Assembly: GCF_014639535.1 (NCBI RefSeq)
Contig: NZ_BMGA01000004.1
Location: 238,597-302,596, forward strand
Reading direction: 5' to 3'
Source: Flavobacterium palustre
Lineage (GTDB): Bacteria; Bacteroidota; Bacteroidia; Flavobacteriales; Flavobacteriaceae
DNA length: 64,000 nucleotides
Position numbers and translations under genes: made by a program. The first letter of the stretch is position 1. Each line of letters starts with the position of its first letter. Below the pieces are notes generated by a model, which saw nothing but the letters and a program-made list of their open reading frames with translations, was not told the origin of the DNA and ran no database searches. Below, piece by piece: positions 1-64,000 of this stretch.

Positions 1-1
1 A

Positions 2-2725
2 CTTCCTCTGGAATCGGCTACTGTATATATCAGTACTGTTAAAGATTCTACCATTTTAGAATACACACTGACAGACAAAAACGGAAATTTCAATTTTTCA
101 GTGAAAAAAAATGAAAAACCCGTGTTTTTAAAAGTTACCTATGTAGGCTTTGAAACTTTTGCCGAAGAGCAAAAAGAAATCAATTCTAACAAGGACTTCA
201 GCAATATCTATCTTGCCGAATCGGTAAACACACTTAAAGAAGTGACCATAAAAGGAGAAGAACCTCCTATCCGAATTAAAAATGACACCATTGAATTCAA
301 GGCTAATTTATTTAAAGTACGCCCTGATGCTAACGTAGAAACACTTTTAAAACAACTTCCGGGACTGGAAGTAGATAGTGACGGAAAAATTACCGCTAAC
401 GGAAAAGAAGTCACTCAGGTATTAGTCAACGGGAAACCGTTTTTTGACCGAGATGGTGCGATGGCTCTAAAAAACCTTCCTGCCGAAATTATCAACAAAG
501 TACAGGTTTCTGATTTCAAAACCAAAAAAGAAGAATACTCTAAAGACCAGGCTGCTTCTGATAATGCAAGTATCAACCTGACTATTGACGATGATAAAAA
601 CAAAGGTTATTTTGGTAAATTTTTGGGAGGTTACGGTACTGATGACCGTTACGAATCAAGCTTCATTGTGAACTTTTTTAACAACAACAGAAAAATAAGT
701 CTTTTAGGTTCGTCAAATAACATTAATGCTCCAGGATTCTCTATGGACGAAGTTTTTGACAATATGGGCGGCGGCAGAAACAATCAGGGAACTACAATCA
801 ACAGAGGTCAGGCTAATGGTATTACAACTTCTAATTTACTGGGAATAAACTATTCCGACGAATTATTCAAAGATTTTCAAACAAATGCCAGTTACGATTA
901 TTCGGACAGACAAACAGAAAATGTTAGCGCGTCAAAATCAGTTGAATTAAGACCTGATGGTAATTTTTACGATACCACTTCAGACTCTAAAACAGACAAC
1001 AAAAACACTACCAACAAAGCGAATGTGGAATTGGAGTACAAAATATCGCCTACGATTCGATTATTTGTTTCTCCAAGATTCAATTCGTCTGTATCAGAGA
1101 ATTTTTCAAACTCAAACAGAAGAAGTATCAACATGACAGATGACATTGTAACCAACGCTTTTACATCGGAATCAACTAATAAAAATGAATCCAACAGTTT
1201 TAGCAATTCGGTTAACTTTAATAAATCATTCGAGAAAAAGGCCCGAAATTTAAGTTTTGTATTTAATAACAACAACAACAGCTCCAATTCGAATGGTTTT
1301 GTAGATTCAAAAACATTTCGCAGCCGGGAAAACGACACTATTTTCAGAGATCAAAACACGCGAAACAAAGGCATTAACGATTCGTATTCTGCAGAAATTG
1401 AATATACAGAACCAGTTACTGATTCAATTCGTTTTAAAATAGGCATGGAATACAATTTCCAAAATTCTATTAACGATAATAAAACCTTCGACAATACCGG
1501 AACAATTACAGACAAAATCTTTACGGATTTGAATGACGAACAAACCACTTACATTACTTCTAAACAAAGAAGTATCACCCCAAAAGCCGGAATTCGATTC
1601 GAAAAAAACAAATTTACATTCGACCTTAATTCTTCTACTAATATCATACAATACGACAATTATTCGGACTATCTGGGAGAAGTCATCGATTTAAGAAAGA
1701 AATACGTTTTACCAAACGGAAGTGCCCAAATTAGGTACCGGGCTGACAGATCGAAATTTTTCACTATCAGATACAACTACAACCAATCATTGCCGTCAGC
1801 TTCGCAATTGCTTCCTATAGAAAACGTATCCAGCACGTTAAACACAATCACAGGAAACCCAAATTTAAATCCTACAGAAGCCCATAGTGCTAATATTAAC
1901 TATAGAAATTTTGATTTCCGTACCCGATCAGGCTACAACTTATACTTTAGAGCCAATTATTACAATGATGATATAATTGCAACTTCAAACTTTGACGAAA
2001 ACAACATCAGAAGAACGAGCTACGAAAACGTATCTGGGATTTACTCTCTTTCAGGAGGAGGAAGCTGGAATAAATCAATTAAAAAAGAAGCCAATTTATT
2101 ACGCTATGGGCTGGCTTTGAATGCGAATTATTCATTTTCTAAAGAATTTACCAATAACGTATTATATGGTGCAAAATCCACCGGAATATCACCCCGAATT
2201 TACCTGAATTACGATTATGGTCAGTTTTTCACCATCGCTCCTTCTTATAATTTCTCTTATAATGAAACACAATATGAACTTAGCACACTTAATTCCAGAT
2301 CCAATGTAGTACACCGACTGAACTTGCAAACCACAAGTTACTGGCCAACCAACTGGATTTGGGGAAATGATTTTGGCTACACTTACAATTCCATCAATCA
2401 AAGTTTCTACTTATGGAACACCAGTTTATCATACACTTTCTTAGACAAAGCATTTATTGCCAAAGTAAAAGTATATGACCTTTTAAACCAAAACCAAAGT
2501 ATTACAAGAAGCATATCCTCTTCGGCAATTACCGACAACGAAAACACTGTTTTAAGACGTTATGCGATGTTTTCTCTAACATACAAAATCCAAAACTTCT
2601 CAGGCATGAAAAAACCTCCGGGAAGAAACAACCGAAACATGGAAGGCATGGACAGAGGCGAGCGTCCTGAAGGTTTTGGTGGAGGCGGTTTTGGAGGCGG
2701 CAGACCCGGAGGCCCTATGGATTAA
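2..2725 (+). CDS. TonB-receptor-type outer membrane beta-barrel protein (5' truncated by window)
   Basis: The reading frame is open from base 2, so the start lies left of the window. The visible N-terminus reads as a carboxypeptidase-regulatory-like beta domain (…VTYVGFETFAEE…). A plug-like stretch follows (LLKQLPGLEVDSDGKITANG, VLVNGKPFFDRDG), then a long barrel region rich in aromatic and Asn/Ser strands. The C-terminus is unusual: a Pro/Gly/Arg-rich tail (GERPEGFGGGGFGGGRPGG). This architecture matches the outer-membrane beta-barrel family related to TonB-dependent receptors (OMP_b-brl_3 type). The substrate is unknown. A strong hairpin terminator follows directly, so the gene ends its transcript. 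Confidence 0.8.
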   Translation, partial: LPLESATVYISTVKDSTILEYTLTDKNGNFNFSVKKNEKPVFLKVTYVGFETFAEEQKEINSNKDFSNIYLAESVNTLKEVTIKGEEPPIRIKNDTIEFKANLFKVRPDANVETLLKQLPGLEVDSDGKITANGKEVTQVLVNGKPFFDRDGAMALKNLPAEIINKVQVSDFKTKKEEYSKDQAASDNASINLTIDDDKNKGYFGKFLGGYGTDDRYESSFIVNFFNNNRKISLLGSSNNINAPGFSMDEVFDNMGGGRNNQGTTINRGQANGITTSNLLGINYSDELFKDFQTNASYDYSDRQTENVSASKSVELRPDGNFYDTTSDSKTDNKNTTNKANVELEYKISPTIRLFVSPRFNSSVSENFSNSNRRSINMTDDIVTNAFTSESTNKNESNSFSNSVNFNKSFEKKARNLSFVFNNNNNSSNSNGFVDSKTFRSRENDTIFRDQNTRNKGINDSYSAEIEYTEPVTDSIRFKIGMEYNFQNSINDNKTFDNTGTITDKIFTDLNDEQTTYITSKQRSITPKAGIRFEKNKFTFDLNSSTNIIQYDNYSDYLGEVIDLRKKYVLPNGSAQIRYRADRSKFFTIRYNYNQSLPSASQLLPIENVSSTLNTITGNPNLNPTEAHSANINYRNFDFRTRSGYNLYFRANYYNDDIIATSNFDENNIRRTSYENVSGIYSLSGGGSWNKSIKKEANLLRYGLALNANYSFSKEFTNNVLYGAKSTGISPRIYLNYDYGQFFTIAPSYNFSYNETQYELSTLNSRSNVVHRLNLQTTSYWPTNWIWGNDFGYTYNSINQSFYLWNTSLSYTFLDKAFIAKVKVYDLLNQNQSITRSISSSAITDNENTVLRRYAMFSLTYKIQNFSGMKKPPGRNNRNMEGMDRGERPEGFGGGGFGGGRPGGPMD

Positions 2726-2755
2726 GAAAAACGCAATTATTAATTCAATTTAGAC

Positions 2756-2793
2756 AACAAATCCCCTTGTTTTATTAAGCAAGGGGATTTGTT
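2756..2793 (+). terminator. Terminator after the barrel-protein gene
   Basis: A perfect 14-bp stem (AACAAATCCCCTTG / CAAGGGGATTTGTT) encloses a 10-nt loop 30 bases after the stop codon. The T-rich tail is modest. It may work in both directions. Confidence 0.75.
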
Positions 2794-3065
2794 ATTTATA
2801 TACTTGTTGAACTCTAAATGAATTCATCAAAAAACATCAGTTCTAAAAATCATTTTTATCATAAAAAAGTAATCAAAAACTACAACTTCCCGTCATCGAG
2901 TAAATTTTAAAATGCGAATAGTTTTTTTGAATCCCGAAGTTTCGGGAGTATCGAGAACCGTTTTAAATTTAAATTATAACCTCGACTGGATTCAAACCAA
3001 TAACCTTCTGAGCCGTAATCATATGCGCCCATTTATTCGCTAAACTCATATTACCTTCAAAACAA
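2794..3065. other. Gene-free spacer with one palindromic repeat
   Basis: No credible coding region lies between the terminator of the barrel gene and that of rplU-rpmA. The only structure is the TCCCGAA-GT-TTCGGGA inverted repeat at 2932-2947. The rest is AT-rich sequence without recognisable motifs. Confidence 0.6.
2932..2947. repeat. Short palindromic intergenic repeat (TCCCGAA-GT-TTCGGGA)
   Basis: A 7-bp perfect inverted repeat around 2 nt in gene-free DNA. It resembles the TCCCGATAGCTATCGGGA palindromes at 12052 and 21532 and probably belongs to the same type of dispersed intergenic element. Confidence 0.5.
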
Positions 3066-3096
3066 AAAACCATCCTGAAAAAATCAGGATGGTTTT
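3066..3096 (-). terminator. Terminator of the rplU-rpmA operon
   Basis: A 13-bp perfect stem (AAAACCATCCTGA / TCAGGATGGTTTT) with a 5-nt loop lies just past the rpmA stop on the minus strand, followed by T residues in that direction. Confidence 0.8.
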
Positions 3097-3117
3097 AAAA
3101 TAAATTGAGAAAATCAA

Positions 3118-3384
3118 TTAAGCTTCTACTTCGAATGGAAGGATTGAAACGTATGATTTGTTATCTCTTTTCTTTTGGAACTTAACAATTCCATCTACTT
3201 TTGCATGTAGTGTGTGATCTTTACTAATGTAAACATTTTCACCTGGATTGTGTTTTGAACCTCTTTGTCTTACGATGATGTTCCCTGCGATAGCAGCTTG
3301 TCCTCCATAAATCTTAACACCTAAACGTTTCGATTCTGATTCTCTACCATTCTTAGAACTACCGACACCTTTCTTGTGAGCCAT
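3118..3384 (-). CDS. rpmA: 50S ribosomal protein L27 (bL27)
   Basis: An 88-residue protein of the normal size for bL27. It begins [20 protein letters not shown] and contains the family core [16 protein letters not shown]. The lysine-rich N-terminal arm reaches toward the peptidyl-transferase centre in known ribosomes. There is no Firmicutes-type cleavable N-terminal extension, since the start is directly MAHKKG. It is the second gene of an operon with rplU, 24 nt downstream, and ends at a strong terminator. Confidence 0.97.
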
Positions 3385-3408
3385 GATGTTTTAGTTTTAA
3401 TATTGTTA

Positions 3409-3831
3409 TTACTCTTGAGTATCTTCTTTTTTAGCTTTAGCTACCTTTTTCTTTGGAGCTTCAACTTCTTCTGTAGTTGCTTCAACTGCTGCTTTTTTAG
3501 AAGCTGCTTTCTTAGCACCTGCTGCAGTAATACCTTCAATTACAATTTGAGTAAGAGATTGTCTGTGACCATTTCTCTTTTTGTACCCTTTTCTTCTTTT
3601 CTTTTTGAAAACGATAACTTTATCTCCTTTTAAGTGTTGTAACACTTTAGCTTCTACTGAAGCACCTTCTATAGCTGGGGCGCCCAAAGTTACATTCCCA
3701 TTATCGTCTAATAAAAGAACTTTATCAAAAGAAACTTTTGATCCTTCTTCGCTAGCCAAACGGTGAACATAAACCTTTAAGTCTTTGCTTACTTTAAATT
3801 GTTGCCCTGCTATCTCTACGATTGCATACAT
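3409..3831 (-). CDS. rplU: 50S ribosomal protein L21 (bL21) with a basic/acidic C-terminal tail
   Basis: The first ~103 residues are a standard bL21 (MYAIVEIAGQQFKV start; FKKKRRKGYKKRNGHRQ near the end of the core). A ~37-residue low-complexity Ala/Lys/Glu-rich tail follows, making it 140 residues against about 103 in E. coli. Such extensions are common in Bacteroidota ribosomal proteins. It is the first gene of the rplU-rpmA operon, behind a good promoter at 3862-3891. Confidence 0.97.
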   Translation of the reverse strand: MYAIVEIAGQQFKVSKDLKVYVHRLASEEGSKVSFDKVLLLDDNGNVTLGAPAIEGASVEAKVLQHLKGDKVIVFKKKRRKGYKKRNGHRQSLTQIVIEGITAAGAKKAASKKAAVEATTEEVEAPKKKVAKAKKEDTQE

Positions 3832-3861
3832 ACCAAATTGATTTATTGATTTTTAAGGTTA

Positions 3862-3891
3862 CAAATATACAATTATTTTTTTATCACGCAA
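3862..3891 (-). promoter_or_regulatory. Promoter of rplU-rpmA
   Basis: On the minus strand TATATTTG (3862-3869) matches the Bacteroidota -7 box TAnnTTTG. A TTG (3889-3891) sits 19 nt upstream, within the usual spacing. The box is about 30 nt upstream of the rplU start. Confidence 0.7.
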
Positions 3892-4074
3892 TCACTAAAT
3901 TTAAAAAAATATTTCTTCTTATTTTAGCTTTATTTTCAATACTTTAGAAACAGGATTCGAACTTATTTTTTTGTTAAAAAAAATTCAATTACCAAATCAA
4001 TACTAAAAAAAAGTATTTTTGGATTAACAATATTACTAATCAAGTATTGCAACCTTATTTTTTACTAATCTTAT

Positions 4075-5400
4075 ATGAAAAAAACAATAATGGCAATTAG
4101 TACTGCTCTTTTACTTGGCGGTGTCGCCAGAGCCCAAAAAATAACTTTCGAAGAATACGATTTAGACAATGGAATGCACGTTATCCTGCATCAGGATAAT
4201 AGCGCTCCAGTTGTAATCACTTCTGTAATGTACCATGTAGGTTCCAAAGATGAAAATCCAAACAAAACAGGATTTGCTCATTTTTTCGAACATTTATTAT
4301 TTGAAGGAACAAAAAATATCAAAAGAGGCGAATGGTTCAATATTGTTACCGCTAATGGCGGAGTGAATAACGCCAACACTTCTGACGACCGAACCTATTA
4401 CTATGAAGTTTTTCCTTCCAACAATTTAGAATTGGCACTTTGGATGGAATCAGAAAGATTGATGCATCCGGTAATTAACCAAATTGGGGTTGACACTCAA
4501 AAAGGAGTAATTAAAGAAGAGAAAAATTCACGTTACGACAACCAGCCTTATGGAAAAATTATTGAAGCCGTTAAAAAGAACCTATTTACAAACCATCCTT
4601 ACCGCTGGACAACTATAGGCTCAACCGAACATTTGAATTCTGCGAAATTAGAAGATTTTAAAGCTTTTAATGAAAAATTCTATGTCCCTAATAATGCTGT
4701 TTTGGTTATAGCAGGCGACTTCGAACAAAAACAAGCCAAAGAATGGATTCAAAATTACTTTGGTTCAATTAAAAAAGGAGCTGCAATAAAAAGAGAAACA
4801 TTTGTTGAAAAACCAATCACCGAAACCATCAAAGCAACACACATCGACCCTAACATTCAAATCCCAATGTTGGTCGCGGCTTACCGAACTCCATCCATGA
4901 AAAGCAGGGATGCACGCGTGTTGGATTTTATTTCTTCCTATTTAAGCGATGGAAAAAGTTCGAAACTGTATAAAAAAATAGTGGACGACAAGAAAAAAGC
5001 TTTACAAATTGGCGCTGTAGGTTTTAATCAGGAAGATTATGGCATGTATATTTTATATGGTTTACCAATGACCAACTTCACCAACGAAGACTTGCTGAAA
5101 GAAATTGACGAAGAAATTGTAAAAATTCAAAACGAATTAATTTCTGAAAAAGACTACCAGAAACTATTGAATCAATTTGAAAACCAATACGTAAATCAGA
5201 ACTCAAACGTAGAAGGAATTGCTGAAAATTTAGCTAAATATTACCTGCTTTACGACGATGTAAACCTTATCAATACTGATATCGACATTTACCATTCTAT
5301 CACCAGAGAAGAAATTAGAGCTGTTGCCCAAAAATACCTGAATCCAAATCAGCGATTACTATTGGACTACATTCCCAGCCCTGAAAAAAACGAGAACTAA
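4075..5400 (+). CDS. M16-family zinc metallopeptidase, catalytic subunit
   Basis: A 441-residue protein with an N-terminal signal sequence (MKKTIMAISTALLLGGVARAQ). It carries the inverted zinc motif HxxEH (HFFEH, residues 69-73) and the downstream acidic segment (GVIKEEKNSRYDNQPYG) that supplies the third zinc ligand in M16 enzymes. N- and C-terminal M16 lobes are both present, as in the processing-peptidase beta/PqqL group. Predicted periplasmic or exported peptidase. The partner gene at 5415 starts 14 nt after its stop and lacks the zinc motif, so the two likely form an active/inactive heterodimer. Confidence 0.92.
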   Translation: MKKTIMAISTALLLGGVARAQKITFEEYDLDNGMHVILHQDNSAPVVITSVMYHVGSKDENPNKTGFAHFFEHLLFEGTKNIKRGEWFNIVTANGGVNNANTSDDRTYYYEVFPSNNLELALWMESERLMHPVINQIGVDTQKGVIKEEKNSRYDNQPYGKIIEAVKKNLFTNHPYRWTTIGSTEHLNSAKLEDFKAFNEKFYVPNNAVLVIAGDFEQKQAKEWIQNYFGSIKKGAAIKRETFVEKPITETIKATHIDPNIQIPMLVAAYRTPSMKSRDARVLDFISSYLSDGKSSKLYKKIVDDKKKALQIGAVGFNQEDYGMYILYGLPMTNFTNEDLLKEIDEEIVKIQNELISEKDYQKLLNQFENQYVNQNSNVEGIAENLAKYYLLYDDVNLINTDIDIYHSITREEIRAVAQKYLNPNQRLLLDYIPSPEKNEN

Positions 5401-5414
5401 GCCATTTCGAAAAC

Positions 5415-6833
5415 ATGAAAAAATCAAACACCTTACTCCTCATTCTAATACTAGTTTCAGCAATCATGCAAGCACAAGAACGCAAACAACCTATAGCCGG
5501 AAAACCACCGGTAGTCAACATAAAAAAACCACAAAGTTTTACTCTGGCTAACGGACTCACAGTAATGATTGTTGAAAATCACAAACTACCTAAAGTTACC
5601 TTCAACCTTACTATCGACAATCCTCCATTTGCCGAAGGAAACAAAAAAGGAATGGACGAATTATGCAGCAACCTGATAGGAAACGGCAGCAAAAAAATAT
5701 CCAAAGAAGATTTCAACGAAGAAATCGATTTTATGGGAGCTACAATAGATTTCAGTTCCAGCAGTGCCCATGCGAGCTCACTTTCTAAATTTTCTAAACG
5801 TACCTTAGAACTTTTAGCTTACGGCGCATTAGACCCTGATTTTACTCAGGAAGAGCTCGACAAAGAAAAAGCCAAATTAATTGAAGGCTTACGCTCTCAG
5901 GAAAAAAGCGTTTCCGCTATTGCCGGCAGAATGGTCAATGCGCTTTCTTTTGGAAAAAACCACCCTTCAGGTGAATTCATAACTGAAGAAAGCTTAGCGA
6001 ATATAACTTTAGAAGATATCATAAAAAATTACAGCAATAACTTTGTTCCTCAAAATGCCTACTTAGCAATTGTAGGAGACATTAAATACGAAGAAATCAA
6101 ACCAGTTGTTGAACAACTTTTTGGTTCCTGGAAAAAAACTAACAGCCCTAAAACTATTTATCCCGACCCGGTAAACGTTCCAACTACTCAAATTAATTTT
6201 ATCGATGTTCCTAATGCAGTTCAGTCAGAAATCTCAGTGGTCAACACCTATAACTTAAGAATGAACCACAAAGATTTCTTTCCTGCGGTAATTGCCAGCT
6301 ACATTCTGGGAGGTGGTTTTAATAGCTACCTAAACATGAATTTAAGGGAAGCACATGGCTGGACATATGGTGCCAGCACTAATATTGGCGCAGGAAAATA
6401 TGTTACCAATATAAGATCAGCATCGGCGGTAAAGAACAATGTAACCGATAGCGCAGTAGTAGAATTCATTAAAGAAATCAAAAAAATAAGAACCGAAAAA
6501 GTAACTACAGAGCAACTTAATAATGCCAAAGCAGGCTATATTGGTCGTTTTGTGATGAAAGCCGAAAAACCGGAATCAGTGGCCCGATATGCACTAAATA
6601 CCAAAACAGAAGACTTACCGGATGATTTTTACGAAAACTACATTAAAACGATTAACGCAGTTACCAAAGAAGATGTATTAGCTGCCGCAAACAAATATTT
6701 CTTATTAGACAACTCCCGAATAATCATTGTTGGCAAAGGCAAAGAAGTTATTCCAGGCTTAGAAAAACTCAACATTCCGATTTTTTATTTTGACAAATAC
6801 GGAAACCCTGTAGAAAAGCCTAAATTCCAGTAA
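5415..6833 (+). CDS. M16-family peptidase, inactive partner subunit
   Basis: A 472-residue exported M16 homologue with a signal peptide (MKKSNTLLLILILVSAIMQAQ). The position of HxxEH reads GMDELCSNLIGNG, so the zinc ligands are missing. The C-terminal lobe keeps the YGAST and LREAHGWTYG motifs typical of M16 substrate-binding subunits. It lies 14 nt behind the catalytic M16 gene, and the pair is probably cotranscribed and acts as a dimer. The inactivity is inferred from the missing residues. Confidence 0.9.
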   Translation: MKKSNTLLLILILVSAIMQAQERKQPIAGKPPVVNIKKPQSFTLANGLTVMIVENHKLPKVTFNLTIDNPPFAEGNKKGMDELCSNLIGNGSKKISKEDFNEEIDFMGATIDFSSSSAHASSLSKFSKRTLELLAYGALDPDFTQEELDKEKAKLIEGLRSQEKSVSAIAGRMVNALSFGKNHPSGEFITEESLANITLEDIIKNYSNNFVPQNAYLAIVGDIKYEEIKPVVEQLFGSWKKTNSPKTIYPDPVNVPTTQINFIDVPNAVQSEISVVNTYNLRMNHKDFFPAVIASYILGGGFNSYLNMNLREAHGWTYGASTNIGAGKYVTNIRSASAVKNNVTDSAVVEFIKEIKKIRTEKVTTEQLNNAKAGYIGRFVMKAEKPESVARYALNTKTEDLPDDFYENYIKTINAVTKEDVLAAANKYFLLDNSRIIIVGKGKEVIPGLEKLNIPIFYFDKYGNPVEKPKFQ

Positions 6834-6858
6834 ACAAATCATTAGATTTAAAAAACAA

Positions 6859-6896
6859 CCGCAGATTCGTAAAAAATAAAATTTGCGAATTTGCGG
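6859..6896. terminator. Inverted repeat between convergent genes, likely bidirectional terminator
   Basis: CCGCAGATTCG (6859-6869) pairs with CGAATTTGCGG (6886-6896), with one G-T type mismatch. It sits in the 72-nt gap between the convergent M16 and DMT-transporter genes. Its GCAGATT core recalls the longer element at 14464-14554. Confidence 0.55.
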
Positions 6897-6905
6897 TAAA
6901 AACAA

Positions 6906-7772
6906 CTATTTTCTGGCACTCAAATAGACACCAATCAAAATAATAAAGGCTCCAAAAAACTGAACAGGAGTCAGTATTTCATTATCCAATAATCCCCAAA
7001 AAAGCGCTATAACAGGAATCAAATACGTTACTGACGCAGCAAAAACAGCAGAAGCAATTTGTATTAGCTTAAAGAAAAGAATATTAGCAATTCCTGTTCC
7101 TAAAACACCCAAAATCATTATAAAACAAACTGCTTTTTGTGTTTTCTCCAAATGAATTTGTTCCGGAAAACCCGAAAAAATCAGAATAAGTATAGCAGGA
7201 ATCAAAAGCACTACAAAATTCCCGGTCGTTATACTTACCGGACTTACATCAGACAAATGTCTTTTTATCAAATTGACATTAGTAGCATAACTAAAAGAAG
7301 CCAGAATAATCAACAAAGCATAATAATAATTTTGCTCCGGATTATTTTGCGCACCATTATAAACTAAAAGCAAACTCCCTAAAAGCCCGATCAACAAACC
7401 CCAAAGTTGTTTTCGTTGAAAATCAATCCCAAAAAACAACACTCCTATTGCCAATGTATTCAATGGCGTCAAAGAATTCAGAATCGAAGTTACCGAACTG
7501 TCTAATTCCGTTTGAGCAACAGCAAACAAAAAAGCCGGAAAAAAAGTCCCGAAAAGTGCCGTAATAGCTATGAATTTCCATTTTGATTTCGGAATAAGTT
7601 TCAGACTTTTAAACCCAATTAACAACAGGAAAAAGGAGGCAAAAATAATTCGCAACGAACCTACCTGAATAGCCGATAAGCCTAACAATCCTTTCTTTAT
7701 CAAAATAAAGGAACTACCCCAAATTAAAGAAAGAACCAGTAAATAAAACCACTTTAATTGTTTGGATTCCAT
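6906..7772 (-). CDS. EamA/DMT-family transporter
   Basis: A 288-residue hydrophobic protein with about ten membrane segments arranged as two EamA halves. The first half begins WFYLLVLSLIWGSSFILIKKGL, a classic EamA start (WGSSF). The second half ends FFGAFIILIGVYLS. The family exports amino acids or other metabolites, but the substrate cannot be told here. It is a monocistronic minus-strand gene convergent with the M16 pair. The spacer to gldD (7773-7880) holds only weak inverted repeats. Confidence 0.88.
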   Translation of the reverse strand: MESKQLKWFYLLVLSLIWGSSFILIKKGLLGLSAIQVGSLRIIFASFFLLLIGFKSLKLIPKSKWKFIAITALFGTFFPAFLFAVAQTELDSSVTSILNSLTPLNTLAIGVLFFGIDFQRKQLWGLLIGLLGSLLLVYNGAQNNPEQNYYYALLIILASFSYATNVNLIKRHLSDVSPVSITTGNFVVLLIPAILILIFSGFPEQIHLEKTQKAVCFIMILGVLGTGIANILFFKLIQIASAVFAASVTYLIPVIALFWGLLDNEILTPVQFFGAFIILIGVYLSARK

Positions 7773-7880
7773 ATTATACCAATTATGAATATAAATAAGT
7801 CCGATAATATTCGGTATAATGCAGTTATATATTTCATTTAGCCCAATTTTTATTGGACTAATTTGAAATAATAAACGGTA

Positions 7881-8477
7881 TTACTTCCACTCCAGCGTTT
7901 CCATCAAACGCTGCATATCATTTTTGATATAACTCGCTGCCGGCATAATCGAATCATAATTAGGTTTGGCGTAAAAATAAACTGAACCTGTTAAGAAATG
8001 CTTTGTACTATCCGTTACATAAAATTGTGAGTTAGTTGCCGCATTTCCATTTACCTGATAAAACATACCATAAACCTTCGTTTGTTCATTCAAATAAGGC
8101 TGTTCCAGAATATCATCAGCCTTAATAACATGCTCAAAAGTAAGTTTTTGAGCATCACGTAACAACTTATTAATATTATTATTTACAGGCTTATAAGTCA
8201 AATAAATAGTTGCTTTCATCTTTGGATAAGTAATCGTAAAACCACAATCTTTCTCTCCTTTTATAATCGCTTTGGAATTCATTTCAAACGCAAACGGACA
8301 TTGATTTTCAAAATGCGCATATTCGGCCACAGGATAATCCAATCGCAAATAACCCGAAGGCTTTGGCAACACCTCGTCTTTACAAGATGAAAACAACACT
8401 AAACTAAGAACACCAAGTACAATATTCAGCCGAACACTAACTCTCTTCTTATCTCTACATTTTAAATTAAACATCAA
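7881..8477 (-). CDS. gldD: Gliding motility lipoprotein GldD
   Basis: A 198-residue protein with an N-terminal hydrophobic segment ending in a lipobox-like LFSSC. A mature part follows with the GldD-typical PKPSGYLRLDYPVAEY. GldD is required for gliding in F. johnsoniae and is tied to the Gld/T9SS machinery. Its start overlaps the end of gldE by 11 nt, so the two are translationally linked. An alternative start one codon in (MFNLK) is equally possible. Confidence 0.93.
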   Translation of the reverse strand: MMFNLKCRDKKRVSVRLNIVLGVLSLVLFSSCKDEVLPKPSGYLRLDYPVAEYAHFENQCPFAFEMNSKAIIKGEKDCGFTITYPKMKATIYLTYKPVNNNINKLLRDAQKLTFEHVIKADDILEQPYLNEQTKVYGMFYQVNGNAATNSQFYVTDSTKHFLTGSVYFYAKPNYDSIMPAASYIKNDMQRLMETLEWK

Positions 8478-9765
8478 TGGTAACTTTTATCTGTTTGATA
8501 CGTTTTTTATCTACAACCTCTATGGTGAACAGGCAATTTTCAAAAGTAATTTTTTGCCCTTTAGCCGGGAAATTACCCGAAATTTCTAAAATAAATCCGG
8601 CTAAGGTTTCTGCCTCTCCTTTATTTTCTTCGAATATTTCCTCATCTACATCAACAATTCTATAGAAATCCTTCAAATTTATTTTCCCTTCAAAAAGATA
8701 ATTTCGATCATCAATTTGAGAAAAATTAATATCCTCATCATCAAATTCATCACTAATATCCCCAACTATTTCTTCGATAACATCTTCTAGAGAAACCAAT
8801 CCCGAAGTTCCTCCGTATTCATCCACAACAATAGCCAAATGACTTTTCATCGATTGGAAATCCTTCAATAAATTATCCAGTTTTTTATTTTCCGGCACAA
8901 AAAACGGCTCTCTTATTAATGTTGTCCAATCAAAATCAGGCTTGTCTATATGTGGTAACAAATCCTTAATAAACAAAACCCCTTCAATCTGGTCAATATT
9001 ATCGCGGTAAACCGGAATTCTTGAATAACCTTTATCGACAATTTTAGCATACACATCAGTAAAAGACTCGGTAATTTCTAATGCAAAAATATCAATTCTG
9101 GGACTCATAACCTGTTTGGTATCAGTATTCCCAAAAGACACAATTCCTTCTAATATTTTTTGTTCATCGGTAGAAGTTTCATCAGTAGCAGTCAATTCTA
9201 AGGCCTGTGATAGTTGGTCAACTGAAAAATTAGTCTTTTGTTTTCCTAATTTATTATGCAAATAAACCGTTGCCCCGCGCATAGGAATACTAATAGGAGA
9301 AAGCAAATTATCCAAAATTGAAATAGGATAAGCAATTCTTTTAGCAAACTTAACATTATTTCTGCTGGCATATACCTTAGGCATCACTTCACCAAAAAGC
9401 AACAACAGCGAAGTCACAACAATAACTTCCAGAATGAATTTCAAAACAGGAGAAGTAATTGCGGCAAACAAATCGGAACCAATAAAGGAGAACAAAATAA
9501 CAACTCCTATATTGATGAAATTATTAGCTACAAGAAGCGTTGCCAATAGTTTTTTAGGTCGTTGTAATAATTCTGAAAGGATTTTTCCTGTCGAAAGATT
9601 TTCCTGAAGCGTATCGTCAAGGTCTTTTTGCGACAGCGAAAACAAGGCTACTTCGGCTCCCGAAACTACTGCTGAACAGAAAAGCAACACAAATATTCCG
9701 GCAAAACCGAACAATAGATTGAAATCTACTGCATAAACGAAATTCAAACTGGGCTCTGGGTCCAA
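8467..9765 (-). CDS. gldE: Gliding motility-associated protein GldE (CNNM/CBS/CorC domain)
   Basis: A 432-residue protein. An N-terminal DUF21/CNNM-like membrane domain with about four segments comes first (FGFAGIFVLLFCSAVVSGAEVALFSL). A CBS pair follows (MSPRIDIFAL…YSRIPVYRDNIDQIEGVLFIKDLL and HLAIVVDEYGGTSGLVSLEDVIEEIVGDI), then a CorC/HlyC domain. CNNM proteins are linked to Mg2+ transport. gldE adjacent to gldD is the known Flavobacterium arrangement, with ssb and mutY upstream as here. Confidence 0.93.
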   Translation of the reverse strand: MDPEPSLNFVYAVDFNLLFGFAGIFVLLFCSAVVSGAEVALFSLSQKDLDDTLQENLSTGKILSELLQRPKKLLATLLVANNFINIGVVILFSFIGSDLFAAITSPVLKFILEVIVVTSLLLLFGEVMPKVYASRNNVKFAKRIAYPISILDNLLSPISIPMRGATVYLHNKLGKQKTNFSVDQLSQALELTATDETSTDEQKILEGIVSFGNTDTKQVMSPRIDIFALEITESFTDVYAKIVDKGYSRIPVYRDNIDQIEGVLFIKDLLPHIDKPDFDWTTLIREPFFVPENKKLDNLLKDFQSMKSHLAIVVDEYGGTSGLVSLEDVIEEIVGDISDEFDDEDINFSQIDDRNYLFEGKINLKDFYRIVDVDEEIFEENKGEAETLAGFILEISGNFPAKGQKITFENCLFTIEVVDKKRIKQIKVTIDV

Positions 9766-9788
9766 ATTAAAAAAGATTAGTTAAACAA

Positions 9789-10229
9789 TCAAAAAGGCAA
9801 ATCATTGATAGGCAAGCCTTTGCTTGGTGTGTCAAAATTAGTGTTTTTTGCGGATTCAGAACCCTGATTTTGCTTGTTGCCCTCAGTATCTTTTTTAGTT
9901 GTTAAAAAAGTAAATTCCGTCACCTGAATTTCAGTAGTATGTTTCATCGAGCCATCTTCTGCCTGCCACTGACGGGATTTAATTCTTCCTTCCACATAAA
10001 TCTTATCTCCTTTTGACAAATATTTTTCACATATCTCAGCCGCTTTATTACGCACCACTAAATTATGCCACTCAGTCGAAACAATTTTCTCATTGGTTGT
10101 CTTATTCACATAGACTTCATTTGTTGCCAACTGAAATCTTCCAATACAATTGCCTCCTTCAAAATAGTGCAACTTAACATCGTCACCCAAATGACCTATT
10201 AGCATTACCTTATTTAGTGTTCCATTCAT
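9789..10229 (-). CDS. ssb: Single-stranded DNA-binding protein
   Basis: A 146-residue SSB. The N-terminal OB fold (MNGTLNKVMLIGHLGDDVKL…WHNLVVRNKAAE…YVEGRIKSRQW) spans about residues 1-110. A Gln/Asn/Ser linker and the acidic tip ending NDLPF follow; that tip recruits partner repair and replication proteins. It lies in the mutY-ssb-gldE-gldD series, 56 nt after mutY and 23 nt before gldE. Confidence 0.96.
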   Translation of the reverse strand: MNGTLNKVMLIGHLGDDVKLHYFEGGNCIGRFQLATNEVYVNKTTNEKIVSTEWHNLVVRNKAAEICEKYLSKGDKIYVEGRIKSRQWQAEDGSMKHTTEIQVTEFTFLTTKKDTEGNKQNQGSESAKNTNFDTPSKGLPINDLPF

Positions 10230-10285
10230 AGTTGTAGAAATATGTGCTATCTATTTCAAAGATACATTTTTTTGCGCTGCAATTC

Positions 10286-11320
10286 TTATTCCGATTCAAT
10301 AAAATTATGAATCACAATCGGGAAAGGATATTGACTCAAATCCTCCTTAGCAATTCCATTCTCAACCACTCCTTTTACATTGAGTTTCCAAAATTTAATA
10401 TGTAAATGCTGATGCGACAATTTATGAACAATGCTTTTTTCATTACAGGCGCGCATACTTATAATAGGATTAGCAAAAAACGATTCTTGCTGAACAGCAT
10501 TCGACACAAACTCAAAATCTTCTTCTTTATCGGTCTCAATCAAAGGAAACTCATATAAATTACGCCAAATTCCTTTTGAAGTTCTTTTTTGGATTAAAGT
10601 CTTTTCTTCAGCATCCGAAAGCATCAAATAATTAAAGTATCGATTCCTTACTTTTAACTTCTTCAACTTCACCGGCAATTGATCGACTTTCTTTTTTTGG
10701 AGAGCGGCACAACTATCGTTAAAAACACAAATTGTACAATCGGGATTTTTAGGAACACATTGCAAAGCACCAAACTCCATTATTGCCTGATTAAAAATTG
10801 CAGGGTTGTCTTTTGGCATTAATTCAAAAGCCAAAGCTGCAAATTCTTTTTTGGCGGAAGCCAAAGCAATATCGGTTTCCACATCAAGATAACGGGAAAG
10901 TACCCTGAACACATTCCCGTCAACAACCGGCACCGCTTCGTTATAAGAGAAAGAAGCAATTGCCGCAGCGGTATATTCGCCCACACCTTTTAATTGCAGC
11001 AAGTCCTTATATGTAGCCGGGAAAACTCCGTTTAATTCGTAAGCTATATATTGAGCTGTTTTATGCAAATTGCGAGCACGGGAATAATAACCCAATCCCT
11101 GCCATAATTTCAACACCTTTTCTTCATCGGCATTTGCCAAATCAAAAACCGTTGGAAAAGCAGTGGTAAAAGACAAAAAATACGGCATTCCCTGCGCTAC
11201 TCGCGTCTGTTGGAGCATAATTTCCGAGAGCCAAATATGGTATGGATTAGTGGTATTTCGCCATGGCAAATCGCGTTTATTTTGCAAGTACCACTTTATT
11301 AACAAGTTATAAAAAATCAT
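10286..11320 (-). CDS. mutY: A/G-specific adenine DNA glycosylase
   Basis: A 344-residue MutY that removes adenine mispaired with 8-oxoguanine. Visible are the helix-hairpin-helix (LKGVGEYTAAAIASFSY) and the catalytic Asp in VPVVDGNVFRVLSR. The [4Fe-4S] cysteines have C-x6-C-x2-C-x5-C spacing (CVPKNPDCTICVFNDSC). A C-terminal NUDIX-like domain follows (about 225-340), used for 8-oxoG recognition. First gene of the mutY-ssb-gldE-gldD series and divergent from the HU gene. Confidence 0.96.
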   Translation of the reverse strand: MIFYNLLIKWYLQNKRDLPWRNTTNPYHIWLSEIMLQQTRVAQGMPYFLSFTTAFPTVFDLANADEEKVLKLWQGLGYYSRARNLHKTAQYIAYELNGVFPATYKDLLQLKGVGEYTAAAIASFSYNEAVPVVDGNVFRVLSRYLDVETDIALASAKKEFAALAFELMPKDNPAIFNQAIMEFGALQCVPKNPDCTICVFNDSCAALQKKKVDQLPVKLKKLKVRNRYFNYLMLSDAEEKTLIQKRTSKGIWRNLYEFPLIETDKEEDFEFVSNAVQQESFFANPIISMRACNEKSIVHKLSHQHLHIKFWKLNVKGVVENGIAKEDLSQYPFPIVIHNFIESE

Positions 11321-11378
11321 TATTAAATATTTGTTGACAAAAGTAAAAGTTTATGTAATTAAAATTTAATGAATTAGC

Positions 11379-11410
11379 TTGAATAATTGTTTTTTAAATT
11401 CATATATTTG
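11379..11410 (+). promoter_or_regulatory. Promoter of the HU gene
   Basis: TATATTTG (11403-11410) is a perfect Bacteroidota -7 box, and a TTG (11379-11381) lies 21 nt upstream. The start codon at 11456 leaves a leader of about 40 nt. The box rules out in-frame start codons upstream of 11403. Confidence 0.65.
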
Positions 11411-11455
11411 CACACTCAAAAAAATTATTACAAAATAATAAATAAAGGAAAGAAA

Positions 11456-11746
11456 ATGACGAAAGCAGATATCGTAGCGAAAATTTCAGAAAAGTTAGGT
11501 CTTGAAAAAGGTGATGTACAAGCAACAGTAGAGACTTTTATGGAGGAAGTAAAAACTTCATTAGAAACTGGAGACAATGTTTATTTAAGAGGTTTTGGTA
11601 GCTTTATCGTAAAGACAAGAGCTGAGAAAACAGGTAGAAATATTTCTAAGAACACTACAATTAAAATACCTGCACACAACATTCCTGCTTTCAAACCTGC
11701 AAAAGTTTTTGTAGAAGGAGTAAAAACAAACAACGAAGCAAAATAA
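11456..11746 (+). CDS. HU/IHF-family DNA-binding protein
   Basis: A 96-residue HU-type nucleoid protein: MTKADIVAKISEKLGL start, the dimer helix region, then the GFGSF and INP-like arm (GRNISKNTTIKIPAHNIPAFKPAK). The family bends DNA as a dimer. I chose ATG 11456 rather than an in-frame start at 11387 because the promoter -7 box lies between them and the family begins at MTK. The bL38 gene follows after 28 nt. Confidence 0.95.
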   Translation: MTKADIVAKISEKLGLEKGDVQATVETFMEEVKTSLETGDNVYLRGFGSFIVKTRAEKTGRNISKNTTIKIPAHNIPAFKPAKVFVEGVKTNNEAK

Positions 11747-11774
11747 TATTAATTAATCATAAAATCGACAAGAT

Positions 11775-11867
11775 ATGCCAAGTGGTAAAAAAAGAAAGAG
11801 ACATAAGGTAGCTACGCACAAAAGAAAAAAAAGAGCGAGAGCTAACCGTCACAAAAAGAAAAAGTAG
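11775..11867 (+). CDS. Small basic ribosomal protein bL38 (30 residues)
   Basis: The frame ATG 11775 to TAG 11867 encodes 30 residues beginning MPSGKKRKRHKVATHKRKKR and ending NRHKKKK. More than half are Lys, Arg or His. This is the highly conserved 'small basic protein' of Bacteroidota. It was recognised as a new large-subunit protein, bL38, in the cryo-EM structure of the F. johnsoniae ribosome (identification from memory of that sequence). It sits 28 nt after HU and directly before a terminator, so the two are probably cotranscribed. It is easily missed because it is so short. Confidence 0.88.
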   Translation: MPSGKKRKRHKVATHKRKKRARANRHKKKK

Positions 11868-11890
11868 TTTATAACTACTTTTTTCTTTTT
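11862..11890 (+). terminator. Terminator after bL38
   Basis: A perfect 8-bp stem AAGTAGTT-TAT-AACTACTT followed by TTTTCTTTTT. The left arm overlaps the bL38 stop codon, so termination is immediate. Confidence 0.85.
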
Positions 11891-12145
11891 AAACGTTCAT
11901 TGAAATTTGGATTTCAGATTTCAGATTTTAGAATTCAGATTGCAGCATAAACTGCTTTCTGCTTTCTGAACACTGCAAACTGCTTTCCTCCGGGTTAATA
12001 CCTGTTCAAAATATTGTTTAATCCATCTGTAAATAAGATTTTAGATTTTAGTCCCGATAGCTATCGGGATAGATTTTAGATTTTTCAAGTCTATTTTCTA
12101 TTCTCTATATTCTATTTTCTGAAAAAACAGATAAAAATTTACAAC
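11891..12145. other. Gene-free spacer upstream of RNase G with degenerate repeats
   Basis: A stretch of short self-similar motifs (repeated TTCAGATTT, CTGCTTTCTG, AGATTTTAGATTTT) around the palindrome TCCCGATAGCTATCGGGA at 12052-12069. I see no clear -7 box for the next gene. Confidence 0.5.
12052..12069. repeat. Perfect 18-bp palindrome, dispersed intergenic repeat
   Basis: TCCCGATAGCTATCGGGA is fully self-complementary and is followed by GATTTTAGATTT. A near-copy with the same right flank lies at 21532-21549, which marks a dispersed intergenic family rather than a site for one gene. Confidence 0.6.
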
Positions 12146-13690
12146 GTGAATAAAGAATTAATCATTCGATCTAGTTCTGATTCCGTAGATTTTGCCTTAT
12201 TAAAAGATGGAAAACTAATTGAATTACACAAAGAAGAAGAAACAAGCAACTTTCAGGTAGGCGATATTTTTATTGCCAAAATCAGAAAACCAGTTGCCGG
12301 ACTTAACGCTGCCTTTGTAAATGTAGGTTTCGAAAAAGATGCCTTTTTACATTATCACGACTTAGGTCCAAATTTAACTTCCCAACTGAAATTCATAAAA
12401 CTTGTAAGCGCAGGTAAAATAAAAGATTTCTCCCTAAAAAACTTTCAGTTTGAAAAAGAGATAGACAAAGATGGGACCATTACCGATGTAATAAACGCCA
12501 ATCAATCTATCTTAGTACAAGTTGTAAAAGAACCAATATCTACCAAAGGACCAAGAATTAGCGCTGAGCTTTCTCTTGCCGGACGTTTTATTGTTTTAGT
12601 TCCTTTCTCTGATCGTGTTTCTATTTCTCAAAAAATAGAAGACAAAAAAGAAAAAGACCGACTAAAAAAACTTGTACAATCCATCAAACCAAAAGGATTT
12701 GGTGTTATTGTTCGCACAGTAGCCGAAGGCAAAAATACAGCCGAATTAGAAAAAGATTTGCAGAACCTGCTTAGCAGATGGGCTGCAATGTGTAAGAAAT
12801 TACCAACTGCTCATCATCCCTCAAAAGTATTAGGCGAGCTCAACAGAGCTTCCTCAATTCTAAGAGATGTTTTCAACGATACTTTTACCAGTATTCAAAT
12901 AGATGATGAAGAGTTGTACCATCAAACCAAGGATTACCTGCAAGAAATTGCTCCATCCAAACAATCTATTGTGAAGTTTTATCAATCAAACGACACACCT
13001 ATTTTCGAGAAATACAATATAGAGAGACAAATCAAAACTTCTTTTGGAAAAACCGTTTCCATGAGCAAAGGCGCTTATCTTATTATTGAACACACCGAAG
13101 CTCTACACGTAATTGACGTGAACAGCGGAAACCGTTCTAATAAAGCGACTAATCAGGAAGACACAGCCATGGAAGTCAATATGATTGCCGCAGCCGAAAT
13201 AGCCAGACAACTGCGTTTGCGCGATATGGGCGGTATCATAGTAGTGGATTTTATCGATATGTCTAATCCCGAAAATCGCAAAGTCCTGTTCGACTTCCTG
13301 AGGGAAGAAATGAGCGATGATAAAGCAAAACACAAAATCTTACCTCCTAGTAAATTTGGGTTAGTCCAAATTACCAGACAAAGAGTAAGACCGGAAAGAA
13401 ATATTAAAACCAGAGAAGAAGATCCAAACAATGAAAATGGCGAAATTGAAGCGCCAATTCTAATCATTGACAAAATCAACGCTGACCTGGAAAGAATTTT
13501 AAAAACCCACAAAAAAGTAGTACTCAATGTACATCCGTTTGTGGCTGCATACCTCAGTAAAGGTTTTCCATCATTACGTTCAAAATGGTTTTTTGAACAT
13601 AAAAAATGGGTGAAAATTATACCACGTGACGCTTACACGTATTTAGAATATCATTTCTTTGACAAAAAAGGAAATGCTATAAAAGACTAA
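12146..13690 (+). CDS. rng: Ribonuclease G/E-family endoribonuclease
   Basis: A 514-residue RNase E/G without the long C-terminal scaffold of RNase E. An S1-like RNA-binding domain (GDIFIAKIRKPVAGLNAAFVNVG) is at residues ~35-130. The catalytic core carries the metal-binding aspartates in VIDVNSGN and GGIIVVDFIDM, ~315-360. The family cuts single-stranded AU-rich RNA in rRNA maturation and mRNA decay. The start is GTG 12146, since no ATG precedes the conserved N-terminus. HU-bL38-rng order is typical of Bacteroidota. A terminator follows. Confidence 0.94.
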   Translation: MNKELIIRSSSDSVDFALLKDGKLIELHKEEETSNFQVGDIFIAKIRKPVAGLNAAFVNVGFEKDAFLHYHDLGPNLTSQLKFIKLVSAGKIKDFSLKNFQFEKEIDKDGTITDVINANQSILVQVVKEPISTKGPRISAELSLAGRFIVLVPFSDRVSISQKIEDKKEKDRLKKLVQSIKPKGFGVIVRTVAEGKNTAELEKDLQNLLSRWAAMCKKLPTAHHPSKVLGELNRASSILRDVFNDTFTSIQIDDEELYHQTKDYLQEIAPSKQSIVKFYQSNDTPIFEKYNIERQIKTSFGKTVSMSKGAYLIIEHTEALHVIDVNSGNRSNKATNQEDTAMEVNMIAAAEIARQLRLRDMGGIIVVDFIDMSNPENRKVLFDFLREEMSDDKAKHKILPPSKFGLVQITRQRVRPERNIKTREEDPNNENGEIEAPILIIDKINADLERILKTHKKVVLNVHPFVAAYLSKGFPSLRSKWFFEHKKWVKIIPRDAYTYLEYHFFDKKGNAIKD

Positions 13691-13729
13691 ACAAAAAACC
13701 GCTTTTCGTAAGATTGGCGGTTTTTTTGT
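13691..13729 (+). terminator. Terminator of rng
   Basis: AAAAAACCGC pairs with GCGGTTTTTT around a 14-nt loop, ending in a T7 run directly after the rng stop. Confidence 0.8.
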
Positions 13730-13877
13730 GCCTTTTTGTTAGCTACTAATTTCTTAGTACTCTTAGCATTTTTTTCAACTTTGTATCTTTGTGGTAAAAA
13801 ATATTTAAATGTTTTTCAGGAGTTTTTTTCAGCTTTTTGTCACTATCAGAGTCAGTTATTTTATACTAATAAATCGT

Positions 13878-13885
13878 TATATTTG
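13878..13885 (+). promoter_or_regulatory. -7 box of the lipoprotein gene at 13902
   Basis: TATATTTG fits TAnnTTTG exactly and is 17 nt before the ATG, so the leader is very short. No TTG is visible at the usual distance. Confidence 0.5.
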
Positions 13886-13901
13886 AGCTTAATAAAGAAG
13901 A

Positions 13902-14414
13902 ATGAGAAAAACACAGTACATAATAATTTCAATTTTCTTTTTGAATTGTAGCGGAATTTCGAATCAAGAAAAACAGAATTTTGGAAAAGTAAAAATTGAC
14001 CATGAAACATTTGCTCAATATCCTGAATTTGAAAATTTATTTATCTGTAAAGACAGTGTTGAAGATATTGATAATGGATACTCGAAAATTGAACTCAATA
14101 TTGATAATATCAAAATATTAAACTCTAAAAACGATGGTTACGAATCGACTCAAATAGAAATTAAAATTGATAAAAACTTAAAAATCGATAATGTTAATTA
14201 TTCCTATAGCGATGATGTAGAAGATGGCTCAAAAACAGAATATCAAGTTATCGATGCTAAAATCAATATCAACACAAATCCATTTCTACAAGATTCGAAA
14301 CAAATCACCGCTTATTATTTATTAAAAATTAGAGAAATAAATATTCCGAGTGAATTTTGGAATTTCAAAAAAGTAACTGAATATTATTTTAAAGGAAAAA
14401 TTGAATGTAAATAA
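13902..14414 (+). CDS. Hypothetical lipoprotein
   Basis: A 170-residue protein with a short signal sequence ending in a lipobox-like FFLNC (Cys at residue 16). The mature part is charged and rich in Asn, Asp and Ile and likely beta-rich, with no motif I recognise. It is more AT-rich than its neighbours and stands alone between the rng terminator and a convergent MFS gene, which could mean a locally acquired gene. Function unknown. Confidence 0.6.
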   Translation: MRKTQYIIISIFFLNCSGISNQEKQNFGKVKIDHETFAQYPEFENLFICKDSVEDIDNGYSKIELNIDNIKILNSKNDGYESTQIEIKIDKNLKIDNVNYSYSDDVEDGSKTEYQVIDAKININTNPFLQDSKQITAYYLLKIREINIPSEFWNFKKVTEYYFKGKIECK

Positions 14415-14463
14415 CTTTAATCCTCACACAATTATTCACTTATAAATTCAGATAAATATATTG

Positions 14464-14554
14464 GCACGCAGATTTCGCAGATTTTCACAAATTAGGAGTT
14501 AATTAATAGCTTTAACAAAAGTATAATCTGCTAAAATCTGTGAAATTTGCGTGC
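14464..14554. repeat. Long imperfect inverted repeat between convergent genes
   Basis: A 30-nt left arm (14464-14493, starting GCACGCAGATTTCGCAGATT) pairs with 14525-14554 with about five mismatches around a 31-nt loop. It lies between the convergent lipoprotein and MFS genes. The GCAGATTT core is shared with 6859-6896. It probably acts as a bidirectional terminator derived from a dispersed repeat. Confidence 0.55.
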
Positions 14555-14603
14555 AATTCTTATTTTATTAGTTTTTTTGTTTTTTTAATCTGTGATGTTA
14601 AAT

Positions 14604-15770
14604 TTAAATCGCAGCCAACTTCATTACGTGTCTTTTTCTTTGCAAAAAAATCACCGTAAACAGCACTCCACAAATTGACATAGTTACACCTACTAAATTA
14701 GGAGAAGCATAATTGAATCCTGCAATTAAAGGCAAACCACCAAGGAATGCACCTAAGGCATTTCCGGTGTTGAAAGCTGCCTGAATTGCCGCCGAAGCAA
14801 TCATCTCGGCTCCTACCGCAGTTTGAATCATCAACGTCTGGATTGGCGCAGCAACAGCAAAGGCGATACAACCAGTTGAAAATACTAATACCAAACTCAC
14901 ATAAGGATTTGACGAAAAGAAAAACACCAACAGTAAATCGATTGCCATAACCGAAAGCAACACAATAATCGTCTTTTCGGCAGAATAACGATCGGCTAAT
15001 TTTCCTCCAATAAAATTTCCTAAAACCATCCCCAAACCAGCCAGCATCATAATGTAAGGAACTTCATCACCCGCAAAACCTGAAATCTCTGTTAGCAACG
15101 GTGCAATATAACTAATCCAGCAAAACAAACCTCCGGCACCAATAGCCGTAATTGAAATCACTAACCAGGCTTCGGCTTTCTTAAAAAACTGTAACTGCGT
15201 TTTCATTCCTTCTCGGGATTTAGCCTCTATATTGGGCATCCAAAAATAAAGCGAAGTAACCGTTAAAGTCCCTACAATAGCAATAATTATAAAAGTATAA
15301 CGCCAGGAAAAATGATGCCCAATATAAGTTCCAAGCGGAACACCAAGAAGATTAGCAATTGTCAATCCCGCAAACATAACCGATATCGCCTGCGCTTCTT
15401 TTCCCTTATCAGCAAGTCGGCTGGCAACCACAGCCCCAACTCCAAAAAAAGCACCATGTGGTAATCCTGAAAGCAATCGCACTGCAAATAAAAACTCATA
15501 ATTAGGAGCTATAATCGAAAGCGTATTAAACGCAGTAATCATTGTCGCCAGAATCAAAAGTGTTTTCTTAGGCGGATAATTTCTTGTGATAATCACTAAC
15601 AAAGGCGCACCAATAACCACTCCGAGCGCATATGCCGAAATTAAATATCCCGCAACAGGAATGCTGATATCTAAATTTTTAGCAATATCAGGCAATATCC
15701 CCATCATTACAAATTCGGTTATTCCTATCGTTAAACCACCCAAAGCGAGTGAAAGCAAACTTTTTTTCAT
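14604..15770 (-). CDS. MFS drug/sugar efflux transporter (DHA1, AraJ-like)
   Basis: A 388-residue protein with 12 predicted membrane helices. The N-terminus (GGLTIGITEFVMMGILPDIA) and motif PHGAFFGVGAVVASRL are typical of the AraJ/YdhP branch of DHA1 exporters. The substrate is unknown. It is divergent from an AraC-type regulator gene that probably controls it, and an inverted repeat lies between its -7 box and its start codon. Confidence 0.88.
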   Translation of the reverse strand: MKKSLLSLALGGLTIGITEFVMMGILPDIAKNLDISIPVAGYLISAYALGVVIGAPLLVIITRNYPPKKTLLILATMITAFNTLSIIAPNYEFLFAVRLLSGLPHGAFFGVGAVVASRLADKGKEAQAISVMFAGLTIANLLGVPLGTYIGHHFSWRYTFIIIAIVGTLTVTSLYFWMPNIEAKSREGMKTQLQFFKKAEAWLVISITAIGAGGLFCWISYIAPLLTEISGFAGDEVPYIMMLAGLGMVLGNFIGGKLADRYSAEKTIIVLLSVMAIDLLLVFFFSSNPYVSLVLVFSTGCIAFAVAAPIQTLMIQTAVGAEMIASAAIQAAFNTGNALGAFLGGLPLIAGFNYASPNLVGVTMSICGVLFTVIFLQRKRHVMKLAAI

Positions 15771-15796
15771 TTTATTCTATAAAGAGTTTCTGGACT

Positions 15797-15822
15797 AATG
15801 CAGCATTTTAAAAAGCTGCAAT
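15797..15822. promoter_or_regulatory. Inverted repeat upstream of the MFS gene, possible operator
   Basis: AATGCAGC…GCTGCAAT forms a near-perfect inverted repeat around an AT spacer, 27 nt upstream of the MFS start and downstream of its -7 box. It could be a regulator roadblock site or a leader hairpin. The role is inferred. Confidence 0.35.
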
Positions 15823-15835
15823 CTATTTTACTTTG

Positions 15836-15843
15836 CAAATTTA
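15836..15843 (-). promoter_or_regulatory. -7 box of the MFS gene
   Basis: On the minus strand TAAATTTG matches TAnnTTTG, about 66 nt upstream of the MFS start. No good upstream TTG is seen, so activation by a regulator is plausible. Confidence 0.45.
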
Positions 15844-15900
15844 CAGATAACAATAGTAAAGAAATTGTAACTTTACAATATAAACTTGCAACTATAGGCT

Positions 15901-16734
15901 ATGAAAACATTAAATCAATTTGACACCTTATTAATTGATGAATTTGAGGAAGACCAATACCATCTTCCCAGACATAGCCACACCTATTATGAGATTATCT
16001 ATATTATGAAAGGAAACGGAATTCATCAATTAAACAAAAACCTGCTTCCCTATCAGGCGGGAGACTTGTTTGTGCTTTCGACTGACGACGAACATTATTT
16101 TGACATTAAAAAAACAACCCGCTTCTTCTTTATAAAATTCACCGACACCTATTTCAATTCGAATAAAAAACTGTCTTGTGATGAATTTCTACTCAATACG
16201 CCCGAGAATTTCATGCGCGATAAATACCTCAAAGAAAACGTACTGAAATTGAATACCACTTGCACAAGTATATTAAAAAACACCATCGACAATATCAGAG
16301 CCTACAATAGCATTGCTAATATTTCAACTTCCCCAATTGTATTCTATCAAATCTTATCCATCTTTGGATTAATAAAAGAAAGCCTGCAACAGCAAAACAT
16401 CAAAATTACTGGCTCAGGAATAGACAACGACCAGATTATTTCCTATATCCACCAAAATATTTACAAACCAAAACTGGTTCAGATTAAGACTATCGCAGAA
16501 CATTTTAACATTTCCCATAGTTATTTTGGAACTTATTTTAAGCGTAATTTTTCCATAAGCTATAGAGATTACACTAACAAACTACGAACCCAATTAATAG
16601 AAAAACGAATTCTAAACAAGCAATTATCAATGAAACAAATTGCTTTTGAATTTGGCTTCACCGATGAAAGTCATTTATCGAATTATTTTAAAAAGCAAAG
16701 AAGTTTAAAACCTAGTTCGGTTAAGAAACTATAA
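15901..16734 (+). CDS. AraC-family transcriptional regulator
   Basis: A 277-residue regulator with an N-terminal cupin-like sensor (HSHTYYEIIYIMKGNGIHQLN…GDLFVLSTDDEHYF). A C-terminal pair of AraC helix-turn-helices runs from ~180 to 277 (IAEHFNISHSYFGTYFKRNF and IAFEFGFTDESHLSNYFKKQ). It is divergent from the MFS exporter, its likely target. It converges on tadA with only two nucleotides between the stop codons and no terminator. Confidence 0.9.
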   Translation: MKTLNQFDTLLIDEFEEDQYHLPRHSHTYYEIIYIMKGNGIHQLNKNLLPYQAGDLFVLSTDDEHYFDIKKTTRFFFIKFTDTYFNSNKKLSCDEFLLNTPENFMRDKYLKENVLKLNTTCTSILKNTIDNIRAYNSIANISTSPIVFYQILSIFGLIKESLQQQNIKITGSGIDNDQIISYIHQNIYKPKLVQIKTIAEHFNISHSYFGTYFKRNFSISYRDYTNKLRTQLIEKRILNKQLSMKQIAFEFGFTDESHLSNYFKKQRSLKPSSVKKL

Positions 16735-16736
16735 AC

Positions 16737-17180
16737 CTACTTCCTCCTCGAAGCAAAAAAACGTTTCATCAAATCAGAAGCTTCATCAGCCATAATTCCG
16801 GAAACAACAGTAGTTTTAGGATGCAGTTTAGTTCCCATACTCAAAAATCCCCGTTGCTCATCACGCGCTCCAAAAACAATTTTAGAAATTTGGCTCCAGT
16901 ACAAAGCTCCGGCGCACATCTGGCAGGGTTCAAGCGTAACATACAGCGTACAATCTTTCAAATATTTTCCACCCAAATAATTAGCCGCCGCCGTTATCGA
17001 CTGCATTTCGGCATGAGCAGTAACATCATTTAGCATTTCGGTTAAATTATGACTTCTTGCAATAATGGTATTATTGACAACAACAACAGCTCCCACAGGA
17101 ATTTCACCTTTTTCAAAAGCCATTTCGGCTTCCTGTAAAGCTTTTTTCATAAAATAGTCGTCGGTGAAAGGATTTATCAT
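16737..17180 (-). CDS. tadA: tRNA-specific adenosine deaminase TadA (nucleoside deaminase)
   Basis: A 147-residue zinc deaminase with the catalytic HAE motif (VTAHAEMQSI) and the PCxxC zinc site (LEPCQMCAGALYWSQI). Length and the NDVTAHAE context fit TadA, which converts A34 to inosine in tRNA-Arg. A guanine deaminase-type enzyme is less likely. It is divergent from dxs and meets the AraC gene tail to tail. Confidence 0.88.
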   Translation of the reverse strand: MINPFTDDYFMKKALQEAEMAFEKGEIPVGAVVVVNNTIIARSHNLTEMLNDVTAHAEMQSITAAANYLGGKYLKDCTLYVTLEPCQMCAGALYWSQISKIVFGARDEQRGFLSMGTKLHPKTTVVSGIMADEASDLMKRFFASRRK

Positions 17181-17236
17181 AAATCTGCTAAATGGGAATT
17201 GTTATGTCGAAAAACAAAAATAGAAAACAAAAACCG

Positions 17237-17244
17237 TAAATTTG
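17237..17244 (+). promoter_or_regulatory. -7 box of dxs
   Basis: TAAATTTG fits TAnnTTTG and lies 18 nt before ATG 17262. This position decides the dxs start, since any start before the box would lie upstream of the transcript. Confidence 0.55.
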
Positions 17245-17261
17245 CCTTTTTTGAATTTCCA

Positions 17262-19052
17262 ATGAAAAACAATTTACTCGAACACATCAATAATCCAACC
17301 GATTTACGCCAACTCGACGAAGCCCAACTTCCTCAGCTGGCACAGGAATTGCGCGATTTTATTATTGATATCGTTTCGGTAAAAGAAGGTCATTTGGGAG
17401 CCAGTTTAGGTGTTATCGAATTAACAATTGCTTTGCATTATGTTTTTAACACACCTGATGACTCTTTGATTTGGGATGTGGGGCACCAGGCTTACGGACA
17501 TAAAATCCTCACAGGCCGAAAAGATGTTTTTCAAACCAACAGACAATTAAACGGAATTTCAGGATTTCCTAAAAGAAGCGAAAGTATTTATGATGCCTTT
17601 GGTGTAGGTCATTCCTCTACTTCTATTTCGGCAGCTTTGGGAATAGCAATTGCCTCTAATTTGAATGGCGATTTCGAAAAACAGCATATCGCAGTTATTG
17701 GCGATGCTTCGATAGCTTCAGGAATGGCTTTTGAAGGCTTAAATCATGCCGGAGTTACCAATGCCAATTTATTAGTAATTCTGAATGACAATGCTATCGG
17801 AATCGACCCAAGTGTTGGAGCTCTGAAAAACTATCTTACCGCAGTAAAAGAAGGAAAAAATCCGAGGCAAAATAACATGATTAAGTCTTTGAATTTTAAC
17901 TATTCAGGACCAATAGACGGCAATGATATTTTTGCCGTTATCAAGGAATTAAAGCGTTTACAAAAAATAAAAGGACCAAAATTCCTTCACGTTATTACCA
18001 CTAAAGGCAAAGGACTGCAACAAGCTGAAGAAAATCAAGTGCAATACCATGCTCCGGGAAAATTTGATGCAGCTACCGGAGAAATCATACCAAAATCAGA
18101 AGAAAATCTTCCTCCAAAATACCAGGATGTTTTTGGCTTGACCGTATTGGATTTGGCACAAAAAAATAAAAAAATAGTCGGAATCACACCCGCAATGCCT
18201 ACAGGAAGTTCGTTGAAATTCATGATGGATGCTTTGCCTGAACGAGCTTTTGATGTGGGTATTGCCGAGCAACACGCCGTAACCTTAGCCGCCGGAATGG
18301 CAACACAGGGAATGATTGTTTTTTGCAATATCTATTCTACTTTTTTACAAAGAGCTTATGATCAGGTCATTCACGATGTGGCTTTACAAAAATTACCGGT
18401 TATTTTTTGTCTGGACAGAGCGGGACTTGTTGGCGAAGACGGAGCAACCCATCACGGCGTTTTTGATATTGCTTATTTACGCTGTATCCCCAACCTTATT
18501 ATCTATGCTCCGGCAAACGAAATTGCTTTACAAAACATACTCTATACTGCTCAATTAGGACTTGGAAATCCTATTGCTATTCGTTATCCACGTGGTCGAG
18601 GAATTATTACTAATTGGAAAAAAGAACATTTTGGTCATTATCAAAATGTTGAAATCGGGAAAGCAAATTGCGTCAAAGACGGAACAGAAATCGCTGTTTT
18701 ATCTACTGGAACTATCGGAAATAACGTGATTCAGGCATTAGCCGAAATGGAAAATCCGGATCAAATTGCCCATTATGATTTTGCATTTGTAAAACCATTG
18801 GACGAGAATTTATTACACGAAATATTCAAACAATTTAAAAACATCATTACTATTGAAGATGGCACAATTATTGGTGGCTTTGGGAGTGCTGTTTTAGAAT
18901 TTGCCGCTCATTATAATTATCATTCTAATATTAGAACATTAGGAATTTCGGATGAATTTATCGAGCAGGCTACAGTCAATCAATTACAACAATATTGTAA
19001 AATTGACGTTAAAGCATTAAAATTACTTTTTTTTAGTTATTTAAACAGTTAA
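17262..19052 (+). CDS. dxs: 1-deoxy-D-xylulose-5-phosphate synthase
   Basis: A 596-residue thiamine-diphosphate enzyme that condenses pyruvate and glyceraldehyde-3-phosphate, the first step of the MEP isoprenoid pathway. Visible are WDVGHQAYGHKILTGR, the ThDP motif GDASIASGMAFEGLNHAG…LLVILNDN, the pyrimidine-domain FDVGIAEQHAVTLAAGMA, and DRAGLVGEDGATHHG. I chose ATG 17262 rather than an upstream in-frame TTG because the -7 box lies between them. The gene is followed after 27 nt by a DUF3078 protein. Confidence 0.96.
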   Translation: MKNNLLEHINNPTDLRQLDEAQLPQLAQELRDFIIDIVSVKEGHLGASLGVIELTIALHYVFNTPDDSLIWDVGHQAYGHKILTGRKDVFQTNRQLNGISGFPKRSESIYDAFGVGHSSTSISAALGIAIASNLNGDFEKQHIAVIGDASIASGMAFEGLNHAGVTNANLLVILNDNAIGIDPSVGALKNYLTAVKEGKNPRQNNMIKSLNFNYSGPIDGNDIFAVIKELKRLQKIKGPKFLHVITTKGKGLQQAEENQVQYHAPGKFDAATGEIIPKSEENLPPKYQDVFGLTVLDLAQKNKKIVGITPAMPTGSSLKFMMDALPERAFDVGIAEQHAVTLAAGMATQGMIVFCNIYSTFLQRAYDQVIHDVALQKLPVIFCLDRAGLVGEDGATHHGVFDIAYLRCIPNLIIYAPANEIALQNILYTAQLGLGNPIAIRYPRGRGIITNWKKEHFGHYQNVEIGKANCVKDGTEIAVLSTGTIGNNVIQALAEMENPDQIAHYDFAFVKPLDENLLHEIFKQFKNIITIEDGTIIGGFGSAVLEFAAHYNYHSNIRTLGISDEFIEQATVNQLQQYCKIDVKALKLLFFSYLNS

Positions 19053-19079
19053 TTTTTGAGATCAAAACTTAAGTTTATA

Positions 19080-20156
19080 ATGAAAGTACAAAACATAGCC
19101 CTTCTTATAGTCTTCTTGTTATTCATGACTAATAATAGTGTTTTTTCACAGGAAGTTACCGACACCATTTCTGCTGATACTATTAAAAAAAAGATAATCC
19201 TTCCGGTATTAAGCGACAATTTTTACAGAAAACCACCTCCGGTAAAACTAAAATACAGTTTTGCGAGAGAAATTGCGCTACCTGAACCTGAAAAAAAACT
19301 TCCTTCACACTGGACTAAGAAAAACGTACTCGGATTTGACATTTCCGAAATTGCATTTGTCAATTGGAGTGCAGGGGGAACCAGCTCTATTTCCGGCTTA
19401 CTGAAAGGAGATTTCAACAGAACCTACGAGAAAAAACTATTGAAATGGGTAAACGAACTTAGTGTCAGATACGGGATGAACAAACAGGACGGAATAGAAG
19501 TTCGTAAAACCGATGATGCTTTTCAATTCAACTCTACCTTTGGTCACAGACACGACCCGGAGAGCAATTGGTTTCATTCGGCTAAACTGAATTTCAATAC
19601 CCAGTTAACCAATGGATACAAATATCCTAATAAAGAAAATCCTATTTCAAGACTTTTTGCTCCGGCCTATATGTTTCTTGGTTTCGGGGCTGAGAATAGC
19701 ACAAAATCTAAAAATCGTGTTTTCTACCTTTCTCCTTTTACTTATAAAGCGACTTTAGTTTGGGATCAGGAATTAGCCGATAAAGGTGCTTTTGGGGTTG
19801 AAAAAGCGATATATGACGCAGAAGGAAACTTAATTAAAAACGGAAAAAAATCTAAAAACGAATTGGGTTTTTTGATTACCAATAAATACAAAAAAGAGAT
19901 ATACAAAAACGTAATATTCGTAAACAGTTTAAGCCTTTACTCTGACTATGTAAACAAATTTGGCAACGTTGATGTCGATTGCGATTTAGCCTTAAATTTA
20001 GTGGTCAACCAATATGTAAAAGCCAATATTGGTACGCGAATTTTATACGACGACGACATCAAAAACAAAACAGAAGTAGCAGGAGTTCAGGTTACCGAAG
20101 GACCTAAAGTACAACTAAAACAAGTATTAGGTGTAGGACTGACCTATGCTTTCTAA
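19080..20156 (+). CDS. DUF3078 family exported protein
   Basis: A 358-residue protein with a signal peptide (MKVQNIALLIVFLLFMTNNSVFSQ) and a beta-rich body. It contains the DUF3078-type segment WTKKNVLGFDISEIAFVNWSAGG and a C-terminus ending LGVGLTYAF, as in outer-membrane barrels. Function unknown; it is widely found in Bacteroidota. ATG 19080 gives a clean signal peptide. It follows dxs by 27 nt and ends three nucleotides from the convergent dgt stop. Confidence 0.8.
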   Translation: MKVQNIALLIVFLLFMTNNSVFSQEVTDTISADTIKKKIILPVLSDNFYRKPPPVKLKYSFAREIALPEPEKKLPSHWTKKNVLGFDISEIAFVNWSAGGTSSISGLLKGDFNRTYEKKLLKWVNELSVRYGMNKQDGIEVRKTDDAFQFNSTFGHRHDPESNWFHSAKLNFNTQLTNGYKYPNKENPISRLFAPAYMFLGFGAENSTKSKNRVFYLSPFTYKATLVWDQELADKGAFGVEKAIYDAEGNLIKNGKKSKNELGFLITNKYKKEIYKNVIFVNSLSLYSDYVNKFGNVDVDCDLALNLVVNQYVKANIGTRILYDDDIKNKTEVAGVQVTEGPKVQLKQVLGVGLTYAF

Positions 20157-20159
20157 GAC

Positions 20160-21506
20160 TCAACTTTTTTTGTTTCCGTTAATTGTTTTGTACAATTCCA
20201 GTGCATTTCCATCAGTAAGCAAGGACACATAATGGCAAATATGCAACAGGCGATCGTAAAGATTTTCCTTTTCCAGATTGTGTTTTTCAGGCAATAATTT
20301 CAATATTAGTTTATCATAATTAGAAGCCGTTTCGTTGAATTTATTGTCATAAGCGGTAATAAATTTATCCAATAAGGTTTGGATAATTTGGTAACCCACT
20401 AATTCTTTTTCAATCACTTCGCGACTTTGGTAGATTTTATCAATACTAATTTTGATAATATCATCCATTTGGGCTTTGTATTTACTTTTATCCATCAATG
20501 CAAAAGGAAATTTGCCTTGCAAAATAGCTTCTTCATTGGCAATAAATACTTTTACAGCATCATTAATTAAACTACTGATTGCCAAAGCACGCAAATAACT
20601 GATTCGATCTTCTTTAGTTTCTAAAGTTTTGTATTTAGAAGTATTAATACTGTCCTTCACTAATTTAATCAGGTATTCCAAAGCAAAATCTTCGGAAACC
20701 AAACCTAAATTAATGCCGTCTTCAAAGTCAATAATGGTATAGCAAATATCATCAGCCGCTTCAACCAGATAAGCCAAAGGATGTCTTTCAAAACCAATAT
20801 CATCTCCTGATTTATTTGGAATCAAACCCATATCTTTTGCAGCTTCCTGAAAAAACGCCTTATCTGCCTGAAAAAAACCGTATTTTTTATCAGAGATATT
20901 ACGGGTTGGCTTTTTAGGCAGACTTTCTTTTGGATATTTCATAAAAGCACCTAAGGTAGCATAGGAAATTCGCAGCCCGCCTTCAATTCCGGGACGACTC
21001 GATGTCATTACCGAAAAGCCATTGGCATTTCCCTCAAAATCTATTAAATCCTGCCATTGTTTTGGAGTCAAAAACTCCTGGTATTTTTTTCCATTCCCTT
21101 TAGAAAAATACTCTCCAATAGCTTTTTCCCCCGAATGTCCAAAAGGAGGATTTCCAATATCATGCGCCAAAGAAGCTGCAGCCACAATAGCACCAAAATC
21201 GTTCATGTGAAATCCGTGAACTTCTTTTAAATACGGATATTTTTCAATGATTTTTTTTCCAACCAAACGCCCTAAAGAACGTCCCACAACTGAAACTTCC
21301 AGACTATGCGTCAAACGGGTGTGCACAAAATCAGTTTTCGACAGCGGAATAACCTGAGTTTTATCCTGTAAACTTCTAAAAGCAGCCGAGAAAATAATAC
21401 GATCATAATCTACTTCAAAACCTAAACGGGTATCGTCTTGTTCAATTCGTAATCTTTTACTCGTGTCTCCTTGGCGTTTAAGTGATAAAAGTTGTTCCCA
21501 GTTCAT
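20160..21506 (-). CDS. dgt: Deoxyguanosinetriphosphate triphosphohydrolase
   Basis: A 448-residue HD-domain hydrolase that splits dGTP (or dNTPs) into nucleoside and triphosphate. The start includes RLRIEQDDTRLGFEVDYDRIIFSAAFRSLQDKTQV. The HD signature is in THSLEVSVVGR and AAASLAHDIGNPPFGHSGE. A further HD-site motif is EAADDICYTIIDFEDG. It affects dNTP pools, as do the nearby nrd genes and the dCMP deaminase. It is convergent with DUF3078 and has no visible terminator. Confidence 0.94.
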   Translation of the reverse strand: MNWEQLLSLKRQGDTSKRLRIEQDDTRLGFEVDYDRIIFSAAFRSLQDKTQVIPLSKTDFVHTRLTHSLEVSVVGRSLGRLVGKKIIEKYPYLKEVHGFHMNDFGAIVAAASLAHDIGNPPFGHSGEKAIGEYFSKGNGKKYQEFLTPKQWQDLIDFEGNANGFSVMTSSRPGIEGGLRISYATLGAFMKYPKESLPKKPTRNISDKKYGFFQADKAFFQEAAKDMGLIPNKSGDDIGFERHPLAYLVEAADDICYTIIDFEDGINLGLVSEDFALEYLIKLVKDSINTSKYKTLETKEDRISYLRALAISSLINDAVKVFIANEEAILQGKFPFALMDKSKYKAQMDDIIKISIDKIYQSREVIEKELVGYQIIQTLLDKFITAYDNKFNETASNYDKLILKLLPEKHNLEKENLYDRLLHICHYVSLLTDGNALELYKTINGNKKS

Positions 21507-21531
21507 TTTGATTTTTGATTGAAGATTAGCG

Positions 21532-21549
21532 TCCCGATAGCTATCGGTA
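21532..21549. repeat. Near-palindrome TCCCGATAGCTATCGGTA, dispersed repeat copy
   Basis: It matches the palindrome at 12052-12069 except near the right end and has the same GATTTTAGATTT right flank. It lies about 26 nt upstream of the dgt start on the minus strand. Confidence 0.55.
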
Positions 21550-21591
21550 TTGATTTTAGATTTAAAAACTCAAAAATACATTTTATTTTAG

Positions 21592-21714
21592 GACTTTATC
21601 AAAACAAAATGCTTAAAAACCCGTCATTGGGAAGAAACTAAAAAAGCTTTAATCGAAATGGTTGCCGCTGCAAAACAAATGCGTGTAGCCATAGAAAACA
21701 CTACAATTACCTAA
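21592..21714 (+). pseudogene. Possible gene remnant (C-terminal fragment)
   Basis: A 40-codon stretch with no stop and no proper start, ending TAA-TAG. It reads like the helical C-terminus of a normal protein (…RHWEETKKALIEMVAAAKQM…). Codon use is natural, and a stop precedes it directly. I could not identify the parent family. A chance open frame is possible, but the amphipathic composition argues against that. Confidence 0.35.
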
Positions 21715-21727
21715 TAGTTTTTTTACA

Positions 21728-21764
21728 AAAAAGCCCTGATTGATTAATTTCAATCGGGGCTTTT
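21728..21764 (-). terminator. Terminator of the RDD-family gene
   Basis: AAAAGCCC-TGATTG pairs with CAATCGGGGCTTTT across a short loop, 17 nt past the stop of the minus-strand RDD gene. T residues flank it on both sides. Confidence 0.75.
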
Positions 21765-21780
21765 CATTCTGATATTTTTG

Positions 21781-22278
21781 CTATAACTGAGCCATTGTTT
21801 CCAAAGACCGGAGTTCTCTCTGCATTTTTCTCAATCTTCGCTTTTTAACCACATAAGTACCCGAAAAACGATCATGCCAGCCTCTGGAATCAGCGCCAAA
21901 AAACGTAAAAGCTTCAAAAGGTATAAAGCGATAACATGTTCTGATAAAAAATCTCCCTTTAGAAGGCTTAGAGCCATCAGCGTTAACAACGATAGTGTGG
22001 GTTATTAACTTAGCAATGGTTCGCGAAAAATACACTTCGGTAAAATAACAATATAAAAAAGCCACTATAGCCGAATAAAAACCTACTTCAAAAACACTGA
22101 GATTTTCTACCCAATTAGAAAGAGCAAAATTATTGGCAGACAGAGCCACCAAAATAATGGTCGTTCCTAAACTTAACACGATGATATAAATAAACATCAA
22201 ATCGATACAAAGATTAAGAAAACGCTGCAATTGAGTAGCGTATAAATCATCTGTTATTGTAAATGCTCCACTTTTCAT
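21781..22278 (-). CDS. RDD family membrane protein
   Basis: A 165-residue protein with an RDD-type start (ITDDLYATQLQRFLNLCIDLMFIYIIVLSLG), two further membrane segments and a C-terminal GWHDRFSGTYVVKKRRL motif typical of the family. Function unknown; RDD proteins are suspected transporters. I prefer ATG 22278 (MKSGAFTITDD) to the in-frame start at 22305, which only adds a hydrophobic stub. It lies just beyond the nrdA terminator. Confidence 0.8.
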   Translation of the reverse strand: MKSGAFTITDDLYATQLQRFLNLCIDLMFIYIIVLSLGTTIILVALSANNFALSNWVENLSVFEVGFYSAIVAFLYCYFTEVYFSRTIAKLITHTIVVNADGSKPSKGRFFIRTCYRFIPFEAFTFFGADSRGWHDRFSGTYVVKKRRLRKMQRELRSLETMAQL

Positions 22279-22397
22279 GACTACTATTTTTAGTATTAAA
22301 ACCAAAGAAACACCAACAAACTTAACTATCTCAAATATAAGGAATTATTAGCAGAAAACAGAAAGAAAGCTAATTTTATGTTTTCGATTAAAACAAA

Positions 22398-22430
22398 AAA
22401 AAACAGCTACCAAAATTGATAACTGTTTCT
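22398..22430 (-). terminator. Terminator of nrdA
   Basis: On the minus strand AAACAGTTA…TAGCTGTTT forms a 9-bp stem with one G-T pair, followed by a run of T. It lies about 20 nt past the nrdA stop. Confidence 0.6.
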
Positions 22431-22450
22431 ATTTTATGCTTATTTTCAAA

Positions 22451-24841
22451 TTACGCTCCACACATTTCGCAATCCTCAGGACCGCCTGCTTGGGCTTGTA
22501 AAATCATCTTTTTATAATCCTCAATATCAATCGCTTCTGTTTTAATTTCTTCAGCAACTGGCTGTTCTTTTTTATCGTTATTTAAAGTAAATTTAATTGC
22601 ATCCACAGCCGATTTAGTTCTTAAATAGTACATTCCTGTTTTCAATCCAGATTGCCAAGCATAAAAGTGCATTGATGTTAATTTAGCGTAATTAGCATCC
22701 TGCATAAACAAGTTCAATGATTGTGATTGATCAATAAAATACCCTCTTTGACGAGACATATCAATAATGTCTTTCATTGACATTTCCCAAACAGTTTTGT
22801 ACAACTCTTTCAAGTCTTGTGGAATCACATCAATATTTTGAACCGATCCGTTGTGACGCATGATTTCCTGTTTCAGGCTTTCGTTCCACAATCCGCGCTC
22901 TACTAAATCATGTAATAAATGTTTGTTTACCACAATAAATTCTCCTGATAATACACGACGGGTATAAATATTAGAAGTATATGGTTCGAAAGCTTCGTTA
23001 TTACCTAAAATTTGAGAAGTAGAAGCAGTAGGCATTGGAGCAACCAATAAAGAGTTACGCACACCGTGTTCCATCACTTCTTTTCTTAATGAAGCCCAGT
23101 CCCAACGACCTGATAAATCCTCATCTTTTAATCCCCACATATTGTGTTGGAATTCTCCTTTAGAAATTGGAGAGCCTTCATAAGTAGAATACGGTCCTTC
23201 TTCTTTAGCCATTTCCATAGAAGCGGTAACAGCTGCAAAGTATAAAGTTTCGAAAATTTCCTGATTCAGTTTTTTAGCAGCATCACTGGTAAACGGCATA
23301 CGCAACATAATGAAAGCATCAGCCAAACCTTGCACTCCTAAACCAACCGGTCTATGACGCATATTAGAATTTTCTGCTTCCGGAACCGGATAGTAGTTTC
23401 TATCAATAACCTTATTTAAGTTTCTGGTAACACGTTTTGTCACATTAAATAAAGCTTCATGGTTAAATTCACCGTTTTCAACAAACATTGGCAATGAAAG
23501 TGAAGCCAGGTTACAAACCGCAATTTCATCCTTAGAAGTGTACTCCATAATTTCAGTACACAAGTTAGAAGAACGAATAACTCCTAAATTCTTTTGGTTT
23601 GATTTACGGTTAACAGAATCTTTGTATAACATGTATGGCGTTCCTGTCTCGATTTGAGATTCCAGGATTTTCTCCCATAATTCACGTGCTCTGATAGTTT
23701 TTCTACCTTTTCCTTTGGCTTCATAATCGGTATATAAAGCTTCGAATTCGTCTCCATAAACATCATACAATCCAGGACATTCGTTAGGACACATTAAAGT
23801 CCAGGCTCCATCTTCCTGTACACGTTTCATGAACAAATCAGAAGTCCACATCGCGAAGAATAAATCTCTCGCTCGCATTTCTTCTTTTCCGGTGTTCTTT
23901 TTCAAATCTAAGAATTCGAAAATATCAGCATGCCAGGTTTCGATGTAAATCGCAAAACTACCTTTGCGTTTTCCTCCACCCTGATCTACATAACGAGCCG
24001 TATCATTAAAAACTCTCAACATCGGAACAATTCCGTTTGAAGTTCCGTTTGTTCCGCGAATGTAAGAACCTGTAGCACGAACATTATGAATAGAAAGTCC
24101 GATTCCTCCCGCTGATTGGGAAATTTTTGCTGTTTGTTTCAAAGTATCGTAAATTCCGTCGATACTGTCATCCTGCATTGCTAAAAGGAAGCAAGAAGAC
24201 ATTTGAGGTTTTGGTGTACCAGCGTTGAATAATGTTGGTGTTGCATGCGTAAAAAACTTTTTAGACATTAAGTCGTAAGTTTCTAAAACAGCCTGTAAGT
24301 CATCTAAGTGAATTCCAACAGCCACACGCATTAACATATGTTGTGGTCTTTCAACAATTTTCCCGTTTATTTTTAACAAATAAGAACGTTCCAATGTTTT
24401 GAAACCAAAATAATCATAATTAAAATCTCTTGTATAAATAATATGAGAATCTAAGAAAGCCGCATTTTCCTGAATTACTTTGAAAACTTCATCCGAAATT
24501 AACGGAGCATCCTGTCCATTTCTTGGATTCACATAATGATACATTTCGGTCATAGTTTCCGAAAATGATTTTTTTGTATTCGAATGCAAGTTTGAAATTG
24601 CAATTCTCGCTGCCAACTGAGCATAATCCGGATGCGCAATGGTCATCGAAGCTGCAGTCTCAGCCGCTAAATTATCTAACTCTGACGTAGAAACACCATC
24701 ATATAATCCTTCAATCACGCGCATTGCCACTTTTACGGCATCCACTAAATCATTTAAACCATAGCAAAGTTTTTTAATTCTTTCTGTGATTTTGTCGAAC
24801 ATTACTGGCTCTTTGTGGCCGTCTCTTTTTACTACGTACAT
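22451..24841 (-). CDS. nrdA: Ribonucleoside-diphosphate reductase, alpha subunit (class I)
   Basis: A 796-residue class I catalytic subunit reducing ribonucleotides to deoxyribonucleotides. An ATP-cone ([22 protein letters not shown]) spans ~1-90. Active-site residues are visible in [21 protein letters not shown] and CNLASLSLP, and in the tyrosine pair of [19 protein letters not shown]-terminal C-x2-C tail (CEMCGA) is the redox arm. It is 151 nt downstream of nrdB, an order (B then A) common in Bacteroidota. Confidence 0.97.
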
Positions 24842-24992
24842 AAGTTTTGGGTTTTGTAAAACAGGGAATCCCTTCGCTGTTTTTGGTTATTTGTAATCTT
24901 GTTTTGTGCCCGGCAGGCATTAAAGCACAAGGCTTTAATTATTTTTTACCCGAAAAACGAGTCTTTTTTTCTTAAAATTTAGTCGCTAAATA
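24842..24992. other. nrdB-nrdA intergenic spacer with a short hairpin
   Basis: The spacer holds the inverted repeat TTAAAGC-ACAAG-GCTTTAA (about 24927-24945) with no T-run. It may be an RNA-processing or mild attenuation site between nrdB and nrdA. I see no coding potential and no clear -7 box for nrdA. Confidence 0.4.
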
Positions 24993-25982
24993 TTAAAAAT
25001 CAGCGTCGAATGAAATTTCCTGAGCATCAGAATCATTAGCCTTTCCACTGTTTAAAACTCCTGCTTTTTGATATTCGGATACTTTTTTCTCAAAGAAATT
25101 TGTTTTTCCCTGAAGCGAAATCATATCCATAAAATCGAATGGATTGGCTGTATTGTACACTCTTTCACAACCTAATTCTACTAACAATCTATCAGTAACA
25201 AACTCTAAATATTGCGTCATTAAACCAGCGTTCATTCCAATCAAACTCACCGGAAGTGATTCGGTGATAAATTCTCTTTCGATATCCAAAGCGTTTACGA
25301 TAATTTCTTTGATTCTTTCTTTTGGTACTTTATTCACCAAGTGGTGGTTGTGTAAATGCACCGCAAAATCACAGTGAACACCTTCATCGCGGGAAATCAA
25401 TTCGTTAGAAAACGTTAATCCCGGCATTAAACCACGTTTTTTCAACCAATAAATAGAACAGAAAGCACCTGAGAAAAAGATTCCTTCTACAGCTGCAAAA
25501 GCAATCAGTCTTTCAGCAAAAGAATCAGATTCAATCCATTTCAAAGCCCAATCCGCTTTTTTTCTAATTGCAGGAAAAACATCTAAAGCATTAAACAATT
25601 CATCTTTTTCTTTTTCGTCTTTTACATACGTATCAATCAAAAGCGAATACGTTTCACTATGAATGTTTTCCATCATAATTTGGAAACCATAGAAAAATTT
25701 AGCTTCAGCATATTGTACCTCATTTACAAAATTCTCAGCTAAGTTTTCGTTTACAATTCCGTCAGAAGCAGCGAAGAAAGCTAAAATATGTTTGATAAAA
25801 TATTTCTCATCCGAATTCAACTTGTTGTTCCAATCATGTAAGTCCTGAGATAAATCGATTTCTTCAGCGGTCCAAAAACTAGCCTCCATCTTTTTATACC
25901 ATTCCCAAATATCATGGTGTTTAATAGGAAATATTACGAAACGATTTTTATTTTCTTGTAAAATGGGTTCTACTTGCGACAT
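24993..25982 (-). CDS. nrdB: Ribonucleoside-diphosphate reductase, beta subunit (class I)
   Basis: A 329-residue ferritin-like radical subunit. Metal-ligand motifs are visible: an Asp/Glu in [17 protein letters not shown], Glu-x2-His in [14 protein letters not shown], which also holds the radical Tyr, Glu in [12 protein letters not shown], and Glu-x2-His in [12 protein letters not shown]. The presence of the Tyr fits a class Ia/b-type radical enzyme. The promoter region (26033-26245) is duplicated 507 bp upstream. Confidence 0.97.
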
Positions 25983-26032
25983 TGCTATTATTTTTATATG
26001 AGATTTTTAGATGTTTTTTGCTTTTAGAAGCT

Positions 26033-26245
26033 TTACAAAGATTATGAAATATTGCGGTAATTAAAAGTCAAACTTATTCACAATAACCCCTAGTTTTTAA
26101 CAAAAATACAAAATTAAAGATTTTTCAACAAAAAAAGCAATCATTTCACAATCAAATACTTATAATCCAATAAAAATTATAAAGCACGGTAAAATATAGT
26201 ATTTAAACAATACAAAACAAGAAAACAAAACACTTTATTTTCACT
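26033..26245 (-). repeat. nrdB upstream region, copy 1 of a ~213-bp direct duplication
   Basis: This segment aligns with 26540-26752 at a constant offset of 507 bp. The proximal block 26033-26113 is nearly identical (about 6 differences in 80), the middle 70 bp are diverged, and the distal block 26185-26245 is highly similar again. Two conserved blocks around a diverged middle suggest the blocks carry the function. It includes the nrdB -7 box. Confidence 0.8.
26069..26076 (-). promoter_or_regulatory. -7 box of nrdB
   Basis: On the minus strand TAAGTTTG fits TAnnTTTG, with TTG about 24 nt upstream. The sequence TAGGGGTTATTGTGAA just upstream is conserved in the second copy and is a candidate regulator site. 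The leader to nrdB is about 85 nt. Confidence 0.55.
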
Positions 26246-26365
26246 TATTTATTTCAATAAAAAAGGATAAAAAAAGTTGTCAACACAAAATATTGAATCG
26301 TTAATAATTTTAAACAGTCATTAACACAATTATATGTAGATATGTACTATTTTTGAAAAACGAAA

Positions 26366-26396
26366 AACCGACATATGTTTTTTACGCATATATCGG
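26366..26396 (-). terminator. Terminator of the 42-residue ORF
   Basis: On the minus strand ACCGATATATG…CATATGTCGGT forms an 11-bp stem with one G-T pair, followed by TTTTTCGTTTTT. It starts 14 nt past the small ORF's stop, which supports that ORF being an expressed unit. Confidence 0.7.
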
Positions 26397-26409
26397 TCTT
26401 TCAATTATT

Positions 26410-26538
26410 CTATCTTTCGATAAATAATTTCACCACATCAACAACTAGGTGTCCTAAACCAACAATTGATGGAGTGACTTTCCAAAATTTGAGCCAAAGA
26501 CTTTCGGGGTCCGTAGGCTCTTTTTTATTTAATATCAT
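26410..26538 (-). CDS. 42-residue protein of unknown function behind a duplicated nrdB promoter
   Basis: ATG at 26536-26538, stop at 26410-26412. The product begins MILNKKEPTDPESLWLKFWK and continues with a mildly hydrophobic segment (VTPSIVGLGHLVVDVVKLFI). It has its own terminator 14 nt downstream. Its promoter is a near copy of the nrdB promoter, with the -7 box about 38 nt from the ATG. It shows no resemblance to the NrdB N-terminus. The hydrophobic C-terminal half could bind a membrane or a partner helix. I do not recognise a family. Confidence 0.6.
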   Translation of the reverse strand: MILNKKEPTDPESLWLKFWKVTPSIVGLGHLVVDVVKLFIER

Positions 26539-26539
26539 A

Positions 26540-26752
26540 TTACAAAGATTGCGAAATGTTGCGGTAATTAAAAGTCAAACTTATTCACAATACACCCTAG
26601 TTTTTAACAAAAAACAAAAAACTAGTCTTCTTTTCAAAAACACAACAACTAACTAAATATCAACAGATTAAAAATCTGAGTTTTAACTGAATCACCGTAA
26701 AATATAGGATTTAAACAACACAAAACAAGAAAAAAACAGTTTATTTTGACTT
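26540..26752 (-). repeat. Copy 2 of the nrdB upstream region, driving the 42-residue ORF
   Basis: Direct duplicate of 26033-26245. The right end runs into the last codons of the DUF3109 gene (TTTATTTTGACTT, compare TTTATTTTCACTT in copy 1). This suggests copy 2 is the original junction and copy 1 a duplicate, or that the small ORF was inserted with a repeated flank. Confidence 0.75.
26576..26583 (-). promoter_or_regulatory. -7 box of the 42-residue ORF
   Basis: TAAGTTTG on the minus strand, identical to the nrdB -7 box and in the same conserved context. The predicted leader is about 30 nt. Confidence 0.55.
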
Positions 26753-27319
26753 GACTTTTGCCCATTCACGAGCTACTAATTCAAGCTCTAAATACCAGTC
26801 TTCACCAAACCTTCTAATCAAAGCCTCTTTGACAAATTTATACACCGGAACTTCCAATTCTTTACCCAAAGAACAGGCATCATCACAGATATCCCATTTA
26901 TCATAATTAACCGCCGCAAACTCGGTAAAATCTTTTACTCTAATTGGATACAAATGACAGGAAACCGGTTTTTTCCAATCAACAATCCCCTGATTATAGG
27001 CTTGTTCAATACCGCAAAGTGCGGTTTTACCATCAAAAATCACATAAGCACAATCCTTATTGTCGATTAATGGTGTTTCCATATCTCCGTCAGTTCCTTT
27101 TACCCAGGTACCCTGAGCTTCAATAGCCTCTATTCCTTCTTTGCGTAAAAAAGGCTTTACTTTAGGAAATATTTCCTCCAAAATTTTAGCTTCCTCTTCA
27201 TTTAAAGGCGCACCTGCATCACCATCAACACAGCAGGCTCCGTGACAGGCTGAAAGATTACAAACAAATTCTTTTTCTAAAATATCTTCCGAAACTATGG
27301 TTTTTCCTAATTGAAACAT
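26741..27319 (-). CDS. DUF3109 family cysteine-rich protein
   Basis: A 192-residue cytoplasmic-type protein with cysteines in clusters: CNLSACHGACCVDGDAG near the start, then single Cys in KDCAYV, ALCGIEQ, VSCHLYPIR and ICDDAC. The pattern is that of DUF3109, related to the YkgJ-type zinc/iron-chelating family. It probably binds a metal or Fe-S cluster; the reaction is unknown. A -7 box (27348-27355) lies about 30 nt upstream. Confidence 0.85.
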   Translation of the reverse strand: MFQLGKTIVSEDILEKEFVCNLSACHGACCVDGDAGAPLNEEEAKILEEIFPKVKPFLRKEGIEAIEAQGTWVKGTDGDMETPLIDNKDCAYVIFDGKTALCGIEQAYNQGIVDWKKPVSCHLYPIRVKDFTEFAAVNYDKWDICDDACSLGKELEVPVYKFVKEALIRRFGEDWYLELELVAREWAKVKSK

Positions 27320-27347
27320 GGATTGATTTACTATAATTTATAAAATG

Positions 27348-27355
27348 CAAAGATA
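27348..27355 (-). promoter_or_regulatory. -7 box of the DUF3109 gene
   Basis: TATCTTTG on the minus strand fits TAnnTTTG, 29 nt before the start codon. No TTG is seen at ideal spacing. Confidence 0.45.
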
Positions 27356-27652
27356 ATCAATCCATAACTTACACTATGAGGCAAAAACTGTTTTATACCT
27401 AACTTTAACTAAATTCGAGCCTATTTAAAACGAAAAAAAACAAGCATTAAGCCACAAAGAACCTACACCCACAAAAATAACACAACTAATTAAAATTCAA
27501 ATTGTTACAATTCTATTTTAACACTTTGCTGTTAAATTATACGGTCGTAATGTTAAAGGACTATTGCTCTAAACATTTTTTTTATAATTTTACCCCGTAA
27601 TTTAGCCTGTAGAAACAACTTGAATTTCAATCTACAAGCCAACACTAATATC
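27356..27652. other. Gene-free divergent spacer
   Basis: An AT-rich gap between the divergent DUF3109 and small-membrane-protein genes. Apart from the DUF3109 -7 box next to it, I see no repeat, RNA or convincing ORF. Confidence 0.5.
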
Positions 27653-27856
27653 ATGAAAATCTTTACTAACATCTTAGTGTTTCTAGCATCAGCACTGGTT
27701 ATTTTCAACATCACTCAATTGGATTTCAACAATCTTTTTGGAGGAGATAATGCAGTAGCTTTTATTGGAATTGCTGCTTCTTGTTGTGCCATCTTAATTT
27801 TGTTGATTTTTAGAATGTCTAAAAAAATAGACGACAAAATGAACGACAAACTATAA
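27653..27856 (+). CDS. Small two-helix membrane protein
   Basis: A 67-residue protein with two hydrophobic segments (IFTNILVFLASALVIFNIT and AVAFIGIAASCCAILILLIF) and a charged C-terminus (RMSKKIDDKMNDKL). ATG 27653 is preferred to an in-frame TTG 33 nt earlier. It stops five nucleotides before the flavoprotein gene, so the two are cotranscribed and may work together. Function unknown. Confidence 0.75.
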   Translation: MKIFTNILVFLASALVIFNITQLDFNNLFGGDNAVAFIGIAASCCAILILLIFRMSKKIDDKMNDKL

Positions 27857-27861
27857 TCAAT

Positions 27862-28467
27862 ATGTTTGACGTACTTATAATTGGAGGCGGAGTTTCCGGA
27901 ATGTCATGCGCTTTAGTTCTTGGCTCAGCCAAAAACAAAAGTTTTGCAACCGACAAGGAAATCGGCATTATCACTCACCAAAAGTCCTCTTCACTACAAG
28001 ACGCTTTATTTAATAATGCTTATGGTATTCCGGCAGGAAAATTAGGTTCGGAATTACTTAGCGAAAGTATTGTTCATTTGAGCGAAAGCTACCCTCATAT
28101 TACACAAATTCAAAACGAAAAAGTAATTCGAATTGAAGGTGAATCGCCTAATTTCAATGTCATCACCAACAAAAATAGTTACAAAACAAAAGCTATTGTG
28201 ATAGGCATAGGTTCCGCAAATACATTTGCCATCGAAGGATTAATGCAATATGTTATTCCACATCAAAAAGCACTTGCTGAAAAACAAAGAATACAATTAA
28301 AAAATAATGACCACAAAGTAACCGAAGGCATTTACACTATAGGAACATTAGCCGGATGGAGAAGCCAGCTTGCCATTGCTGCTGGAAGCGGTGCTGCTGT
28401 TGCTACCGACATCCTTACTTTATGGAATAACGGCGTGCAGACTCACGCCCACGACAGCATTCGATAA
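27862..28467 (+). CDS. Short FAD-dependent oxidoreductase (thioredoxin-reductase fold fragment)
   Basis: A 201-residue flavoprotein with the N-terminal dinucleotide motif GGGVSGMSCA and a C-terminal block aligning with the FAD domain of thioredoxin reductases (YTIGTLAGWRSQLAIAAGSGAAVATDIL). It lacks the NAD(P)H domain and the CxxC, being about 110 residues shorter than TrxB. The usual GD that binds the FAD ribityl chain reads GT here. It could be a single-domain oxidase-like protein or a degenerate one. Cotranscribed with the small membrane protein. Confidence 0.8.
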   Translation: MFDVLIIGGGVSGMSCALVLGSAKNKSFATDKEIGIITHQKSSSLQDALFNNAYGIPAGKLGSELLSESIVHLSESYPHITQIQNEKVIRIEGESPNFNVITNKNSYKTKAIVIGIGSANTFAIEGLMQYVIPHQKALAEKQRIQLKNNDHKVTEGIYTIGTLAGWRSQLAIAAGSGAAVATDILTLWNNGVQTHAHDSIR

Positions 28468-28481
28468 AAATATTTTAAAAA

Positions 28482-28547
28482 TAAACCATTAAGGGATTAA
28501 GAAAATTTAGCCGCAACGCTTAATAAACTTAATCCCTTAATGGTTTA
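28482..28547. terminator. Perfect 20-bp inverted repeat between convergent genes
   Basis: TAAACCATTAAGGGATTAAG (28482-28501) is exactly mirrored at 28528-28547 around a 26-nt loop. It sits between the convergent flavoprotein and lipoprotein genes, so it probably stops transcription from both sides. The arm perfection suggests a repeat-element origin. Confidence 0.65.
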
Positions 28548-28564
28548 CAAAAAAATCTTATTTT

Positions 28565-28870
28565 TTATTTCACAGAAACTATCTCTTTGACTTTTATATA
28601 TTTCTCCGAATTCGTTTTCCAGATTTCACCTTTTAAAGTCACTTTTTCACCTGCTTTAACAACTCTATAATTTTCATCTCCGAGATTAACCCGGCTGATA
28701 GTTGCTATATAAATTTCGTTTTTAGCCGTTTTTACGTTTGCCGTGTAACCGTCTTTGGCAAATTCAACCGACGTTACATTTCCTTCCAGCTGATTTTTAG
28801 CTCTCATACCAGCGCATGAAAAAAAGACAGCAATTAAACCCGCTAAAAAAACAACCCAAATCTTTTTCAT
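28565..28870 (-). CDS. Small hypothetical lipoprotein
   Basis: A 101-residue protein with a signal sequence and lipobox (AVFFSC, Cys at 19). The mature ~80 residues have alternating beta-type sequence (KNEIYIATISRVNLGDENYRVVKAGEKVTLKGEIW), compatible with an OB-like fold. It starts 13 nt after the S41 protease gene, so it is probably the last gene of that operon. Function unknown. Confidence 0.7.
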   Translation of the reverse strand: MKKIWVVFLAGLIAVFFSCAGMRAKNQLEGNVTSVEFAKDGYTANVKTAKNEIYIATISRVNLGDENYRVVKAGEKVTLKGEIWKTNSEKYIKVKEIVSVK

Positions 28871-28883
28871 AATTACAACCTTA

Positions 28884-30458
28884 TTATTTTTTATTTAAAA
28901 CTATCTTAATCATCACATCGTCTTTCAACATAATATCATAATAAGCCTTTTCACCATACAATTGCCTTGCAAACTCAGCATTCAAATAACGTTTAATGAC
29001 CGTTTTACTTTTCTCCAATTGCAATTCTCTGGCGTGTATGGAAATCAGATTCTTAAAAAGAATAAAATATTCGTCGGTAGCATTCATTTTCTTTAAAAAC
29101 TGTTCAAACGAAAGTCCTTTAAAACCATTCCTGTTTTTATCCAATTGTTCAAAAACAAAATTCCCAACAATCCCGGATTCCATCAAATAAACCGTTGCCT
29201 CATTGGCATTTCCAAATTCGAGTGGAACAAAAACATCCGGGACAATCCCACCGCCGCCATACACAAGTCGTCCTTTAGTGGTTTTATATCGCACACTATC
29301 ATCCACTTTTATACTGTCTTTATCATACAGTTCTCCATTTTGAAAACGGGATTCCGACTCTTTAAAATACTGTTCTTCTCCTTTAGAATACGGTTTTTGA
29401 ATCGATCTTCCCGTAGGCGTGTAATATCGCGCTACCGTCAATCGCACCGCCGAACCATCATTAAAATCTATTTCTCTTTGCACCAATCCTTTCCCAAAAG
29501 AACGACGCCCCACAATAGTTCCCCTGTCATTATCCTGAATTGCACCTGCCAGAATTTCGCTGGCCGAAGCCGAATTTTCATTAATTAAAACAAACAATCG
29601 ACCCGCTTCAAAATCGCCTTTTTTAGTAGCGTACGTTTTATCGACTCTTCCTCTTTTATTTTTTGTAAAAACAATTAGCTTTCTATTAGCCAATAATTCA
29701 TCGGCTATAGCAATGGCTTCTTCCATATAACCGCCTCCATTGTCGCGAAGATCAATAACCAGCGATTTTGCTCCTTGTTTTTTAAGCCGAATCAAATTGG
29801 ACCTAAATTCCTCATAGGTAGTTTCGGCAAAACGATTGATTTTAATATATGCCGTTATTGGGTTTAACATCAAACCAACATCGACACTTTTGAGAGGAAT
29901 TACACCCCGCCTGATTTTAAAATTAATTTTTTTCTTTTCAGAATTTCTGTAAACAGTAAGCAAGACTTCAGAACCTTCTTTTCCTTTGAGTTTAGAAAAC
30001 AACGTATCCGTAGGCAGTTTTCGCCCAAATAATTTTGTCCCATTGGCATACAAAATTCGGTCGCCGGCTTTAATTCCTGCTTTTGCCGAAGGCCCATTTT
30101 CAATAGGCTGAACAATAGCTACCGTGTCTTTATAAATGTAAAACCGAACACCAATACCCACAAAATCACCTTTCATGTTCTCTGCAACTGCTGCCTGTTC
30201 CGTTGGAGGAACATAAACTGAATGCGGATCTAATTGAGCCAGAATATTATCGACGGTTTTATCAACAATCGAATCGGTATCAACATCATCAACATATTCA
30301 TTATTAATAAAATCGATCAGCTGATTGAGTTTGGCTTTCGAACTATTTGCTGTTGAAAACTGATTTTCTGCTGAAAAACCCAACATACCTCCAATAAATA
30401 TCCCTATCGCCAGAATAGCGCTAACATAAATTGGGATATATTTACTATCTATTTTCAC
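28884..30458 (-). CDS. C-terminal processing peptidase (S41 family)
   Basis: A 524-residue exported protease with an N-terminal membrane anchor (IYVSAILAIGIFIGGMLG). A PDZ domain is at ~85-170 (GIGVRFYIYKDTVAIVQPIENGPSAKAGIKAGDRIL). The S41 catalytic core has the nucleophile Ser in NENSASASEILAGAIQDNDRG and the Lys in GRRSFGKGLVQ. A C-terminal extension of ~150 residues follows. It acts in the periplasm on protein C-termini. Gene order dCMP deaminase-S41 protease (2-nt gap) is common in Flavobacteriaceae. Confidence 0.93.
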   Translation of the reverse strand: MKIDSKYIPIYVSAILAIGIFIGGMLGFSAENQFSTANSSKAKLNQLIDFINNEYVDDVDTDSIVDKTVDNILAQLDPHSVYVPPTEQAAVAENMKGDFVGIGVRFYIYKDTVAIVQPIENGPSAKAGIKAGDRILYANGTKLFGRKLPTDTLFSKLKGKEGSEVLLTVYRNSEKKKINFKIRRGVIPLKSVDVGLMLNPITAYIKINRFAETTYEEFRSNLIRLKKQGAKSLVIDLRDNGGGYMEEAIAIADELLANRKLIVFTKNKRGRVDKTYATKKGDFEAGRLFVLINENSASASEILAGAIQDNDRGTIVGRRSFGKGLVQREIDFNDGSAVRLTVARYYTPTGRSIQKPYSKGEEQYFKESESRFQNGELYDKDSIKVDDSVRYKTTKGRLVYGGGGIVPDVFVPLEFGNANEATVYLMESGIVGNFVFEQLDKNRNGFKGLSFEQFLKKMNATDEYFILFKNLISIHARELQLEKSKTVIKRYLNAEFARQLYGEKAYYDIMLKDDVMIKIVLNKK

Positions 30459-30460
30459 CT

Positions 30461-30892
30461 TTAGTCTTCTAATTCAGGAATATGATCTACAATTACACCT
30501 GCTTTTTTCAAAAACTGAATTCCTGAATCATCACGATATCCGTTTTGATACACTACTCTTTTAATTCCGGACTGGTGAATTAACTTACTGCATTCTTTAC
30601 AAGGAGAAAGCGTGATATAAAGCGTAGCACCTTCACAGGACTGGGTTGATCTTGCCACTTTTAGAATTGCATTGGCTTCGGCATGCAACACATCCCATCT
30701 TGTCAAGCCTTCTTCATCTTCGCAGCAATTATCAAAACCGGAAGGCGTACCGTTATAACCATCCGAAATAATCATTCTGTCTTTAACAATAATAGCCCCT
30801 ACCTGCTTGCGTTTGCAATAAGACAAAAGTCCCCATTCCTTAGCAATGCGCAAATAAGCCTTATCGTATTTATTTAATTTCTTTTGTTCCAT
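30461..30892 (-). CDS. dCMP deaminase
   Basis: A 143-residue zinc deaminase with catalytic HAEANAI and zinc motif LSPCKECSKLIHQSGI, plus the allosteric-type DGYNGTPSGFDNCCE segment of deoxycytidylate deaminases. It converts dCMP to dUMP for dTMP synthesis. It lies two nucleotides upstream of the S41 protease and three downstream of the HupE-like gene, as part of a three- or four-gene operon. Confidence 0.92.
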   Translation of the reverse strand: MEQKKLNKYDKAYLRIAKEWGLLSYCKRKQVGAIIVKDRMIISDGYNGTPSGFDNCCEDEEGLTRWDVLHAEANAILKVARSTQSCEGATLYITLSPCKECSKLIHQSGIKRVVYQNGYRDDSGIQFLKKAGVIVDHIPELED

Positions 30893-30895
30893 AAT

Positions 30896-31498
30896 CTATC
30901 TTAACCAAATTTCATTACCAATAATAATTGGCAAAACTACTCCAATAATAAATGCCGACATAACCAAAGTCCAGTCTCTTTTAGAAAATCGAAAAACAGT
31001 TTGCACTATATATGCCAAAATCAAAACCACCAGCATCACTATCAGCTGAGCTGCTTCGATTCCTAATGCAAATTCTAATACAGCTAACAACTTAGAAGTT
31101 GCCGTTCCGTAATGAATGGATTTAAAAGTATTCAAAAAACCTAAACCATGAATGATCCCAAAGAAAAGTGTGATAAAAAAAACCAAATTAATACTTTCTT
31201 TTTTACCCGACTTTCCGGCGGTAAAAAGATGAAACAAAGCCACTATCAAAATGGTAAAAGGAATCAACAATTCGATTACAGCTACTTTGACAGCAATAAT
31301 TCCGTAAATGGTCAATAACAAAGCAATGGTATGTCCTAAAGTAAATGTAGTTACTAAGATTAAAATGCGTTTCCAGTCTTTAAAAGCAAGCGGAATTGCA
31401 AGTGCAATAAGAAACAAAATATGGTCGTAGGAATAGATATTTAAAATATGTTTTAATCCTAATTGAAAATAAATTAAAAATTGGGACATCGAATACAT
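30896..31498 (-). CDS. HupE/UreJ-family membrane protein
   Basis: A 200-residue protein with about six membrane helices. Conserved His/Asp positions typical of HupE/UreJ are present: GLKHILNIYSYDHILFLIAL, FTLGHTIALLL and FFGIIHGLGFLNTF. The family is linked to nickel or cobalt uptake. No hydrogenase or urease is nearby, so the role is open. The start could also be the internal ATG at 31489 (MSQFLIYF). Confidence 0.85.
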   Translation of the reverse strand: MYSMSQFLIYFQLGLKHILNIYSYDHILFLIALAIPLAFKDWKRILILVTTFTLGHTIALLLTIYGIIAVKVAVIELLIPFTILIVALFHLFTAGKSGKKESINLVFFITLFFGIIHGLGFLNTFKSIHYGTATSKLLAVLEFALGIEAAQLIVMLVVLILAYIVQTVFRFSKRDWTLVMSAFIIGVVLPIIIGNEIWLR

Positions 31499-31644
31499 TA
31501 TTTGATTGATATAGGGATTGTAAACTTACGATTAATTTTGAAACCCTCAATTTAATTGCGAATTCCTTTAAAATAAAATTGATTCTAAATTATATTTCCT
31601 TCTAAATAAAATCCAAAAGAAAATCAATAATTTAAAAATTGAAG

Positions 31645-31652
31645 TATATTTG
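31645..31652 (+). promoter_or_regulatory. -7 box of the TerB-like gene
   Basis: TATATTTG fits TAnnTTTG, 24 nt before ATG 31676. No TTG is seen at 17-23 nt upstream. Confidence 0.5.
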
Positions 31653-31675
31653 TCTAATAAAAAAACACAATAATT

Positions 31676-32107
31676 ATGTCATTTTCAGATTTATTTGATA
31701 GCGAATTTAAACAAAGAAACAAAGGTCATTTTGCTGCAATTGTTCGTGTTGCTCTAACTGATGGTATTGTTTCTGAAGAAGAGAAAGCTTTCATCAACAA
31801 ACTAGCTACAAAACTTGAAATTGCACCTTCAGAATACGAAGAGATTTTAGAAAATCCGGCAATTCACCCAATCAACCCACCTTATTTATATTCTCAAAGA
31901 CTGGAGCGTTTGTACGATTTAGCACGAATGGTTCATGTTGATCATCAGTTAGGAGACAAACAAGAGGTCGTTTTAAGAAAAATCGGAATTGGACTGGGTT
32001 TTACACCAAGCAACGTAAATCACATCGTGGCAAAAGCCTTATCATTAGTTGACAAAAAAGTAGATTTTGACACTTTTGCTTACGAAATGCAAAACATGCA
32101 CAAGTAA
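31676..32107 (+). CDS. TerB-like domain protein
   Basis: A 143-residue all-helical protein with the TerB-type helix pair (VRVALTDGIVSEEEKAFINKLATKL), where conserved Asp/Glu residues form the TerB metal-binding site. The family is named from tellurite resistance but often has unrelated or unknown roles. Monocistronic, with its own -7 box and a clear terminator. Confidence 0.82.
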   Translation: MSFSDLFDSEFKQRNKGHFAAIVRVALTDGIVSEEEKAFINKLATKLEIAPSEYEEILENPAIHPINPPYLYSQRLERLYDLARMVHVDHQLGDKQEVVLRKIGIGLGFTPSNVNHIVAKALSLVDKKVDFDTFAYEMQNMHK

Positions 32108-32128
32108 TATTACTTTATTACATACAAC

Positions 32129-32161
32129 AAAAAAGCTCTTGAGAATTTTCAAGAGCTTTTT
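32129..32161. terminator. Bidirectional terminator between TerB-like gene and fbp
   Basis: AAAAAGCTCTTGA pairs with TTCAAGAGCTTTTT across a short loop, between convergent genes, with A and T runs on the two sides. Confidence 0.8.
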
Positions 32162-32189
32162 CATTTATTGGAATAATTATCCAAAACTA

Positions 32190-33200
32190 TTATTTTGCTG
32201 CCTTAAGCATAAATTCCTCAGCCTTAGCAACCATATTATAACTTCCGCAGAAAAACGGCACTCGCTCGTGTAATTCTGTTGGTTTAATTTCCATAATTCG
32301 TCTAAAACCATCCGATGCTTTTCCTCCGGCCTGTTCAGCAATAAAAGCCATTGGATTGCACTCATAAAGCAATCTTAATTTACCTTTAGGTGCCTTAGAA
32401 CTTGTAGGATAAATATAAATTCCTCCTTTAATCATATTTCGATGAATATCTGAAACTAAACTACCAATATATCTTGAAGTATATGGTCGGTCTCCTTCTT
32501 CGGCCTGACAGTATTTAATATAATCCTTAACTCCCTGAGGAAACTGAATATAATGCCCTTCATTAACAGAATAAATATGCCCGTCAGGAGCAAATTTCAT
32601 ATCAGGATGCGACAGGTAAAAAGTACCAATAGCCGGGTTCAGCGTAAATCCGTTTACCCCGTCTCCTGTAGTGTAAACTAACATTGTAGATGTACCATAA
32701 ATTACATAACCTGCGGCTACCTGCATGGTTCCCGGTTGTAAAAAATCTTCAATTGAAACCGGAGTTCCTACCGGAGTAACACGTCTGTAAACCGAGAAAA
32801 CAGTTCCTACCGAAACATTCACATCAATATTAGACGAACCATCTAAAGGATCCATCAAAACCACATATTTATTTTTATGTCCTTTGTCTTTTCCTTCAAC
32901 AGTAATGAAATCATCATTTTCTTCCGATGCAATTCCGCAAACAATCTCACGATTTTTTAAAGTTTGAATAAAAACCTCATTGGCATAAACATCTAATTTC
33001 TGCTGATCTTCTCCCTGAATATTAGTTTCTCCGGCTGCTCCGGTTATATCAACTAATCCTGCTTTATTCACTTTATAGCTCACAACTTTTGCTGCAAGGC
33101 GAATTGAATTGATTATTCGGGATAATTCTCCGGATGAATATTGAAATGATTTTTGGTTGTCAATAATAAACTCTCCTAAGGTGGTTGCTCTTTCTTCCAT
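32190..33200 (-). CDS. fbp: Fructose-1,6-bisphosphatase, class I
   Basis: A 336-residue FBPase, the gluconeogenic phosphatase. The metal site is in [16 protein letters not shown], with upstream [11 protein letters not shown]. The sugar-phosphate site is near [23 protein letters not shown], followed by [20 protein letters not shown]. Its length is normal. Divergent from the GNAT gene at 33371. Confidence 0.96.
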
Positions 33201-33370
33201 TTACGAAATCGATATAATTGTATTTGAGGTAACAAATATCGTTTTTTTTGTGATAATGATTCAATAAAACTTACTTAGTTTGGCAGTATTGTATATTTGC
33301 TAATAATTAGCAGTCTATCAGATTTCAGGAAAGCCTTATTGTTAAATTTTAAACCAAAAAATACGAATCT

Positions 33371-33856
33371 ATGAATATTAGAGCAGGTAAAAAAGAAGAC
33401 ATGAAGGCGGTTCTTAGTCTTATTCAGGAGCTGGCGGAATTTGAAAAAGAGCCCGATGCCGTTATCGTAACAGAAGAAGATTTAATTAGGGATGGTTTTG
33501 GTGACCACCCTTTATTTCATGTTTTTGTTGCCGAAATAAACTCTGAGATTGTTGGGATTGCCCTTTATTATTACCGCTATTCCACCTGGAAAGGAAAAAT
33601 TATCCATCTTGAGGATTTGGTAGTAAAAAATAATATGCGGGGCAAAGGAGTAGGCTATGCACTATATTCTGAAATTATTAAACAGGCACAAAGAGATAAA
33701 GTAAAAAGAATTGACTGGCATGTGCTGGACTGGAATACACCGGCAATTGATTTTTATGAAAAAACAGGAGCTAAAGTATTCAGCGAATGGCAGCTTGCTC
33801 AAATGGATGAAGCCGGGATTGCCGATTTTACAGAAAGTAGATTAAAACAATATTAG
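33371..33856 (+). CDS. GNAT N-acetyltransferase (diamine/spermidine acetyltransferase-like)
   Basis: A 161-residue GNAT enzyme. The acetyl-CoA loop is [18 protein letters not shown]. The C-terminal block [21 protein letters not shown] is close to the spermidine/spermine N1-acetyltransferase group, as is LEDLVV before the loop. The exact substrate is uncertain. TATATTTG at 33292-33299 could be its -7 box. The aspartate kinase gene starts 17 nt downstream, so the pair is likely cotranscribed. Confidence 0.87.
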
Positions 33857-33873
33857 AAAAAAATATATAAAAT

Positions 33874-35130
33874 ATGAGAGTATTTAAATTTGGTGGAGCA
33901 TCGGTAAAAGATGCTGCCGGAATAAGAAACGTATATGACGTTTTACAAAAAGCAGGTTACGAAGATGTATTATTAGTTGTTTCGGCAATGGGTAAAACAA
34001 CTAACGCCCTAGAAGTAGTAATCAAAAATTATTTTGATAAGTCTCCTGAACTTAATGCATCGGTACAGGAAATTAAAAAATACCACAACCAAATCTTATT
34101 GGATTTATTCGAAGACGAAAACCATGCTGTCTTTGCTGGTGTAAATGAACATTTTTCTGATTTAGAGTATTTCTTAGCTCATAATAAATCGCCTAACTAC
34201 AACTTTGTTTACGATCAAATTGTAAGTATGGGAGAAATTATTTCAACTACTGTTTTGAGTTATTACATGAATTTCATGGGGATTGAAACCCAATGGATTG
34301 ATGTTCGTAATTATGTTAAAACTAACAACAACTACCGTGATGCGGAAGTGGATTGGGAATTGACTCAAAAAAATATTGCTAACAATATCAAAACTAAAAT
34401 CCTGAATATTACTCAGGGATTCTTAGGTTCTGACGAAAATAACTTTACTACTACTTTAGGTCGTGAAGGTTCAGATTATACTGCTGCTATTTTTGCATAT
34501 TGCTTAAATGCGGAAAGCGTTACTATTTGGAAAGACGTTCCGGGAGTTATGAATGCCGACCCAAGATATTTTGAAAACGCCAGTTTGTTAAACCAAATAT
34601 CGTACCGTGAAGCAATCGAATTGGCTTTCTACGGAGCAACGGTTATTCACCCAAAAACGTTACAGCCATTACAAAAAAAGGAAATCCCTTTACACGTAAA
34701 ATCTTTCATCAATCCATTGTTAAAAGGAACTGTTGTTAGCAAAGGAGCTACTTTAGAGCCATTCATGCCTTGCTTTATTGTAAAAAGAGAGCAATTGTTA
34801 ATCTCTCTTTCTTCTATCGATTTTTCATTCATCATGGAAGAAAATATCAGTGAAATTTTTGGTTTATTCCATGAATTCAAAATTAAGGTAAACTTAATTC
34901 AGAACTCAGCAATTAGTTTTTCTGTATGTGTTGAGGATAAGTTTGGTAACTTTAAAGACTTGCTTGCTATTTTGTCTAAAAAATTCAAAGTGGGCTACAA
35001 CGAAGATGTAACCTTATACACTATCAGACATTTTAACGATGCTGCTGCTCAAACAGTAGTGGAAGGAAAAACGGTATTGTTAAAACAATTAGGTACTGAA
35101 ACTATGCAAATTGTTACTAAAGAAGGTTAA
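33874..35130 (+). CDS. Aspartate kinase, monofunctional
   Basis: A 418-residue kinase that makes aspartyl phosphate for Lys, Thr and Met synthesis. The N-terminus (MRVFKFGGASVKDA) and the nucleotide/aspartate motifs (VVSAMGKTTNAL, TLGREGSDYTAAIFA, KDVPGVMNADPR) are intact. A C-terminal ACT-type regulatory region is at ~300-418. No homoserine dehydrogenase domain is fused. It follows the GNAT gene and ends at a terminator. Confidence 0.94.
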   Translation: MRVFKFGGASVKDAAGIRNVYDVLQKAGYEDVLLVVSAMGKTTNALEVVIKNYFDKSPELNASVQEIKKYHNQILLDLFEDENHAVFAGVNEHFSDLEYFLAHNKSPNYNFVYDQIVSMGEIISTTVLSYYMNFMGIETQWIDVRNYVKTNNNYRDAEVDWELTQKNIANNIKTKILNITQGFLGSDENNFTTTLGREGSDYTAAIFAYCLNAESVTIWKDVPGVMNADPRYFENASLLNQISYREAIELAFYGATVIHPKTLQPLQKKEIPLHVKSFINPLLKGTVVSKGATLEPFMPCFIVKREQLLISLSSIDFSFIMEENISEIFGLFHEFKIKVNLIQNSAISFSVCVEDKFGNFKDLLAILSKKFKVGYNEDVTLYTIRHFNDAAAQTVVEGKTVLLKQLGTETMQIVTKEG

Positions 35131-35152
35131 TCTTTTTTTATTATACTTTTCT

Positions 35153-35184
35153 AAAAAGACACTGTTATTTAGCAGTGTCTTTTT
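35153..35184 (+). terminator. Terminator of the aspartate kinase gene
   Basis: AAAAAGACACTG pairs with CAGTGTCTTTTT around an 8-nt loop, ending in a T-rich tail. Confidence 0.8.
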
Positions 35185-35279
35185 TATTACATTAGGAAAT
35201 AATAACTTAATAGTTTGATAATTCATAAGTCTGTTTACAAAAACTTTGTTTAAGTATTTTTATCAAAAATGATTAAACT

Positions 35280-36356
35280 ATGAATTTAAACACACCAAGC
35301 AAAACCATTTTAGTAGCTCCGTTAAACTGGGGTTTAGGACACGCAACACGCTGCATTCCTATTATTAAAGCCTTACAGGACAATAATTTTATACCTATTA
35401 TTGCCTCAGACGGCATTGCTTTGGACTTATTAAAAAAAGAATTTCCTTATTTAAAATTTCTCGAACTGCCTTCTTACCAGATAGAATATGCCAAAAACGG
35501 AAAATATTTTAAATGGAAACTACTCAAGAATTGTCCAAAAATGATTGAAGCCATTTTGGAAGAAAAAAAAATGGTAAAAAAATGGATTAAGAAATACGAT
35601 ATCGACGGCATCATTTCGGACAACCGACTTGGAGTTTTCAGTAAAAAAGTGCCTTCGGTATTTATCACGCACCAACTTAATGTAATGACCGGAAACACTA
35701 CCTGGCTGAGCAGTATTTTACACCAAAACATCATACGAAAATATACCGAATGCTGGATTCCGGACACAGCAAGCACTCCCAATTTAGCCGGCGAGCTAAG
35801 TCATTTAAAAAACCATGATTTAAACATCAAATACATTGGTCCACTGAGTAGAATACAGCAGAAAAAAGTGGAAAAAAAATACGACTTGATGATTATACTT
35901 TCAGGACCTGAACCACAACGGGGAATGCTGGAAGAAAAATTAAAAAAAGAAATCACGCTTTACAATGGACAGATTCTTTTTATAAAGGGAGTCATAGAAA
36001 AAGAGCAAAAAAAGGAACAACTGGAGAATGTTACTTTTTACAATTTCATGCACAGCCGTCAACTCGAACAGTCTCTAAACGAAAGTGATATTATTCTTTG
36101 TCGTTCAGGATATACTTCGATTATGGATTTGGCCAAACTAAACAAAAAAGCCTTCTTTATCCCTACTCCTGGTCAATACGAACAATTATACCTTGCTAAA
36201 AAATTAAAAAAAGAAAATCTTGTCCCTTTTGCAACTCAGGATGATTTTTGTATTGAAAACCTAAGTGAAATTGATACTTATAAAGGACTCTCAGAAATAA
36301 AATCAAACATCAACTGGTCTGAAATTTTCAATGTTTTTTCATTAAACGAACACTAA
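35280..36356 (+). CDS. Glycosyltransferase-like protein (MurG/GT28 fold)
   Basis: A 358-residue GT-B-type protein. The N-terminal Gly/His loop is ILVAPLNWGLGHATRCIPIIKALQ. The C-terminal nucleotide-sugar region is YDLMIILSGPEPQRGMLEE…CRSGYTSIMDLAKLNKKAFFIPTPGQYEQLYLA, resembling MurG-type GPs-E-Q motifs. The sugar donor and acceptor are unknown. Monocistronic, between the aspartate kinase terminator and the convergent OmpA-family gene. Confidence 0.82.
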   Translation: MNLNTPSKTILVAPLNWGLGHATRCIPIIKALQDNNFIPIIASDGIALDLLKKEFPYLKFLELPSYQIEYAKNGKYFKWKLLKNCPKMIEAILEEKKMVKKWIKKYDIDGIISDNRLGVFSKKVPSVFITHQLNVMTGNTTWLSSILHQNIIRKYTECWIPDTASTPNLAGELSHLKNHDLNIKYIGPLSRIQQKKVEKKYDLMIILSGPEPQRGMLEEKLKKEITLYNGQILFIKGVIEKEQKKEQLENVTFYNFMHSRQLEQSLNESDIILCRSGYTSIMDLAKLNKKAFFIPTPGQYEQLYLAKKLKKENLVPFATQDDFCIENLSEIDTYKGLSEIKSNINWSEIFNVFSLNEH

Positions 36357-36451
36357 TCGACCAAAAAAATGGTCAATTAGTGCGTTTAAAGTGTTATCCT
36401 GTATAACCCCCGTTTACAGGATAACGAAACAAAAACTAACCTACTAACTAG

Positions 36452-38401
36452 CTACTTTATAGCAACAATTACAAATTCACTTCGTCTATTGGCTTGATGT
36501 TCTTCTTCAGTACACTCAACACCATCAGCACATTTATTAACTAATTGCGATTCACCATAACCTCTGGCTGTCAATCGGGAAGCGTCAATTCCGTTTTGAA
36601 TCAACCAGGCTTTAGTGGCTGCGGCTCTTCTTTCCGATAATTTCCAGTTATACATTGCCGTGTTTCTACTATCGGTATGCGAACGAATATCAATTTTAAT
36701 CGTTGGATTTTGAATCATTACATCTAAAATTTTAGATAATTCCAGAGCTGCATCTGCCCGGATATCCGATTTATTCAAATCGAAATAGATAATTTTTATA
36801 CCAAATACTTTAGCAATATCATCTCCAACAGTTACTTTTTTCAAAGTTTTTTCTATGCTAACCGGAACAAAGGTTTTACCGGTATTACCAGCAATTGTTG
36901 TCGTAATCTCGTCGGTATTATAGGCTTCTTTTTCGGTTTTGATATAATATTTGGCTTCACATTCTACTTCTCCAAAATCAAATACTCCTTCACTATCAGT
37001 GGTAGCCGATTTCAACAATTGATAACTACTGCTAAACAAACTCACCTTAGCATTTGTAATCAATTGATTCGTTTCAACATCGGTTACTTTACCACCTAAA
37101 AACTGTTCGCAGGGATATTCTATCGATCTGTTTTCCTTAACCTTATAAATATCATCTCCTCCCAATCCGCCATCTCTGTTTGAAGTTACATAACCCATTT
37201 TAGTAGCGGGATTGATTAACAAACCAAAATCATCCTTGGAACTATTCAATGGTTCGCCCACATTTAAAACCTCTTTAAAACTTCCGTCCAGCCTTGCTTT
37301 TGCAACAAAAACATCCATTCCTCCTAAACCAGGATGTCCGTCAGAAGCAAAATAGAGTTCGTTTTTTTCGGTTATGAAAGGAAAAGTTTCTCTTCCTTCA
37401 GTATTAATAGTTTTACCTAAATTTTCCGGAGTACCAAAAGTTCCATCTTCATTTACACTTACTTTATAAATATCCGACTGCCCTATTGTTCCGGGCATAT
37501 CAGAGGCAAAATACAAGGTCTTTTCGTCAAAACTCAAGGCCGGATGCGCCACACTGTAATTATCGCTATTAAAAGGTAATTCGGTTATATTTTCCCATTT
37601 TTCACCATTTAAAGTCGCTTTATAAATTTTCAATAAAGTAGTCTTATTAACATCGTTTCCTCGCTTACCGGCATTATAATTGTTTCGGGTAAAATATACC
37701 GTATTAGCATCCTTAGTAAAAACCGGAGTTGACTCGTGAAATTTGCTGTTCAAATTTTCGAATGCTCTTTTTACATTCCCAAGCATACCATCTGAATCTA
37801 TATTGGATTGATACAAATTAGTAAAACCCTCTCCTGTCCATGGGTCCATGCGTTTTACAAAACTTCCGGTATCTCTGGCAGAAGTAAAGACCAGGTTTCC
37901 TTTGTAATAGGAACTGCCATAATCCGAATATTTAGAGTTGATTCCGGCATTTTCTATATTATATCTTCCTGAATTTTTCTTAATAATATCAAGATAATTT
38001 TTTTGAGTAGAAGCCAGTTTTGCTCTTAAATCATTACCGTTTTCCCTATTAAATTTAGCCATCATCTCATCTGCTTTCCCATACTCTTTAATGGATTTTA
38101 AAGATTGAGCAAATCGATAATAACATTCGGGAGTGACAATGGTTTCAGTCGCGAATAACTCTTTATAATATTTAGCTGCATTTTCTAAATCGCCACTGAA
38201 ATAATACGCATTAGCCAATTTTAAAAGCATATCGGGAGATTTATAACCTCTTTCAAACATACGTTCATAGGTTTTTATCGCATCGATATAAGCAAATCTG
38301 TCATAATCTTTATCCGCTTTATTGTCTTTGGAACCAACTTGTGCCGAAAGTTGCAAAGCAAAAAAACCAAACAACAATATTAATATGTAGTCCTTTTTCA
38401 T
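36452..38401 (-). CDS. OmpA-family protein with TPR and PD40 repeats
   Basis: A 649-residue exported protein. After the signal peptide, TPR-like repeats occupy ~25-115 (AYYFSGDLENAAKYYKELF). PD40 beta-propeller-type repeats are at ~200-420 (FDEKTLYFASDMPG, ELYFASDGHPGLGGMDVF). A carboxypeptidase-regulatory-like domain is at ~435-520. The C-terminal OmpA domain binds peptidoglycan (IDIRSHTDSRNTAMYNWKLS, RLTARGYGE, NRRSEFVIV). It is last in an adhesin-PorP-OmpA series, so it likely anchors that surface complex to the cell wall. Confidence 0.92.
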   Translation of the reverse strand: MKKDYILILLFGFFALQLSAQVGSKDNKADKDYDRFAYIDAIKTYERMFERGYKSPDMLLKLANAYYFSGDLENAAKYYKELFATETIVTPECYYRFAQSLKSIKEYGKADEMMAKFNRENGNDLRAKLASTQKNYLDIIKKNSGRYNIENAGINSKYSDYGSSYYKGNLVFTSARDTGSFVKRMDPWTGEGFTNLYQSNIDSDGMLGNVKRAFENLNSKFHESTPVFTKDANTVYFTRNNYNAGKRGNDVNKTTLLKIYKATLNGEKWENITELPFNSDNYSVAHPALSFDEKTLYFASDMPGTIGQSDIYKVSVNEDGTFGTPENLGKTINTEGRETFPFITEKNELYFASDGHPGLGGMDVFVAKARLDGSFKEVLNVGEPLNSSKDDFGLLINPATKMGYVTSNRDGGLGGDDIYKVKENRSIEYPCEQFLGGKVTDVETNQLITNAKVSLFSSSYQLLKSATTDSEGVFDFGEVECEAKYYIKTEKEAYNTDEITTTIAGNTGKTFVPVSIEKTLKKVTVGDDIAKVFGIKIIYFDLNKSDIRADAALELSKILDVMIQNPTIKIDIRSHTDSRNTAMYNWKLSERRAAATKAWLIQNGIDASRLTARGYGESQLVNKCADGVECTEEEHQANRRSEFVIVAIK

Positions 38402-38508
38402 ATAAGTAAAATTTATTTGTCATAGGTCATATATGTTATCGTCTTTTTAGTTATTGGTGTTCGCTAACGCAAACTTGTTGTTAGTGACGATTTCATAAGC
38501 CGTATTAT

Positions 38509-39423
38509 TTAAAAGAATCTTGGAGTTATTATTCTTCTTTGAATATTAAACAATTCAAAACGTAAAAATATCTCGTGAGAACCTGAGTTGTAGTTTTCTA
38601 AACTGGTGGTATCAAAATCATAACTATAACCCACCAGCAATCCATCAGTAATTTGGATTCCCGCCATTGCTGTGGCTGCGGCACTCCAGCGATAAGCAAG
38701 TCCCAGTGAGACCTTATCCTGCAATAAAACATTGGCAGACAAATCGACTTGCAAGGGAGCTCCTGAAACTATTTTAGTCAAAATACTCGGCTTTAACTTC
38801 ACCGATGGACTCAAATCAAACACATAACCACCCATCAAATAATAATGCAATCGATCTTTGACAGCTGCCGAAGCATTATCATCAAAATGTCTTACGTTTA
38901 AAAAATTAGGAATCGAAAAACCTAAATACAACTGATCCGAATGATAATAAACCCCTGCCCCAATATTAGGAGCAAACTCATTATCAATATTATTCTGAAA
39001 CAAGGGATTGCCTGTATCGTATCGATTCAGTTTAGTGTAATCTACGTTTAACAAATCAGCCGAAACTTTGATTCCAAAAGACAGATCAAATTTCTCAGAG
39101 GTTGGAATTGTATAGGATAAATCCGCTCCGATATTACTTTGATCCCCCGCACCAATTTTGTCATTTACAAATGAAACTCCTATTCCTAACCTTGAATTCT
39201 GCAATGGAGAATGAATTGAAAATGCGTTTGTAGTAGGCGCTCCGTCTAATCCTACCCATTGTGTACGATGTAACCCAAAAATACTTGTCATACCACGACT
39301 ACCGGCATACGCAGGATTAATTGTAATGGTATTATACATATAATGGGTGTATTGTGAATCTTGTTGTGCAAAACCAGACACCATGGCTAACAACAGCAGT
39401 AGTATTATAGAATTTGTTTTCAT
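38509..39423 (-). CDS. PorP/SprF-family type IX secretion membrane protein
   Basis: A 304-residue outer-membrane protein with a signal peptide. It has the family's N-terminal signature QYTHYMYNTITINPAYAGSRG followed by FGLHRTQWVGLDGAP, and an alternating beta-barrel body. PorP/SprF proteins act with type B T9SS cargo; SprF is needed to put the adhesin SprB on the surface of F. johnsoniae. Here it follows the giant adhesin by 120 nt and shares a near-identical leader with the OmpA-family gene behind it. Confidence 0.92.
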   Translation of the reverse strand: MKTNSIILLLLLAMVSGFAQQDSQYTHYMYNTITINPAYAGSRGMTSIFGLHRTQWVGLDGAPTTNAFSIHSPLQNSRLGIGVSFVNDKIGAGDQSNIGADLSYTIPTSEKFDLSFGIKVSADLLNVDYTKLNRYDTGNPLFQNNIDNEFAPNIGAGVYYHSDQLYLGFSIPNFLNVRHFDDNASAAVKDRLHYYLMGGYVFDLSPSVKLKPSILTKIVSGAPLQVDLSANVLLQDKVSLGLAYRWSAAATAMAGIQITDGLLVGYSYDFDTTSLENYNSGSHEIFLRFELFNIQRRIITPRFF

Positions 39424-39543
39424 ATACGTAAAATTTATTTATCAGAAGTCATAACAATCTGCTGACAGACAGCTATGGTATTTTGATTTCATACTCTTAT
39501 TTTAATTTATTTCTAAAGAAACTTTCCTATCGGCAAACTGCTT

Positions 39544-42500
39544 TTAATCATTAATTAAATGCAGATAACCCGACTTATCATATCCTTTCCCTTCTACATC
39601 TACATATTTAAGCACATAGAAATAAGTTCCGTTTGGCAAACCTTTAGACTGACTTACTGTTGTTCTTCCTTCTGAAATCCCTCTAAACGCCTTATCAGCG
39701 TTATTGTAACCATCTACTTCAAACACTTTCACTCCCCAACGGTCAAATACCTGAACTGTATTATCTGGATAACAATCCAAACCTCGTATGTATAAAATCC
39801 TTTCATACACTGAGCCTACATTAGGAGAGACAGCATTAAATACTTCTACAACACAACCTTCAACACCTATTACAGTAGCATCGTCTTCTAATGGATTATC
39901 ATCATCTGACAAATCCTGGACTACTACACCCAATGGACTGGTTCCAAATACCGTTGCCTGATTATGAACATTTCCAGCAATAATATCCTGCTGAGTAAGG
40001 GTGTAGGTAGCCGTAAAAGTGGTATTATCCATAGCTCCAATAGGCATACTAATAGTCCCCGAATTCATATCAAGACCAACCTTTGTATCCTGAATCCAGA
40101 CATTAGACAAGGGTACATTACCCATATTCATAATAGTGTAAGTATATTTGATTGTCTCTCCAATTTGTGCCTGACCATCAAGATTTTCATCCTGAAACTC
40201 ACCCTCTAACATTAATGCTATTTTTGGAGATTGAGCTAATGGCGTAATTGTACATGCTGGACAATCAGGATTAACCGGACAACTAACACAAGGTATCGGA
40301 TCGGTTGATGTATTGGTCACTTTTGTCTCTTTAGGTGTTGTTGCCTCAACAAGAGCTAAATTATAAACCAAACCAGCATCAATATCTGCCTGAGTGATTG
40401 TATAAGTTGCCGTAAAAGCAGTGCTATTAGAAGTATTGTAAGCCAATGTTGGAATAGCATTACCCACTATTGCAACTTTTTCATCAGTTACAATTACATC
40501 ATAAAGTGTTGTATTTCCGGTATTACGAACTACAAAAGTGTAATTAATTTGATCTCCTGCATTTGTTAGTCCATCATTATTTGTATCAACATACACACCG
40601 TCTTTAGTAACACTAATTGAAGGATTTGCTGTAATTTCAGTTATTGTTGGATTATCATTAGTAATTGTTGTACCCGATATATCTTCAACGTCATTCCCTT
40701 CCGGATCTTTGGCCACTACTAGAGCTGAGTTGGTTATTTCACCGGCATCAATATCTGCCTGTTTTAAAACATAAGTCCCAACAATAGTATTATTTGTAGC
40801 ACCCGGAGCTATAGTCGCAATTGTTGATACAGGAATAGTCAAACCAACCATCGGATCAGTAACCACAACATTGGTCAAAGTCGTGTTTCCGGTATTTGTC
40901 ACTCTGAAAGTATAAGTAATCACATCTCCTAAAACGCCTGTTCCTCCCACCACAGCGGTTTTTACCAAAGCAATAGCATCATTTTGTGTTACCGGAGTCT
41001 CGGTTGCATCATTATTATCAACTGCTGTTCCTGAAATATCAGTCACATCATTATTCTGTGGATCTTTAGCTGTTACTAAGGCTGAGTTCGTTACCCTTCC
41101 CGCATCAATATCAGCCTGAGTGATAGTGTAAGTTCCCGTGATACTTGTATTTGTGATTCCCGGTGCTAAACTGGCTATCGGACTTCCTGAAATCACTAAA
41201 CCTGTCATTGGATCAGTAACCACAACATTTGTCAAAGTCGTGTTTCCGGTGTTTGTCACTCTGAAAGTATAAGTAATCACATCTCCTAAAACGCCTGTTC
41301 CTCCTACCACAGCAGTTTTCACTAAAGCAATAGCATCATTTTGTGTTACCGGAGTTTCGGTTGTATCATTAGTCGTTTCTGTAGTTCCTGAAATATCCGT
41401 CACGTTATTATCCTGTGGATCTTTGGCTGTTACTAAAGCTGAGTTCGTTACCCTTCCCGCATCAATATCTGCCTGAGTGATCGTGTAAGTTCCCGTGATG
41501 CTTGTGTTTGTAATTCCCGGTGCTAAACTGGCTATCGGGCTTCCTGAAATTATTAAACCTGTCATTGGATCAGTAACCACAACATTTGTCAAAGTCGTAT
41601 TTCCGGTATTTGTCACTCTGAAAGTATAAGTAATCACATCTCCTAAAACGCCTGTTCCTCCTACCACAGCGGTTTTCACCAAAGCTATAGCATCATTTTG
41701 TGTTAGCGGAGTTTCAGTTGTGTCATTGGTTGTTTCAGTAGTACCTGAAATATCCGTCACATTATTATTCTGTGGATCTTTGGCTGTTACTAAAGCTGAG
41801 TTTGTTACTCTTCCGGCATCGATATCAGCCTGAGTAATGGTGTAAATTCCCGTGATACTTGTATTTGTAATTCCCGGTGCTAAACTGGCTATCGGACTTC
41901 CTGTGATAGTCAAACCAATCATTGGATCAGTAACCACAACATTGGTCAAAGTCGTATTTCCGGTATTTGTCACTCTGAAAGTATAAGTAATAACATCTCC
42001 TAAAACGCCTGTTCCTCCTACCACAGCGGTTTTAACCAAGGCGATAGCATCATTTTGTGTTACCGGAGTCTCGGTTGCATCATTATTATCAACTGCTGTT
42101 CCAGAGGTATCCGTTACGTTATTATTCTGTGGATCTTTGGCTGTTACTAAGGCTGAGTTCGTTACCCTTCCCGCATCAATATCAGCTTGCGTAATAGTGT
42201 AAGTTCCCGTGATGCTTGTATTTGTGATTCCCGGTGCTAAACTGGCTATCGGACTTCCTGAAATTACTAAACCTGTCATTGGATCAGTAACCACAACATT
42301 TGTCAAAGTCGTGTTTCCGGTATTTGTCACTCTGAAAGTATAAGTAATCACATCGCCTAAAACGCCTGTTCCTCCTACCACAGCAGTTTTCACTAAAGCA
42401 ATAGCATCATTTTGTGTTACCGGAGTTTCAGTTGCATCATTATTATCAATTGCTGTTCCTGAGGTATCCGTTACGTTATTATTCTGTGGATCTTTAGCAG

Positions 42501-45500
42501 TTACTAATGCTGAGTTCGTTACTCTTCCGGCATCGATATCTGCCTGAGTAATGGTGTAAGTTCCCGTAATGCTTGTATTTGTAATTCCCGGTGCTAAACT
42601 GGCTATCGGGCTTCCTGAAATTACTAAACCTGTCATTGGATCAGTAACCACAATATCGGTCAAAGTCGTGTTTCCGGTATTCGTCACTCTGAAAGTATAA
42701 GTAATCACATCTCCTAAAACGCCTGTTCCTCCTACCACAGCGGTTTTTACCAAGGCAATAGCATCATTTTGTGTTACCGGAGTTTCGGTTGCATCATTGG
42801 TCGTTTCTGTAGTACCTGAAATATCCGTCACGTTATTATTCTGTGGGTCTTTGGCTGTTACTAAAGCTGAGTTCGTCACATTCCCCGCATCGATATCAGT
42901 TTGAGTAATGGTGTAAGTTCCCGTGATGCTTGTTGTAGCACCCGGAGCTAAACTGGCGATTGGATTACCTGTAATAATCAAACCGACCATAGGATCTGAT
43001 ACTAAAATATTTTTTAATGTTGTTGTACCAGTATTTTTTACTGTAAACGTATAAGTAATTACATCTCCCAAAACAGCTGTTCCTCCTACCGAAGCTGACT
43101 TGACTAAGGCAATCGATGAAGTTTGTGTAACAGGCGTTTCGGTGTTATCATTTGTTCCAATTGTAGTTCCTGAAATATCAGTTACATCGTTACTTAACGG
43201 ATCTTTTGCAGTCACCAAAGCCGAGTTAACTACTTTTCCCGCATCAACATCTGCCTGAGTAATGGTGTAAGTTCCTGTTATAGTTGAATCAGTAACTCCC
43301 GGTGTTAAACTGGCAATTTGATTGACCGGTATTGTCAAACCAATCATTGGGTCGGTTACTACGATATCTGTTAAAGTTGTTGTCCCTGTATTGGTTACAG
43401 CAAAAGTATAAGTAATAACATCTCCTAAAATCCCTGTTCCTCCAACGGAAGCTGTTTTTACTAATGCGATTGTTGATCTTTGACCAACCGGAGTTTCTGT
43501 AGAGTCATCGGTAGCTATTGTAGTTCCTGAAATATCAGTCACATCATTATTCTGTGGATCTTTAGCTGTTACTAAAGCTGAGTTAGTTACCTTTCCGGCA
43601 TCAACATCTGCCTGAGTGATAACATAAGTACCCGTAATACTTATATTAGTAGCACCGGGAGCTAAACTGGCAATTGGACTTCCTGTGATAATCAAACCAA
43701 CCATTGGGTCAGTCACAGCAACATTAGTCAAAGTTGTTGTTCCGGTATTGGTTACCGCAAAAGTATAATTAATAGTATCTCCTACAGTCCCTGAACCTAC
43801 AACACTTGCTGTTTTCACCAAAGCAATAGTTGAAACCTGATTTACCGGCGTTTCCGTGTTATCATCTGTACCCAATGTAGTTCCCGAAATATCAGTCACA
43901 TTATTATTCTGTGGGTCTTTAGCTGTTACCAAAGCAGAGTTAGTTACCTTTCCGGCATCAACATCTGCCTGAGTAATAATATAAATTCCTTTAACAGTAG
44001 TATCAGTAACTCCTGGTGCCAAACTAGCTATAGGACTTCCTGAAATCACTAATCCTGTCATTGGATCAGTCACAGTAACATTAGTTAAAGTGGTGTTTCC
44101 GGTATTAGTTACAGCAAAAGTATAAGTAATAACATCTCCTATAGCCCCTGCTCCACTTACTACGGCTGTTTTAACCAATGCAATAGAATTTGTCTGAACT
44201 ATTGGAGTAGCGGTACAATCAGTACAAGTCGGATTTACCGGACAGGTTGCACAAGGTGTCGGATCGGTAGAAGTCGCCGTAATAGTTATTCCTAAAATAG
44301 TTTGAGCCGTAACAGTCGCTAAATTATACACTACACCGGCATCAATATCAGCCTGAGTTATCGTATATGTAGCCGTATAAGAAGTAGTATCATTTGCACC
44401 CGGTGCCAAAGTTGCTATTGGGCTTCCGGTTACTGAGGCGTTATTATCTGTTATTGTTACATTAGTTAAGGTTTTATTACCTGTATTTGTAATAGTAAAA
44501 GTATAATCAACTCTGTCGCCTGCATTTACAATTCCGTCATTATTAGCATCTACATAAGTTCCATCTTTTGTCACTGAAATTGATGAAGAATTACAAGACA
44601 GATTTCCACTGCCTTCATCATCACTTTCAGAAGTATTGACAAATGCCCCATATACATCAATCGAGTTAATAACGCTTGCTACGGAATTTAAAGTCAGTTT
44701 AATTTCGTCAAAAGGTAAATTAGTTTTAAAACCAACATTATAAACTCCCGGAGTCGATCCTAAAACATCAATTCCTAAAAGAGATAAATCAGCCAATTGT
44801 CCCGCTGATCTTGCTTCCTGCAAAACACCATTGTTATAAGTGCTTATTATCATCGATTGCAATAAATTCACCTGTGCTAATGTTCCTAAATCTCTAATTA
44901 CAAAACCTGCAAATGTTCCTTTAGGATAAGTAAACAAATGATCTTTTACCGCTACAGAACCTGAACCGACAACCCCTGCTATCAAAGTAATATTAGCAAA
45001 ATCAGTTTCATCGGCAGTTAATAAATTATCCGTATCATTTACAGCACAAGCCACACAAGCCACTCCATCAATACCGGTATTATCTCCGTTTATTGTTACG
45101 GGAAAAGCCGGATTTGTCCAAAGATAATTTTGATTACAGGCTACAACAGGATCGCATAATCTTTGAAAAACGGCACTGTAAACTCTAACTTCTCCAAGAT
45201 TTACTGCGACCAAATTTTGAAAAGTAATTTGGACTTCATCAAAAGGCATTGTAGCAACAAAACCAATTGTTTGTTTTCCTGTTCCTACTAACAAATCGGT
45301 CCCAACAGCCACTAATGGACCATTACCTGACTTTGTTTCCTGCTGAACACCATCTAAATAAGTAGTAACCCTTACAGCCCCCAAAGCATCAACATTAAGC
45401 AAGGCCGGATTTTCTATAGTATAACCCGTAAATGTTCCTACAGGATAATTGGTAATTTGGTCTTTAACCGATAGACTTCCAGTAGTTCCTACTCCTACCG

Positions 45501-46815
45501 ATAAATTAACACTGGCATAATTACTAAGGTCTGAATCTGTTAAATTATCCTGATTAGTCACTGTACACAATGCACACACTAAACCATTAATTCCTGAATT
45601 GACATTATTAATATATACCGGATATGTTGGTGTATTTAAAGCTGTTTGCATATTGCACGGCAACTCCGGTCCGGCGCAAAATCGCTGAAAAACTGCCCCA
45701 TACACTCTGGTAGTCCCCAGATTCAAACCTATTGTTTGATTAACGGATAGTTTTACTTCATCAAATGACTGATTAGCAACAAATCCTAATTTAAAACGTC
45801 CTCCCGAAGCAAGCAATGAAGCATTGGCAACCAAATTAGTCCCTGAAAATTGTTCTCTGAGCACCCCATCCAAATAAGTCGAAACCACGACATTTCCCAA
45901 AGCAGCGATACTCAAAAGATTCGAATTCTCGATTTCAATACCGGCATAAGTACCCGCCGGATAATCAGTAATCATCTCTTTTACAGCAATACTTCCCGAA
46001 GCCAGCAGCCCAACAGTTAAATTAATCGTTGCATAATCCGTATCACTGGAACTAATGGCATTTTCAACATCTGCAACACTTCCCACACTTACTCCTGACA
46101 TTCCTGTATTAGCCTGACTGATAGCAACCGGATGAGTTGGCAAACTTAATTTAGTAATGGTATTACAATCTAAGGCAGGACCGGCACAATATTCTCTGAT
46201 TACTGCGTGGTAAATATCAGTAGAACTCAACAAAGACACTCCTCCATCTAATACTATTTCAATTGCATCAAATGTTGCAGAAGTATTAAAACCTACAATA
46301 TAATCTGTTGGACTGGACAGCAGTGTTAATCCTAATAAAGAAGCACCTGTCATTGTTTCGGTTAAAACGCCGTCATTATAAGTTCGTATCCTTATTCCGT
46401 TTAACAAATCCAAACTAAGCAGTCCTCCACCAGGAGCAATTTTAAATCCGGCAAATGTTCCCGCAGCATACGTTGAATTCCCATCAGTTACACGCAACGA
46501 ATGATTAGTGCCTACACTTAAAACTCCAAAACTTGCCGTAGCAAAATCGGTTAAACTTGCATTGATTAAACGGCTTTCATTAAATATTCCGCAACCTAAA
46601 AGCGAAGTACAAACACCACTGGTATTAGTACTTACTGATAAATCATCAAAATTAGCCAAAACAAAAGGAGTTGGAGTTACAGCATTACATTGTCCGTAAG
46701 AATTGAAAGACACTATAAATAAAGCAGTAAACAATAATAACTGATTACAAATGCTTTCGAACAATCCTGTTTTAATAGTATTCTTATTAAATAAATCAAG
46801 GTAATTATTTCTCAT
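39544..46815 (-). CDS. Giant T9SS type B cell-surface adhesin with DUF11-type repeats
   Basis: A 2423-residue surface protein. The signal sequence ends near SFNSYGQ. Four related beta-sandwich domains of ~170 residues follow (~45-735; starts CNTITKL, CNMQTAL, CNQNYLW). A first DUF11-type domain with a DANNDGIVNAGD calcium-type loop is next, then ten ~119-residue DUF11-like repeats (~875-2040), each beginning IALVK. Two more DUF11-type domains and the type B sorting domain close the protein (~2330-2423, VQVFDRWGVKVFEV…GTYFYVLKY). Two Cys clusters (CATCPVNPTCTDC and CVSCPVNPDCPAC) flank the repeats. Likely adhesin for gliding or attachment. Confidence 0.93.
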   Translation of the reverse strand: MRNNYLDLFNKNTIKTGLFESICNQLLLFTALFIVSFNSYGQCNAVTPTPFVLANFDDLSVSTNTSGVCTSLLGCGIFNESRLINASLTDFATASFGVLSVGTNHSLRVTDGNSTYAAGTFAGFKIAPGGGLLSLDLLNGIRIRTYNDGVLTETMTGASLLGLTLLSSPTDYIVGFNTSATFDAIEIVLDGGVSLLSSTDIYHAVIREYCAGPALDCNTITKLSLPTHPVAISQANTGMSGVSVGSVADVENAISSSDTDYATINLTVGLLASGSIAVKEMITDYPAGTYAGIEIENSNLLSIAALGNVVVSTYLDGVLREQFSGTNLVANASLLASGGRFKLGFVANQSFDEVKLSVNQTIGLNLGTTRVYGAVFQRFCAGPELPCNMQTALNTPTYPVYINNVNSGINGLVCALCTVTNQDNLTDSDLSNYASVNLSVGVGTTGSLSVKDQITNYPVGTFTGYTIENPALLNVDALGAVRVTTYLDGVQQETKSGNGPLVAVGTDLLVGTGKQTIGFVATMPFDEVQITFQNLVAVNLGEVRVYSAVFQRLCDPVVACNQNYLWTNPAFPVTINGDNTGIDGVACVACAVNDTDNLLTADETDFANITLIAGVVGSGSVAVKDHLFTYPKGTFAGFVIRDLGTLAQVNLLQSMIISTYNNGVLQEARSAGQLADLSLLGIDVLGSTPGVYNVGFKTNLPFDEIKLTLNSVASVINSIDVYGAFVNTSESDDEGSGNLSCNSSSISVTKDGTYVDANNDGIVNAGDRVDYTFTITNTGNKTLTNVTITDNNASVTGSPIATLAPGANDTTSYTATYTITQADIDAGVVYNLATVTAQTILGITITATSTDPTPCATCPVNPTCTDCTATPIVQTNSIALVKTAVVSGAGAIGDVITYTFAVTNTGNTTLTNVTVTDPMTGLVISGSPIASLAPGVTDTTVKGIYIITQADVDAGKVTNSALVTAKDPQNNNVTDISGTTLGTDDNTETPVNQVSTIALVKTASVVGSGTVGDTINYTFAVTNTGTTTLTNVAVTDPMVGLIITGSPIASLAPGATNISITGTYVITQADVDAGKVTNSALVTAKDPQNNDVTDISGTTIATDDSTETPVGQRSTIALVKTASVGGTGILGDVITYTFAVTNTGTTTLTDIVVTDPMIGLTIPVNQIASLTPGVTDSTITGTYTITQADVDAGKVVNSALVTAKDPLSNDVTDISGTTIGTNDNTETPVTQTSSIALVKSASVGGTAVLGDVITYTFTVKNTGTTTLKNILVSDPMVGLIITGNPIASLAPGATTSITGTYTITQTDIDAGNVTNSALVTAKDPQNNNVTDISGTTETTNDATETPVTQNDAIALVKTAVVGGTGVLGDVITYTFRVTNTGNTTLTDIVVTDPMTGLVISGSPIASLAPGITNTSITGTYTITQADIDAGRVTNSALVTAKDPQNNNVTDTSGTAIDNNDATETPVTQNDAIALVKTAVVGGTGVLGDVITYTFRVTNTGNTTLTNVVVTDPMTGLVISGSPIASLAPGITNTSITGTYTITQADIDAGRVTNSALVTAKDPQNNNVTDTSGTAVDNNDATETPVTQNDAIALVKTAVVGGTGVLGDVITYTFRVTNTGNTTLTNVVVTDPMIGLTITGSPIASLAPGITNTSITGIYTITQADIDAGRVTNSALVTAKDPQNNNVTDISGTTETTNDTTETPLTQNDAIALVKTAVVGGTGVLGDVITYTFRVTNTGNTTLTNVVVTDPMTGLIISGSPIASLAPGITNTSITGTYTITQADIDAGRVTNSALVTAKDPQDNNVTDISGTTETTNDTTETPVTQNDAIALVKTAVVGGTGVLGDVITYTFRVTNTGNTTLTNVVVTDPMTGLVISGSPIASLAPGITNTSITGTYTITQADIDAGRVTNSALVTAKDPQNNDVTDISGTAVDNNDATETPVTQNDAIALVKTAVVGGTGVLGDVITYTFRVTNTGNTTLTNVVVTDPMVGLTIPVSTIATIAPGATNNTIVGTYVLKQADIDAGEITNSALVVAKDPEGNDVEDISGTTITNDNPTITEITANPSISVTKDGVYVDTNNDGLTNAGDQINYTFVVRNTGNTTLYDVIVTDEKVAIVGNAIPTLAYNTSNSTAFTATYTITQADIDAGLVYNLALVEATTPKETKVTNTSTDPIPCVSCPVNPDCPACTITPLAQSPKIALMLEGEFQDENLDGQAQIGETIKYTYTIMNMGNVPLSNVWIQDTKVGLDMNSGTISMPIGAMDNTTFTATYTLTQQDIIAGNVHNQATVFGTSPLGVVVQDLSDDDNPLEDDATVIGVEGCVVEVFNAVSPNVGSVYERILYIRGLDCYPDNTVQVFDRWGVKVFEVDGYNNADKAFRGISEGRTTVSQSKGLPNGTYFYVLKYVDVEGKGYDKSGYLHLIND
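40625..42785. repeat. Six tandem 357-bp near-identical repeats in the adhesin gene
   Basis: The marker ATTTTGTGTTACCGG-like sequence recurs at 40981, 41338, 41695, 42052, 42409 and 42766, an exact 357-bp period (119 codons). The DNA is nearly identical between copies. The unit next to the gene's 3' side is diverged in its second half. Four more diverged units lie at about 42790-44200. Such arrays change copy number by recombination. Confidence 0.95.
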
Positions 46816-46853
46816 AATCTAAAGATTTTTGAATTTGATTTAAATCAACATTA

Positions 46854-46898
46854 GGGTTTAATTTTGAGTAATGGACACTCAAAAAGAGAATTAAACCC
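46854..46898 (-). promoter_or_regulatory. Leader hairpin upstream of the adhesin gene
   Basis: GGGTTTAA (46854-46861) pairs with TTAAACCC (46891-46898), and TTTTGAGT (46862-46869) pairs with ACTCAAAA (46877-46884). This gives a 16-bp stem with a 6-nt bulge and a 7-nt loop. It is 39 nt upstream of the start and inside the predicted transcript, so it could control mRNA stability or translation. Confidence 0.45.
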
Positions 46899-46920
46899 AA
46901 CAGCAGTAACGATTCATTTA

Positions 46921-46928
46921 CAAAAATA
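46921..46928 (-). promoter_or_regulatory. Possible -7 box of the adhesin gene
   Basis: TATTTTTG on the minus strand fits TAnnTTTG, about 105 nt upstream of the start. It places the hairpin inside the leader. Confidence 0.35.
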
Positions 46929-47056
46929 AAATATTGATTATGGAAAATATCAGAAAATACGTTGATATAAAACGATACGTAAGTAAAATAAAAACTACAA
47001 AAAAATTGATAAAATTCTATCTCAAAACCGATTTATTCTTACAAAAATAACAACAC

Positions 47057-47073
47057 TATATTTGATATATTTG
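47057..47073 (+). promoter_or_regulatory. Tandem -7 boxes of the histidine kinase gene
   Basis: Two TATATTTG boxes (47057-47064 and 47066-47073), nine nucleotides apart, both fitting TAnnTTTG. The leader to the TTG start would be about 90-100 nt. Confidence 0.45.
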
Positions 47074-47170
47074 TATGAAACTATAATCTGATTAAGATAA
47101 AATAATCTTCAACATCTTAGCAATTCTCACATAGCAACAAAAGTTTTAATAAACCTGAATAGTTAACCAT

Positions 47171-48634
47171 TTGAAACAATCCAAAAGAAATACAATTACT
47201 TTTATAGCTCTTATATTAACCGCCTGTTCTATGCTGATCGTGATTAATTTTTATACCATAAAAACTTTATCAGCAACCAGAGCTTATGTAAACGGAGAAT
47301 CCCGCTATTCAAAAGGGCACAATGTGGCTACGCGCAATTTGATAAACTATCTTTATACTAAAGAAGAAGAATACTGGACAAAATTCAAATCAAACATCAG
47401 TATCCCATTAGGAGATAAAAAAGCGAGAATAGCTCTCGTTAATCAATTAGATTCCGAAACCATTAAACAAGGTTTTAGGGAAGGCAAAAATCATGAAGAA
47501 GACTTAAACGACATGATTTGGCTCTTTAACAATTTTAAAAATATCTGGTTTTTAAAAAATGCCATTGCCGAATGGAAAGTGGGCGATTCCTTAAATACCG
47601 AACTCAGTAAAATCGGGCTTAAAGTAAAACAAAAATTAGACCGCAATGAGTTAGACCACAATGCTAAGATTAAAACACTCCTGGAACTGGACGATATCAA
47701 TAAAAAAATCGGACAAAGCGAAGAACGTTTTTCAAATCTCCTGGGAGACGGAACCCGCAAAACGAACTATTACCTTTTATTGACTAATATCTTTTTTATT
47801 TGTGTAATCATAGGTTGTATTAGCATCTACTACAGCACAATGCTTCAAAAAATACTGAAATCAAAACAAGAGTTAAAACAACAAAAAGAGCAACTGGAAG
47901 CTATTATAAAGGATTTAGAAAAAACAAAACAGGATTTACATACCGAAATTATTCAGCACAAAAAGATTATTGGCACCATAAGTCACGACATAAGAAGTCC
48001 GCTAAAATACATCCAACTCATTGCAAAACACCTGAGCAGCAGCACTAAAAAAGCAAAAAACAGCATTACATATAAATATGCTGATTCTATTTACAAATCA
48101 TCTTCACAACTCTACGATTTTACCAAAACACTTATTGAATATTCTAAAATATACATTGAGGACAAAGATTACAATCAGAACTACTATTCAGTATATGAAT
48201 TAATTGAAAACAAAAAGAATTTCTTTGAAGAAATAGCCTTAAACAATGATACCAAAATTATAAATAACACTAAAAACACTCTAAAATCAAATATAAACAT
48301 CAGGATTATTTCCATCATCATCCACAATCTGATAGATAATGCAGTAAAAAATACCCAATCGGGAATTATAGAAATTGGAGCCAGGGCAAATACTGAAAAA
48401 ATATGCTATTGGATCAAAGACACAGGAACCGGAATGAGTCCGGATATCATTGATTATTACACCAAATTATTCCAAAACAGAGACCCTGAAAAACTCATTT
48501 TAAGCACCTATGGTATTGGCTTACACCTCGTACTGGAATTACTAATAATCCTTAAAGGAAATATCACCTTTTCAAATCCTAATAACGAAGGAACAACCGT
48601 AACTATAGACATTAATCTAAAAGAAAATTTTTAA
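47171..48634 (+). CDS. Sensor histidine kinase
   Basis: A 487-residue membrane kinase. Membrane segments at ~9-31 and ~201-223 enclose a ~165-residue helical extracytoplasmic sensor. A coiled coil (KQELKQQKEQLEAIIKDLEK) leads into the HisKA box with phospho-acceptor His272 (TISHDIRSPLKY). The ATPase domain has an N-box at IIHNLIDNAVKN and a G-box at DTGTGMS. The start is TTG 47171, because a stop precedes it and the next ATG (codon 21) would cut into the membrane segment. It is 17 nt before its partner regulator and divergent from the adhesin, a likely target. Confidence 0.88.
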   Translation: MKQSKRNTITFIALILTACSMLIVINFYTIKTLSATRAYVNGESRYSKGHNVATRNLINYLYTKEEEYWTKFKSNISIPLGDKKARIALVNQLDSETIKQGFREGKNHEEDLNDMIWLFNNFKNIWFLKNAIAEWKVGDSLNTELSKIGLKVKQKLDRNELDHNAKIKTLLELDDINKKIGQSEERFSNLLGDGTRKTNYYLLLTNIFFICVIIGCISIYYSTMLQKILKSKQELKQQKEQLEAIIKDLEKTKQDLHTEIIQHKKIIGTISHDIRSPLKYIQLIAKHLSSSTKKAKNSITYKYADSIYKSSSQLYDFTKTLIEYSKIYIEDKDYNQNYYSVYELIENKKNFFEEIALNNDTKIINNTKNTLKSNINIRIISIIIHNLIDNAVKNTQSGIIEIGARANTEKICYWIKDTGTGMSPDIIDYYTKLFQNRDPEKLILSTYGIGLHLVLELLIILKGNITFSNPNNEGTTVTIDINLKENF

Positions 48635-48651
48635 TCTAAAATAGTAAAATC

Positions 48652-49290
48652 ATGCAAAAAGAAATTCTTATCGTTGATGACCACCTAGTTGTAAGAACAG
48701 GTGTTTCAATAATTTTAGAAGAAAAAATTAAAAACGTTGTCATTTCAACAAAGGATAATTACAGCGAAACATTAGATTTTTTAAAAAAGAAAAAAATAGA
48801 TTTAATCATACTGGACATCAACATTCCGGGAGGAAGAAACACCGCTATGATAGAAGAAATCAAAAACATCCAACCCGATGTTAAAATACTTATTTTTTCA
48901 GTTTATGAAGAAGAAACACACGCCTGCCCTTACATTATTGCCGGAGCCAATGGATATCTCAATAAACTAAGCGACAAAAAAATGCTGGTTAACGCAATTG
49001 ACACCATTTTAAAAACAGGAAATTATTTAACCCCTAATATTGTAAACGAACTGGTAAAAGCTTCTACAAATAAAACAAGTACTGATCCCTTAGAAAAACT
49101 CTCAAAACGAGAAAGAGAAATATCAGAGTTATTAGTTAAAGGCGATGGAAACATAGAAATCGCTAACAAACTAAGCATTCAACTCACCACCGTAAGTACC
49201 CATAAAAATAAAATATTCAACAAACTTAACATCAAAAATATTGTTGAACTCATTGGCCTTTTCAACAAAACAAACGGAATAAATATTTGA
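48652..49290 (+). CDS. Response regulator, NarL/LuxR type
   Basis: A 212-residue regulator. The receiver domain has Asp9/Asp10 (ILIVDDHLVVRTG) and phospho-acceptor Asp55 (LIILDINIPGG). A C-terminal LuxR-type helix-turn-helix follows (LSKREREISELLVKGDGNIEIANKLSIQLTTVSTHKNKIFNKL). It is paired with the kinase 17 nt upstream and probably acts on the adhesin locus next door, though targets are inferred from position only. Confidence 0.9.
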   Translation: MQKEILIVDDHLVVRTGVSIILEEKIKNVVISTKDNYSETLDFLKKKKIDLIILDINIPGGRNTAMIEEIKNIQPDVKILIFSVYEEETHACPYIIAGANGYLNKLSDKKMLVNAIDTILKTGNYLTPNIVNELVKASTNKTSTDPLEKLSKREREISELLVKGDGNIEIANKLSIQLTTVSTHKNKIFNKLNIKNIVELIGLFNKTNGINI

Positions 49291-49308
49291 CAAAACGTTT
49301 ATAGCACA

Positions 49309-49348
49309 AAAAAAGCCGGCTTTTTCAAATCAAAAAAACCAGCTTTTT
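49309..49348. terminator. Bidirectional terminator between the response regulator and phoU
   Basis: AAAAAAAGCCGGCTTTTT and AAAAAAACCAGCTTTTTT are complementary with G-T tolerance and lie between two convergent genes, with A and T runs outside. Confidence 0.7.
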
Positions 49349-49370
49349 TCATTAAAACATTCGATTACTA

Positions 49371-50039
49371 TTATTGCTTGTCATCAAATTTTTCATGTTT
49401 GATAATCTTTGCTTTAATCATAAAATGAACATGCTCAGCAATATTAGTACAATGTTCTGAAACGCGTTCCAAATGTTTTAAAACCATCACCAAATTCATT
49501 CCTGAAACTACTGCCTTAGAATTTGATTTCATCTCGTTCATCAAATTATGAATGGTATCGTCTGTGCCTTTTTTAATGCTGTTATTTAAAACAAAAATTT
49601 CTCCGATAGTCGTTTCGCTTCGGTCTAAGAAACATTGATTCATTTTGATGGTAATTTCCTCAACCTGTTTTGCCAATTCGGCCACGTTGAATTTTACAAT
49701 CAAATCATGTTTATCCTTAATATTCTTTGAATTTTTGATAACACTCATTGCCAAATCGCCAATTCGTTCAATCTCATTACTAATTTGCATCGAAGCCATG
49801 ATAAAACGCAAATCAGAAGCTACGGGTTGTTGCAGAGCAAAAATAGTTTGACAAATTTCATCGATTTTGACATCTAATTTATCTATTTTCTCTTCATTTT
49901 TTTTCACCTCTTTCTTCTCGGCCATAGGCTCAGAAAGCAAAGCTTTTACCGCTTCAATCAATTGATTTTCGGCAAGATTACCTATCTTGATAATTACATT
50001 TTTAAGTTTCTCTAATTCTATTTCGAAGTGTGATGCCAT
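49371..50039 (-). CDS. phoU: Phosphate signalling regulator PhoU
   Basis: A 222-residue all-helical protein with two PhoU repeats (helical bundles ~10-100 and ~115-210). Typical segments are RFIMASMQISNEIERIGDLAMSV and VLKHLERVSEHCTNIAEHV, whose E/D-x3-D motifs bind metal clusters. PhoU links Pst transport state to the PhoR kinase and keeps the Pho response off when phosphate is plentiful. Last gene of pstC-pstA-pstB-phoU. Confidence 0.95.
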   Translation of the reverse strand: MASHFEIELEKLKNVIIKIGNLAENQLIEAVKALLSEPMAEKKEVKKNEEKIDKLDVKIDEICQTIFALQQPVASDLRFIMASMQISNEIERIGDLAMSVIKNSKNIKDKHDLIVKFNVAELAKQVEEITIKMNQCFLDRSETTIGEIFVLNNSIKKGTDDTIHNLMNEMKSNSKAVVSGMNLVMVLKHLERVSEHCTNIAEHVHFMIKAKIIKHEKFDDKQ

Positions 50040-50083
50040 TTTTTAAAATTTAAAGTTATCCGATTACAAATTGGGTACAAATA

Positions 50084-50836
50084 TCAACCAAATCTTCCCG
50101 TTATATAATCCTCCGTTTGCTGTATTGCCGGTTTGGTAAAAATAGTTTTTGTCTTATCACATTCGATTAATTTTCCCATATAGAAAAAAGCCGTATTGTC
50201 ACTCACACGGGCTGCCTGCTGCATATTATGTGTTACAATAACAATCGTATATTTCTTTTTTAATTCGTGTACTAATTCTTCAACTTTCGAAGTCGAAATA
50301 GGATCTAATGCCGAAGTAGGTTCGTCCATCAGTAAAACCGATGGCTGAATGGCTAAAGCTCTGGCAATACACAAACGCTGTTGTTGTCCTCCGGAAAGTT
50401 CAAATGCCGATTTTTTCAACTTATCTTTTACCTCATCCCATAAAGCAACCTGCTCAATAGAGGTAATGACTCTTTCTTCAATGATATTTTTATCTTCAAC
50501 TCCATTAACTCTTAAACCGTAAGCTACATTTTCGTAAATGGTTTTTGGAAAAGGATTGGGTTTTTGAAAAACCATACCCACATTCTTTCTCAAATCATCC
50601 ACATTAGTATTTTTTTGATAAATATCCTTTTGGTCAATTAAAATACTTCCTTCCATTCGGGTATTATCAATCAAATCATTCATTCGATTTAATAAACGCA
50701 AATAAGTTGACTTCCCACATCCAGAAGGACCAATAAGTGCGGTAACAGTATTCTCTTTCATAGACAACGAAATATCGTGCAAGGCCTGGGTTTCTCCGTA
50801 AAAGAAGTTTACGTTTTTAGATTCTATTTTGTGCAT
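50084..50836 (-). CDS. pstB: Phosphate ABC transporter ATP-binding protein
   Basis: A 250-residue ABC ATPase. Walker A is [19 protein letters not shown], the signature [16 protein letters not shown], and Walker [14 protein letters not shown]. The sequence [15 protein letters not shown] near the start is PstB-like. It powers phosphate import through PstCA. It is one nucleotide from pstA, so translation is coupled. Confidence 0.97.
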
Positions 50837-50837
50837 T

Positions 50838-51716
50838 TTAATTCATTTTAACTTTCTTTCCATAATATTTGCGAAGTGCATTCGCTAATAAATTAGAAAT
50901 TAATACAATAATAATTAATATAAGTGCTGTACCATAAGCCATTGCTCTGGATTTTTCAATATTAGTCCCACTGGTAGCAATTACATATAAATGATACGGC
51001 AAAGCCATTGCCTGATCAAAAATAGATGAAGGTAACTTAGGCAAAAAATAAGCCGCTACGGTAAATAAAATAGGAGCCGTTTCGCCGGAAACCCTTCCGA
51101 TAGAAAGAATCAATCCGGTAATAATATTAGGAAAAGCGATTGGCAAAACTACTTTACTGGTAGTTTGCCATTTTGAAGCTCCCAAACCTAAACTAGCGTG
51201 TCTAAAAGTAGAATCGACAGCTTTCAAAGATTCTTCGGTAGTTCTAATTACTACAGGAAGTACAAGTAATCCTAACGTTAACCCACCTGCTAAAATCGAA
51301 TCGCCAAAACCCAGTTTATTTACAAATAATGACATTCCGAATAATCCAAAAACAATCGATGGAACTCCTGCCAGATTATTGGTCATTTGTTTAATAATCT
51401 TTTTAATCCAGCCGTCTTTTACATATTCGTTCATATAAATTGCGGCAAAAACACCCACCGGAAAAGCAAAAATCATACTGGCCAAAACCAAACAAAGTGT
51501 TCCTATTATGGCAGGATAAATTCCGCCCTCGGTCATTCCGTTACTTGGCATTGCCGTGATAAATTCCCAACTAATTACGCCAATTCCTTTTACTACTATA
51601 AATGCCAGAATAACAAATAAAAGGGCTACAATAGCATAACTTATGGCTGTAAAAATCCCAAAAGCAATATTTTGGCTGATTCTCTTTTTACGGGCTAATT
51701 TATTTTGTGATTTCAT
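50838..51716 (-). CDS. pstA: Phosphate ABC transporter permease
   Basis: A 292-residue permease with six membrane helices and the EAA-type loop near [24 protein letters not shown]. The segment [18 protein letters not shown] is typical of PstA. It pairs with PstC to form the channel. Its gene lies two nucleotides after pstC and one before pstB. Confidence 0.95.
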
Positions 51717-51718
51717 TA

Positions 51719-52927
51719 TTATTGTTTTTTGTGTGCTTTTCTGTTAGTCACTAATTCGACTAACATATTAATCCCAAATGTGATTAAGAATAAAATACAA
51801 CCCAGCGCAAATAAGGCTTCGTAATGCAAACCACCGTTAGGTGCTTCGCCTAATTCAGCAGCAATAGTTGCAGGAATGGTTCGCACCGGAGCTAAAAGTG
51901 TATTGGGTATTACAGCAGCATTTCCGGTAACCATTAATACCGCCATTGTTTCGCCTATTGCTCTACCAATTCCTAAAATCGCTCCCGCAGTAATTCCCGA
52001 GGCCGAATAAGGCATTACCACTTTATAAATTGTTTGCCATTTAGAAGCTCCCAAAGCCAAACTAGCTTCTTTCATAGCTCTCGGCGTATTGCGCATAGCA
52101 TCTTCTGAAATGGTAATAATAGTAGGCAAGGCCATAATGGCTAACACCACACTTCCTGCTAATCCGGTTTCGCCCACAGGCAAATGAAACATTTCCTGAA
52201 TTAAAGGAACAATCACCACCAGCCCAAAAAAACCATACACTACCGATGGAATTCCGGCTAATAATTCGATTAAAGGTTTTAATAAACTTCGGGTTCTTTT
52301 TTGTGCAATTTCACTAAGGTAAATTGCTGCTGCTAATCCGATAGGCAATGCCAATAAAATAGCTCCAAAACTCACCCATAAAGTTCCGTAAATCAAAGGC
52401 TTAACTCCCATTTGAGCAATGGGTTGGGCTGTAGGAAACCATTCTTCTCCCGATAAAAATTCCCAAACCTTAACTTTATCAATATCTAATTCTTTTCCAC
52501 TGAATTTATCCGACTTGTATTTATCTGAAAAAAAGGCGATTATTCCGGGTTGTTTCTGAATCAGTTCATTAATTTTTTCCGGAAAATGCTCAAAATTAGC
52601 TCCTAATTCTTCTTCAGTATAATATTCGGTAATATCACTGGTTCTGAATAAAACAATCGGCCTGTTCTCTCCTCCGAGTTGATTCCAATTGGTTATTTTT
52701 TTATCAAAAACATCTTTCACTTGCGAAGGTTGAAGCGTCTTAACCTTATTAGTTGCATTGACCACTAACAAATAACCGTCATCAATGGGTTTTCTATTAA
52801 AAACTCCAGCTCCTTCAATAAATAGAAAAAAAACAATCAAAACTACAGTAATACTTGTGGCTGCACCACTGAGCATTAAAACGGATTCGATTAGCTTCTC
52901 TTTCAGCTGTTTAAAATTTGTTTTCAA
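51719..52927 (-). CDS. pstC: Phosphate ABC transporter permease with a PstS-like periplasmic insert
   Basis: A 402-residue permease (E. coli PstC is about 320). Membrane helix 1 is at ~17-38. Then comes an extra periplasmic stretch ~50-137 resembling part of PstS (LVVNATNKVKTLQPSQVKDVF, ITNWNQLGG, PGIIAFFS). The normal PstC core starts ~160 (PLIYGTLWVSFGAILLALP) with the [15 protein letters not shown] loop. The start is TTG 52927, about 17 nt downstream of the predicted transcription start. A PHO-like box precedes the promoter. Confidence 0.93.
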   Translation of the reverse strand: MKTNFKQLKEKLIESVLMLSGAATSITVVLIVFFLFIEGAGVFNRKPIDDGYLLVVNATNKVKTLQPSQVKDVFDKKITNWNQLGGENRPIVLFRTSDITEYYTEEELGANFEHFPEKINELIQKQPGIIAFFSDKYKSDKFSGKELDIDKVKVWEFLSGEEWFPTAQPIAQMGVKPLIYGTLWVSFGAILLALPIGLAAAIYLSEIAQKRTRSLLKPLIELLAGIPSVVYGFFGLVVIVPLIQEMFHLPVGETGLAGSVVLAIMALPTIITISEDAMRNTPRAMKEASLALGASKWQTIYKVVMPYSASGITAGAILGIGRAIGETMAVLMVTGNAAVIPNTLLAPVRTIPATIAAELGEAPNGGLHYEALFALGCILFLITFGINMLVELVTNRKAHKKQ

Positions 52928-52950
52928 ATCGGTATCTTTTATTTTTTTTG

Positions 52951-52958
52951 CAAAACTA
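52951..52958 (-). promoter_or_regulatory. -7 box of the pstC operon
   Basis: TAGTTTTG on the minus strand fits TAnnTTTG. The nearest PHO-like hexamer starts 26 bp upstream. The box sets the pstC leader at about 17 nt and supports the TTG start. Confidence 0.6.
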
Positions 52959-52978
52959 CAGCAGTCCTAAAGATAGAA

Positions 52979-53017
52979 TGTTCGGTAGTTGTTATGATTA
53001 AGTTAACTTAATGTTAA
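52979..53017 (-). promoter_or_regulatory. PHO-like box of pstC: four hexamers at 11-bp period
   Basis: On the minus strand TTAACA, TTAACT, ATAACA and CGAACA start exactly 11 bp apart. The E. coli PHO box has the same 11-bp period but another sequence. Probable PhoB binding sites. Confidence 0.6.
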
Positions 53018-53043
53018 GGAAACGTATTCTAAAAAAGTATAAA

Positions 53044-53069
53044 AAAAGGCTACCGTAAACGATAACCTT
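53044..53069 (-). terminator. Hairpin between pstS and pstC (terminator)
   Basis: AAAGGTTATCG pairs with CGGTAGCCTTT around TTTA on the minus strand, followed by a T-run. It lies between the pstS stop and the pstC promoter, so it separates high pstS expression from the permease genes. Confidence 0.75.
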
Positions 53070-53096
53070 TCAAGAATTTATAATAACCCGAAATGA

Positions 53097-53960
53097 TTAT
53101 TTTAAAGGAATATAACCAATATCTGAAACTGTTTTTTGTCCTGCATCTGAAAGTGCATAATCAACAATTGACTTTACTTTAGCTGCATTTGTTTTGTCAA
53201 ACATATAAAACAACGGTCTTGAAATTGGGTAGCTTTTATCTTTAGCACTTGCTACAGATGGTTCAACAAATGTTTTCCCCTGATCGTAAGAAACCGCCAG
53301 TTGTTTAACTTCTTTAGTTTCATAAGCCAAACCTATATAACCAATTGCTCCTTTTGTCTGACCTACAGCCTGAACAATTGCTCCTGTAGCCGGTAAACTT
53401 AATACATCAGTTGCATAGTTTTTCTTGGCCATCACTTCTTCTTTAAAAAACTCATAAGTTCCTGAAGAAGACTCTCTTGAATAAGCTACAATTTTCTCAT
53501 CGGCACCACCTACTTCTTTCCAGTTTTTAATTGCTCCCGTAAAAATTCCTTCTAATTGCTCACGAGTTAATTTAGAAACTCCATTTGCCGGATTAACAAT
53601 TACTGTTAGAGCATCAAAAGCAATTACTACTTCTTCAATCTCTTTTTTAGCTTCTGAGAATTTCAATTTCTCTTCTGTTTTTAAATCTCTTGAAGCCATT
53701 GCAATATCAGTAGTTCCATCAATTAGAGCAGTAATCCCTACTCCTGAACCGCCACCTACTACAGTAACACTGATGTTTTTGTCTGATTTCATTAAATCCT
53801 CAGCTTCTTTTTGAGCCAATGGCAAAACAGTATCACTTCCTTTTATAGTTACCGAAACAGCTGCTGCATTATCTTCAGAAGCTTTGTCTTCTGTTTTAGC
53901 CTTACCACAACTTAACATACCTATTAAAGGTAAAATCAAAAATAATTTTGTTTTTTTCAT
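53097..53960 (-). CDS. pstS: Phosphate-binding protein PstS
   Basis: A 287-residue periplasmic lipoprotein with a lipobox (LIGMLSC). Phosphate-site segments are visible: IKGSDTVLPLAQ near the start, GGGSGVGITALIDGTTDIAMASR, and YSRESSSGTYEFFKE. It captures phosphate for PstCAB. It has its own promoter with three PHO-like hexamers and a terminator, so it is expressed apart from pstCAB-phoU. Confidence 0.95.
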   Translation of the reverse strand: MKKTKLFLILPLIGMLSCGKAKTEDKASEDNAAAVSVTIKGSDTVLPLAQKEAEDLMKSDKNISVTVVGGGSGVGITALIDGTTDIAMASRDLKTEEKLKFSEAKKEIEEVVIAFDALTVIVNPANGVSKLTREQLEGIFTGAIKNWKEVGGADEKIVAYSRESSSGTYEFFKEEVMAKKNYATDVLSLPATGAIVQAVGQTKGAIGYIGLAYETKEVKQLAVSYDQGKTFVEPSVASAKDKSYPISRPLFYMFDKTNAAKVKSIVDYALSDAGQKTVSDIGYIPLK

Positions 53961-53981
53961 TTTGTTTTAAATTAATTGTTG

Positions 53982-54026
53982 CAAAAGTAAATCCTCAATA
54001 TTAAGCCTGTGTTAATTCATTATTAA
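53982..54026 (-). promoter_or_regulatory. pstS promoter with PHO-like box
   Basis: The -7 box TACTTTTG is at 53982-53989. Upstream on the minus strand TTAATA, TTAACA and TTAATA lie 11 bp apart (54021, 54010 and 53999 on the plus scale). The nearest starts 15 bp from the -7 box, the E. coli-like PHO position. Confidence 0.6.
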
Positions 54027-54084
54027 GCAATCAGACGCTTTCTTTTCAAGGAAAAACTACTTTTAAATTTGTTTATAAGATGAA

Positions 54085-55413
54085 TTAAAAATTAAACTGT
54101 GCTTGTAATCGTAATAAATTACCGCGTTGTCTGTTATTAGGCAATGCACTGTCTTCAAAAGTACGGTCGGCAATTACCCATTCGGCAACTAATTCAAATG
54201 CTTTGAAAGGCTGCCACTCTAAACCTAATTCGTAATCTCTCACTACATAACTTCTGGCATCTTTTTCAAATTTCTTTCCTCCATCGTAGTACTGAAATTT
54301 TGCAAAAGGATAAATTAACTGATGTTTAGGTAAATCTAATTTATAGTTCAGGGTTACATAACCACCTTCTAAATGAGACACATCCACTGTATTGGTTGTC
54401 TTGTTGTAGCGAGGTCCTTTACCAATGTTGTATTCTGCCTGAATCCCGAATGGTTTTGGATACAAAATAAAAGAAGCAGCCACACGTTGATCTAAGGTAT
54501 TTTGTTTGTTAGCAGTTGTTACTCCGGTTGAAAGTTCGCTTCCAAAAGCCCATTTTCCTGTATAAGCCTGGATTCCCGGTTCGATAATTTGATTTCCAAC
54601 TACAAAAGGATAACTCAATCTTGTTACTACATGCAGATTTCTATTCGCTTCTGATTTATTAGCCGTTTGACCGTTGTAAGCTCCAAAAGCAAATACTCCA
54701 TAATCTCCGGAACCTTTATAACCTTCACTCACTAACATTGCAAAACGCTCTCTGACAGCTGCCGGTGCCCAATAGAAAAAAGCTCCTAAATCACGTTCAT
54801 TAACCACCGCACTATTCAAACCGTCATTACGGTCTAATGTCAATCGGTTTTGACTGGATTGCATATTTTCAAAACCATAAGGCACTTTACTTTGTCCAAT
54901 TCGAACTCTAAATTCTCTTTTTTTATCAAATGACAAGTCAAAATAAGCATCTCTTAACTGAGCAAAATGATTCACTCCTGAAGCAGGAGAACTGGCAAAA
55001 TCCGGCTGAATATAAATATAAACATTAGGATGAATTTGCCCCGAAAATACTAAACGGGCACGTCTTAGAAAGAAACCATTGTTTGATTTTGCATCCGGAG
55101 CAGTCGAGGTTGTTCCCCAGGATTTATCACATTGATCACAAGCAACCTTATCATTTGTTGACAACAGACCATTGTATCTTACCTGCACATAACCTCTTAA
55201 ACCAATTTTATCATACCAATGTTCTTTTTTTTCTGTTTTTTCCGGTTTATCAGTAAGCGTTGGTTTTTCCTGCTCGCTCTGTTTTTGCTTATTAGCCGAA
55301 TTAATAGAATCTAAAATACGAACCACTTCTTTTTTAATCTCGTCTTTCTTTACATCTTGCGCATTCATTAACGACGAAACTAACAGTAAACCTGTAAATA
55401 AAAATCTTTTCAT
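54085..55413 (-). CDS. Phosphate-selective porin (OprP/OprO family)
   Basis: A 442-residue outer-membrane porin. It has a signal peptide, a charged periplasmic stretch (KKDEIKKEVVRILDSINSANK), then a 16-strand-type barrel with GLRGYVQVRYNG, FFLRRARLVFSGQIHPNVYIYIQPDF and C-terminal LLRLQAQFNF. The family lets phosphate through the outer membrane. It lies upstream of pstS, with its own promoter carrying two PHO-like hexamers in phase. Confidence 0.9.
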   Translation of the reverse strand: MKRFLFTGLLLVSSLMNAQDVKKDEIKKEVVRILDSINSANKQKQSEQEKPTLTDKPEKTEKKEHWYDKIGLRGYVQVRYNGLLSTNDKVACDQCDKSWGTTSTAPDAKSNNGFFLRRARLVFSGQIHPNVYIYIQPDFASSPASGVNHFAQLRDAYFDLSFDKKREFRVRIGQSKVPYGFENMQSSQNRLTLDRNDGLNSAVVNERDLGAFFYWAPAAVRERFAMLVSEGYKGSGDYGVFAFGAYNGQTANKSEANRNLHVVTRLSYPFVVGNQIIEPGIQAYTGKWAFGSELSTGVTTANKQNTLDQRVAASFILYPKPFGIQAEYNIGKGPRYNKTTNTVDVSHLEGGYVTLNYKLDLPKHQLIYPFAKFQYYDGGKKFEKDARSYVVRDYELGLEWQPFKAFELVAEWVIADRTFEDSALPNNRQRGNLLRLQAQFNF

Positions 55414-55447
55414 TTTAAGTATAAATCAATATTACATTATTTTAATG

Positions 55448-55492
55448 CAAAACTAATATTAAACTTCATCCCGAATATTAAGTCAGCGTTAC
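55448..55492 (-). promoter_or_regulatory. Porin promoter with two PHO-like hexamers
   Basis: The -7 box TAGTTTTG is at 55448-55455. TTAATA starts 26 bp upstream of it and GTAACG 11 bp further, the same phase as pstC. This is the weakest sequence match of the five. Confidence 0.4.
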
Positions 55493-55693
55493 CATTAAGA
55501 AAATATATAGTAAACATTTGTTTACATTGAACTTTGTTAAATGAAAGAAAATCAGTAATATTTAAAAAAAACACCAGTAAAAACAAGACTTAACGGCTGT
55601 ATATTTTGTTAACATTAACTTAACATTGAAAAAATCATAGGTTTTCAGATCTTCCAAAAAAGCGGTTTTGGTCTTATTTTTGGTATAAAACAA
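55493..55693. other. Gene-free spacer upstream of the porin gene
   Basis: Holds an inverted repeat GTAAACA-TT-TGTTTAC (55510-55525) and a tandem pair of TTAACA hexamers 11 bp apart on the plus strand (55609 and 55620) with no gene in that direction. Otherwise AT-rich and without coding potential. Confidence 0.5.
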
Positions 55694-55727
55694 AAAAGGT
55701 GTCGTTGCACAAACAACGACACCTTTT
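55694..55727. terminator. Terminator of the phoR-like gene
   Basis: A perfect 14-bp stem AAAAGGTGTCGTTG / CAACGACACCTTTT with a 6-nt loop. The T-run is longest in the minus direction, but plus-strand termination is also possible. Confidence 0.8.
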
Positions 55728-55746
55728 ATTATGATTTTTTTTAACG

Positions 55747-56835
55747 CTATTCCATCAACAGCTCTTTTTCCTTCTTTTTCTTCTTGGCTTTTTCGATGGT
55801 AAACGAAAATTCAGAACCAATTCCGAATTCACTTTCTACATAAATCTTTTCTTTATGTGCTTCGATAATGTGTTTCACAATGGCCAAGCCCAAGCCTGAT
55901 CCTCCCTCGGCTCTGGAACCGCTTTTGTTCACACGATAAAAACGCTCAAAGAGTCTTGGAATATTTTGCTTTTCAATTCCTTCACCATCATCACTTATTC
56001 TGACTAAGACTTTTTCTTTGGTTAAATTCACTACGGCAATTTCGGTAGTTCCTTCTTTTTTACCATACTTAATCGAATTGACAATCAGGTTTTCGATTAC
56101 CTGCTGGATTCGGTCTTTATCAGCCTTAACAAAATTGGGTTGGATATTTTCGTTTTCAAAAACCAAATTAATTTTTTTCTTGTCGGCTTTCATTTCCAGC
56201 AAGTCAAAAACATTTCGGATTAACTCAACAATATCAAACTCGGTTATTTCTAAATTCAAATCCCCTGATTCGAGTTTGGTAATCATATCCAAATCTTCTA
56301 CTATATATATAAGTCGCTCTACTCCTTTATCGGCACGTTTTAAATATTTTTTTCGAATGGCTTTATCTTCCATTGCTCCATCAAGCAACGTAGAAATATA
56401 TCCCTGCACGGTAAACAATGGTGTTTTTAGTTCATGCGAAATATTCCCTAAGAACTCTCTTCGGTATTCTTCACGCACCTGAAGCATTTCGATTTCCAAC
56501 TTTTTATCGGTTGCAAACTTCTTAACTTCCCGGGTCAGCGTTTCCATATCGGTAGTAATAGGCTGATTGATCAGGGTACTGGATTCCAATAGTGAAACAT
56601 CATCGTAGATTTTTTTAACTCTTCGGTAGATAAAACGCTCCACACGATATTGCAACACCAAAAACGAAAAGAGATAAATAGCAAAAACAAAAATTATCCC
56701 AAAAAGAAACAAAGTTTTTGTAGTGGTATTAAAAATTATCATTGCCAGGAAAAGAACAAAAGCCGTAGAAAAAAGACTGATGTAAAATGCCGATTTGATG
56801 GCAAACTTGTATGTTTTTTTAAAGCTAATTTTCAT
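55747..56835 (-). CDS. Sensor histidine kinase, PhoR-like
   Basis: A 362-residue kinase with two closely spaced membrane helices (~15-35, ~40-62) and almost no periplasmic loop, as in PhoR. There is no obvious PAS domain. The HisKA box has phospho-acceptor His134 (FLGNISHELKTPLF). ATPase motifs are NLIVNSIKYGKKEG, SDDGEGIEKQNIPRLFERFYRV and EGGSGLGLAIVKHI. Its lack of a sensor loop fits sensing through Pst/PhoU. The gene lies 322 bp after the PhoB-like regulator gene, each with its own terminator. Confidence 0.85.
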   Translation of the reverse strand: MKISFKKTYKFAIKSAFYISLFSTAFVLFLAMIIFNTTTKTLFLFGIIFVFAIYLFSFLVLQYRVERFIYRRVKKIYDDVSLLESSTLINQPITTDMETLTREVKKFATDKKLEIEMLQVREEYRREFLGNISHELKTPLFTVQGYISTLLDGAMEDKAIRKKYLKRADKGVERLIYIVEDLDMITKLESGDLNLEITEFDIVELIRNVFDLLEMKADKKKINLVFENENIQPNFVKADKDRIQQVIENLIVNSIKYGKKEGTTEIAVVNLTKEKVLVRISDDGEGIEKQNIPRLFERFYRVNKSGSRAEGGSGLGLAIVKHIIEAHKEKIYVESEFGIGSEFSFTIEKAKKKKKEKELLME

Positions 56836-57049
56836 TTATTAATCTTTTTTAAATAATAACAATCCTATCTTCCTTTTCACCATCTAAGTCACATAAGTTT
56901 TTTTGTTTTTGGCTTATTACAAAAATATAACTTTAAAACAAGAGCATATAAGCCCGAAGAACAAAAAGAAAATTACTATAACCTCAAATTGTTATAGTAC
57001 CAAATAAAAATATTCTAATTACCAGACTACCACTTAAATGAACTTCTTT
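56836..57049. other. Gene-free spacer upstream of the phoR-like gene
   Basis: AT-rich region without ORFs. It contains a perfect 9-bp inverted repeat, TACTATAAC-8 nt-GTTATAGTA (56974-56999), about 140 nt upstream of the kinase start. I see no clear -7 box. Confidence 0.45.
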
Positions 57050-57093
57050 ATAAAAAGAAAAAAGTCTAACTAATAACATCATTAGTTAAACTT
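57050..57093 (-). terminator. Terminator of the phoB-like gene
   Basis: On the minus strand AAGTTTAACTAAT pairs with ATTAGTTAGACTT around GATGTT, followed by TTTTCTTTTT. It separates the regulator from the kinase gene. Confidence 0.75.
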
Positions 57094-57157
57094 ATATATC
57101 TTATATGGTTATAACAAATATTATTTCATTCATATACTATATGTTTTTTTTGAAAAA

Positions 57158-57844
57158 TTATACTTCAAATTTATAACCTACTCCTTTGATGGTTTTAAAA
57201 AGATCATCGCCTATTTTTTCACGCAATTTTCTAATGTGAACATCTATGGTTCTTCCGCCTACCACTACTTCATTACCCCAAACTTTATCGAGAATCTCAT
57301 CTCTTTTAAATACTTTTCCGGGTTTTGAAGCCAAAAGGTAAAACAATTCAAACTCTTTTCTGGGCAAAGCAATCTCCACATCGTCTTTGATAATCTTATA
57401 TTCTTCACGATTAATTTCGATTCCGCCCACATTTAGCGTTTCACTGTCCTGTCCGCCTGCTTCTTTCAATCTGCGTAATAAAGCTTTTACTTTACTTACT
57501 AATAACTTTGGCTTAATCGGCTTAGTGATATAATCATCGGCTCCGGCATCAAAACCGGCTACCTGAGAGTAATCTTCGCTTCTTGCCGTCAGGAAAGTAA
57601 TAATCACTTCACTTAATTCAGGAATGTTTCTAATATTCTCGCAGGCCTCCATGCCGTCCATTTCCGGCATCATTACGTCCATGATTATTAAATCAGGTAA
57701 TTCCTTTTTGGCTTTGGCAATTGCCTCTCTTCCATTAGAAGCCGTAACAATCTGATAACCCTCCTGAGCTAAATTGTATCCTACAATTTCTAAAATATCC
57801 GGTTCGTCATCAACCAGTAAAATCTTTGTGTTTTTCTTTTTCAT
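57158..57844 (-). CDS. Response regulator, OmpR/PhoB type
   Basis: A 228-residue regulator. The receiver has the acidic pair Asp12/Asp13 (ILLVDDEPDILE), phospho-acceptor Asp56 (LIIMDVMMPEMDG) and Lys in TKPIKPKLL. A winged-helix DNA-binding domain follows (~130-228, RKEFELFYLLASKPGKVFKRDEILDKVWG…RTIDVHIRKLREKIG). ATG 57844 is preferred to an upstream in-frame start that adds a non-family 54-residue extension. Likely the PhoB that binds the PHO-like boxes described here. Confidence 0.88.
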   Translation of the reverse strand: MKKKNTKILLVDDEPDILEIVGYNLAQEGYQIVTASNGREAIAKAKKELPDLIIMDVMMPEMDGMEACENIRNIPELSEVIITFLTARSEDYSQVAGFDAGADDYITKPIKPKLLVSKVKALLRRLKEAGGQDSETLNVGGIEINREEYKIIKDDVEIALPRKEFELFYLLASKPGKVFKRDEILDKVWGNEVVVGGRTIDVHIRKLREKIGDDLFKTIKGVGYKFEV

Positions 57845-57947
57845 AGCTAGCAAATTTTCTTTTGCGATGGTAAATGTACTAATAAAAAAACAGCATAAAA
57901 GTTGTGTTAACCGTAATTTAAAGAGATAACGATTTGATAATATTAGA

Positions 57948-58003
57948 ACAACATAATCATAACAACCGATTAACAACAACTTTACAAAGCCGACATTACT
58001 TTG
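57948..58003 (+). promoter_or_regulatory. TonB-receptor promoter with four PHO-like hexamers
   Basis: ACAACA (57948), ATAACA (57959), TTAACA (57970) and TTTACA (57981) are exactly 11 bp apart. The last starts 15 bp before the -7-like TTACTTTG (57996-58003; one mismatch to TAnnTTTG). The leader is about 13 nt. Likely PhoB-controlled. Confidence 0.6.
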
Positions 58004-58022
58004 CAAAAAATTTAATCAAATT

Positions 58023-60791
58023 ATGAAACTTAGATTATTCATTCTAACGCTTTTTATTACAACAATTAGCTTTGCTCAGAGTAAAGGTACAATTTCAGGA
58101 GTAATAACAGACAAAAATTCCAACAATGAAACACTGCCTTTTGCAACTGTGCTTATAAAAGGAACTAAAATTAACACTACTACCGATATTGATGGAAAAT
58201 ACACAATTAATATCGCACCGGGAAGCTACACTGTTCAATTTAGCTTTGTAGGATATGAAACTAAAGAAGTTGCTGTAAAAGTAACCGAAGGAGCTAAAAT
58301 AACACTGAACCAGACACTTTCTTCTGGCGGTTATACACTTAAAGATGTCGTAATTACCGGTACCAGAAACAGACAAAAAGAAACAGCTCTGTTATTAGAA
58401 CAAAAAAATGCCGTAGAGATTAAACAATCAATCGGCGCACAGGAAATGTCCAGAAAAGGTGTTAGCGATGTGGAAGCAGGGTTAACTAAAGTAACCGGAA
58501 TTACCAAAGTAGAATCCCGCGGATTATTTGTACGTGGATTAGAAGACCGATACAACAATCTACAAGTAAATGACTTGGCTGTTCCCTCAAACAGCCCTTT
58601 TAAGAAAATCATTCCTTTGGATTTATTCCCAACAGATATTGTAGGCTACATGGATGTTTTTAAAACTTTCAATCCAAATATTTATGGTGATTTTGCCGGT
58701 GCAACAATTGACATCCACACATCACAACCTACAAACAGCTATACTAAATTAAGCTATGGTGTTGGATATACTACTAATAACAATATGAGTGATTTTCTAC
58801 TTTCTTCAGATGCCGACAACACAAAGAGTTTCTTTGGATTTGGAGGACAAGAAAGACAATTACCAACAGAATTTGGTAAGATTCCAAACGGACAGATTAA
58901 TAACAATTTTGAATCGACCTGGAATGTAAAAAAAATAAAATCTCCTTTAAACACCAGTTTTGGAGTTACTCATGCTGATAATTTTACATTAGGAAAAAAC
59001 AGTAATCAATTAAAATATATCTTAGGCGTTAATTTTGACAACAAATACCAAATTAGAGAAGGCGCCGACAGGTTTTTTGCAATTGGACAAGGAGAATATG
59101 ACAACAATTTAAATCGTTCCCAATACAAATTCTTAACTCAGGCATCTGCTTTACTTGGACTGGAATACAAAACGGAACGTTTAAAATTATCCACAACCTC
59201 ATTGTTTTTAAAATCAACCGAAAATCAAATTCAGGATCAGGTTGGTTACACCAGAAATGCCAAAGACAATCCAAATGAAATTATCCGTTTAAATCAATAT
59301 GACGAATCTAACTTTTTTACAAATCAATTAAAATCAGAATATAAATTGACTGAAGATGGTAATCACCTTGTTAAAGGAGGACTATCATACACCAGAACAA
59401 AATACAATCAGCCTGACAGAAAATTCATCAATGGAGTTCTTTTAAATGAGAATGAAGTAGAAACACGTTATGGAAGCAACCACCTTATCAGACAGTTTTT
59501 AGACGTTGAAAACAACTTTCATTTATCCGGATTTTTTGAATACCAATACTTATTTGGAAAAGACGAAGAACGAAAAAATAAATTATCTGCCGGATACAAT
59601 GGCTATGCTGAATACATGACAACGTCTTACCGTTTTATTTCCGGAATTCCAAACGGTTCACAACCTGCCAACATTGTAAACTTAAACAATATTGATAGTT
59701 CAATCCAAGATGATATTGCCAATAATAACTTATCATTTACAGAAAGCACTAACGGAGAATACAAAACTAAACTGAACAACAGAGTTGATGGTGTTTATGC
59801 TAATTTACTGTTTCATGTAGGTGAAAAACTTGAGATAAACACTGGTTTACGTGCTGAAAACACCATTCGTGATTTAAAATACCGATTGATTTTTGACCCA
59901 ATCGGATCTGCATACAGAACAAATCTAACGGAAAAATTAGACCTCTTACCTTCGTTAAACATCAAATATTTAGTTAACGAAAACAGCAATATCCGTTTTG
60001 CAGCAAGCAGAACAATTACAAGACCTGTTTTGTTTGAAACACTTCCAATGACATACATTAGTGCAGACGGAACATCGGAAAGAGGAAATGAAAACCTAAA
60101 AAATTCCACAAATACAAATGTGGATTTGAAATATGAAATTTTCCCAACTAAAAACGAACTGTTTGCAGTTACATTATTCGGGAAACATATTCAAGACCCT
60201 ATCGAGCGTTCCTTTGATAATTTTGGTGGTGGTTCAGGAAGACAAGTTGCTTATTACAACAACAAGACAGCTTCTATCTTTGGTGCTGAATTCGAGGTAA
60301 TTATCGAACTAAGCAGATTATCCGAACAATTAGAAGGATTATCTTTTGGAGCTAACACATCAATCATGCACACAGAGGCGGTTGCTGATACAAATAGAGG
60401 ATCTTATTTTGATACTTTTGAAAAAAGACAATTACAGGGAGCTTCAAACTGGTTAGTAAATGCCGATTTAAAATATGCGTTTGAATTCAATAGTGAATGG
60501 AAAAATACTGCAACTTTAGTTTACGGAGTATATGGAGACAGGATTTACGCAGTAGGTATTGCAGGACAAGATAATGAATACGAAAAAGCATTCCATAAAC
60601 TAGACTTTATCTGGGGACAAAACATCAATAAAAAATGGGATATTAAGTTTAGTGTAAATAACATCTTAAACCCTTACTACAAAAGAGTTTTAGGTAGTGA
60701 TAATAAAATTCCAATCCTGGAATCTTCATTAACCTTACAAGAATACAAAAGAGGAACAGGATTTTCAACCAGCATTTCTTATACATTCTAA
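58023..60791 (+). CDS. TonB-dependent receptor, probably phosphate-starvation induced
   Basis: A 922-residue outer-membrane receptor with a signal peptide. A carboxypeptidase-regulatory-like domain is at ~20-105 (GTISGVITDKNSN, VQFSFVGYETKEV). A plug is at ~110-235 (GVSDVEAGLTKVTGITKVESRGLFVRGLEDRYNNLQVND, GATIDIHTSQPT), then a 22-strand-type barrel ends in ISYTF. It imports bulky substrates with TonB energy. The gene is divergent from the phoB-like regulator with PHO-like boxes in its promoter, and a beta-helix lipoprotein follows, so a phosphorus-containing ligand is likely but unproven. Confidence 0.9.
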   Translation: MKLRLFILTLFITTISFAQSKGTISGVITDKNSNNETLPFATVLIKGTKINTTTDIDGKYTINIAPGSYTVQFSFVGYETKEVAVKVTEGAKITLNQTLSSGGYTLKDVVITGTRNRQKETALLLEQKNAVEIKQSIGAQEMSRKGVSDVEAGLTKVTGITKVESRGLFVRGLEDRYNNLQVNDLAVPSNSPFKKIIPLDLFPTDIVGYMDVFKTFNPNIYGDFAGATIDIHTSQPTNSYTKLSYGVGYTTNNNMSDFLLSSDADNTKSFFGFGGQERQLPTEFGKIPNGQINNNFESTWNVKKIKSPLNTSFGVTHADNFTLGKNSNQLKYILGVNFDNKYQIREGADRFFAIGQGEYDNNLNRSQYKFLTQASALLGLEYKTERLKLSTTSLFLKSTENQIQDQVGYTRNAKDNPNEIIRLNQYDESNFFTNQLKSEYKLTEDGNHLVKGGLSYTRTKYNQPDRKFINGVLLNENEVETRYGSNHLIRQFLDVENNFHLSGFFEYQYLFGKDEERKNKLSAGYNGYAEYMTTSYRFISGIPNGSQPANIVNLNNIDSSIQDDIANNNLSFTESTNGEYKTKLNNRVDGVYANLLFHVGEKLEINTGLRAENTIRDLKYRLIFDPIGSAYRTNLTEKLDLLPSLNIKYLVNENSNIRFAASRTITRPVLFETLPMTYISADGTSERGNENLKNSTNTNVDLKYEIFPTKNELFAVTLFGKHIQDPIERSFDNFGGGSGRQVAYYNNKTASIFGAEFEVIIELSRLSEQLEGLSFGANTSIMHTEAVADTNRGSYFDTFEKRQLQGASNWLVNADLKYAFEFNSEWKNTATLVYGVYGDRIYAVGIAGQDNEYEKAFHKLDFIWGQNINKKWDIKFSVNNILNPYYKRVLGSDNKIPILESSLTLQEYKRGTGFSTSISYTF

Positions 60792-60796
60792 CAATA

Positions 60797-60830
60797 ACAA
60801 AAAACCATCCTTTCGGGTGGTTTTTTGTTT
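60797..60830 (+). terminator. Terminator of the TonB-receptor gene
   Basis: AACAAAAAACCATCC pairs with GGGTGGTTTTTTGTT around a 4-nt loop right after the stop. Coordinates may be off by one. Confidence 0.75.
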
Positions 60831-60870
60831 ACACTAAAGCAACATTAAGATTACAATTAATCGAAATATA

Positions 60871-60926
60871 ATAACCGTTTCGTAAACTTTAGAAAACACC
60901 TAAAAAATGTCTCCGACATACATTTG
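60871..60926 (+). promoter_or_regulatory. Lipoprotein promoter with PHO-like box
   Basis: ATAACC, GTAAAC and AAAACA (60871, 60882, 60893) lie 11 bp apart; the last starts 26 bp before the -7 box TACATTTG (60919-60926). Same phase as pstC but weaker hexamers. Confidence 0.45.
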
Positions 60927-60951
60927 TAAAAAAATATTAAAACAATCAATC

Positions 60952-62115
60952 ATGAAAAAATTAGCATTAAGCTTATCAATCTTAGCAGCTTTATTCACAA
61001 GTTGTTCAACTAATGACGATGAAGGAACGATTCAACCTGTTGAAGGTGAATTAACCGGAGCAATTACAACAAACAAAACTATTGCTTATGGAAACTACAC
61101 TATTAAAGGTATTGTAACTATTGAGAGCGGAGTTACTGTTACTTTTGACGCAGGTTCAACAGTTACAGCAAATGCTGCTGATGGTGTTGATGCACTAGTA
61201 GTTAAAAATGGCGGAAAATTAATCATGAACGGAACTGCTACTCAACCTATCGTTTTAACAGAACAATCAAAAGTTGCCGGTTCATGGGGTGGCATTATCA
61301 TGTATGGTGATGCTCCAATCAGAGGTGCCGGTGATACTGCATCAAAAACATCTGAGGATGGATTAAATTACACTTACGGAGGAACAAATTCAGCTCACAA
61401 TGGTGGAACTTTAAGATATGTAAGAGTAGAATATGCCGGTAAAAAAATCACAGACGGAACAAGTGAAATGAATGCGTTTTCTTTCTATTCTGTAGGTTCA
61501 GGAACTACATTAGACCATTTAGTTGCTTACAAAGGTGCCGATGACGGATTTGAATTTTACGGAGGAACTGTTAGTGCAACTAACCTAATTTCTTACGGAA
61601 ACTTTGATGATTCTTTTGACTGGCAAGACGGATGGAGAGGACAAAACAACTCCAACTGGTTAGCAATTCAAGTAGGTACAGGAAACTTCGGAATGGAAAT
61701 TGAAGCTTCTAACAACAATAATACTTACTGGCCGGTAATAGCTAATATTACATTAAAAAGAACAGCCGGAACACAAACAGAAGGTGGTTCTTCTGCTGCT
61801 GAGTACGATGCAATCCAGTTCAAAAAAGAAGGAAATGGAGAATTTTCAAACGTTGTTATATCCGGATACACAACTACTGGAGCAACTGCTGTAAGAATCC
61901 AAGATGTAACTACAAACACAAATCAAGTTAATGGAAGTAAAATTAAATTAACTAACGTTAAAATTAATGATGGTACTACTCAATTTGCCGGAGCTGGTAC
62001 GTTAAATCCAGTTTTCCCAACAGGACAATTTGTAACAAGTACAACAGCAACCGGAGCTTCTCTAACAGCTGGAAGCTGGGCAAGTGTTGATGGTACTAAT
62101 TTATTAGGAAACTAA
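60952..62115 (+). CDS. Beta-helix-like surface lipoprotein
   Basis: A 387-residue lipoprotein. Signal LSILAALFTSC puts Cys at residue 18, followed by STNDDEG, an acidic run like the Bacteroidota lipoprotein export signal for the cell surface. The body reads as a right-handed beta-helix (VTIESGVTVTFDAGSTVTANAADG, LVVKNGGKLIMNGTATQPIVLT, DDGFEFYGGTVSATNLISYGN). It starts at ATG 60952, because the promoter box lies before it. It lies behind the Pho-linked TonB receptor and probably serves as its surface partner. Confidence 0.8.
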   Translation: MKKLALSLSILAALFTSCSTNDDEGTIQPVEGELTGAITTNKTIAYGNYTIKGIVTIESGVTVTFDAGSTVTANAADGVDALVVKNGGKLIMNGTATQPIVLTEQSKVAGSWGGIIMYGDAPIRGAGDTASKTSEDGLNYTYGGTNSAHNGGTLRYVRVEYAGKKITDGTSEMNAFSFYSVGSGTTLDHLVAYKGADDGFEFYGGTVSATNLISYGNFDDSFDWQDGWRGQNNSNWLAIQVGTGNFGMEIEASNNNNTYWPVIANITLKRTAGTQTEGGSSAAEYDAIQFKKEGNGEFSNVVISGYTTTGATAVRIQDVTTNTNQVNGSKIKLTNVKINDGTTQFAGAGTLNPVFPTGQFVTSTTATGASLTAGSWASVDGTNLLGN

Positions 62116-62140
62116 GCAGTATAACAACCTTATCATTTTC

Positions 62141-62171
62141 AAAAACATCCTGATTATCAGGATGTTTTTTT
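62141..62171 (+). terminator. Terminator of the lipoprotein gene
   Basis: AAAAACATCCTGAT pairs with ATCAGGATGTTTTT, followed by more T. A compact and strong intrinsic terminator. Confidence 0.85.
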
Positions 62172-62220
62172 TTGGCATACTATTTGATTTTTTGTATATT
62201 TACTACACAAAATCAAGCTG

Positions 62221-62559
62221 ATGAAAAAAAACTACTTTTATAGTATCCTTTTAATGGTTTTTTTCTGCTCCCTAAGCACTGTTGCTCAGGAGAATAAGCA
62301 GCAAAATAACCTGAGCGCCCCCTCAGTTATTGAGGGCTTGAATTTGTACCCTAATCCCGTAAGCGGCGGTCGAGTGAACATTACCACTAAAAACGATGGC
62401 GAAAAAGAAATCATCATTTTTGACTTACTGGGAAAAAAAGTACTTCAAACCCACCTTAACTCCAGAGAGCTGAATGTATCCAGCCTAATGCCTGGTGTTT
62501 ATATCATCAAGATAAACGAAGAAAACGCTTCGGCAACACGAAAACTCATCATTAGATAA
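62221..62559 (+). CDS. Mini-protein made of signal peptide plus T9SS type A sorting domain
   Basis: A 112-residue protein. The signal peptide is MKKNYFYSILLMVFFCSLSTVAQ, followed by a ~14-residue linker. Residues ~40-112 are a complete type A T9SS C-terminal domain (LNLYPNPVSGGRVNIT, IIIFDLLGKKVLQTHL, LNVSSLMPGVYIIKINEENASATRKLIIR). There is no passenger domain at all, which is unusual for a T9SS cargo protein. A terminator follows at 62576-62610. Confidence 0.85.
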   Translation: MKKNYFYSILLMVFFCSLSTVAQENKQQNNLSAPSVIEGLNLYPNPVSGGRVNITTKNDGEKEIIIFDLLGKKVLQTHLNSRELNVSSLMPGVYIIKINEENASATRKLIIR

Positions 62560-62575
62560 TTAATCTTAAAATAGT

Positions 62576-62610
62576 AAAAAGCTTCAAATTCAACCTTTGA
62601 AGCTTTTTTT
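62576..62610 (+). terminator. Terminator of the T9SS mini-protein gene
   Basis: AAAAAGCTTCAAA pairs with TTTGAAGCTTTTT around TTCAACC and ends in a T-run. Confidence 0.85.
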
Positions 62611-62636
62611 ATGCCAAAGAAAAAACTTTAAATTCA

Positions 62637-62644
62637 TACCTTTG
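62637..62644 (+). promoter_or_regulatory. -7 box of the LuxE-like gene
   Basis: TACCTTTG fits TAnnTTTG. It lies only 13 nt before the proposed TTG start, implying a very short leader. Confidence 0.5.
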
Positions 62645-62657
62645 CCAAAAAAAATTC

Positions 62658-63638
62658 TTGATTACAGCTACCGATATATTTACCATTTCCAATCAAAAGC
62701 AATTTGAAAAAATAGCCTTAAAAGTGTTTCGTTTTCAACATGAAAACAATCTGGTATATCGGGAATTTTGTGATTTCCTTAAAGTCGATGTCCAAAAAGT
62801 AAAATCGCTGCAACAAATTCCGTTTTTGCCTATTCAGTTTTTCAAAAGCCATACTGTAGTGTCCAATAATAATCCGATTGAAACTACGTTCACAAGCAGT
62901 GGAACTACCGGTATGATTACCAGTAAACATTTGGTTACCGATGTAACGCTTTACGAAGAAAGCTACCGCAAAGGATTTGCTGAATTTTACGGCAACATCG
63001 AAAACTATGTCATTTTGGCGCTGCTTCCCTCTTATTTAGAAAGAGAAGGTTCTTCGTTAATTTATATGGTCGAAGATTTAATACAACTTTCCAATCATCC
63101 CGAAAGTGGTTTTTATCTTCATAATCACGAAGATTTGATTAAAAAATTAATCGAATTAGACCAATCAGGACAAAATATCATTTTGATTGGCGTTACTTAT
63201 GCTTTATTGGATCTGATTGACAAACAAAAGTTTGAATTACAGAACACCATCATTATGGAAACCGGCGGCATGAAAGGCAAACGCAAAGAAATGATTCGTG
63301 AAGAACTCCACAAACAGCTTGGTGACGGATTCGGAGTTTCGTCAATCCATTCTGAATATGGAATGACCGAGTTATTGTCGCAGGCCTATTCTTTAGGCGA
63401 AGGAATTTTCGAATGTCCTTCCTGGATGCAAATCCTCATTCGCGACACCGAAGACGCTTTAACCTATATTCCGCAAGGAAAAACAGGCGGAATCAATGTA
63501 ATTGATTTGGCTAATATCAATTCCTGCTCCTTTATTGCTACACAGGATTTGGGCAAAAAATACCCAAATAATTCTTTCGAAGTATTGGGACGTTTTGATA
63601 ATTCGGATATCAGAGGCTGTAATTTGATGATAGTTTAA
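62658..63638 (+). CDS. LuxE/PaaK-like acyl-protein synthetase
   Basis: A 326-residue adenylate-forming-enzyme relative. It has TFTSSGTTGMITSKHLVTD (the Ser/Thr-Gly nucleotide loop), VSSIHSEYGMTELLSQAY (the YGMTE motif) and a late GRFDNSDIRGCN motif typical of LuxE. LuxE activates fatty acids in luminous bacteria; in Flavobacteria similar proteins occur without lux genes and their role is unclear. The start is probably TTG 62658, since no ATG precedes the conserved part. Confidence 0.8.
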   Translation: MITATDIFTISNQKQFEKIALKVFRFQHENNLVYREFCDFLKVDVQKVKSLQQIPFLPIQFFKSHTVVSNNNPIETTFTSSGTTGMITSKHLVTDVTLYEESYRKGFAEFYGNIENYVILALLPSYLEREGSSLIYMVEDLIQLSNHPESGFYLHNHEDLIKKLIELDQSGQNIILIGVTYALLDLIDKQKFELQNTIIMETGGMKGKRKEMIREELHKQLGDGFGVSSIHSEYGMTELLSQAYSLGEGIFECPSWMQILIRDTEDALTYIPQGKTGGINVIDLANINSCSFIATQDLGKKYPNNSFEVLGRFDNSDIRGCNLMIV

Positions 63639-63651
63639 GCTTTACATCAAC

Positions 63652-63693
63652 AAAAAAGGCTGTTCAAAAATTACTTTTCGAACAGCCTTTTTT
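63652..63693. terminator. Bidirectional terminator between LuxE-like and T9SS genes
   Basis: AAAAAAGGCTGTTC pairs with GAACAGCCTTTTTT between convergent genes. Confidence 0.8.
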
Positions 63694-63722
63694 AAAGAAA
63701 AATTGCTACGATAAACTATTAG

Positions 63723-64000
63723 TTATTCAAGCACTATTTTTAAGTTATTTTCTCCATCAGCACTTAATACTTTTAAAAGGTATATACCTCTTGCATGATT
63801 AGTCAGATTACATGAAACAACTTGCTTTCCTTCTACTAAACTAACTTCTTTTTGCATTACTAATTGCCCAATAATATTGGTAATTACAAGACTTGCTTTA
63901 GACGATTTGTAACCACTAAGTTGTACTGCAAACTCTCCTGTTGTAGGGTTAGGATAAGCTAACACCTCAACTGTTCCTAATTGCCTTTCTGATATTGCTG
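63723..64000 (-). CDS. T9SS type A sorting domain of a secreted protein (N-terminal part beyond window)
   Basis: The frame is open to the right edge, so only the C-terminus is visible. It is a complete type A sorting domain: VEVLAYPNPTTGEFAVQLSG, LVITNIIGQLVMQKEVSL and HARGIYLLKVLSADGENNLKIVLE. The passenger and its function are outside the window. It does not start at 63965, since coding continues upstream without a stop (…ISERQLGTVEVLAYPNP). Confidence 0.85.
   Translation of the reverse strand, partial: AISERQLGTVEVLAYPNPTTGEFAVQLSGYKSSKASLVITNIIGQLVMQKEVSLVEGKQVVSCNLTNHARGIYLLKVLSADGENNLKIVLE

Follow-up and report, generated by a model that had tools for sequence, protein, structure and literature searches.

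Next to nrdB, the small-subunit gene of ribonucleotide reductase (RNR), the Flavobacterium palustre genome carries a 42-codon peptide gene, ORF42 (MILNKKEPTDPESLWLKFWKVTPSIVGLGHLVVDVVKLFIER), under a second copy of the nrdB promoter and facing a set of transcription signals on the opposite strand. From comparison of these sequences with their relatives in genomes, plasmids and viral contigs, we think it rather likely that the peptide gene, its promoter and its antisense strand form a mobile module working like a type I toxin-antitoxin pair.

Results

The nrdB promoter is duplicated

On the minus strand of the window (the whole stretch of 64,000 nucleotides that was analysed), the order is DUF3109 gene, promoter copy 2, ORF42, terminator, promoter copy 1, nrdB and nrdA (Table 1). 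The original prediction had described a duplicated nrdB promoter, and the two copies are real, with a diverged sequence between two conserved blocks. The constant spacing of 507 nt that it gave applies to the first block (81 nt, 90% identity) and fails for the second (47 nt, 89% identity), where the spacing is 508. No other repeat family of the region is as long as these two blocks; the rest measure 12–14 nt. A 42-codon frame ending before a terminator had also been predicted, and both were found. In copy 2, homology to the nrdB upstream region of relatives stops at CTTTGTA. All four of the close relatives G051, G005, G031 and UBA6721 have the DUF3109 gene, a single promoter copy and nrdB, and no ORF42, which amounts to an empty site. 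About 150 nt separate the CTATATTTTACGG block from the -7 box downstream of it, and no known regulator site was recognised in the block; a block resembling 26690–26736 is present in the phage units L158, L160, L182 and L249.

Table 1. Features of the nrdB–ORF42 region, in window coordinates.
Feature	Position	Strand	Basis
nrdA, RNR large subunit with ATP-cone	22451..24841	-	PF02867, PF03477
nrdB, class I RNR small subunit	24993..25982	-	PF00268
Promoter core copy 1, before nrdB	26033..26113	-	direct-repeat match
Upstream conserved block copy 1	26182..26228	-	direct-repeat match
Antisense -7 box TATTTTTG, 6 nt past the sense terminator stem	26348..26355	+	
Predicted convergent antisense RNA, about 167 nt, putative antitoxin	26360..26526	+	promoter and terminator positions
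Intrinsic terminator of ORF42 mRNA, -19.1 kcal/mol plus T tail	26362..26402	-	
ORF42, 42-codon peptide gene, putative small toxin	26410..26538	-	homologues, pN/pS
Hairpin 2 (UAUC GAAA GAUA), ORF42 end; two-sided changes in L156, L157	26411..26422	-	
Hairpin 1, near ORF42 5' end; with T tract 26521–26526 intrinsic-terminator-like on + strand	26491..26520	.	
nrdB promoter core copy 2, before ORF42	26540..26620	-	direct-repeat match
Probable -7 element AATCTTTG of ORF42 promoter, 4 nt from start codon	26543..26550	-	position and promoter comparison
DnaA-box-like TTATTCACA in copy 2 (= TTATNCACA, N variable among relatives)	26581..26589	+	comparison of loci
Upstream conserved block copy 2, contains CTATATTTTACGG	26690..26736	-	direct-repeat match
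DUF3109 gene, upstream neighbour of nrdB	26741..27319	-	PF11307

Promoter element and candidate regulator

The -7 box had originally been placed at TAAGTTTG. This sequence is present in both copies, but it is probably not the -7 box, because it carries a G at -9, which is virtually absent from the -7 elements of F. johnsoniae (PMC6847099). We prefer AATCTTTG. TGTGNATAA lies within 200 nt upstream of nrdB in 83 of 109 nrdB loci, and in 77 of these 83 CTTTGTA starts exactly 42 nt after it (another spacing in two, no CTTTGTA in four); 25 loci are without TGTGNATAA within 450 nt, two of them labelled Flavobacterium. The full TANNTTTG occupies the CTTTG position in four non-nrdB genes with the same promoter, as the variants TATGTTTG in L216 (again with a G at -9), TATATTTG in L235, and TATCTTTG in L219 and L244. 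A point against this choice is that the box begins with A in the nrdB loci, where the consensus has T. The -7 element of the ORF42 promoter is thus probably that listed in Table 1, and ORF42 mRNA is therefore probably leaderless or nearly so, a class that makes up 5.5% of mRNAs in the F. psychrophilum data as given in PMC9723704.

TAAGTTTG overlaps a DnaA-box-like site, which reads TTATNCACA on the opposite strand and is conserved; on the nrdB strand N is A in 67, G in 20, T in 10 and C in 2% of 88 nrdB loci, which were anchored on CTTTGT, so that this box is invariant there by construction. A check for NrdR binding to the conserved blocks had been suggested. No match to NrdR (TIGR00244) was obtained in the host genome, which is 99.99% complete, while 9 of 14 control genomes matched; NrdR control of the promoter was accordingly ruled out. 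Since NrdR is missing and DnaA controls nrdAB in E. coli, with DnaA boxes in the RNR promoter (PMC8203912), DnaA is, by analogy, a candidate regulator of the nrdB-type promoter. The present case differs from E. coli nrdAB in offering only a conserved box-like, putative site, and in having a Bacteroidota type of promoter. The assignment is tentative, as the host genome has no pair of TTATNCACA within 30 nt.

ORF42 is a conserved small gene

Lack of conservation of the ORF was named in the original prediction as a result that would speak against it. A search at E <= 1e-4 instead turned up homologues in four of the 398 other Flavobacterium genomes (G384, G405, G248 and G196, the last matching over residues 4–24 only), and homologues are also present on the plasmid pA5BP1 (79% identity, with DNA homology covering window 26331–26610) and on three viral contigs, the same three being recovered with two DNA patterns. 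Five of the proteins align without gaps over 42 residues, and the ends of ORF42 are identical in four other contexts at 45–79% protein identity. A comparison of six ORFs gave a pN/pS of 0.52 for the coding frame; the two other sense frames had 1.01 and 1.19, and the antisense frames 0.57, 0.86 and 0.98. We regard ORF42 as almost certainly a conserved protein-coding gene. The antisense frame with the value of 0.57 was considered as a gene and rejected: it is open in the window, L153 and L154, has one stop in each of L155, L156 and L160, and is read as a shadow of the sense frame. A pure non-coding RNA is likewise disfavoured by the frame-specific pN/pS, though the hairpins described below are constrained too.

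Because ORF42 has no match in Pfam, NCBIfam, PHROGs or PADLOC, it can be assigned to no known family. Among 395 class-level genomes, none but its own gave a match below E 0.01; the phage collection returned three matches, at E 4–9 only, and Rfam five in the region, all below gathering scores. Genes of this kind are easily missed by annotation: for pA5BP1 no gene is listed under ORF42 in the PLSDB table, which is incomplete, and the original record may differ.

The C-terminal segment of the peptide has a Kyte-Doolittle value of 1.45–1.74 in intact homologues (0.82 in L157) and a helical moment of 0.33–0.46. Within this hydrophobic helix, Asp34 (D34) is kept in all five aligned proteins and Lys37 (K37) in four. 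As the hydropathy is about or under the usual cut-off for a membrane span, we read the helix as probably surface-active more than clearly transmembrane. In L157 (G196 prophage, 5038–5172) the first half of ORF42 is in another frame; hairpin 1 is preserved at the nucleotide level, and so is the C-terminal helix, which might point to a role of the RNA itself in this copy.

Conserved hairpins and antisense signals

Two hairpins lie within ORF42 (Table 1). Across eight sequences 96.3% of the hairpin cells are paired and five cells show two-sided changes, a result obtained in 0 of 500 shuffles, and slid controls are 22–40% paired; in this alignment L154 and L158 are nearly alike and the two-sided changes come from L156 and L157 only. 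Of the 17 small-ORF units, 13 have a 5' hairpin with a z-score below -2; among the 83 nrdB leaders, four do. In the window it folds at -11.4 kcal/mol, but with a z of -1.47 only.

Hairpin 1 is terminator-like on the other strand because it comes after an A tract in ORF42. A simple terminator scan of the window gave a sole site, on the plus strand at 26506–26521, with 0.2 in shuffles; the sense terminator comes from a later scan. Just past that sense terminator stands a -7 box in the antisense direction. In 11 of the 12 units with ORF42 or TM peptides, L155 included, an antisense TAHHTTTG box occurs 6–11 nt past the sense terminator stem; in L156 the distance is 58 nt. By comparison, of the 27 genes of the window that have a terminator at their end, only one shows such a box within 45 nt.

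When the box was sought at +175..+235, a range chosen after a first look at the data, it was found together with an antisense terminator in 11/11 ORF42 and TM units, L154 and L158 being close relatives within these counts and L159, a near copy of L154, being left out here and counted in the z-score test. The ORF42 units with an nrdB promoter show both signals in 7/7 cases, and L155 has the box as well. Shuffled sequences contain the box in 2–8% and the terminator in 0–7% of cases, and nrdB control loci (excluding L001 and L111 of the host genome) in 0/83 and 5/83. The AbiD and HU-HIG units have no antisense box in this range (0/8); both DUF2188 units have one (2/2), and neither has the antisense terminator. 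Among five further small-ORF units, four are without the box in the fixed range and three of the five have an antisense terminator, two being without; measured past the stem, the box is at 15–23 nt in L184, L248 and L219, at 49 nt in L183 and nowhere in L220. We judge a convergent antisense RNA to be likely from this arrangement.

Probable recurrent capture of the nrdB promoter

The promoter core is present in 216 of 249 Flavobacterium genomes, and the same pattern read backwards is found in none of the genomes listed. More than one copy occurs in 26 genomes, of which 18 were inspected (the places of the remaining eight were not listed); each of the 18 has a copy at nrdB and an extra one ahead of a different gene. 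This gene is ORF42 in three genomes, a short TM-like peptide in three, a cysteine/lysine-rich 42-residue peptide in one, an Abi_2/AbiD gene in three, HU-HIG in five and unassigned in one, with DUF2188 further downstream in two; 2 of the 5 HU-HIG genes (L216, L237) and 1 of the 2 DUF2188 genes (L229) were assigned by Pfam scan and the others by eye. The AbiD-type genes (L227:1633-2511, L230:1576-2445 and L239:1591-2460) have their ATG less than 20 nt from the predicted transcription start and match PADLOC at E 4e-44 to 3e-49. The HU-HIG DNA-binding protein of 127 residues (L216, L235, L237, L241, L244) is the commonest second gene (5/18 genomes), and DUF2188-type proteins lie downstream of the nrdB-type promoter in L229 and L233. 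A related promoter core was found on nine viral contigs, in front of a small-ORF unit on eight and of nrdB on the ninth.

In 19 of the 27 units the homology to nrdB upstream regions runs 4–16 nt, mostly 6–9 nt, past the C of CTTTGTA; in the remaining eight it stops short of the -7 box. Its 5' end varies from -62 to beyond -1100. In the promoter tree, the G248 pair are sisters (96.8% identical), the G008 unit clusters with the nrdB promoter of its own genome (support 0.995), and the G196 and plasmid units group with the G196 nrdB promoter (0.964). The G091 unit promoter stands apart from that of G091 nrdB, and the two copies of the window are placed with relatives of the host, at weak support (0.70, 0.75). 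Each window copy resembles the nrdB promoter of a relative (77.3 and 78.3%) more than it resembles the other copy (73.6% over about 220 nt), so that a recent local duplication is not suggested. We conclude that capture of promoters from local nrdB loci, or exchange with them, took place on several occasions, though this is not demonstrable for each unit.

In plasmid and phage collections, the 81-nt core has only short partial matches outside Bacteroidota, and with up to 3 mismatches the motif was matched in 9 of 149 family-level genomes, two of them Flavobacterium. The locus L061, labelled as a Bdellovibrio sp. ZAP7 MAG, has a Flavobacterium-like nrdB (90%) and the promoter box, and is probably mis-binned. 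The TM-peptide profile, searched against 150 Flavobacterium genomes, found the two known carriers only, the host genome being without a match. No homology was detected between ORF42 and the TM peptides; the layout of the module thus recurs around different peptides.

Mobile contexts of ORF42

An nrdB-type promoter precedes ORF42 in seven of its eight distinct contexts, the exception being L155, and ORF42 adjoins nrdB in only two of the eight (the window and G248); the flanks examined in the other six contain no nrdB. In L157 (G196), ORF42 lies between terminase and portal genes; on the viral contigs L158 and L160 it is near terminase genes, and in the L154/G384 locus near a similar terminase gene, by inspection. 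A phage moron is an autonomous gene with its own promoter and terminator between phage genes, and the ORF42 unit, with promoter and terminator recognised by sequence, is such an autonomous transcription unit. The plasmid pA5BP1 carries an integrase of the tyrosine recombinase family. In this protein (L153:3464-5038) the tyrosine recombinase domain is followed by a weak AAA/NB-ARC-like part below Pfam cut-offs.

A decayed DUF3109 copy precedes the ORF42 unit in L154, L158, L159 and L160, and a short remnant does so in L157. G248 repeats the window arrangement at nrdB, in the order intact DUF3109, promoter, ORF42, the last 36 DUF3109 codons again, promoter and nrdB. By eye, TTATCAACA was noticed a little past the sense terminator in phages and the plasmid (L158, L160, L153, L222, L242), with a window counterpart GTTGACAAC (minus strand) near 26280. 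Taking promoters and contexts together, we hold promoter capture and mobility to be very probable.

Discussion

The module could work as follows. Its sense strand would give an mRNA that is leaderless or nearly so. The small peptide encoded by it combines a charged N-terminal part with a helix that is hydrophobic and amphipathic and keeps Asp34. A convergent promoter just past the sense terminator would produce an antisense RNA of about 167 nt that silences ORF42; running from about 26360 to 26526, it would overlap all of ORF42 apart from the first four codons and stop at a terminator made of the 5' hairpin of the mRNA and the A run of codons 5–6. It is the convergent antisense signals, together with the peptide helix that keeps Asp34 and Lys37, that suggest a cis-antisense type I layout. 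With the mRNA driven by the captured nrdB promoter, synthesis of the peptide would go along with increased ribonucleotide reductase, e.g. under replication or infection stress, and on such induction the ORF42 mRNA would outrun the antisense RNA. The sequences themselves show the conservation, the contexts, the homology of the promoters, the hairpins and the antisense signals, and from these we infer both RNAs, the toxicity, the membrane action, the induction and the order of events. That the peptide is a toxin seems to us about evenly poised, and much the same balance applies to stress induction of the unit. The AbiD genes share the nrdB-type promoter, which is why infection or replication stress may be the common signal.

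The module very probably moves on phages and plasmids. It may have reached nrdB when a circular element carrying a DUF3109 end, promoter and ORF42 recombined through the shared promoter segment and then lost its body, and the promoter copies that flank ORF42 in the window and in G248 would fit such recombination. A local duplication with insertion of ORF42 is a possible route as well. A plain tandem duplication of the promoter followed by the chance opening of a 42-codon frame would also leave repeats on either side of ORF42, but we give it practically no weight: the gene keeps identical ends in divergent homologues and an in-frame pN/pS of 0.52, its unit is also found on a plasmid and on phages, and the window copies resemble the promoters of relatives more than each other.

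The proposal in the original prediction that ORF42 encodes a small protein which is co-expressed with nrdB and tunes RNR or the dNTP supply has in its favour that the two genes use the same promoter and are neighbours in the window and in G248. What stands of it is the control region common to nrdB, which recurs in phages, the plasmid and other genomes. A stable partner of RNR is not what the remaining contexts show, since six of the eight are away from nrdB in the flanks examined, 394 of the 398 other Flavobacterium genomes have no ORF42 match at E 1e-4, and TM peptides without homology to it are found behind the same promoter; we consider this function very improbable. Even less probable, in our view, is that the promoter copy is a decoy titrating a regulator such as DnaA, with ORF42 incidental. 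Phage copies do retain the DnaA-box-like TTATNCACA and the upstream block; however, ORF42 is under purifying selection, a single copy per element would be a weak titrator, and no TTATNCACA pair lies within 30 nt in the host genome. More serious, although still unlikely, is the reading of ORF42 as an accessory gene of phages (moron) that serves to exclude superinfecting phage or to take over the host, whose peptide acts on incoming phage or on the host and whose antisense signals only insulate it from neighbouring transcription. The prophage and plasmid contexts beside terminase and portal genes, the unit's own promoter and terminator, and the presence of AbiD among the genes behind the same promoter all agree with it. 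It leaves unexplained the near-fixed -7 box past the terminator plus the terminator within the 5' end of ORF42, and the gene matches no PHROG family. The unit shares the autonomy of phage morons and differs from them in that its promoter comes from a core gene of the host, its peptides are exchangeable and it has a putative antisense partner.

For the type I reading, the nearest functional parallel, by analogy, would be TisB. A charged strip in the helix, an inhibitory structure at the mRNA 5' end and a DNA-stress promoter are described for this toxin in PMC8309996. The SOS-controlled tisB/istR-1 pair of E. coli would thus share with the ORF42 module a very small hydrophobic or amphipathic peptide with charged helix residues, an RNA antitoxin and DNA-stress control, and the mRNA is structured at the 5' end in both. 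The antitoxins of tisB/istR-1 and dinQ/agrB act in trans, whereas the ORF42 antisense signals are in cis and convergent; tisB and dinQ have a LexA promoter, in contrast to the captured nrdB promoter here, and ORF42 encodes a putative toxin. The dinQ/agrB pair of E. coli is reportedly an SOS-controlled type I toxin-antitoxin system and can be likened to the ORF42 module in the same way as tisB/istR-1. Cis-acting type I pairs named in the same source (PMC8309996) are bsrG/SR4 and hok/Sok. Like these, the ORF42 module would have an overlapping antisense RNA (predicted here) and a small membrane-active peptide. Unlike them, it belongs to another host phylum, its RNAs are predicted, it uses an nrdB promoter, and its antisense terminator would double as the 5' hairpin of the toxin mRNA.

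Our literature searches listed no description of this promoter, of ORF42 or of the module. Until a cyanobacterial case was added in 2025, type I systems had reportedly been found only in Proteobacteria, Firmicutes and Tenericutes (abstract of PMC12390103). If our reading is true, type I toxin-antitoxin logic extends to Bacteroidota, and mobile elements tap the RNR promoter as a sensor. In its widest form, which we put forward tentatively and hold to be somewhat less than an even prospect, Flavobacterium phages, plasmids and genomic islands would share a modular 'plug', in which the nrdB promoter of the host, captured repeatedly, is joined at its transcription start with exchangeable toxin/antisense pairs or with Abi genes; the promoter would serve both as a sensor of infection or replication stress and as homology for movement between element and nrdB locus, and this would be the first regulon of its kind, while Bacteroidota would gain their first type I-like modules. 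With one promoter serving several different peptides as well as AbiD genes, the system is readily testable.
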